The position numbers were made by a program, and so were the translations under genes. From Bacillota bacterium (GTDB lineage: Bacteria > Bacillota > Limnochordia > Darwinibacteriales > Darwinibacteriaceae), in contig JAAYMS010000077.1 in the NCBI GenBank assembly GCA_012521295.1, forward strand, positions 1 through 35,708: a stretch of 35,708 bases of DNA, given 5' to 3'. Positions within the stretch are counted from its first letter, which is position 1. Each line of letters starts with the position of its first letter. The notes beneath the pieces are model-generated. The model was not told the origin of the DNA. It made no database searches and was given only the letters and a program-made list of their open reading frames with translations. Below are positions 1-35,708 of this stretch, in pieces.

Positions 1-7
1 GTTGAAG

Positions 8-1960
8 TTAGTTTGCCACAGAGAGTTGAAACCGACTTACTTCTGTGCCCAGAATAGCCTGTAGAAACTCGGTAACGGTATCAATGGGCACGATTTCAAC
101 TTCTGAAGGCTGTTCTGATATCTCATCCCAGTTTTCCTTGGGGATGAACACCTTTTTCACACCGGCCTGGCGGGCACCATAGATCTTAGGATGCAATCCA
201 CCGATAGGCTTGACTTTGCCTCGAATCGACAGTTCACCTGTAACAGCGATATCCTGAGGCAGCGGAATCTCCCAGACGGCACTGATGATTGCCGCTAGAA
301 TTGCCACACCCGCCGAAGGCCCGTCTATATTGCCGCCGCCCACCACATTCACATGAATATCATAGTCGGTGAGCTGTCTGCCAGTAAGGCTGCGGAAAAC
401 AGCAGCAGCATTAGCAACGCTGTCCTTAGCCATTGAACCAGCTGTATCATTGAAGCGGATCGAGCCTTTGCCAGGTGAGCTAGCAGGGAAGGCTACCGCT
501 TCGATTTCCAAAACCGAGCCTAGGTACCCGCTCACGCCCAGCCCTAGAATGCGTCCAACTTCTTTCGTTGAAGATGCCTTTACCCCGACATATGAGCTGA
601 GTCTAGCAGCTTGGATGACTTCTTGAATATCTGCAACGGAGATAATCAAATCTTCAACACTCTCATCAGAACGCTTGTACAGGGCTGTACTGTAAGCATC
701 GGCAAGTAGGCGCGTAGCCTGCCGCCCTTCAATGGTGTACTCTGAGATCATCTCAGCGACCCCATCTTCAAGCCGCGCTCCTAGGCGCTGTGCCGCAGAC
801 TTTACTATAGAAATGATATCCTGCGGAGTCAAAGGGTCGAAGAACACTTCGGCACAGCGGGATCGAAAGGCCGGGCTGATTTCGGAAGGATCACGCGTAG
901 TCGCGCCAATTAGGACAAAATCAGCGGGAGCGCCTTCACTAAACAGCTTATGAATATACTTCGGTATTTGTGGATCATCAGGATCATAATATGAAGACTC
1001 AAAGGTGACGCGTTTATCCTCCATCACCTTAAGAAGTTTATTCTGTAAAATCAGGTCCAATTCACCGATCTCGTCGATGAACAGCACACCGCCATGCGCC
1101 TGGGTAACGAGTCCCAGCTTTGGTTCAGGGACTGCCCCGTCAGCAAGATCCCGGCGCGCCCCTTGATAAATCGGATCATGGACAGAACCCAAGAGCGGGT
1201 TAGTCACTTCACGGGGATCCCAGCGCAGGGTTGTCCCATCTACTTCGATAAAAGGAGCGTTCTCGTCAAACGGTGTGTAGCTCTTTTCCTTAGCATATTT
1301 AAGAGCCAAGCGAGCTACTGTGGTTTTCCCGACACCCGGAGGGCCATACAGAATGATGTGCTGGGGAAAGGGCGAGCTCAGCTTCGTGAGGAGAGCCCTA
1401 ATCGCTTTCTCCTGGCCTACCACCTGGTCTAGCGACTGGGGACGCATCAGTTCTTGGGTAGAGCGAGACAGGTTTTTCTGCTCAAGCATCTCCAGTTCGG
1501 CGTATTTTTTCAGTGTCTGGGCGTTATCAGGGCCTGCCTCTTCCTTTAAGACCTGCTGGCGAATCTCTTTAAGATACTCAAGATGCCGTTCCTGCATCTT
1601 CATGTTAATTCTTTTCTCCAGCTTTTCTTCTAGCTGGCGGCGGGCTAAGAGATCGGCCAAGTACTCCTCAAACTCATCCAGCATGGATGGGATTTCTTCA
1701 AGGCTGCGCTCCTGCTGAATGGTAGGGTCTTCGTGAACAATGCGCTCCAAAGCAAGGACCCGTTCCTCAAGTTTTTCAGAACGCATCAGATTTAACGAAT
1801 CTAATTTACCGGCCTTAAGGATCAGCTGATCTGTGCCGTGAATCTCGGCAAGCACGGCAAACAAGGCGTTAATCTGTCTGTTTAGAGAATCTGAGTCGGT
1901 TGTTTGGTGATTCAGCACTGTCAAATACCCTCTCCCACAATATTCCGCTTTATTCCTCAA
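8..1960 (-). CDS. lonC: Lon-family ATP-dependent protease, LonC-like (sporulation-type)
   Basis: Walker A GPPGVGKTT, Walker B LFIDEIGE, and C-terminal Lon protease domain with GPSAG (Ser) and the PKIYGARQAGVKKVFIP (Lys) motif; complete ORF. Confidence 0.85.
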   Translation of the reverse strand: MRNKAEYCGRGYLTVLNHQTTDSDSLNRQINALFAVLAEIHGTDQLILKAGKLDSLNLMRSEKLEERVLALERIVHEDPTIQQERSLEEIPSMLDEFEEYLADLLARRQLEEKLEKRINMKMQERHLEYLKEIRQQVLKEEAGPDNAQTLKKYAELEMLEQKNLSRSTQELMRPQSLDQVVGQEKAIRALLTKLSSPFPQHIILYGPPGVGKTTVARLALKYAKEKSYTPFDENAPFIEVDGTTLRWDPREVTNPLLGSVHDPIYQGARRDLADGAVPEPKLGLVTQAHGGVLFIDEIGELDLILQNKLLKVMEDKRVTFESSYYDPDDPQIPKYIHKLFSEGAPADFVLIGATTRDPSEISPAFRSRCAEVFFDPLTPQDIISIVKSAAQRLGARLEDGVAEMISEYTIEGRQATRLLADAYSTALYKRSDESVEDLIISVADIQEVIQAARLSSYVGVKASSTKEVGRILGLGVSGYLGSVLEIEAVAFPASSPGKGSIRFNDTAGSMAKDSVANAAAVFRSLTGRQLTDYDIHVNVVGGGNIDGPSAGVAILAAIISAVWEIPLPQDIAVTGELSIRGKVKPIGGLHPKIYGARQAGVKKVFIPKENWDEISEQPSEVEIVPIDTVTEFLQAILGTEVSRFQLSVAN

Positions 1961-2402
1961 TCACTTCTACATTAAAAGTGACATGTACTTCTGGATGAAT
2001 GCGCGCGGTAACGCTGTATGAACCCAAGCTCTTAATTGGCTCCTTTAAATCTATCTTCCTTCTGTCAATATCTACCGCGAACTGCTCCTTGATTCGATCT
2101 GCCAACTCTTGGTTGGTAATCGAGCCAAAGAGCTTACCGGCGCCACCTACTTTGGCCTTGATCTGAAGGGTTTTACCAGCAAGTTTCTTGCCAAGTTCTT
2201 GCGCCTGCTCAAGCTCGCGGGCACTTTTTGCCTCCTCGACCTTCTTGAGCTGCTCTATCTGACGTACATTACCAGCACTTGCTTCGACAGCCAAACCCCG
2301 AGGAATCAGGAAATTGCGCCCATAACCTTCTGCCACTTCCACGATAGCACCTTTTTTCCCGAGGTTCTTGACATCTTTTTGTAGAATAACTTTCACAGCC
2401 AT
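1950..2402 (-). CDS. rplI: 50S ribosomal protein L9
   Basis: MAVKVILQKDVKNLGKKGAIVEVAEGYGRNFLIPRGLA is a typical L9 N-terminus; start trimmed to ATG at 2402 after a GGGA-type RBS. Confidence 0.95.
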   Translation of the reverse strand: MAVKVILQKDVKNLGKKGAIVEVAEGYGRNFLIPRGLAVEASAGNVRQIEQLKKVEEAKSARELEQAQELGKKLAGKTLQIKAKVGGAGKLFGSITNQELADRIKEQFAVDIDRRKIDLKEPIKSLGSYSVTARIHPEVHVTFNVEVIEE

Positions 2403-2415
2403 CCCTCTCTTTCCC

Positions 2416-3348
2416 TTACTTCTCTTCTGCAACCGGCCTACGCAGGCTGTATACAGAATCGACCATGGCCGCTAGAACTACCGCATACAATACCAGGCCG
2501 TTAAAAAGCGCTAGGTACAAGAAGATTATCCGAAGGATAACCGGAATCCTCCACCGGTCGAAATAAAACCAGCCAAGGCTGATCCCTGCGATCAAGTATG
2601 CCGGCATCAGAATCAAAATCAAGTTTAACCCAATTCGCGGCAGAAGACCACCCTCTGTTCCACCTACGCCCATCAAGATCAAGCTTCCAAGAAACAGAAT
2701 TGCCAACCAACCCGGCAGGCGCCACTCTGCAAAAGGCCTAACCCAGGGTATGTTCGTTCCCATTCGGCGCAGTATAAGCCGAACGACTGCTAGATTAATA
2801 AATGTCATGAATACTGAGGAAGTTAAGAGAAGGCCTGGGAGGCCCCAGTCTATCAGAAGAGTGAACGTGGTGCGCATTGCTTCCATCTGCGCCAGCATCT
2901 CGCTGGTTGCACCTAAGCTCTGATATAGGGAAGTGATGTCCTCTAGAGCGGAAGAGAACATCTCAAGAAAATCCTCGAAGATATTCGCACCAAAAATCAG
3001 TGAATAAAAAAACACGTTGAGGCCGATAACGACAAGGTTAGCTGCTACACCCACCAGCAGTGTTTTAAAAAACGAGAAGTTCTCCCGAAGTGCCATGCCT
3101 AGAGCAATCCCTAAGAATCCCCAAATGATAATCGTAACACCCGAGCCAACATGACCGGCAATTAGGCTGGCTACCACTGCTGAGGCAACCGACATCGTTA
3201 TGCCTAATCTATAGCCATGCCTGAAGACCAGCAGTATCAGAGGGACAGGGATGATTAGTGCTGGCAGCCCCACATATTCGCCGATGATCGTGAGGATAAC
3301 CGTGATCGCCGACAGCATTGCTCCTTCTGTAATGGAACGAGTCTTCAT
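2416..3348 (-). CDS. DUF2232 (YybS-like) multi-pass membrane protein
   Basis: Polytopic hydrophobic protein (MKTRSITEGAMLSAITVILTIIGEY...) upstream of rplI; start trimmed to the ATG after GGGGAGGACCTC. Confidence 0.7.
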   Translation of the reverse strand: MKTRSITEGAMLSAITVILTIIGEYVGLPALIIPVPLILLVFRHGYRLGITMSVASAVVASLIAGHVGSGVTIIIWGFLGIALGMALRENFSFFKTLLVGVAANLVVIGLNVFFYSLIFGANIFEDFLEMFSSALEDITSLYQSLGATSEMLAQMEAMRTTFTLLIDWGLPGLLLTSSVFMTFINLAVVRLILRRMGTNIPWVRPFAEWRLPGWLAILFLGSLILMGVGGTEGGLLPRIGLNLILILMPAYLIAGISLGWFYFDRWRIPVILRIIFLYLALFNGLVLYAVVLAAMVDSVYSLRRPVAEEK

Positions 3349-3382
3349 GAGGTCCTCCCCTATCTTAATTGGTATCGCAAAA

Positions 3383-3405
3383 AAGGAGCAGCTGAGCTGC
3401 TCCTT
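3383..3405 (-). terminator. Intrinsic terminator downstream of rpsR
   Basis: AAGGAGCAGC-TGA-GCTGCTCCTT perfect 10-bp stem; T-run on the minus strand (TTTTGCG). Confidence 0.8.
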
Positions 3406-3409
3406 AATT

Positions 3410-3640
3410 TTAGTCAAGCGTATATGGCATAAGTGCCATGAACCGTGCCCGCTTAATTGCGGTAGTCAACTGCCGCTGGTGCCGAGCACAGTTTCCGGTT
3501 ATCCGCCGAGGAAGAATTTTGCCGCGTTCAGTAATGTAACGGCGCAGGCGGCCTACTTCTTTGTAATCGATCTGATCGATCTTATCGACACAGAAGGAGC
3601 AGACCTTCCTCCGGCCTCTGCGGCCTCGTTCTCTGGCCAT
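3410..3640 (-). CDS. rpsR: 30S ribosomal protein S18
   Basis: [55 protein letters not shown]. Confidence 0.95.
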
Positions 3641-3665
3641 GATCTCGCCTCCAAACCATTATTGA

Positions 3666-4058
3666 TTAGAACGGAACATCATCAAATTCTGGTTCAGGCG
3701 GCCCCATAGTAATATCAGCATCTACTGAACTACCATCGCGAGCTTTGTCTAAGAAGCGCACTTGATCTGCCACTACTTCGGCAGCTTTTCTCCGTATTCC
3801 ATTCTGGTCATCATACGAGCGAATCTGCAAACGGCCTTCAACTGCAACTAAGCGTCCCTTGCTGAGATGATTTGCCACAACTTCAGCTTGTCTCCGCCAA
3901 GTTACTATATCGATGAAGTCTGTTTCTCGTTCTCCGCTCTGAGACAAGAAAGGACGGTCTACGGCGATGGTAAAATTAGCTACGGCTACACCAGACTGTG
4001 TGTACCGCAGTTGAGGATCTGCTACGAGTCGCCCGATCAGAATAATCCTATTCAACAC
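3666..4058 (-). CDS. ssb: Single-stranded DNA-binding protein
   Basis: MLNRIILIGRLVADPQLRYTQSGVAVANFTIAVDR OB-fold; acidic tail ends DDVPF. Confidence 0.95.
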   Translation of the reverse strand: MLNRIILIGRLVADPQLRYTQSGVAVANFTIAVDRPFLSQSGERETDFIDIVTWRRQAEVVANHLSKGRLVAVEGRLQIRSYDDQNGIRRKAAEVVADQVRFLDKARDGSSVDADITMGPPEPEFDDVPF

Positions 4059-4077
4059 CGCTCTTCATCTCCTTTGC

Positions 4078-4368
4078 TCATTCTTCATCACGACGAACGA
4101 GCAGATACCGAACGACCTCTTCGGTGATCTTGAGAATGCGCTCGACTTCAGAAGTCGTTTCGCTATCTGCTTTGAAGTCGATCACCACATAGAAGCCTTC
4201 GGTCAGATCGTTGATCTCATACGCGAGACGGCGTTTTCCCCACTTGTCAACCTTTTCAACTTCGCCCCCATTGCTGGTAATCAGAGCAGTTGTACGCTCT
4301 ACAGCAGCGTTGAGAGCTTCTTCATCAAGGTTTGGGGTATAAATGAGCATAATCTCATACGCACGCAC
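4078..4368 (-). CDS. rpsF: 30S ribosomal protein S6
   Basis: MRAYEIMLIYTPNLDEEAL...VEKVDKWGKRRLAYEINDLTEGFYVVIDF; upstream of ssb-rpsR. Confidence 0.95.
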   Translation of the reverse strand: MRAYEIMLIYTPNLDEEALNAAVERTTALITSNGGEVEKVDKWGKRRLAYEINDLTEGFYVVIDFKADSETTSEVERILKITEEVVRYLLVRRDEE

Positions 4369-4390
4369 CGCAGCTTCACCTCCTCCCTTT

Positions 4391-4429
4391 GGACATACGG
4401 CCCTAGGCGTTACACCTAGAGCAGGGCAC
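4391..4429 (-). promoter_or_regulatory. Candidate structured 5' leader of rpsF (S6:S18-type autoregulatory hairpin)
   Basis: Minus strand GCCCTGCTCTAGGTGTAACGCCTAGGGCCGTATG contains a CTAGG/CCTAG stem and a nearby CCG; position matches known S6:S18 leaders. Confidence 0.35.
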
Positions 4430-4433
4430 GTTC

Positions 4434-4463
4434 ATTATATCACTGCGATCTAGATGAAGTCAA
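4434..4463 (-). promoter_or_regulatory. SigA-type promoter for rpsF-ssb-rpsR
   Basis: Minus strand TTGACT - 18 bp - TATAAT; the -35 overlaps the ychF stop region. Confidence 0.65.
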
Positions 4464-5527
4464 ACATTGAAACGGAAAAGAATGACATCACCATCTTGGA
4501 TGAGATAGTCCTTACCTTCGACCTGCAGGAGCCCTTTTTCGCGGCAGGCAGCAAAAGAACCTTCTTCTACCAACACATTCCAGGGCACCACTTCAGCCCG
4601 GATAAAACCGCGCTCCATGTCAGAGTGGATCTGACCAGCTCCCCGCGGTGCAGGCGTATCTCTTGGCAGCAGCCAGGCTCGTGTTTCAGGCCCTTTGATA
4701 GTGTAGAACGTGATTAAGTTAAGTAGTCTCAACCCGGCAGCAATTACCTTGTGTAGAGCAGGCTCGTCCATACCCAGTTCTTGGAGAAAAGCCCGGCCTT
4801 CTTCTGGCCCCAACTGTGCAATCTCCGCCTCCAAAGCAGCACATACCGGAATCAATTCTGCTCCATCAGCAGCTGCTCGTTCAGCCAATATCTCTGCTTC
4901 GTCCTCCCGCCCTTCTGCCACATTGGCTATGTACATCACAGGCTTAAAGGTGAGAAGAGGAAGATCAGCAATCTGCGGCAGGTTAGTGCGCCGCAGTGGA
5001 ACACCTTTTTCCAAATAAGACTGATACTCTTCTAATAGTTCTAATTCTTCTTTGTAAATCCGTTCTCCTGTCTTCAGCATCCGAGTTGTACGTTCCATCC
5101 GTTTCTCAATTGTCTGCAAGTCGGCCAACGCCAACTCCAGGTCGATTACATCCGCATCACCTAACGGATCGACTTTTCCAGAAACGGTTACCACATTATC
5201 GTCGGAAAAAACCCTTACCACATGGGCTAACGCATCGACCTGCCGGATATGAGCGAGAAACTGGTTTCCCAATCCTTCACCGCGGCTTGCTCCGGCAACT
5301 AGGCCAGCAATATCGACAAACTCGATGGCTGCACCGGTTACTATTTCGGGCTGGACAACCTCTGCGATCTTAAGGAGCCTTTCATCGGGTATTGGGATAC
5401 TGCCGCGATTGGGCTCGATTGTACAGAACGGATAGTTGGCTGCCGGCACGTCCAACCTTGTGAGAGCGTTGAACAGAGTTGATTTACCGACATTCGGTAA
5501 TCCAATTATTCCTATTTCTAAACCCAT
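4460..5527 (-). CDS. ychF: Ribosome-associated GTPase/ATPase YchF
   Basis: MGLEIGIIGLPNVGKSTLFNALTRLDVPAANYPFCTIEPN; start trimmed to ATG at 5527 with upstream GGGAGG. Confidence 0.95.
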   Translation of the reverse strand: MGLEIGIIGLPNVGKSTLFNALTRLDVPAANYPFCTIEPNRGSIPIPDERLLKIAEVVQPEIVTGAAIEFVDIAGLVAGASRGEGLGNQFLAHIRQVDALAHVVRVFSDDNVVTVSGKVDPLGDADVIDLELALADLQTIEKRMERTTRMLKTGERIYKEELELLEEYQSYLEKGVPLRRTNLPQIADLPLLTFKPVMYIANVAEGREDEAEILAERAAADGAELIPVCAALEAEIAQLGPEEGRAFLQELGMDEPALHKVIAAGLRLLNLITFYTIKGPETRAWLLPRDTPAPRGAGQIHSDMERGFIRAEVVPWNVLVEEGSFAACREKGLLQVEGKDYLIQDGDVILFRFNV

Positions 5528-5624
5528 AATTGACCCTCCCTGAACAGGTAAAACTAGACTGAATGGAGAATGAAGGGGACCGTAACAAAACATCCCATTA
5601 TTAAATGGAAAGGAGGTGGCCCGT

Positions 5625-6080
5625 TTGCAGCGCATAGCGCGAGCCGCCTTAATTGCCGCACTGTATGTGGTACTCGTTTACGTCTTCCAGTTCATGAGCT
5701 TCGGTCCCATTCAGTTCCGCATTGCCGAAGCACTAACACTACTTCCCATGATTTATCCGGAGGCAGTGGGAGGGGTATACGTAGGTGTGCTTTTATCAAA
5801 TCTATTGGGCGGACTGGGCCCCTGGGACATCTTCGGTGGAAGCTTCGTCAGCCTCCTGGCCGCGATAGTCACATATAAGTTCCGTGACAGCTGGATTGCA
5901 TATGCTTCGCCCATCGTATTCAACGCATTCCTAATTAGTCTGTACCTGCGTTTTGTCTTCCAAGTGCCCTCCTACTGGTACCTGGTCTTCACCATCGGTA
6001 TTGGTGAAGCGGCTGTGATTATCCTCGTTGGCCGGCCTCTCATCAAATATCTGAAGGAACGTCAGGGGCGCTTTCTCTAG
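5625..6080 (+). CDS. queT: QueT-family (DUF988) membrane protein, probable ECF transporter S component
   Basis: Hydrophobic protein with FGPIQFRIAEALTLLPMIYPEAVGGVYVGVLLSNLLGGLGPWDIFGGS motif; TTG start at 5625 preferred (AAAGGAGG RBS) over the GTG at 5616, which overlaps the RBS. Confidence 0.75.
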   Translation: MQRIARAALIAALYVVLVYVFQFMSFGPIQFRIAEALTLLPMIYPEAVGGVYVGVLLSNLLGGLGPWDIFGGSFVSLLAAIVTYKFRDSWIAYASPIVFNAFLISLYLRFVFQVPSYWYLVFTIGIGEAAVIILVGRPLIKYLKERQGRFL

Positions 6081-7126
6081 CTGCCAAAGATCCTGGAACG
6101 GAGCGTTTCATAGACTAGGTTGGAACGGGCGAAATCGAGGGCCTGAATATACAGTGCTTCTAAGTCGTCGTGAATCCTTTTTGCTTCTTTTAACTCAGCA
6201 ATGCCGCTTTCTAGAAGTTCCCCATAAAGGTCCTTAACCCTGCGGGGAACTTCTGTCTTATGCTGATCCGGAAGAAGATCAATCTCCGTACCCGTCGCAA
6301 GCAGGTCAAAAGGTTCTACTCTTGAAAGCACTGCCACACCCAGATCTGGAAACAAGACGTGTTCGATCTGATGCGGCAGCAGCGGCCGATGGAAAATCTC
6401 CATAGACACTCCGCTCAACCGAGCCGCGCTGACCAGCGCCGAAAACACTTCTTGAGCCCCTGTGCCTGGTGCGCAGCGGATAATCCAGCGCTGAGAATAA
6501 TCCGTAACAAGTTCATCAATGTGGCTGACGATCCCCTGAGGCGTTATCGCAGTCGCGAACGCGTGCCGTTCTTTCCCTCGCCTACTCCCGGGCTTGATTG
6601 AGCCGAACGTCTCCAGAAGGATATCCAGCGCCTTTTCTGTACCCTGTTCGCCGGCAGATTGGGCATTTACTGCAGCCCAGAGTTCTTCAATTTCCTCTGC
6701 AGCCCGCAGATACCGATAAGCTCTGCCATAAGCCTGTTTGTTAGCTCTCGTCAGAGCCGCAATTTCTCCTTTTGCATCAACCAGAACATCACGATCCCAG
6801 TTATCACCGAGGTTTACGATTTCTTCTCGACAGCCGGGCAGCACCGGATCCTGGACATGCGGAGCCGTGGCATCGACTACTCCAGCGCGCTGCTCTGGAA
6901 GCACAATTCCATCAAGAGAATCGGGATCAGAAGCACAGTAAAACAGTTCCACAGGATACCCTTGTTTTGAGGCATATTCAGCAAGGTTCTTCATTAGGTG
7001 TGACTTGCCCGTGCCAGGCCCCCCTTTTAAGAGAAAGATCTGCTCAATGTTATCGCTGAACATCTGATCAAAGAAAGAGTAGAAACCTCGCGCTGAGTTA
7101 CCGCCTGCAAACATCTTTCGCACCAT
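6077..7126 (-). CDS. P-loop ATPase (PRK06851-like)
   Basis: Walker A GGPGTGKSHLMKNLAEYA; overall similarity to a conserved sporulator ATPase family, assigned from memory. Confidence 0.6.
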   Translation of the reverse strand: MVRKMFAGGNSARGFYSFFDQMFSDNIEQIFLLKGGPGTGKSHLMKNLAEYASKQGYPVELFYCASDPDSLDGIVLPEQRAGVVDATAPHVQDPVLPGCREEIVNLGDNWDRDVLVDAKGEIAALTRANKQAYGRAYRYLRAAEEIEELWAAVNAQSAGEQGTEKALDILLETFGSIKPGSRRGKERHAFATAITPQGIVSHIDELVTDYSQRWIIRCAPGTGAQEVFSALVSAARLSGVSMEIFHRPLLPHQIEHVLFPDLGVAVLSRVEPFDLLATGTEIDLLPDQHKTEVPRRVKDLYGELLESGIAELKEAKRIHDDLEALYIQALDFARSNLVYETLRSRIFGS

Positions 7127-7174
7127 TCTCCATTCCTCCCGCTGTAGTATATGAGAACAGCTGCAGAGGTGTAA

Positions 7175-7342
7175 TCACCCACCTCTTACTTGGCGAACTA
7201 GTTTATCGCGGGCGATTAACAGTACACGCCCGCAGGTTTCGCACTGCAGCCGTACGTCGACTCCTGACTTCAGCACTTTCCAAGTATCCCCGCCGCAGGC
7301 GTGTTTCTTGCGCAGGCGCAGAACCTGCCCTACTTCGTACAT
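7175..7342 (-). CDS. DUF951 family protein (YyzM-like)
   Basis: MYEVGQVLRLRKKHACGGDTWKVLKSGVDVRLQCETCGRVLLIAR with Cys motifs; start trimmed. Confidence 0.8.
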   Translation of the reverse strand: MYEVGQVLRLRKKHACGGDTWKVLKSGVDVRLQCETCGRVLLIARDKLVRQVRGG

Positions 7343-7486
7343 GGCAATTCCTCCATCTGTGTGTTCATTCATCACCTAGATTATATCATGTTAGGGTTAA
7401 ATTTCTGGAAGGGGAAGCTCAAGCAAGGGCGAATACATGAAGGACGCCACTATTGTTGGGCAGAAATTGGAGAGGACGGTGGATTA

Positions 7487-8365
7487 GTGAAGAAATTTGT
7501 AAACGGCACAGTGTTCGTACTCATCCTAGGTTTAGCTCTCTTGAGCAGTGCAGCTCCGCTGTGGGCACAAGAAAGCAACGTGGTAGCCCGGGTTAACGGA
7601 GTAGAGATCACGATGGATGAGTTCATTGATGCTTTGGAAGCCCAGTACGGAGTTGTTGTTTTAGAGCAACTCATCATTGATCAGCTGATCAGCCAGAAAC
7701 AGGTCGAGACTGGCGTGACCATCAGCGATGAGCAGTTTTCTCTGGTATATGAGCAGCTCATCCAAGAAATGGGCGGCCCTGAAGCTCTGTTTTATTTCCT
7801 TTATCAATATGGAATCACAGAGGACCAGCTAAAAGATGAGCTCCGCAGTAACCTGCTCCTCGCTGAGCTGGCGATTTCTGAAATAGATGTTACCAAAGAA
7901 GAAGTTGCTGCGTGGTTCGAAAGTAACCGCCAGCGCTATGATCAGCCTGAGACTGTGACAGTCAGCCACATTCTCGTCGAAACACAAGAAGAAGCAGAGT
8001 CTCTGCTTGCAGAACTGCAAAACGGCGCTGATTTCGCAGCACTCGCCATGAAGCATTCGCTTGATCCCGGCACCGCTGCTAACGGCGGTTGGCTGGGCCC
8101 TGTCCCTCGTGGGTACACAGTTGAACCCTTCGAGAATATGGCCTTTTCTCTCGGCATCAACGAATATGGAATCGTTGAAACCTCCTTCGGGTGGCATATT
8201 ATCCTGGTCTCGGACCGTACAGAAGGAAAGGCTGCTGACCTAGAAGGGATTTTTGATAAAGTAGAAGCAGACTACAAGCGTTCCATCGCTCCAGCTCCCG
8301 TCGAATACCTGCGCCAGCTGGAAAGCGCCGCTGAAATCGAAATCGTACGTGAGCGTTACAAGTAA
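7487..8365 (+). CDS. Secreted parvulin-type peptidyl-prolyl isomerase (PrsA/SurA-like)
   Basis: GTG start with signal peptide VKKFVNGTVFVLILGLALLSSAAPLWAQ; rotamase motif VSHILVETQEEAESLL...GGWLGPVPRG...FGWHIILV. Confidence 0.85.
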   Translation: MKKFVNGTVFVLILGLALLSSAAPLWAQESNVVARVNGVEITMDEFIDALEAQYGVVVLEQLIIDQLISQKQVETGVTISDEQFSLVYEQLIQEMGGPEALFYFLYQYGITEDQLKDELRSNLLLAELAISEIDVTKEEVAAWFESNRQRYDQPETVTVSHILVETQEEAESLLAELQNGADFAALAMKHSLDPGTAANGGWLGPVPRGYTVEPFENMAFSLGINEYGIVETSFGWHIILVSDRTEGKAADLEGIFDKVEADYKRSIAPAPVEYLRQLESAAEIEIVRERYK

Positions 8366-8380
8366 GAATCAAACACGCGT

Positions 8381-8411
8381 AAAACCCCCACTACATTGGA
8401 GTGGGGGTTTT
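8381..8411. terminator. Bidirectional intrinsic terminator between the PPIase and gcvPB
   Basis: AAAACCCCCACT-acattgg-AGTGGGGGTTTT followed by GTTTT; convergent genes. Confidence 0.85.
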
Positions 8412-8426
8412 GTTTTGCTTGTTTGC

Positions 8427-9887
8427 CTAACCACGCCAACGCAGAATAGGTTGTCGGGCAGCTCGCGCCTCGTCAAGGCGCCCAACAGGCGTAACGTGCG
8501 GAGCACTATGGAGCATTTCTGGATCTGCTTCAGCTTCGTCGGCAATTTTCCGCATGACAGATATAAACTCATCAAGTGTCTCTTTTGTTTCTGTTTCTGT
8601 TGGTTCGATCATGATCGCTTCATCAACTGTGAGCGGGAAGTATACCGTAGGCGCATGAATGCCGTAATCCAAAAGACGTTTGGCTATATCTAGTGTGCGC
8701 ACACCGTGGTTCTGCTTCTGCAGTTTTCCTGAGAGCACGAACTCATGCTTGCAGTATCTGTCATATGGTAGATGGTATAACTCCTTCAGATGATGCATGA
8801 GGTAGTTAGCGTTAATTACAGCTGCTTCGCTTACTTGGCGCAACCCATCAGGGCCGTGGCTGCGGATGTAAGCGTACGCCTTTACCAAGACACTGAAGTT
8901 TCCATAGAATGATTTTACCCTGCCGATGGACTTCTCTGGCTTCTTTAAGACATACTTGTCTCCCTCTTTGTCCACCACAGGCCAAGGTAAGAATGGAGCC
9001 AGCTTTTCTGATACTACGATGGGGCCAGCACCAGGCCCACCACCGCCATGCGGTGTGGAGAAAGTCTTGTGCAGGTTAAAGTGCACAATGTCAAAACCTG
9101 TGTCGCCTGGACGAGCGATGCCCATAATCGCGTTAGCGTTAGCTCCATCATAGTAGAGCAGCCCACCAGCGTCATGCACTAACTCAGCAATGGTGCAGAT
9201 GTTTTCATCAAAGAGGCCCAAAGTATTAGGGTTGGTCAGCATCAAGCCTGCTGTGTTGGGGCCGAGAAGTTTCTTCAAGGCCTCTACATCGACTCCGCCC
9301 CTCTCGTCCGACGGCACTTCGACCACCTTATAGTCGGCCATCATAGCGCTGGCAGGGTTCGTACCATGGGCGGTATCAGGAACTATGACCTCGTTGCGAT
9401 GCCCTTCGCCATTAGCTTCATGATAAGCCTTCATTATCCATAGGCCAGTGAGCTCACCATGCGCTCCTGCTGCAGGCTGCAGGGTGGCCGCGTGCAGGCC
9501 AGCAAGTTCAGCCAGATAGCTGCCCAGATCGTACATCAATTTGAGAGCACCCTGCACCGTTTCTTCGGGCTGATAGGGGTGAATAGCGGAAAAACCTGGA
9601 AGCGCAGCTGCATCCTCATTTACCCGTGGATTGTACTTCATTGTACACGATCCAAGGGGATAGAACCCGACATCGACACCGTGGTTCAAACGGGAGAGCT
9701 GCGTAAAGTGGCGTACAACCTCTAACTCGCTCACTTCTGGAAGCTTTGGCTCCTGCTGACGTTGAAACTGACTGGGAATGAGTTCTTCCAACGGAACCTC
9801 TGGAACATCCAGATCGGGCAAGCGATAACCACGTCTACCGGGAGATGAAACCTCAAAAAGTAGTGGAACACCAGTCTTGTTTCTCAT
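8427..9887 (-). CDS. gcvPB: Glycine dehydrogenase (decarboxylating) subunit 2
   Basis: PLP-Lys motif [25 protein letters not shown]; gcv operon context. Confidence 0.95.
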
Positions 9888-11227
9888 CTGCTCATCCCTC
9901 CCAGCAGCTCGACCAATCGGTCAATTTCCGCTTTAGTACGAGCCTCTGTTACCGCAAACAGCACATCATTGGGCAGGCCAAACCTATTCAGGGGCAGGCC
10001 ACCCAAAAAGCCTTCATCTAAGAGCTTCCGATTGATTTCTTCCCAGTCTACGTCACCGGTCACTATAAACTCTCGGAAACTAGGTGCACTGAACTTCACT
10101 TTAAACGGGGTTTCTTCAGCGATCTTCTTCTTGAGGTATGCGGCCTTCTGCACACACTGATAAGCGACTTCCCTAAAACCCTCCTTACCAAGGGCGGACA
10201 GATAGATCGTTGCAGCCAAGGCATTAAGTGCTTGATTTGAACAGATGTTAGAAGTCGCCTTCTCCCGCCGGATATGCTGCTCCCTCGTCTGCAGCGTAAG
10301 GACAAACCCCCTGCGTCCATCTCCATCAACGGTTTCACCCACGATACGCCCGGGCATTCTGCGCACGAGCTTATCAGTAGTAGCAAAGAACCCCAGTGAA
10401 GGCCCACCAAAACTCATCGGGTTGCCGAGGCTCTGACCGTCGCCAACGACGATGTCAGCGCCGTACTCGCCGGGCGATTTTAGAAGGCCGAGACTAATTG
10501 GATCTACAGCCATCACTAACAGCCCTCCGCCTTCGTGGATAAACTCGCTGATGGGATCGACGTCTTCAATCAAGCCGAAAAAGTTTGGCTGCTGCACAAC
10601 AACGCAGGCCAGCTCTTTTGGGTTCAGTTCTCTCAGAACTGTGTGATTGATGGTTCCTGTTTCTTCGTCGTAGGGGAGATACTTAATCTGTACATCTTGG
10701 TTAGACAGATAGATTTCGCAGACTTCCTTCCATTCTGGATGCAAGTTCTCCGGCAGCACCACGACATCGCGGCGAGAGGCGTTGCATGCCATGAGGGCAG
10801 CTTCTGCAAGGGCGGTGGCCCCATCGTACATAGAAGCATTAGCGGCATCCATACCGGTTAGCTCTGCGATCATAGTCTGGTATTCGAAAATGCTCTGCAA
10901 GACGCCTTGACTGATCTCGGCCTGATATGGCGTATAAGCAGTCAAGAACTCGCCGCGTGAGATGAGATGCTTAACGATGGAGGGGATTAGGTGATCATAA
11001 ACCCCACCACCCATGAAAGAGACCGTTTCAGTCAGGTTGACGTTTGCACCCGCGAGCTCTCTCATGTGCCGCATCAGCTCTGCTTCCGACAGAGCTGGCG
11101 GTAAGTTGAGCTTCTCAGACATGCGGAGGTGCTCGGGAATATCGGAGAACAGTTCATCGACCGAGCTGATACCCATGGAAGCGAGCATCGCTTGGCGGTC
11201 TTGTTCCGTCATGGGGATATAACGCAT
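9884..11227 (-). CDS. gcvPA: Glycine dehydrogenase (decarboxylating) subunit 1
   Basis: [35 protein letters not shown]...[38 protein letters not shown]; 4-bp ATGA overlap with gcvPB. Confidence 0.95.
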
Positions 11228-11228
11228 G

Positions 11229-11615
11229 CTAAGCCTCCTTTATGAAAGCTTCATACTCCTCCGCTGTCATCAAGTCATCGAGCTGTACTCCCTCAGCAAG
11301 CTCAATTTCAGCAATCCAACCCTTTTCATAGGGCGATTCATTTATCAATTCAGGGCTGTCTTCTAGTTCAGTGTTTACTTTAACAATGGTTCCAGAAACG
11401 GGAGCGTAGATGTCAGATACAGCCTTTACCGACTCTACAACAGCAAACCCTTCCCCTTCTTGTACCTGATCACCCTCGGAAGGTAGATCAACAAACACTA
11501 CGTCTCCAAGTTCGTCTTGAGCATAGTCAGTGATTCCTACCACCGCTATGTTTCCCTGTACTCTTACCCATTCATGGTCCTTTGTGAACAGCAATCCCTT
11601 TTCACTCATGTCCAA
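11229..11615 (-). CDS. gcvH: Glycine cleavage system H protein
   Basis: KDHEWVRV...FAVVESVKAVSDIYAPVSG lipoyl-lysine motif. Confidence 0.96.
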   Translation of the reverse strand: MDMSEKGLLFTKDHEWVRVQGNIAVVGITDYAQDELGDVVFVDLPSEGDQVQEGEGFAVVESVKAVSDIYAPVSGTIVKVNTELEDSPELINESPYEKGWIAEIELAEGVQLDDLMTAEEYEAFIKEA

Positions 11616-11624
11616 TCCTCCTTC

Positions 11625-12740
11625 TTATTTTAAGAAGCGTCCTTTTATAATCTGCGCCTTAAGGCGTTTTTGTCTTACTAGGATATGGATTTCTGTACCA
11701 GGTGAAGCAGATTCGGCGGCTACATACCCAGTACCTATGGCCTGATTGAGTGAAGGCGAGTGAGTACCGCTTGTCACTATTCCGATTTCTTCGCCCTCAG
11801 CGCTTAGAATGGGATAGCCCTGTCTGGGAACTCCCCTCTCTTGAAGGACAAAACCGACAAGGCGGCGCTGAACACCGGCCTCCTTTTGCTTAACAAGAGC
11901 TGCGCGTCCGATAAAGTCACCTTTATCAAATTTCACGAAGCGGCCTAAGCCTGCTTCTAAAGGAGTTGTGGTTTCATCAATATCATTACCGTATAGAGGC
12001 ATGCGCATTTCTAACCGCAGCGTATCGCGTGCCCCTAAGCCGATGGGTGCAATGCCTTCTTCTGCACCTGTTGTCATCAGGTCCTGCCATAATTCTTCGG
12101 CACCTGCGTTAGGCAAATAGAGCTCAAAGCCGTCCTCACCAGTGTATCCTGTGCGGGAGGCGCGCAACCAATATCCCTTATACTCTGTATCGATAAAGGT
12201 ATAGGTTTCTACGTCGGCTAGTGGTTTTCCTAGAACTCTTTCCACTACCGGTAGCGATTTGGGGCCCTGCACAGCAATGAGGGCAAGCTCAGATGTGCGA
12301 TCCCTTAACGTAGTATCAGGCAGCAGGTGCTGGTTGATCCAGTTAAAGTCTTTTTCAGTATTAGAGGCATTCACCACTAAGAAGAATCCTGTCTCCGTAC
12401 GGTATACGAGGATGTCGTCAATGATACCACCATTTGGGTTGGTGAGCATCGTATATTGAATTTCCCCAGGCTGAAGTCCTGAAGGATCATTAGTGGTGAG
12501 CTGCGAGAGAGTGGCTACAGCCCCGGGGCCTTCCAGATCGAACTCGCCCATATGGCAGAGGTCAAAAATCCCAACCGCGCGCCTCACCGTGAGGTGTTCG
12601 TCGATGACGCTCGTATACTGCACCGGCATCTCAAAACCATGGAAATCGATCATTTTCGCTCCTTGTTGGCGGTGCAGTTCAGTTAAGGGAGTCTTCTTCA
12701 AGGTCAATCGCCGCCTTTCTTCCCCAAAAATTCTTTGCAA
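11625..12740 (-). CDS. gcvT: Glycine cleavage system aminomethyltransferase T
   Basis: KTPLTELHRQQGAKMIDFHGFEMPVQYTSVIDEH...VGIFDLCHMGEF...SRTGYTGEDGFELY; the real start may be a TTG at about 12701-12707. Confidence 0.95.
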   Translation of the reverse strand: MQRIFGEERRRLTLKKTPLTELHRQQGAKMIDFHGFEMPVQYTSVIDEHLTVRRAVGIFDLCHMGEFDLEGPGAVATLSQLTTNDPSGLQPGEIQYTMLTNPNGGIIDDILVYRTETGFFLVVNASNTEKDFNWINQHLLPDTTLRDRTSELALIAVQGPKSLPVVERVLGKPLADVETYTFIDTEYKGYWLRASRTGYTGEDGFELYLPNAGAEELWQDLMTTGAEEGIAPIGLGARDTLRLEMRMPLYGNDIDETTTPLEAGLGRFVKFDKGDFIGRAALVKQKEAGVQRRLVGFVLQERGVPRQGYPILSAEGEEIGIVTSGTHSPSLNQAIGTGYVAAESASPGTEIHILVRQKRLKAQIIKGRFLK

Positions 12741-12859
12741 TAAATTCGTTGCATTTATTTAAATCGATACTTCTCGCTGGGAAAGAAGAATCCTTCTGTC
12801 ACACATTCTCCAATTCGGGATAGTATATTGCAGAAGGTCTGTTTTGGGGAGGTAGAGCC

Positions 12860-12952
12860 ATGAGGTTACTTAAGTCGCTGCTTGATCCTTTCTTGAAAGC
12901 GCGCGGCAAGACCATGATTTTGATCTGGAGGCCATATAGGCGGAGTAAATAA
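12860..12952 (+). CDS. Small ORF, 30 aa cationic peptide MRLLKSLLDPFLKARGKTMILIWRPYRRSK
   Basis: ATG 7 nt after GGGGAGG; its stop codon lies at the edge of a perfect terminator stem; not in the ORF track because of size. Confidence 0.5.
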   Translation: MRLLKSLLDPFLKARGKTMILIWRPYRRSK

Positions 12953-12973
12953 ACCCCACATCTATGGGGTTTA
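12950..12973 (+). terminator. Intrinsic terminator at the small-ORF stop codon
   Basis: TAAACCCCA-catcta-TGGGGTTTA, 9-bp perfect stem, then TT. Confidence 0.65.
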
Positions 12974-13011
12974 TTCACATTATCCACAGGCCCTGTTGAT
13001 AACCTGTGGGT
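12971..13011. promoter_or_regulatory. DnaA-box cluster (candidate)
   Basis: TTATTCACA (12971), TTATCCACA perfect (12980), TGTTGATAA and TGTGGGTA within 41 bp; also an inverted repeat TATCCACAGG...CCTGTGGGTA. Confidence 0.6.
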
Positions 13012-13012
13012 A

Positions 13013-13549
13013 TTACTGACGCGTGAGATAGAAGAAGAGCAAGATCAGGGCTATTATGATAGCCCAGCCTATTGTCACGGTGCGGCGCGTCTTGGGAGAG
13101 CTCTTGAGCTCCTCGCGCATGCGTCCCCTTTCTAAGCGATTAGCTTGCTTCAGCAGCTCTACGCTCTTGCTAATGTCACCTAGTTTTCGATAGAGAACTC
13201 CTAAGTTGTGGAAAGCATTGGGATATTCAGGGTCGAGGGACAGGGCCTTTTCGTAGGCCTCCTTTGCCCGATCAAGCCATTCTCTTTGAGCATAGATGTT
13301 GCCTAAGTTGCAATATGGTGCAGGATCATTGGGATCAAGGCTGATCGCTTGTTCAAACAGCTGCTCCGCTTCTTCGAGCTGTTCTCGCCTTGCGTATACT
13401 ACGCCTAGTTTGTTTACGGCTTGGGCATTTTCGGGTTCCATATCTAAGACACGGCGAAGCAGTTCTTCTGCCGCGTCTAAATCCCAGCGCTCCAGTTTGT
13501 CCAGCGCTTCCTGATAGATCCCCGATGCAGAATCATTCATCACGGTCAC
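13013..13549 (-). CDS. TPR-repeat protein with a C-terminal transmembrane anchor
   Basis: Repeated 34-residue TPR units (NAQAVNKLGVVYARREQLEEAEQLFEQAISLDPNDPAPYCNLGNIYAQ...) and C-terminal TM TIGWAIIIALILLFFYL. Confidence 0.85.
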   Translation of the reverse strand: MTVMNDSASGIYQEALDKLERWDLDAAEELLRRVLDMEPENAQAVNKLGVVYARREQLEEAEQLFEQAISLDPNDPAPYCNLGNIYAQREWLDRAKEAYEKALSLDPEYPNAFHNLGVLYRKLGDISKSVELLKQANRLERGRMREELKSSPKTRRTVTIGWAIIIALILLFFYLTRQ

Positions 13550-13607
13550 CTCACTTCCCTACCATTATAGGCACTGCTCTGGCTGTTGAGCAACTTTCTT
13601 TTGAGTT

Positions 13608-14606
13608 CTAGCGTCGCAGAAGGACGGCAAACATCAAAAGCCCGACCACCCCTATAATAGGGTATCCAAACTCGATTAATGAACCAAAGCCCAGCTCAGA
13701 TAGGGACAACCCCAAGAATAGCACGAGGCCAATCGACAAAGGTTTTCCTAATGTAGTTTGGTGAGTGATGCGATTTACAAGCGCGAAAGCATGAGCAAGA
13801 GCAGTACTGAACATCGCAGCCAACAGCATAACAGAAGATCCTATCTTAAAGAGAGGTCCGAGCCTTTCTGCTAGGACGAGCATGGGCATGTTTGATTGTG
13901 TATCTGTAATAGGCTCTGACCATATGCTCAATGCAATTGTCAGGAGCAGTATAATCACTATCCCGTTTCCCAATAGTGCGGCACTCCATATCTGCCCGTT
14001 GGTCTTTAGCTTGTGATGAAACGCCGAGAGCACTGCCATAGACAGACACAGATTGTAGGAGGAATAGAGAAGGGCCGCCCCTATGCCGAGCGGTACCCCA
14101 TCTTGTGGCAAGATTATTCCTGTGTCAGTCAGCGTCCTAGCGGCCGGAAGAATGAGAAGAACTGCGATCGGAGGCGTAAGCAGAGCACCGATGTCCAGCA
14201 GGCGGTCTGACCCTTGGTAGATCAGCATGCCGACCGCCAGTGCAGTTGCAATGGAGCCGCCTCCGATCGCAAACAGCTCTGCTACTAGGTCACCGCATCC
14301 TGCAAGCATCACTGCCAAGCCAATCAAGGCAAACATGCTGTAGACAATGTCAAGGTAGGGGGCCAGTCTTGGGCTCTGCTTATAGATGAAGTCAGCATAA
14401 GATCGTGCATCCTGTGACTTGCTGCGGTTAATGATGAGAACAGTCCCCATGACGAGAAATCCGAAGCTGACTGCGATGCCAACCAGCCCGCCCTTCCCGT
14501 ACCGAACAAAGAAGCGCATGATCTCCTGGCCCGAGGCAAAGCCGGCGCCAATGAAGGCGGCAGCGTAGAAGGACGCTACACTGACAACGTTTCTGAACAC
14601 AGACAT
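13608..14606 (-). CDS. YkvI-like integral membrane protein, putative transporter
   Basis: ASFYAAAFIGAGFASGQEIMRFFVRYGKGGLVGI and multiple TM segments. Confidence 0.7.
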   Translation of the reverse strand: MSVFRNVVSVASFYAAAFIGAGFASGQEIMRFFVRYGKGGLVGIAVSFGFLVMGTVLIINRSKSQDARSYADFIYKQSPRLAPYLDIVYSMFALIGLAVMLAGCGDLVAELFAIGGGSIATALAVGMLIYQGSDRLLDIGALLTPPIAVLLILPAARTLTDTGIILPQDGVPLGIGAALLYSSYNLCLSMAVLSAFHHKLKTNGQIWSAALLGNGIVIILLLTIALSIWSEPITDTQSNMPMLVLAERLGPLFKIGSSVMLLAAMFSTALAHAFALVNRITHQTTLGKPLSIGLVLFLGLSLSELGFGSLIEFGYPIIGVVGLLMFAVLLRR

Positions 14607-14651
14607 TCCACCACCTCGCCCATGTTTATTCCAGAATTTACCCCCTCATGC

Positions 14652-14679
14652 ATAATCGAGCTTGTCTCTGCATAGATTA
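14652..14679 (+). promoter_or_regulatory. SigmaE-like sporulation promoter upstream of yyaC
   Basis: ATA - 16 nt - CATAGATT matches ATA-N16-18-CATANNNT, 36 nt before the ATG. Confidence 0.45.
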
Positions 14680-14713
14680 AGGAAGACAACTACACGGAGG
14701 AGGATGGTGGCCG

Positions 14714-15316
14714 ATGTCTGATTCTCAGCTGCTTGGGCGCGTTCACTGGAACGATCCACTTGCTGTAGACTACCTATCGCTGACCATCGCAAATCTTCCC
14801 CTTTCCGACTCAGTCACAATTGTCTGCGTTGGCACAGATCGCTCGACAGGGGACTGCCTTGGGCCTCTAGTAGGGACTCAGTTGATGAAGGAGAAAGCAC
14901 GCGGCCGCCTCGCATCGAACGTTACCATTTACGGTACACTGGATGAACCGGTTCACGCTCTGAACCTATCGGACTATGCCCGTCGCCTTGTGGGGCGCGA
15001 GCACCGTTCCAGCACAATTATCGCTCTTGACGCCTGTTTGGGCCGTTCAAAGAGCATTGGTTACATATCCGTGAAGCAAGGGCCCCTTCAGCCTGGGACT
15101 GGCGTGAATAAGCAGCTGCCCAGCGTGGGTGATTATCACATTATCGGGATAGTTAACGTGAGTGGCTTTATGGAGCATGTAGTTCTGCAGAATACGCGTC
15201 TCAGCCTCGTCATGCGTATGGCAGAGGTCATTTCCCGATCACTGGTCATCGGGTTGTCGTCCAGTTCTGTCCCTGCCTCTCGCGAAGCAGCTTTGTCGGC
15301 GCATGTTCTTCAATAG
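14714..15316 (+). CDS. yyaC: Spore protease YyaC (DUF1256)
   Basis: VTIVCVGTDRSTGDCLGPLVGTQLM...IIALDACLGRSKSIGYI; conserved adjacency to parB; GGAGGAGG RBS. Confidence 0.9.
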   Translation: MSDSQLLGRVHWNDPLAVDYLSLTIANLPLSDSVTIVCVGTDRSTGDCLGPLVGTQLMKEKARGRLASNVTIYGTLDEPVHALNLSDYARRLVGREHRSSTIIALDACLGRSKSIGYISVKQGPLQPGTGVNKQLPSVGDYHIIGIVNVSGFMEHVVLQNTRLSLVMRMAEVISRSLVIGLSSSSVPASREAALSAHVLQ

Positions 15317-15323
15317 AGAAGAA

Positions 15324-15339
15324 TGTTCCACGTGGAACA
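15324..15339. promoter_or_regulatory. parS site (perfect palindrome)
   Basis: TGTTCCACGTGGAACA between yyaC and parB. Confidence 0.92.
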
Positions 15340-15347
15340 CTAAAAAA

Positions 15348-15373
15348 GAGCGGGACCCCCATGGGTTCCGCTC
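15348..15373. terminator. Shared terminator between yyaC and parB
   Basis: GAGCGGGACCC-ccat-GGGTTCCGCTC (one G-U pair); T6 run on the minus strand. Confidence 0.75.
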
Positions 15374-15388
15374 CCTTCTTGAGTGCAT

Positions 15389-16234
15389 TCAGTTCACACC
15401 GAAGTGCTCTAGAATTCTCTCCAACTCCTCATCGGAGTAATATTCGATCTCGATCTTGCCGCGACCTTTGTTGTATCCGATCGTGACCTTGGTCCCTAGA
15501 CTCCTCTGGAGCTCATCCTGAATACGAACAATTTCGGGGTCAGGCTTCTTAAGTGTTCTACGTGGAACACTCCTTCTAACCTTCACTAATTGCTCCAACT
15601 GGCGTACAGACAACCCCTCGCGCACCGCTCGTTCAGCAAGACGCTGTCTCAACCCTACCGATTCAACACTCAAGAGCACCTTGGCATGGCCCGCAGAAAG
15701 CTCGCCACTCTCCACCATTCTCCTGGTCTGTGCGTCGAGGGACAACAGCCGTAGGGAATTCGCTACGGAAGGGCGCTTTCGACCCACAGCCTGTGCAACC
15801 TCTTCCTGAGTCAAGCCGAACTCATCCATCAACCGTTTAAAGCCTTCAGCCTCTTCGATTGGATTAAGGTTTTCACGCTGGAGGTTTTCGATTAACGCCA
15901 GCTGTGCCATTTCTTGGTCGTTATAGTCTCGCACAATGGCAGCAACAGACGATAGTCCGGCGAGCCCAGCTGCCCTCCACCGTCTCTCGCCTACCACTAG
16001 CTCATAGCCCTGCTCCGTACGCCGTACCACTATCGGTTCTAACAGTCCGTGCTGCCGAATAGAATCAGCCAACTGCTCAAGTTTCTCTTCGTCAAAAACT
16101 CTTCTGGGCTGAAACGGGTTCGGTACAATTTCAGATAGGGGTATTTCCTGAGCCCCTCCACGTTGAATCACCTCTTCTGCCTCGGGAATCAACGCCCTCA
16201 GACCCTTACCCAAGCGCTGCTTACCCAATGCCAA
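15389..16234 (-). CDS. parB: Chromosome partitioning protein ParB (Spo0J)
   Basis: NPFQPRRVFDEEKLEQLADSIRQHGLLEPIVVR...VVGERRWRAAGLAG...ALIENLQRENLNPIEEA; TTG start at about 16234 or 16228, overlapping the parA stop. Confidence 0.93.
   Translation of the reverse strand: MALGKQRLGKGLRALIPEAEEVIQRGGAQEIPLSEIVPNPFQPRRVFDEEKLEQLADSIRQHGLLEPIVVRRTEQGYELVVGERRWRAAGLAGLSSVAAIVRDYNDQEMAQLALIENLQRENLNPIEEAEGFKRLMDEFGLTQEEVAQAVGRKRPSVANSLRLLSLDAQTRRMVESGELSAGHAKVLLSVESVGLRQRLAERAVREGLSVRQLEQLVKVRRSVPRRTLKKPDPEIVRIQDELQRSLGTKVTIGYNKGRGKIEIEYYSDEELERILEHFGVN
15554..15569. promoter_or_regulatory. parS site inside parB
   Basis: TGTTCTACGTGGAACA, 15/16 identity to the palindrome at 15324. Confidence 0.88.
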
Positions 16235-16988
16235 GCACCTCCCGAGCCAGGCTCTCATACGCCAAGGCCCCCTTGGATTTCGCATCATAGATAGCGATCG
16301 GCTGACCGAAACTCGGTGCCTCTCCCAAGCGCACGTTCCGAGGGATGATGGAGTCGTACACCTTCACTTTGTTCTGGAAGTAATTCTTCACATCCTGGAT
16401 AACCTGCTGCGACAGATTAGTCCGAGCGTCGTACATCGTCATCACAACGCCTTCCCACTCCAGATCGGGATTGAGGTGTTCCTGAACCATAGCGATGGTA
16501 CTTACCAGCTGACTCAGACCCTCCAGAGCGTAGTATTCACACTGAATTGGAACTAAGACCGAATTTGCCGCAGTCAATCCGTTTACCGTCAATAGGCCCA
16601 AGCTCGGCGGAGCATCAATCAAGATGTAGTCATACTTGTCTTGGACAGATTCGAAAGCACGCTTCAATCTAAACTCCCGCGATATAGTTGAAACGAGCTC
16701 GATCTCGGCACCTGCAAGCTCAATGGTCGCAGGTGCAATATCAAAGCCCTCAATCTCTGTTGGCTGGATGATCCGTTCGATCCGTTCCCCTTCGATGAGA
16801 ACGCTGTACATCCCCATCCGGATCTTCGACTTGTCGACTCCGACTCCACTGGAGGCATTGCCCTGAGGATCTATGTCAACCAACAGGACCCGTTTCCCAG
16901 CTAGAGCTAGATAAGCTCCCAGATTTACAGCTGTCGTGCTCTTTCCTACGCCACCCTTTTGATTTACTACTGCAATTACTCTAGCCAT
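16221..16988 (-). CDS. parA: Chromosome partitioning ATPase ParA (Soj)
   Basis: MARVIAVVNQKGGVGKSTTAVNLGAYLALAGKRVLLVDIDPQGNASSG. Confidence 0.96.
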   Translation of the reverse strand: MARVIAVVNQKGGVGKSTTAVNLGAYLALAGKRVLLVDIDPQGNASSGVGVDKSKIRMGMYSVLIEGERIERIIQPTEIEGFDIAPATIELAGAEIELVSTISREFRLKRAFESVQDKYDYILIDAPPSLGLLTVNGLTAANSVLVPIQCEYYALEGLSQLVSTIAMVQEHLNPDLEWEGVVMTMYDARTNLSQQVIQDVKNYFQNKVKVYDSIIPRNVRLGEAPSFGQPIAIYDAKSKGALAYESLAREVLGIG

Positions 16989-17859
16989 CTTCCCTCACCC
17001 CCTCTGGTTTCTTAACTATTACAAGGAGCTCAAAGCTATCCTCGCCATCACGTTCTTCAACCTCTACCTCTAATCCGCTGCTCTTCAGAGTATCCGTCAG
17101 CGACTTAATGCTGTTTCTAAACAGACGAAGATCCTTAAGTATAAACGTGCGCTTACGTTCCTGAGGAGGCTTCGCTGCACGCTGCCTCTCGAGTACCTTC
17201 TGCACCAATTCTTCAGTCTGCCGAACATTCAAGTTCTGCTCAACTACTTGGTTGATCACCTTCAGCTGCTCTTCTTCACTTTCCAAACGGAGCAACGCCC
17301 GGGCATGTCTCTCGCTCAACATTTCCTGGGAAATAATCTCCCGAACCGACGGCGGAAGTTTCAACAAACGAAGCTTATTCGCGATAGTCGATTGTGTCTT
17401 TCCCAATCGGGTCGCCAACTCATCCTGGGTCAACCCAAACTCATCGAGGAGGCGTCTGTAGCCTTCCGCTTCCTCAAAGAGGCGCAGATCCTTGCGCTGC
17501 AGGTTCTCTATCAAGGCGAGTTCTGCGGCTTGCTTGTCGCCATAGTCTCTGACTATGGCTGGAATGGTCGTCAGGCCTAATCGCCTACACGCCCTCAGCC
17601 TACGTTCGCCAACTATGAGCTCATACCCCACATCAGTCTTGCGCACCACGATTGGCTGGAGAACACCGTGCTGTGCGATGGACTGGGCAAGTTCATCCAA
17701 ATCATCTTCGTCAAACTCAACCCGCGGCTGGTATGGACTCGCCTGGATTAGGTGAATTGCAAGTTCCTCAACCTGCTCGTGTTCCCCCATAGTCGGGGAA
17801 CGCAATTCTTCAGGGCTTTCGCCCAGGGCCTTCGCCCGCAGGACATCTGTCAGCTTCAT
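16981..17859 (-). CDS. noc: Nucleoid occlusion protein Noc (ParB paralog)
   Basis: ParB fold; LGKTQSTIANKLRLLKLPPSVREIISQEMLSERHARALLRL with Noc-type Q/K/K/R residues; between rsmG and parA; start trimmed to ATG 17859. Confidence 0.88.
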   Translation of the reverse strand: MKLTDVLRAKALGESPEELRSPTMGEHEQVEELAIHLIQASPYQPRVEFDEDDLDELAQSIAQHGVLQPIVVRKTDVGYELIVGERRLRACRRLGLTTIPAIVRDYGDKQAAELALIENLQRKDLRLFEEAEGYRRLLDEFGLTQDELATRLGKTQSTIANKLRLLKLPPSVREIISQEMLSERHARALLRLESEEEQLKVINQVVEQNLNVRQTEELVQKVLERQRAAKPPQERKRTFILKDLRLFRNSIKSLTDTLKSSGLEVEVEERDGEDSFELLVIVKKPEGVREDG

Positions 17860-17961
17860 ATCACACTCACCTCGTTCTGGTTCACATACCTTATTCGGTA
17901 CTGTGTCGCGGGTTCCTTCCAGGCGAAAACAGAAAAGCACCGCAGAACATGTCTGCGGTGC

Positions 17962-18696
17962 CTAGAGTGGCTTCTTAGAAGGAGTTCCTGCTCGCCTCGG
18001 ATAGCACTTCTTTGTGGGTGCGTCTTTCTTGATTACTATCAATGTGCGGTCTCCCATTCCGAGGGGAAGCTCAAGGTTCACGACCTCCGCAATGGAACTA
18101 CCGAGTTCCCGCAGTGCCCTTCCACTTTCTTCCATTTCTTGAGTTCCTTCAGCACCCTTCATCGCAATGAACAGACCGCCAACCCTCAAGAGGGGGATAC
18201 AGAGTTCCACAAGAATAGGAAGCCTAGCAACGGCTCTACTGACAACTAGGTCGAACTGTCCGCGAAGCTCGTGATCCTGACCAGCGTCTTCAGCGCGGGC
18301 ATGGAGTGTGCGAGCGTTTGTAATCCCTAAAGCGTCAAGCGCCTCATCAATGAATGACAGCTTTTTCTTCAGAGAATCAAGCAAGATGAAGTCCCATCCC
18401 GGCCGACAGATGGCTAGGGGAACTCCAGGAAATCCGGCACCAGTCCCAACATCAATACATCGTAGATTTCCTGCAGGGAGCTTAACCAAGAGGCAGGCTA
18501 GACTGTCGACGAAATGCTTGATCGCCATCTCCTGCGGTTCTGTAATGCGCGTCAGATTAAGCCTCTCGTTGCCCTCCAGTACCATCTGGGCGAATCGGAG
18601 CATCCTCGCCTGCTGTTCATCCAGCACTTCGATGCCCCATTCATCAAAGCCTGTCTGGAGTGCCCTTCGAAACTCAGACGCGAAACTATCATTCAT
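17962..18696 (-). CDS. rsmG: 16S rRNA (guanine527-N7)-methyltransferase
   Basis: NLTRITEPQEMAIKHFVDSLACL...CIDVGTGAGFPGVPLAICRPGWDFILLDSLKKKLSFI. Confidence 0.95.
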   Translation of the reverse strand: MNDSFASEFRRALQTGFDEWGIEVLDEQQARMLRFAQMVLEGNERLNLTRITEPQEMAIKHFVDSLACLLVKLPAGNLRCIDVGTGAGFPGVPLAICRPGWDFILLDSLKKKLSFIDEALDALGITNARTLHARAEDAGQDHELRGQFDLVVSRAVARLPILVELCIPLLRVGGLFIAMKGAEGTQEMEESGRALRELGSSIAEVVNLELPLGMGDRTLIVIKKDAPTKKCYPRRAGTPSKKPL

Positions 18697-20569
18697 CTAC
18701 GCTGCCTCCCCGTTTTTGAGTTTCAAGAAAGATAATGAGCACGTTAACATCAGCCGGAGTGACTCCTGAGATCCGTGCAGCTTGGCCCAAGGAACGCGGT
18801 TTGACCATATTCAGCCGCTCGGCCGCTTCACGTGAGAGCCCTTTGATTCCTGCATAATCCACGTTTTCAGGAAGCAGCTTCGCCTCCATCTTCTCAAAGC
18901 GCTCGATTGCAGCCTCTTGCTTTTTCAAGTAACCTTCGTACTTGACCAAAATCTCCACGGACTTGCGGACATTCTCAGGCAATTCCGGAAGCTCGCCCAA
19001 CTCCCCAAGGTGTGCGTACGAGATTTCCGGGCGCCTCAATAGCTCGGCAAGCGTAACCCCATGCCGCAGCTCTGCTGTTCCAAGCCGCCGAAGAATGATA
19101 TTGGTTTCAGTATCGCCACCTACTGGAGTTTCCTTCAGGCGCTTCACTTCTAACTCAATCTGCTCCTGCTTCTTCTGGAATGCAGCATAGCGTTCTTCGC
19201 TGATCAACCCGAGCTCGTAACCAAGGGGAGTAAGCCTTGCATCGGCATTGTCCATCCGGAGGTACAGTCTGTGTTCGGCACGGGAGGTCATAATCCGATA
19301 GGGTTCATTTGTCCCCTTTGTCACCAGATCATCGATCATGACACCGATGTAAGCCTGAGAACGGGGGATGATCACTGGGTCTTCGCCGTTCAAGTATTTC
19401 ACCGCATTGATGCCGGCGATTATCCCCTGCGCAGCAGCCTCTTCATAGCCCGACGTACCATTGATCTGGCCGGCACAGAACAGGCCAGCTATCTCTTTGG
19501 TCATCAGTGAGCTGTAGAGACTGAAGGGATCGAGGCAGTCATATTCAATCGCATAGGCCCAGCGCATAATCTCCGCATTCTCCAGCCCAGGGACAGTTCT
19601 CAAGATCTCGACCTGCAGCTCGGTAGGCATAGAAGTCGACAAGCCGCTCAAGTAGCCTTCATTAGTCTGCCATCCTTCGGGCTCGATGAATACCTGGTGA
19701 CTCGTTTTATCAGGAAACTGCACAATCTTGCTCTCAATCGATGGGCAGTATCTCGGGCCGGGCCCAGTAATGGCCCCGCTGTACATGGCAGCCCGGTGCA
19801 GATTATCCCGGATGATCTTGTGCGTCTCCTCTGTCGTATAAGTGACCCAGCATGGGACTTGTTCGATCTCTATCGAACCGGTTTCGAAAGAAAAACCTTC
19901 TAGCGGAGATTCTCCTTCTAGCTTGGACAACTTGCTGTAATCTAACGAGCGCAGATTAACACGTGGTGGTGTTCCCGTCTTAAAGCGCACTATAGGAAGC
20001 AGATCGCGCAGGTTTCGCGCTAGGTCAATCGATGGACGCTGCCCCTGCGGAGCACCGGAATAGCGAACCTCACCAATGTGAATTTCCGAGTCAAGATAAG
20101 TGCCTGTTGCCAGTATAACAACATCGCTGTAGAGCGTAGTGCCATCCTGGAGCTTAACACCTGCAGCATGACCGTTTTCAACGAGCAGCCTAGTCACCAA
20201 ACCTTCCTTCAAGAAAAGGTTAGGGGTTGTCTCGAGAACGTACTTCATGCGGCGCTGGTATAGCTTGCGATCCAGCTGCACCCGTAGGGATTGGACAGCA
20301 GGGCCTTTACGTGTATTAAGCATCCGGCCCTGCATCAAAGTGGCATCGCAATTCTTACCCATTTCGCCGCCCAAGGCATCAACTTCTCTAACAAGCGCCG
20401 CCTTGCCAGAGCCTCCTATGGAAGGGTTGCAGGGGAGCAGAGCTACATTATCTAGACTGAGAGTAAGAACCGCTGTTCTTTTCCCCATCTTAGCGGCAGC
20501 CAGACCCGCTTCACAGCCAGCATGGCCTGCTCCAACCACGATCACATCGTAGCGATCATGCAGAGACAT
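18689..20569 (-). CDS. mnmG: MnmG/GidA paralog B (downstream copy), tRNA uridine-5-carboxymethylaminomethyl modification
   Basis: YDVIVVGAGHAGCEAGLAAAKMG; CNPSIGGSGKAALVREVDALGG; RYCPSIESKIVQFPDK; AGQINGTSGYEEAAAQGIIAG; start trimmed to ATG 20569, 14-bp overlap with copy A. Confidence 0.92.
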   Translation of the reverse strand: MSLHDRYDVIVVGAGHAGCEAGLAAAKMGKRTAVLTLSLDNVALLPCNPSIGGSGKAALVREVDALGGEMGKNCDATLMQGRMLNTRKGPAVQSLRVQLDRKLYQRRMKYVLETTPNLFLKEGLVTRLLVENGHAAGVKLQDGTTLYSDVVILATGTYLDSEIHIGEVRYSGAPQGQRPSIDLARNLRDLLPIVRFKTGTPPRVNLRSLDYSKLSKLEGESPLEGFSFETGSIEIEQVPCWVTYTTEETHKIIRDNLHRAAMYSGAITGPGPRYCPSIESKIVQFPDKTSHQVFIEPEGWQTNEGYLSGLSTSMPTELQVEILRTVPGLENAEIMRWAYAIEYDCLDPFSLYSSLMTKEIAGLFCAGQINGTSGYEEAAAQGIIAGINAVKYLNGEDPVIIPRSQAYIGVMIDDLVTKGTNEPYRIMTSRAEHRLYLRMDNADARLTPLGYELGLISEERYAAFQKKQEQIELEVKRLKETPVGGDTETNIILRRLGTAELRHGVTLAELLRRPEISYAHLGELGELPELPENVRKSVEILVKYEGYLKKQEAAIERFEKMEAKLLPENVDYAGIKGLSREAAERLNMVKPRSLGQAARISGVTPADVNVLIIFLETQKRGGSVDE

Positions 20570-22430
20570 ACTTGTCCACATCCTTTAATACCACAGCCAA
20601 CACACTGATATCTGCTGGGGATACTCCTGAGATTCGAGCAGCCTGGCCTAAATTGACGGGCCGCACTGCTGTGAGTCTTTCCCGTGCTTCAGTTCGCAAA
20701 CCATGGATTTTCATGTAATCGATATTATCAGGGATCTTGACATCCTCTAGGCGCTGAAACTCGGCTACCTGCCGCAGCTGACGCTCGACATAACCTGCGT
20801 ACTTCACCGAAATCTCAACCTGCTCGATGACTTCACCTGGAAGTTCAGGGCAATCGGCAAAGAACTTCAAGTCAGCAAACGAAAGTTCTGGCCGCTGCAG
20901 CAGATCCGCCAAACTGACGCTTTTCTTTAAATCTCCAGAGCCCAACTCCTGGAGTTTAGCCCGAACTTCAGCGGTCGGATTGACACGTGTAACATTCAAC
21001 CAATTAATGGTCTCGTTGATTAGGCGGCGTTTGTCGTTGAAACGTGCAAACTGTTCTTCTCCGACTAGGCCCAACTTGTAGCCAAGAGGCCGAAGCCGGA
21101 GATCAGCATTGTCGACTCTTAAAAGCAGGCGGTATTCGGCCCGCGAAGTCATCATCCGATACGGCTCAGTGGTTCCCTTAGTGACCAAGTCATCTACCAG
21201 GACACCGATGTAAGCTTCGGAGCGCCGCAGGATCACAGGCTCTTTACCCAGCACTTTGTGAGCGGCATTAATGCCCGCGATTATACCCTGAGCGGCCGCC
21301 TCTTCATAACCAGAAGTGCCGTTGATCTGTCCGGCAGTGAAAAGCCCAGACACAACCCGCGACTCTAGGCTTAGCGTCATCTGTGAAGGTGGTATATAGT
21401 CATATTCAACTGCATAACCAGGGCGCATGATTTTCGCATGTTCTAATCCTGGAATGGACCGGACGATCTCTTCTTGCACATACTCAGGCATAGCCGTAGT
21501 TAATCCCAAGCAGTAGAGTTCCTTGGTATAGCGCCCTTCTGGTTCTAAGAAAACTTGATGATCAAGTTTGTCCGGAAAACGCATCACTTTTCGGTCAATT
21601 GATGGGCAGAAACGAGGGCCTTCGCCGACAACGCTGCCGCTCTGAATTGGCGAATGATGCAGGTTATCCCGAATGACTTCAATTGTCTTGGGTGTGGTAC
21701 GTGTGTACCAGCACGGAATCTGCGGCCGATCGTCGTGGTCTGAATCGAAAGAAAAGCGCAGAGGGACAGGACTACCCGGCTGCTCCGTCAGTTTTTCGTA
21801 ATCTACGCTATCAGCATGAAGGCGGGGAGGAGTCGCGCTTTGGAACCGCGATAGCTCGATTCCTAGGCTTTCGAGGTTTTCAGAAAGCTCATTTACCCCC
21901 GGCTCTCCTGCACGTCCGCCCGGATAGCGCAGCTGCCCAACAACCAAGACTCCCCGCAGGAACGTCCCAGTTGCCAGAATAACAGCGGGAGCGGTAAACT
22001 CCACACCGTGCTTGGTCTTCACGCCTTGAACAGCGCCGTCTTCTACCAAGATCTCTGTTACAATTCCCTGCCGGACATCAAGGTTGGGCGCACTCTCCAG
22101 CGCCTGAGTCATCAGACTCTGATATAGCACTTTATCGGCTTGGGCTCTGAGTGCGCGGACGGCAGGGCCGCGGCTTTCATTGAGCAGGCGAATATTCAAA
22201 AATGAATTATCTATAATTCTGCCCATCAATCCTCCAAGGGCATCTATTTCGCGCACCAAGTGACTCTTCGCTGCTGGCCCTCCGATGGCCGGATTGCAGG
22301 GCATCAAGGCAATCGTGCTTAGATTTATAGTCAAGAGCAGAGTCCTGCAGCCTAGTTTGGCCGCAGCATAGGCCGCTTCACATCCTGCATGACCTGCTCC
22401 AACGACAATTACGTCATAGTTCTTGCTCAT
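20556..22430 (-). CDS. mnmG: MnmG/GidA paralog A (upstream copy, next to mnmE)
   Basis: YDVIVVGAGHAGCEAAYAAAKLG; CNPAIGGPAAKSHLVREIDALGG; GPAVRALRAQADKVLYQ; RFCPSIDRKVMRFPDK; AGQINGTSGYEEAAAQG. Confidence 0.94.
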   Translation of the reverse strand: MSKNYDVIVVGAGHAGCEAAYAAAKLGCRTLLLTINLSTIALMPCNPAIGGPAAKSHLVREIDALGGLMGRIIDNSFLNIRLLNESRGPAVRALRAQADKVLYQSLMTQALESAPNLDVRQGIVTEILVEDGAVQGVKTKHGVEFTAPAVILATGTFLRGVLVVGQLRYPGGRAGEPGVNELSENLESLGIELSRFQSATPPRLHADSVDYEKLTEQPGSPVPLRFSFDSDHDDRPQIPCWYTRTTPKTIEVIRDNLHHSPIQSGSVVGEGPRFCPSIDRKVMRFPDKLDHQVFLEPEGRYTKELYCLGLTTAMPEYVQEEIVRSIPGLEHAKIMRPGYAVEYDYIPPSQMTLSLESRVVSGLFTAGQINGTSGYEEAAAQGIIAGINAAHKVLGKEPVILRRSEAYIGVLVDDLVTKGTTEPYRMMTSRAEYRLLLRVDNADLRLRPLGYKLGLVGEEQFARFNDKRRLINETINWLNVTRVNPTAEVRAKLQELGSGDLKKSVSLADLLQRPELSFADLKFFADCPELPGEVIEQVEISVKYAGYVERQLRQVAEFQRLEDVKIPDNIDYMKIHGLRTEARERLTAVRPVNLGQAARISGVSPADISVLAVVLKDVDKYVSA

Positions 22431-22438
22431 GCTTGCTC

Positions 22439-23836
22439 CTACTTTCCAATACAGAATTGGGCAAAAATCCGGTCGATAATGTTCTCCCGGACAGTTTCTC
22501 CAGTGATCTCACCAAGATGCTCCAATGCACCCTGCAGCCCCACAGAGATGAGGTCTAGAGGTAACCCCATAGACAACGTCTCTAGGGCGTTCTCTAAGTC
22601 AGCCTTCGCTTCCTCAAGGGCTGTTTTATGTCGAGCCCGGGTCACAATTGCTTGACTGGCTGTGCTCTCCCTGATACCGCCCTTGCTGACCAACCCAACT
22701 ACGGCATCGACTAACGGAGTAAGCTCGCCTTCCAGCAGTGACATTTCGACTACAGGTGCTTCTCCCAAATCTCTCGCATCTAGGTCATCAAGACTCCAAA
22801 CCCGCGGTAGGTCAGATTTATTAATTACCACAACCCGGAGTTTATCTCTCGTTCTAGCCAGGATTTCCCGGTCTTCGCTGCTTAAGGGCACGCTGCCATC
22901 CATCACGTGGATAATCAAATCGGCCTCACCCCAAAGCTGCACAGCGCGTTCCACACCGAGACGTTCTACCACATCGTCGCTTTCGCGGATGCCGGCTGTG
23001 TCAATCAACCGCAGGGGAATGCCCCGCAGATTTAAGACTTCTTCAATTGTGTCTCGCGTTGTGCCGGGGATGTCTGTGACTAAAGCACGCTGTTCATCGA
23101 GAAGGCGGTTGAGCAAACTAGACTTACCCACATTAGGCTTGCCCGTAATGACAGCTTTGAGGCCTTCACGCAGAACCTTGCCTTGATCGGCAGTGGCAAT
23201 CAACCGCTCCAGCTCCCCAATTACTGTACGAATAACCTCTGCCATCTCGTCAACTTCCAGCTCAGGTATGTCATCTTCGGGATAATCAATGATTGCTTCT
23301 ACACGCACAACCAAATCATAGAGCTGTTCACGAATGGCGCTGATCCGCTTACTGAGACTGCCCTCTAGCTGATCTACCGCCACCGCAAGGCTCTCTTCAG
23401 TACGCGAGCGAACCACATCAATGACCGCCTCGGCCTGCGACAGGTCTAGGCGGCCATTCAAGAATGCTCGTTTGGTGAACTCTCCAGGTTCAGCCATACG
23501 GGCTCCTAAACGCAGGGCTGTTTCTAAGATCTTCTGCACTACAACAACGCCACCGTGGCATTGAAACTCTACCACATCTTCGCCCGTATAGGAATAGGGG
23601 CCCCGCATAACCAGCAGAATAGCTTCATCTATTGTGCGCCCTTGATAGGGATCGACCACTCGGCCGTAGCGCGCTGAATAACCAGGAAGACTCTTTGGAG
23701 AATCTCCCCGTTTTGTGACAAACATTTTCTCTGCAATATCAAAAGCCTCTTTACCGCTGAGGCGTACGATACCGATTCCGGCTTCTCCAACAGCAGTAGC
23801 GATTGCAGCTATAGTCTGTTCTGTCAAGCTGATCAC
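22439..23836 (-). CDS. mnmE: tRNA modification GTPase MnmE
   Basis: TIAAIATAVGEAGIGIVRLSGKEA; GKPNVGKSSLLNRLLDEQRALVTDIPGTTRDTIEE; C-terminal FCIGK. Confidence 0.96.
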   Translation of the reverse strand: MISLTEQTIAAIATAVGEAGIGIVRLSGKEAFDIAEKMFVTKRGDSPKSLPGYSARYGRVVDPYQGRTIDEAILLVMRGPYSYTGEDVVEFQCHGGVVVVQKILETALRLGARMAEPGEFTKRAFLNGRLDLSQAEAVIDVVRSRTEESLAVAVDQLEGSLSKRISAIREQLYDLVVRVEAIIDYPEDDIPELEVDEMAEVIRTVIGELERLIATADQGKVLREGLKAVITGKPNVGKSSLLNRLLDEQRALVTDIPGTTRDTIEEVLNLRGIPLRLIDTAGIRESDDVVERLGVERAVQLWGEADLIIHVMDGSVPLSSEDREILARTRDKLRVVVINKSDLPRVWSLDDLDARDLGEAPVVEMSLLEGELTPLVDAVVGLVSKGGIRESTASQAIVTRARHKTALEEAKADLENALETLSMGLPLDLISVGLQGALEHLGEITGETVRENIIDRIFAQFCIGK

Positions 23837-23865
23837 CTCGTGGATATTCTACCACATACTAAAAA

Positions 23866-23888
23866 GGGGCGTACACTAGGCACGCCCT
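23866..23888 (-). terminator. Probable terminator between jag and mnmE
   Basis: GGGGCGT-acactaggc-ACGCCCT with T5 on the minus strand. Confidence 0.6.
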
Positions 23889-23901
23889 CTCCAATTTTAG
23901 C

Positions 23902-24537
23902 TTATTTGGTTGGAACAATGATGACCCTGCGGTACGGCTCTCTTCCTTCACTGTGGGTCTCAACACCCTCAAAGCTCTGCAGTTCCTGATGGATGATGCG
24001 TCTTTCAGCTGCATTCATAGGATCGAGGGCAACCCGCCTGCCAGTAGATACCGCTTTGGCACCTAATCTCTGAGCTAAGCTCCGCAGAGTTTCGGTACGC
24101 CGAGCTCTGTAACCTTCTACGTCAATGACAATACGGTGCCATTCATCACTAGACTGCCGGTTAACAGCCAGCCCCGTAAGGTACTGGATTGCATCTAAGG
24201 TCTGTCCGCGGCGCCCAATCAATGTCCCTAGATCATCGCCGGTAATCTCAATATTGATCGTTTCTTCATCTGAGGTACCGTTAACTTGGGCGCTGACTCC
24301 CATCTTCAGCAGGAGCTCATTGAGAAACGCAATAGTCTTTTCCAGCTTGCGCTCATGGGCTGCGGGAAGTTTTTCTACCAAGACCTTCGCTTGCTTAGAA
24401 CCGAGAATACCAAAGAGACCTTTCGAACCTTCCTCCAGCACAGTGACTTTTACTTCGTCGCGGCTGGCACCCAATCTCGCCAGGGCCTCTTCTACAGCCT
24501 CGTCAACGGTACGGGCCTCAACTTCTACTGACCTCAT
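23902..24537 (-). CDS. jag: Jag/KhpB RNA-binding protein (Jag_N, KH, R3H)
   Basis: MRSVEVEARTVDEAVEEALARLGASRDEVKVTVLEEGSKGLFGILGSKQAKV; KH motif GTLIGRRGQTLDAIQYL. Confidence 0.93.
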   Translation of the reverse strand: MRSVEVEARTVDEAVEEALARLGASRDEVKVTVLEEGSKGLFGILGSKQAKVLVEKLPAAHERKLEKTIAFLNELLLKMGVSAQVNGTSDEETINIEITGDDLGTLIGRRGQTLDAIQYLTGLAVNRQSSDEWHRIVIDVEGYRARRTETLRSLAQRLGAKAVSTGRRVALDPMNAAERRIIHQELQSFEGVETHSEGREPYRRVIIVPTK

Positions 24538-25190
24538 TTAGCATTGCCTCCTTGTTCAGCTGAAAGCACCTTCTTGTTAATCCAAAGCTGCTGGCCAATG
24601 CTGAACAGGTTACTTGTGATCCAATACAAAACCAAACCAGCCGGGAACTGAGCACTCATGAAACCAATCATGATGGGCATAACCACCAGCATTGCACTTT
24701 GACTGCTGTCCCCGGTCGATGTAACCTTAGACTGCAGCCAGGTGGTGACACCCGAAAGGATCGGCAAAATATATAAAGGATCTTTTGCGACTTGACTGAG
24801 TTCCCATATCCCCATGAACTTAGTAATATCACTGGTTGGGAGTTCCCGCAGAATGGGGAAGAAGGCCCAGAGAATAGGTAACTGAAGCAGCAGTGGTAGA
24901 CAGCCGCCTAATGGATTAACACCGTGTTTCTGGTACAATTCAACTGTACGTTTTTGATATTCCTCAGGTTTGTCCTTATATTTCTTCTGAATCTCTTCAA
25001 GTTCCGGCTGAATTTTCTTCAGTTTGGCCATGCTTTTTGCTTGGCTGACGGTAAGCGGATACAGCACTAGACGCAGAAGAAAAGTAACAATTATGATACC
25101 CAGACCATAACTGCCTACCGCTTCAGAAATATACTGGAGCACCCATGCAAGGGCACTCGTAATGTATCCCATTTTTGACTGAGCCCCCAT
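24534..25190 (-). CDS. yidC: Membrane protein insertase YidC/Oxa1 (SpoIIIJ-like, no lipobox)
   Basis: YGLGIIIVTFLLRLVLYPLTVSQAKSMAKLKKIQPELEEIQKKYKDKPEEYQKRTVELYQKHGVNPLGGCLPLLLQLPI. Confidence 0.94.
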   Translation of the reverse strand: MGAQSKMGYITSALAWVLQYISEAVGSYGLGIIIVTFLLRLVLYPLTVSQAKSMAKLKKIQPELEEIQKKYKDKPEEYQKRTVELYQKHGVNPLGGCLPLLLQLPILWAFFPILRELPTSDITKFMGIWELSQVAKDPLYILPILSGVTTWLQSKVTSTGDSSQSAMLVVMPIMIGFMSAQFPAGLVLYWITSNLFSIGQQLWINKKVLSAEQGGNAK

Positions 25191-25196
25191 TCAATA

Positions 25197-25403
25197 CTAA
25201 GGAACTGGATCGTAGCCACCGGGGTTAAGTGGGTGGCAGCGCGAAATACGCCGGATAGCAAGCCAAAGGCCTTTCCAGCGGTGCTTAATCACAGCCTGTC
25301 GCGCATATTCAGAACAGGTGGGGTAAAAGCGACAGCTGCGCGGCAGAAGAGGGGAAACGAACCTCTGATATCCACGAATTAATAGAAGGATAATCTTAAT
25401 CAT
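25197..25403 (-). CDS. yidD: Membrane protein insertion efficiency factor YidD
   Basis: [58 protein letters not shown]. Confidence 0.95.
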
Positions 25404-25747
25404 TTTTCCCCACCGCCAATACTTCTCGGTAGAAGGCCCAATCCCTGCATTGCCCGGAGAACATCTGCCCGCAGCTGATTATAGGTCGCACTCGTGCTGG
25501 AGCGCTTGGCACCTACAACCACGTGGTAGCCGGGTTTTAACTCAGCCGCAGTCCTGACTATCTCCCGCAAACGCCGCTTTATCAGATTGCGTGCAACAGC
25601 CTTCCCAACCTTCTTACTAACCGAAAAACCGACTCGGGTAACGTCCTCATCTACAGGGAGAGCCGTCACAACGACATAGCGGCCGTACTGCACCTTGCCT
25701 GCAGCATAGACGCGCCGGAAATCTTCATTTGAACCCAAGCGTTCCAT
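25400..25747 (-). CDS. rnpA: Ribonuclease P protein component
   Basis: [26 protein letters not shown] between rpmH and yidD. Confidence 0.93.
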
Positions 25748-25839
25748 TTAAAAAACATTCCTCCAGGGATTGTAGACCCGCTTCCCGAGCCAAACAAGAA
25801 CCATTTAAGAGAAAGACCCGTATATCGGGTCCACTGAAG

Positions 25840-25974
25840 CTATGCCGACAGAACATGTCTCCCTTTGCTGCGGCGGCGGGCTAATACTCTCCGGCCACCC
25901 TTGGTGCGCATTCTTGCAAGAAAGCCATGGTTTCTCTTGCGCCGGCGATTCTTAGGTTGAAAAGTACGCTTCAT
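25840..25974 (-). CDS. rpmH: 50S ribosomal protein L34 (absent from the ORF track)
   Basis: Minus-strand translation [44 protein letters not shown] (44 aa) then TAG; GGAGG upstream. Confidence 0.97.
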
Positions 25975-26142
25975 GACAAGACCTCCTTCCAACGACGCGC
26001 TCACATACATAGAAAATTATATCTTATTACGAAAAAGCATGTCAACCTAATTTCGGGAAATTGCTTTTTGCACAGCCACTTAGAGCCTCTTCAAGGATAT
26101 CCACTTAACCCACAGATGTCAACCAACCTTAGGTGGGCAAAG

Positions 26143-26583
26143 TGTGAATAACTTCACCTAAACACTTGTTCTCCCCTTTTGTGACTCGATGGCATCGAGA
26201 TTTCTTATCCACAGCTTGTAGATAACTTGTGCATAAGTGGGTTTCGACACCCTTTGTGGATAATTAAAAACCGCTGATAGTGGGGTCTTTGCGGAAATCG
26301 CCTTCCTGCCTTGTTTTCCACAAAAAAACTAACCCAAAAGTTATTCACAACAGTTGTGGACAGTTGTTGGGATGAATTATGGATAGTCGAGCTATCCCCA
26401 AGAACAACAAGATATGTGGATAAACTGTGGTTATTGTGGATAACTTTTGTTTTGCCCATTGCATCGTGTATTCCCTCTAGGATAAACTTGTGTATAACCA
26501 CATGCTTTTCTGTGTATAGGAAAAATCTTTCTATCCACTGGAAGTTATCAACATCAAAATTAAAAGAAGGAACCTGTGGATAA
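26143..26583. other. oriC left part: DnaA-box cluster upstream of dnaA
   Basis: Perfect boxes TTATCCACA 26205-26213, TGTGGATAA at 26255, 26415, 26435 and 26575; variants TGTGAATAA 26143, TGTGCATAA 26228, TTTTCCACA 26314, TTATTCACA 26341, TGTGTATAA 26489, TTATCAACA 26545. Confidence 0.92.
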
Positions 26584-26628
26584 ATCCAGAAATCCACAAT
26601 GATGACTGCAAATGTAGGAGGGCATTTC

Positions 26629-28041
26629 ATGAGCCAAATAGATCAGTTGGAGCTGATTTGGCAGGAAGTCTTAGAAATTATGGCTTCTGAACTCGCTAAA
26701 CCATCATTTGATACGTGGATCAAAGACAGCCGGCCAGTCCACTTTGAGGGAAATACGCTCTTCGTAGAGCTTCCAAACGAGTTTACCCGAGACTGGGTTG
26801 ATGCACGCTACGCGGCTCCCCTGCGCAAAACACTCCGCCATGTAGTAAACAAGGACTGGGACCTTAAACTTGTCATTCCCAGCAATCTCAAGCCCCTTAC
26901 AGAATCGAAGAGTTCCGAACCCGAAGTTTTTGAACCTGAATCACCAGAAATCGTCGAGGAACCGGAAAGCGCAGCTCCCGCTCCGTCCCAAGGACAAGGA
27001 CAGGAGCCTATTTCTTCTATCCTTAATCCGCGCTATACCTTCGACACTTTCGTGGTCGGTAACTCCAATCGTTTCGCGCATGCAGCTTCTTTAGCTGTAG
27101 CTGAAGCGCCTGCTAAGGCTTATAACCCGCTGTTTCTCTACGGAGGGGTTGGGCTGGGAAAAACGCACTTGATGCATGCCATTGGCCATATGGCCATGGA
27201 AAGAGATCCTAATATAAATGTAGTTTATGTAACTTCAGAGACTTTTACCAACGATCTAATTACCGCCATTGGGAAGAAATCAATGGTGGAGTTCCGCAAT
27301 AAATATCGTAATGTGGACGTGCTCCTCATTGACGATATTCAGTTCGTCGCGGGCAAAGAATCGACACAAGAAGAGTTCTTCCATACTTTTAATGCCCTCT
27401 ATGAGGCAAATCGCCAGATCGTGATTTCATCAGATCGGCCTCCCAAAGAAATCCCTACGCTCGAAGAACGGCTGCGGAGCCGGTTTGAATGGGGCCTTAT
27501 TACTGATATTCAGCCGCCTGATCTTGAGACGCGGATTGCAATTCTGAAGAAAAAAGCAGATATGGAGAACTACCGGGTCGATCCAGAAGTCCTGACCTAC
27601 ATCGCGACCCATATCCAGAGCAATATTCGCGAGCTTGAAGGTGCTTTCATTAGAGTGATAGCTTATGCCAACCTTAACAATGTCCCAGTAAACGTAGAGA
27701 CAACGTCTGAAGCGCTAAAGGACCTGATTCAAGCTCCGAAAAACCGTCCGATCACAATTGAACAGATCCAGGCTGTGGTAGCTAATCACTATGGCATCAA
27801 GATAGCGGACATGAAGTCGAAAAAAAGGACCAAGAAGATCGCTTTTCCCCGCCAGGTTGCCATGTACTTATCTCGCGAGATGACCGACAGCTCGCTGCCG
27901 CAGATTGGATCAGAGTTTGGCGGCCGTGACCACACCACAGTGATACACGCCTGCGACAAGATTCAGAGCGCGATCAAGATGGATCCAGCCCTGCAGGTGA
28001 CTATACGCGAATTGGTCGATACTATACGGCAGAATTCATAG
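26629..28041 (+). CDS. dnaA: Chromosomal replication initiator protein DnaA
   Basis: [56 protein letters not shown]-terminal [15 protein letters not shown]; start trimmed to ATG after GTAGGAGGG. Confidence 0.97.
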
Positions 28042-28048
28042 GACAAGC

Positions 28049-28263
28049 TGTGGAAAACTCTATTAACAAGTTTGGCGCGCGTTTTTTCCCTGAGGGATAC
28101 TGTGGATAACTTTTTGCATTGATGCACAGTTTGTGATCTGTGGAAAACTGCGATTCTAACGGCAAACAAAGGTTTTCCACAAACCCACACAGCCTACTAT
28201 TACTACGACTAAGAATATTTATGTATTTAACCCTATACTATCTCCCTAAGCGATTATTCCACA
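28049..28263. other. oriC right part: DnaA boxes, DnaA-trio-like tract and AT-rich unwinding region
   Basis: TGTGGAAAA 28049, TGTGGATAA 28101, TGTGGAAAA 28139, TTTTCCACA 28173, then CTA CTA TTA CTA CGA CTA (28194-28211) and AT-rich AGAATATTTATGTATTTAA. Confidence 0.85.
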
Positions 28264-28275
28264 GGAGGTATATTT

Positions 28276-29367
28276 ATGCATTTTCAAATTGACAGTACCG
28301 CTTTAACTGAAGGCGTCCGCCTTGTCGAACGAGCAGTATCGACAAGCAGCACTCTACAGATCTTGAGCGGAATTCAACTCCAAGTTGATCGCAATAGATT
28401 GACCTTAACGGCTAACAATTTAGAGATCTCTGTAAAAACAGAAACAGAGTGTACCACCATTGCTCCTGGTACAGCTATCCTTGATGGCAAGTTATTTTCA
28501 GCTTTAGTTAGAAAACTGCCAGCGGGCCCAGTAATCTTTGAAAAACGAGATAATCAAGTCATAATTACAGCGGGTACGACAGAATTCACTTTGAACGAAT
28601 TGCTGGGCGACGAGTTTCCCGCTCCTCCTATTTGTGATCAGAAAATCATGTCTTTGACTGACTATGAATTAAGCAAGTTAGCTCACAGTACTTTATTTTG
28701 CGTGAGCAGCGATGATCAAAGACCGATTCTGCAGGGCGTTCTATTTGAAATATCTGATGGAGAACTGAAGGTGGTTGCCACCGACTCTAATCGCTTGGCC
28801 TACGCCAAAGCAGAAGTACCTTTCCTGACCACAGACACGATGGAAGTCATTGTTCCCGGGAAGAATATCAATGAACTTCTGAGATGTCTGCCCATGGATG
28901 AAACGCTCATTGATGTCTACTATGGTGAAAACCAACTGGCTTTCCGCTTTAATGACACCGTTTTCACTACTCGCCTGATTGACGGCAAGTTTCCTAACTA
29001 TCGCCCGGTACTGTACACTGAACAGGAAATAACGATTGTCATGAATAGACAGCATCTACTGCACGCGATCGAACGAGCAGCTCTCTTTGATCGTAAAGGG
29101 ACTCAGCCCGTAATTATTCAAGTTACTGACGGTGTATTAGAGTTAGGTATGCAGACAGAACTGGGCCGTTCTGTTGAACAATTCAACGTGGAACATACTG
29201 GCGGAAATGGCAAATCTGCTTATTCACCGCGGTTTATTCTGGATATGCTAAAAGCTACTGATGCGGATCAAGTGATGTTTAAGTTCGAACCAGGGCCACG
29301 CCAGGCTTTAATTAGGCCTGCAGAGCATAACAATCATCTATACATCCTAATGCCGATCCGCATCTAA
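28276..29367 (+). CDS. dnaN: DNA polymerase III beta sliding clamp
   Basis: MHFQIDSTALTEGVRLVERAVSTSSTLQILSGIQLQ; C-terminal LYILMPIRI; GGAGG RBS. Confidence 0.95.
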   Translation: MHFQIDSTALTEGVRLVERAVSTSSTLQILSGIQLQVDRNRLTLTANNLEISVKTETECTTIAPGTAILDGKLFSALVRKLPAGPVIFEKRDNQVIITAGTTEFTLNELLGDEFPAPPICDQKIMSLTDYELSKLAHSTLFCVSSDDQRPILQGVLFEISDGELKVVATDSNRLAYAKAEVPFLTTDTMEVIVPGKNINELLRCLPMDETLIDVYYGENQLAFRFNDTVFTTRLIDGKFPNYRPVLYTEQEITIVMNRQHLLHAIERAALFDRKGTQPVIIQVTDGVLELGMQTELGRSVEQFNVEHTGGNGKSAYSPRFILDMLKATDADQVMFKFEPGPRQALIRPAEHNNHLYILMPIRI

Positions 29368-29380
29368 AAAGGGTGAGTTT

Positions 29381-29599
29381 ATGAAAATTGTGACGATAAA
29401 AACTGAGACGATCCAGCTTGATCAGCTGCTCAAATGGGCAAATGTTGTTTCAAGTGGAGCTGAGGCCAAGATCATGATTCAATCTGGTTTGGTTTCTCTT
29501 AATGGCACCGTTGAAACTCGGCGTGCCAAAAAAGTTGTGCCGGGAGATGAGATTGCCATCGAAGGTTATGGTATAATCAAAGTGGCGGCTGAGTTGTGA
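29381..29599 (+). CDS. yaaA: S4-domain RNA-binding protein YaaA
   Basis: IQLDQLLKWANVVSSGAEAKIMIQSGLVSLNGTVETRRAKKVVPGDEI; between dnaN and recF. Confidence 0.9.
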   Translation: MKIVTIKTETIQLDQLLKWANVVSSGAEAKIMIQSGLVSLNGTVETRRAKKVVPGDEIAIEGYGIIKVAAEL

Positions 29600-29602
29600 A
29601 AC

Positions 29603-30718
29603 ATGAGAATTAAGCAGCTTCAGTTGAAAAATTTCCGAAATTATCAGCACGCCGCAATTGAGCTTCATCCCGTGCTCAACATCTTCGTCGGAAACAATGC
29701 CCAAGGGAAGACCAACCTATTAGAGGCCATGTATATTCTGGCCATGAGTAAGTCTTATCGAACAGGCCGCGAGACCGAGCTGATTTACCATGATGAAACA
29801 GCTGCCCATGTTCATGGGCGAGTTGAAAGAAATGCTGATATCGATCTGCGCGTTATCGTGCAGCAGGACAGTCCTAAGAAGCTGTTTGTTAACCAGAAGG
29901 CCACTACCGCGAACCACTTTGTTGGGAAACTGAATGTGGTCTTATTTACCCCTGACAGCATGCAGCTCATCAAAGGATCGCCGAGCGAACGCCGCCGCTT
30001 TTTGGATATTCAGATTTGTCAGACCGATGCTCTTTATCGAAATAACCTGCTGAAGTTTCAGAGGGTTCTGCGTCAGCGTAATCAATTGCTGAAAGACGCA
30101 CCTTACAACGCTGGACTCCTTAACCAGCTGCCCATTTGGGATGGGCAGCTCGCTGATCTAGCAGATCGCGTTATGCAGCGGCGCCGCGCTGTTGTAGATC
30201 AGCTCAGCATACTCGCTGCAGACATACACAAGCACATAACAGGTGGTGTAGAAGAACTGAGTATCAGCTATGCCCCGTTTGGAATGGATCTCAAACAATG
30301 GGATCGGATAGGTGATGCAGGCAGTTTCGGCCGCTATATGCTTGCGCAGATGAAGAAGGAACGTCCACAAGAAGTCAGCCGCGGCTATACCATAACAGGC
30401 CCGCATCGCGATGACCTGTTTTTTTCAGTCAACGGCCAAGATGCCAAGACCTATGCCAGCCAGGGGCAGCAGAGAACGGCGGTCCTTTCATGTAAATTGG
30501 CAGAAATGGAATTAATCTATCAGGAAACGGGGGAATACCCGGTGGTGCTCCTGGATGATGTTATGTCGGAGCTCGATAAGTCGCGCCGTGAATTCCTGGT
30601 AGAATTGCTGAATAAAAAGGCTCAGACTGTAATTACCACAACCCATTTAGGCAGTTTTACTCAGGACATCCTAGCCGATGCGGCTGTCTTCAGAATAGAC
30701 GCGGGCAAAATAGGTTAG
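29603..30718 (+). CDS. recF: DNA replication and repair protein RecF
   Basis: MRIKQLQLKNFRNYQHAAIELHPVLNIFVGNNAQGKTNLLEAMYILAMSKSYR; VVLLDDVMSELD. Confidence 0.96.
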   Translation: MRIKQLQLKNFRNYQHAAIELHPVLNIFVGNNAQGKTNLLEAMYILAMSKSYRTGRETELIYHDETAAHVHGRVERNADIDLRVIVQQDSPKKLFVNQKATTANHFVGKLNVVLFTPDSMQLIKGSPSERRRFLDIQICQTDALYRNNLLKFQRVLRQRNQLLKDAPYNAGLLNQLPIWDGQLADLADRVMQRRRAVVDQLSILAADIHKHITGGVEELSISYAPFGMDLKQWDRIGDAGSFGRYMLAQMKKERPQEVSRGYTITGPHRDDLFFSVNGQDAKTYASQGQQRTAVLSCKLAEMELIYQETGEYPVVLLDDVMSELDKSRREFLVELLNKKAQTVITTTHLGSFTQDILADAAVFRIDAGKIG

Positions 30719-30730
30719 AGGGGTAGTTTA

Positions 30731-30988
30731 ATGTTTCTGCATATAGGCAGCGAGAAGATGATTTCATTCCGCGAAATTATTGCCATTATTAATTTGCGCA
30801 ACGGCGGGGAGCTCAACCAGGGCTTCCTAAAGACCGCGCACGAAGAGGGTTTTGTGGTAAGATTAACTAATGAGCCTGTTTCATGTGTTATTACTGAGAA
30901 GACTGTTTACCTATCTCCCATATCTTCAGCGACACTCCAAAAGAGAGCTCAAGAATGGCTGAGAGACGTAAACACTTGCGAGGAGTAG
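30731..30988 (+). CDS. remB: DUF370 / RemB (YaaB) regulator-like protein
   Basis: MFLHIGSEKMISFREIIAIINLRNG; recF-remB-gyrB order. Confidence 0.85.
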   Translation: MFLHIGSEKMISFREIIAIINLRNGGELNQGFLKTAHEEGFVVRLTNEPVSCVITEKTVYLSPISSATLQKRAQEWLRDVNTCEE

Positions 30989-30992
30989 ATAG

Positions 30993-32909
<1,917 letters not shown>

Positions 32910-32926
32910 GAGATGGGGTGTAGCTA

Positions 32927-35377
32927 GTGAGCGTTAATTTGGGCGGGGATAAAGTCGTTCCCGTTAACATAACTGAAGAAATGAAAACCTCGTACATCAA
33001 CTATGCTATGAGTGTCATAGTTGAACGTGCTCTGCCTGATGTACGCGATGGCCTCAAACCAGTCCAACGCCGCATCTTATACGGCATGAGCGAGCTGGGT
33101 ACGAGATATGATCGTCCACATAAGAAATCAGCGAGAATTGTGGGCGAAGTCATGGGTAAGTACCATCCACATGGTGACTCAGCCATTTACGATGCGATGG
33201 TACGCATGGCACAGCCGTTCTCATATCGCGCTATGCTGGTCGACGGACAGGGTAACTTCGGCAGCGTGGATGGTGACCCACCAGCCGCTATGCGTTACAC
33301 CGAAGCACGCCTCTCTAAAATTGCAATGGAGATGCTGCGTGATATCGAAAAAGACACGGTTGATTTCGTACCAAACTTTGACGAAACTCTTGAGCAGCCC
33401 AGTGTTCTTCCAAGCAGATTCCCCAACTTATTGGTGAACGGAGCCCAGGGTATTGCTGTAGGTATGGCCACTAATATTCCGCCCCATAACTTGGGCGAGG
33501 TAATAGACGGGCTTGTGGCCATGATTGATAACCCAGAGATAACCACGAAAGAATTAATGAGTCATATTAAAGGCCCTGACTTTCCTACTGGAGCGATTAT
33601 CCTCGGCCGTGAAGGGATTAAGGAAGCATATGAAACTGGGCGCGGCAAGATCAGAGTCCGGGCAAAAACTCAAATTGAGCAGATGTCCAACGGCAAGACC
33701 AGGATAGTGGTCACCGAAATTCCATACATGGTCAATAAAGCCCGGCTTGTTGAGAAAATTGCCGAGCTGGTGCGCGATAAAAAGGTCGAGGGTATCACCG
33801 ATCTGCGGGATGAGTCGGATAAAACTGGTACGCGAGTGATTATTGAGGTGCGTCGTGACGCTAACCCACACGTTGTACTCAACCGCCTTTACAAGCACAC
33901 CCAACTGCAGGAGACTTTTGGTGTGATCATGCTGGCTCTAGTAGACAATGAGCCTAAGATCTTGTCTCTGCGGGAAACACTGCAGCACTACCTCGATCAT
34001 CAGAAAGAAGTAGTAGTCCGCCGAACCAGGTTTGATCTTCGCAAAGCCGAAGAGCGGGCACATATCCTAGAAGGATACAGAATTGCCCTTGATAATATTG
34101 ACGAAATCATTAACCTGATTCGCTCAGCAGAAAATGACCAGGTGGCCCGTCAGCAGCTCATGACGCGTTTTGGGCTTACAGAACGGCAGGCTGTAGCTAT
34201 ATTGGATATGCAGCTCCGCAGACTGACTGGCCTTGAACGGGAAAAAATCGAAGCCGAATACGCTGATCTCCAGAAAACCATTGCCCGCCTGCGGGAAATT
34301 CTCGGAGATATCCGACTGGTTTATGAAATAATCAAAGAAGAACTCCTCGCTATTAAAGAAGAGTTCGCCGATGAAAGACGCACTATTATCGGACGGTCTG
34401 GCGGAGATCTAGACCTCGAAGACTTGATAGCCGAAGAGGATATTGTCGTAACTGTCACCCATGATGGTTACATTAAGCGCCTGCCCGTTGATACTTACCG
34501 CCCTCAGCATAGGGGCGGAAGGGGTATTACAGCGCTGAATACCAAGTCAGACGATTTTGTGGAACAGCTCTTTGTTGCAAGCACACACAGCACAGTGCTC
34601 TTCTTTACCAACCAAGGGCGAGTCTACCGGCTGCGTGGCCACGAAATCCCTGAAGCTGGCCGCAATGCGCGCGGCACGGCGATCATAAATCTCTTGAGCT
34701 TGATGCCCGAAGAGCGGATCCAGACAACTATACCGATCACTGAGTACGCCGATGATCAATACCTGGTGATGGTAACAAAGTATGGCGTAGTCAAAAAGAC
34801 GGTGCTCAGCGAGTTCGATACAAATCGAACAGGTGGTATCATCTGTATCACCCTCGATGAAGGCGATGAACTGATCGGTGTTGAGCTCACAGATGGCGAC
34901 AAAGAGATTATGCTGGTCACTAGAGAGGGACAGGCCATTCGCTTTGCCGAAGAAGAAGTCCGCAGCATGGGCCGGACTGCCCGCGGTGTAAAAGGTATCA
35001 CTCTTGAAGAGAACGACTGGGTGGTAGGGCTTGGCGTAGCAAACGGTGCTGATCTTTTGGTTGTTACAGAAAACGGCTATGGAAAGCGTACACCAGTAAC
35101 CGAGTACCGCCGTACCGCTCGGGGTGGTAAAGGTGTTAAGACACTGAACAAGACAGAAAAGACAGGTGCTATTGCTGACGTACTCCTAGTGCAGGAGTCA
35201 AATGAGGTAATGATCATCTCCATGGAAGGCATCATGATCCGACTGCGTGTCAGCGATATATCTGTCCAGGGACGCAACACTCAAGGTGTAACATTGATGC
35301 GTCTTGATGAAGGCGACAAGGTTGTCGCAGTAGCTAATATCGTTGGTGAAGAAGACGAAGGCGACGAAGAAAAATAA
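32927..35377 (+). CDS. gyrA: DNA gyrase subunit A
   Basis: [42 protein letters not shown]-box-like region; GyrA C-terminal beta-pinwheel repeats with QHRGGRG; GTG start. Confidence 0.97.
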
Positions 35378-35391
35378 GAGCAAAATCCCAA

Positions 35392-35421
35392 TTGACATCT
35401 ACACTTCACCGATGCTATGAT
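35392..35421 (+). promoter_or_regulatory. rRNA operon promoter P1
   Basis: TTGACA - 18 bp - TATGAT, 15 nt after the gyrA stop. Confidence 0.85.
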
Positions 35422-35482
35422 ATGAGTCCGTCGGCGGGGAACCGCTGAACGGCAGCAAATTTCGTCTCAGGAAAAAACCTGG

Positions 35483-35511
35483 TTGACGAAGCACACAAAA
35501 TGTGTTATGAT
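35483..35511 (+). promoter_or_regulatory. rRNA operon promoter P2
   Basis: TTGACG - 17 bp - TATGAT. Confidence 0.85.
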
Positions 35512-35518
35512 GATTTCG

Positions 35519-35708
35519 CTGCCGCCCGGAGATACAATCCAGGCGGCAGTACTAAAGAGCGAGTCAATCGGACTAGCTCTTGAACCTTGAAAACCGAACA
35601 ACAGAAACACAATCACAGCCAAGAGTTTGTGTAAGCCTATGTTTGACTCTGTCAAATATTTGAGCTTCAGCTAGAGATTCAACTCTTTTGTTGAGATATC
35701 AATGGAGA
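35519..35708 (+). ncRNA. rRNA operon leader, running to or just into the 5' end of 16S rRNA (truncated by the window edge)
   Basis: Leader hairpins, CTTGAACCTTGAAAACCGAACAA typical of Firmicute rRNA leaders, and terminal ATCAATGGAGA resembling the start of ...GGAGAGTTTGATCCTGG. Confidence 0.7.

Follow-up and report, generated by a model that had tools for sequence, protein, structure and literature searches.

Bacterial MnmG (GidA) is a flavoprotein that works with the GTPase MnmE on the wobble uridine (U34) of tRNA, and the prevailing treatment is of one such enzyme per genome. A single E. coli MnmEG has two products, nm5 when it uses ammonium and cmnm5 when it uses glycine, and which of them forms depends on the tRNA and on growth (PMC3936742), and in Gram-positive bacteria MnmM methylates nm5 to mnm5 (PMC9976899). 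One tRNA is bound per MnmG dimer (PMC4027165). In the solved complex with MnmE the MnmG dimer is asymmetric, and the authors of that structure suggest that one MnmG subunit serves MnmE and the other the tRNA; the C-terminal carboxylate of MnmE touches MnmG K283, and MnmG-specific motif 1 (residues 273–287), which contains residues 281–282 beside C277, becomes ordered upon MnmE binding (PMC12397908). Against this background we describe a locus with two mnmG genes in tandem, here called copy A and copy B. It lies in a stretch of 35,708 nucleotides of contig JAAYMS010000077.1 from a Bacillota bacterium of the class Limnochordia, and this whole stretch is referred to as the window. A search of the literature for two mnmG or gidA genes found nothing relevant.

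Two intact mnmG genes between mnmE and rsmG

Four genes follow one another on the minus strand of the window: mnmE (22439..23836), mnmG copy A (20556..22430; 624 aa), mnmG copy B (18689..20569; 626 aa) and rsmG (gidB; 17962..18696), the last of which closes the conserved block on its downstream side. An earlier note on this DNA had reported two complete tandem mnmG genes between mnmE and rsmG with a 14-base overlap, and this description holds, the overlap being counted from the copy B ATG at 20569; the longest open reading frame of copy B begins at 20581 and encodes 630 aa. The sequence AAGGA precedes the ATG at 20569 and lies inside the 3′ end of copy A. There is a gap of 8 bases from mnmE to copy A, and copy B overlaps rsmG by 8 bases. 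Because the mnmE–A, A–B and B–rsmG junctions are all equally tight, the layout argues for a single mnmE–A–B–rsmG operon; a scan of the A/B junction for strong terminator-like sites found none, which is weak evidence. The flanking genes match their family models (MnmE, TIGR00450, 434 bits; RsmG, TIGR00138, 161 bits), and the translated mnmE reading frame ends in FCIGK. The genome as a whole has exactly two MnmG proteins, one short TrmFO-like match and one MnmE only. Elsewhere in the window, Pfam and NCBIfam gave no match for a 332 aa open reading frame at 13608–14606 on the minus strand, which is flanked by a ParB-type gene and a gene for a TPR protein.

Both copies have the features of complete MnmG proteins. 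First, both exceed the curated TIGR00136 cut-off of 525 bits over their full length, with 827 bits for copy A and 826 for copy B; the NCBI model thus scores the two alike as mnmG, and the difference between them is easily overlooked. Second, three MnmG Pfam domains span each copy from end to end, and the C-terminal MnmE-binding helical domain is present in copy A, as indicated by matches to PF13932 and PF21680 and by the MnmG fold of its model. Third, the AlphaFold model of copy A has a mean pLDDT of 89 and TM scores of 0.89–0.91 to 2zxi, 3cp8 and 9hip. Finally, the FAD motif (GxGxxG) and the two catalytic cysteines, C47 and C277, which the earlier note had seen in both proteins, are invariant across the A and B copies. 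Since A and B alike retain the FAD-binding site, the two cysteines and most of the MnmE contacts, both copies probably work with the sole MnmE.

Neither copy is a pseudogene. Between the window and its two closest relatives dN is 0.10–0.13 for copy A and 0.11–0.13 for copy B, with synonymous sites near saturation, and all 39 A copies have the residues that mark copy A (see below). Copy A is by a slight margin the slower-evolving of the two: this holds for 232 of 253 genome pairs within the window's class and for 73 of 78 pairs within families f54 and f107, which belong to a second class (that of genome G245). By these rates copy A is under strong purifying selection and is not decaying. Nor is the tandem due to chance or to misassembly, as the same arrangement is present in independent assemblies (L004 and L005, 83–85% identity) and in 47 genomes overall. 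A recent duplication is likewise ruled out: A and B are 52% identical in the window and about 50–58% identical overall, and they fall in separate clades.

Distribution of the tandem pair

Across three separate Bacillota groups, 47 genomes have the order mnmE–A–B–rsmG, 30 in the window's class, 13 in the class of G245 and four in family f110, where the order is the same, G259 included. The co-occurrence survey proposed in the earlier note thus gives a uniform answer: each of the 47 genomes with A also has B, and A is never found without it. MnmG was found in 57 of the 73 genomes of the window's class, as a pair in 30 and as one copy in 27; partial MnmG pieces in G030, G031, G034, G053 and G055 are consistent with contig ends. 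Within the window's own family only three species, from two genera, have the pair, and the remaining MnmG-bearing genera have B only; the closest named relative of the window is Peptococcaceae bacterium 1109 (L004). Among the 59 genomes of the class of G245, the tandem is present in all 13 of families f54 and f107 and in none elsewhere. A DNA pattern for the copy A motif CPSIDRK, scanned against 399 genomes of the phylum, matched only in the window's class, in f54/f107 and in the four f110 genomes, apart from three stray matches whose translations differ (CPRIDSK, CPWIDRK). The earlier note had allowed that a dual mnmG might prove common in this lineage, already described and equivalent in function. 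Common it is, but the literature searched does not describe it, and in sequence the two copies are not equivalent.

Several other arrangements were encountered. MnmE and MnmG are both undetected in the same 16 of the 73 genomes of the window's class (G009, G026 and G059–G072), three of which are single-contig genomes (G063, G065 and G066), such that the U34 MnmEG pathway is apparently missing from whole families of this class. G043 is the sole genome of the window's class with an additional full-length MnmE (404 bits), which lies off the operon (C384:2462–3820). Two genomes of family f117 have a second, unlinked MnmG. In G295, one MnmG (L242) adjoins mnmE and a second (L243) lies elsewhere, possibly a parallel divergence. 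G114 (family f58) has a very divergent, truncated MnmG-like open reading frame of 480 aa between mnmE and a normal mnmG (L195:2438–3877); it is 42–44% identical, its C-terminal MnmE-binding part is unmatched, and in the tree its very long branch lies outside the A clade.

Origin of copy A

The phylogeny that the earlier note had called for separates the two copies. In a maximum-likelihood tree of 74 proteins the A copies form a single clade (100/100), which sits within a 100/99 group together with MnmG of the class of G245. The B copies of the window's class group instead with the single-copy MnmG of that class, in the 74-protein tree and also with 121 rows, and copy B is the resident MnmG. 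From the alliance of A with MnmG of the class of G245 we infer that A probably originated there, by tandem duplication in the f54/f107 lineage, and that A alone was probably then transferred to the window's class and to f110, where it was inserted beside the resident gene; the direction of transfer is the probable one. Confining the duplication to the f54/f107 lineage is not rejected (p 0.52) and gives a marginally better fit. A duplication before the split of the two classes and common to both, for which A is constrained to lie outside all B copies, is 47 log units worse and is rejected, though not overwhelmingly, at p-AU 0.014. The mnmE tree follows the species, which rules out a co-transfer of mnmE with A, and sliding identity rules out a chimeric A/B gene in the single-copy relatives.

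Distances of A, B and mnmE are tightly correlated within groups (0.91–0.97), as would be expected of long co-inheritance.

Signature residues of copy A

A comparison of 39 full A copies with 116 non-A copies, in E. coli MnmG numbering, yields a set of residues peculiar to A. Eight substitutions (Q80N, P174R, K198Q, G200A, E281D, D282R, S313T and I343V) are fixed, such that N80, R174, Q198, A200, D281, R282, T313 and V343 are present in 39 of 39 A copies, and a ninth, L316M, gives M316 in 38 of 39. The canonical residue is present in about 91–100% of non-A copies at these positions, D282 being more variable; E281 is found in 116 of 116, and Q80, K198, G200, S313, L316 and I343 are almost uniform. 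R174 is also present in E. coli MnmG, and the diagnostic residues of A are N80, Q198, A200, D281–R282, T313, M316 and V343. Taking Q80, K198, G200 and E281 as a working definition of the canonical subgroup, the A copies have N, Q, A and D in 39 of 39 and copy B of the window has all four canonical residues. A similar comparison of the B copies for a fixed signature of their own found nothing comparable.

In the window these residues are encoded, all on the minus strand, by the codon for N79 (22194..22196; Q80 in E. coli), by Q-S-A at residues 197–199 (21834..21842; E. coli K198-T199-G200), by CPSIDRK within motif 1 (21588..21608; canonical CPSIEDK, the first residue being equivalent to catalytic C277), by T311 to M314 (21489..21500; E. 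coli S313 and L316) and by V341 (21408..21410; E. coli I343). The A copies also keep C47, C277, K283, R427, S431 and Y551, with either R or K at 554. Those of the window's class further have R88, and an Ala is inserted into their C47 loop.

Other differences named in the earlier note are less general. The extra Ala of the C47 loop marks A copies from the window's class and from f110 and not all A copies. The segment AVQSLR, put forward as distinguishing the two copies, does so only in part, being partly lineage drift and common to single-copy relatives. SRAEHR is not a mark of B, as Y435 is His in only five of the 25 B copies of the window's class. A further variable residue is R432, near the MnmE interface: among the 25 B copies from A-bearing genomes of the window's class, 14 have Leu or His there, and Arg is present in all 18 single copies of family f1 (the window's family) and in nearly all others.

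Positions 198, 200 and 313 depart jointly from the canonical residues in three single-copy or operon MnmG proteins (S-N-T, M-T-F and E-D-F in L163, L242 and L251). This co-change suggests that the three positions touch each other as neighbors in one pocket. It also shows that a few single-copy enzymes have other residues in place of K198 and G200, so that such changes alone need not alter function.

MnmM and the gcv genes

Genomes with copy A often lack MnmM. In the class of G245, MnmM is absent from eight of 13 A-bearing genomes and from five of 46 without A (Fisher p 5e-4); when the genomes without A are restricted to those at least 90% complete, the latter count is one of 36 (p 2e-5). Relatedness is ignored in both tests. 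MnmM is present in two of the 19 genomes with A in the phylum sample and in 174 of the 380 without it, again ignoring relatedness, and in about 44% of the sample overall. However, no MnmM (PF06962) was detected in any of the 73 genomes of the window's class, with or without A, which indicates that a lack of MnmM does not make A necessary. Since relatedness is ignored in these counts and single-copy members of the window's class have neither A nor MnmM, the association of A with loss of the downstream enzyme is a lead, and not independent enough to prove function.

The earlier note had also paired the tandem with the nearby gcv operon. This is not supported: gcvP is found in 72 of the 73 genomes of that class, irrespective of whether they have two, one or no MnmG, and lies near single-copy mnmG as well (e.g. 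in G022). As gcv does not track A, it is ruled out as a discriminating link.

Possible functions of MnmG-A

On sequence grounds, copy A is a member of a second, old and conserved MnmG subfamily, here called MnmG-A. The reading we favor, with about even confidence, is that it is an MnmE-dependent isozyme whose pocket has been remodeled and which differs from B in its U34 output or in its range of tRNAs. A and B would be produced from one operon and share the single MnmE. Like B, A would bind FAD, take the methylene delivered by the C-terminal FCIGK helix of MnmE and modify tRNA at U34, and its fixed changes, some of them beside catalytic C277, would give it another output. That output could be the use of another amine acceptor, glycine versus ammonium being the obvious split, or of another tRNA subset. 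As one E. coli MnmEG makes two products, the economical proposal is that the pair divides nm5 and cmnm5 outputs, or tRNAs, between its members. The proposal starts from observed features: the gene order, the intactness of both genes, the single MnmE, the monophyly of A, its fixed signature and purifying selection, and the presence of A only together with B although B is often without A. From these the activity of A, its binding of MnmE and tRNA, the placement of the signature in a pocket and the type of output are each predicted. Whatever its role, it is not essential, because A is absent (lost or never held) from most genera of the window's family and B is kept.

A second possibility, which we regard as tentative, is that A pairs with B in a heterodimer, either obligately or by preference, and that each copy has specialized for one role of the asymmetric MnmG dimer, in which one subunit would engage MnmE and FAD and the other may hold tRNA. 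The near-equimolar layout, with an A/B spacing of −26 to +66 bases at most loci, and the constant company of B would suit such a pairing, as would the known asymmetry of the dimer in the MnmE complex. Moreover, the f1 genomes without A have changed at two of 25 columns with a fixed A/B difference (K88R and K554R), both toward the A residue and both at MnmE contacts, in contrast to no changes at 174 columns where A and B are the same. Nonetheless, K to R is a conservative change and these lie on one branch, B alone suffices in close relatives, and the A–B distance correlation (0.96) is not above that of A with mnmE (0.97). The conserved MnmE interface departs more in A in the window's class and more in B in f54/f107. 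A consistent loss of MnmE binding in either copy was sought at the contact residues and none was seen, and a clean division in which A docks MnmE and B binds tRNA is rejected for want of a consistent pattern at the interface positions. Two bolder forms are together conceivable but doubtful: a natural two-subunit MnmG, with the methylene from MnmE going to one subunit and the tRNA being held or finished by its partner, or a different 5-substituent made by A at U34 that would let A-bearing lineages do without MnmM. If A and B do pair, the asymmetric-dimer model becomes directly testable.

It is unlikely that A is simply a redundant, laterally acquired isoenzyme of the same function, kept for dosage and with neutral or compensatory differences. 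It is dispensable in many relatives, scores equally with B on the MnmG model and was probably gained by transfer, all as redundancy would have it; but eight positions are identical across 39 copies from three groups, and A evolves more slowly than B, persists across whole orders and never replaces it. Least probable is that A has left the standard U34 reaction and acts as an MnmE-coupled flavoenzyme on another nucleotide or on the product of B. A role such as further processing of the 5-substituent could explain the frequent absence of MnmM and its lower counts in A-bearing genomes, but A retains the two catalytic cysteines and its contacts with MnmE, the window's class is without MnmM whether or not A is present, and the independent losses of MnmM are few.

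With its common changes at near-invariant residues, present throughout entire families of Bacillota, MnmG-A offers a natural mutant series for those steps of the reaction that are understood least: the choice between glycine and ammonium, the asymmetric use of the dimer and the selection of tRNAs.

Comparison with known systems

The closest described protein is canonical MnmG (E. coli MnmG, PDB 9hip and 3ces), which copy A resembles in its full length, three domains and FAD motif, in C47, C277, motif 1 and the MnmE-contact residues, in its operon with mnmE and rsmG, and in its predicted fold. It differs at N80, Q198, A200, D281–R282, T313, M316 and V343, and always coexists with a canonical copy. 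TrmFO, the small form of the GidA family that methylates tRNA U54, shares with it a common flavoprotein ancestry and a chemistry based on folate-derived methylene (PMC9626948). Copy A is set apart from TrmFO by its full length of 624 aa and its C-terminal MnmE-binding domains, and it scores only 84 bits on the TrmFO model, against a cut-off of 429. MTO1 and GTPBP3, the mitochondrial counterparts of MnmG and MnmE, are the same enzyme pair with comparable interface residues (PMC12397908), but MTO1 is a single partner where A and B are two. We know of no tandem second subfamily for MTO1/GTPBP3. MnmG-A, not named as such in the literature searched, is a widespread and conserved second MnmG subfamily with a putatively distinct function.
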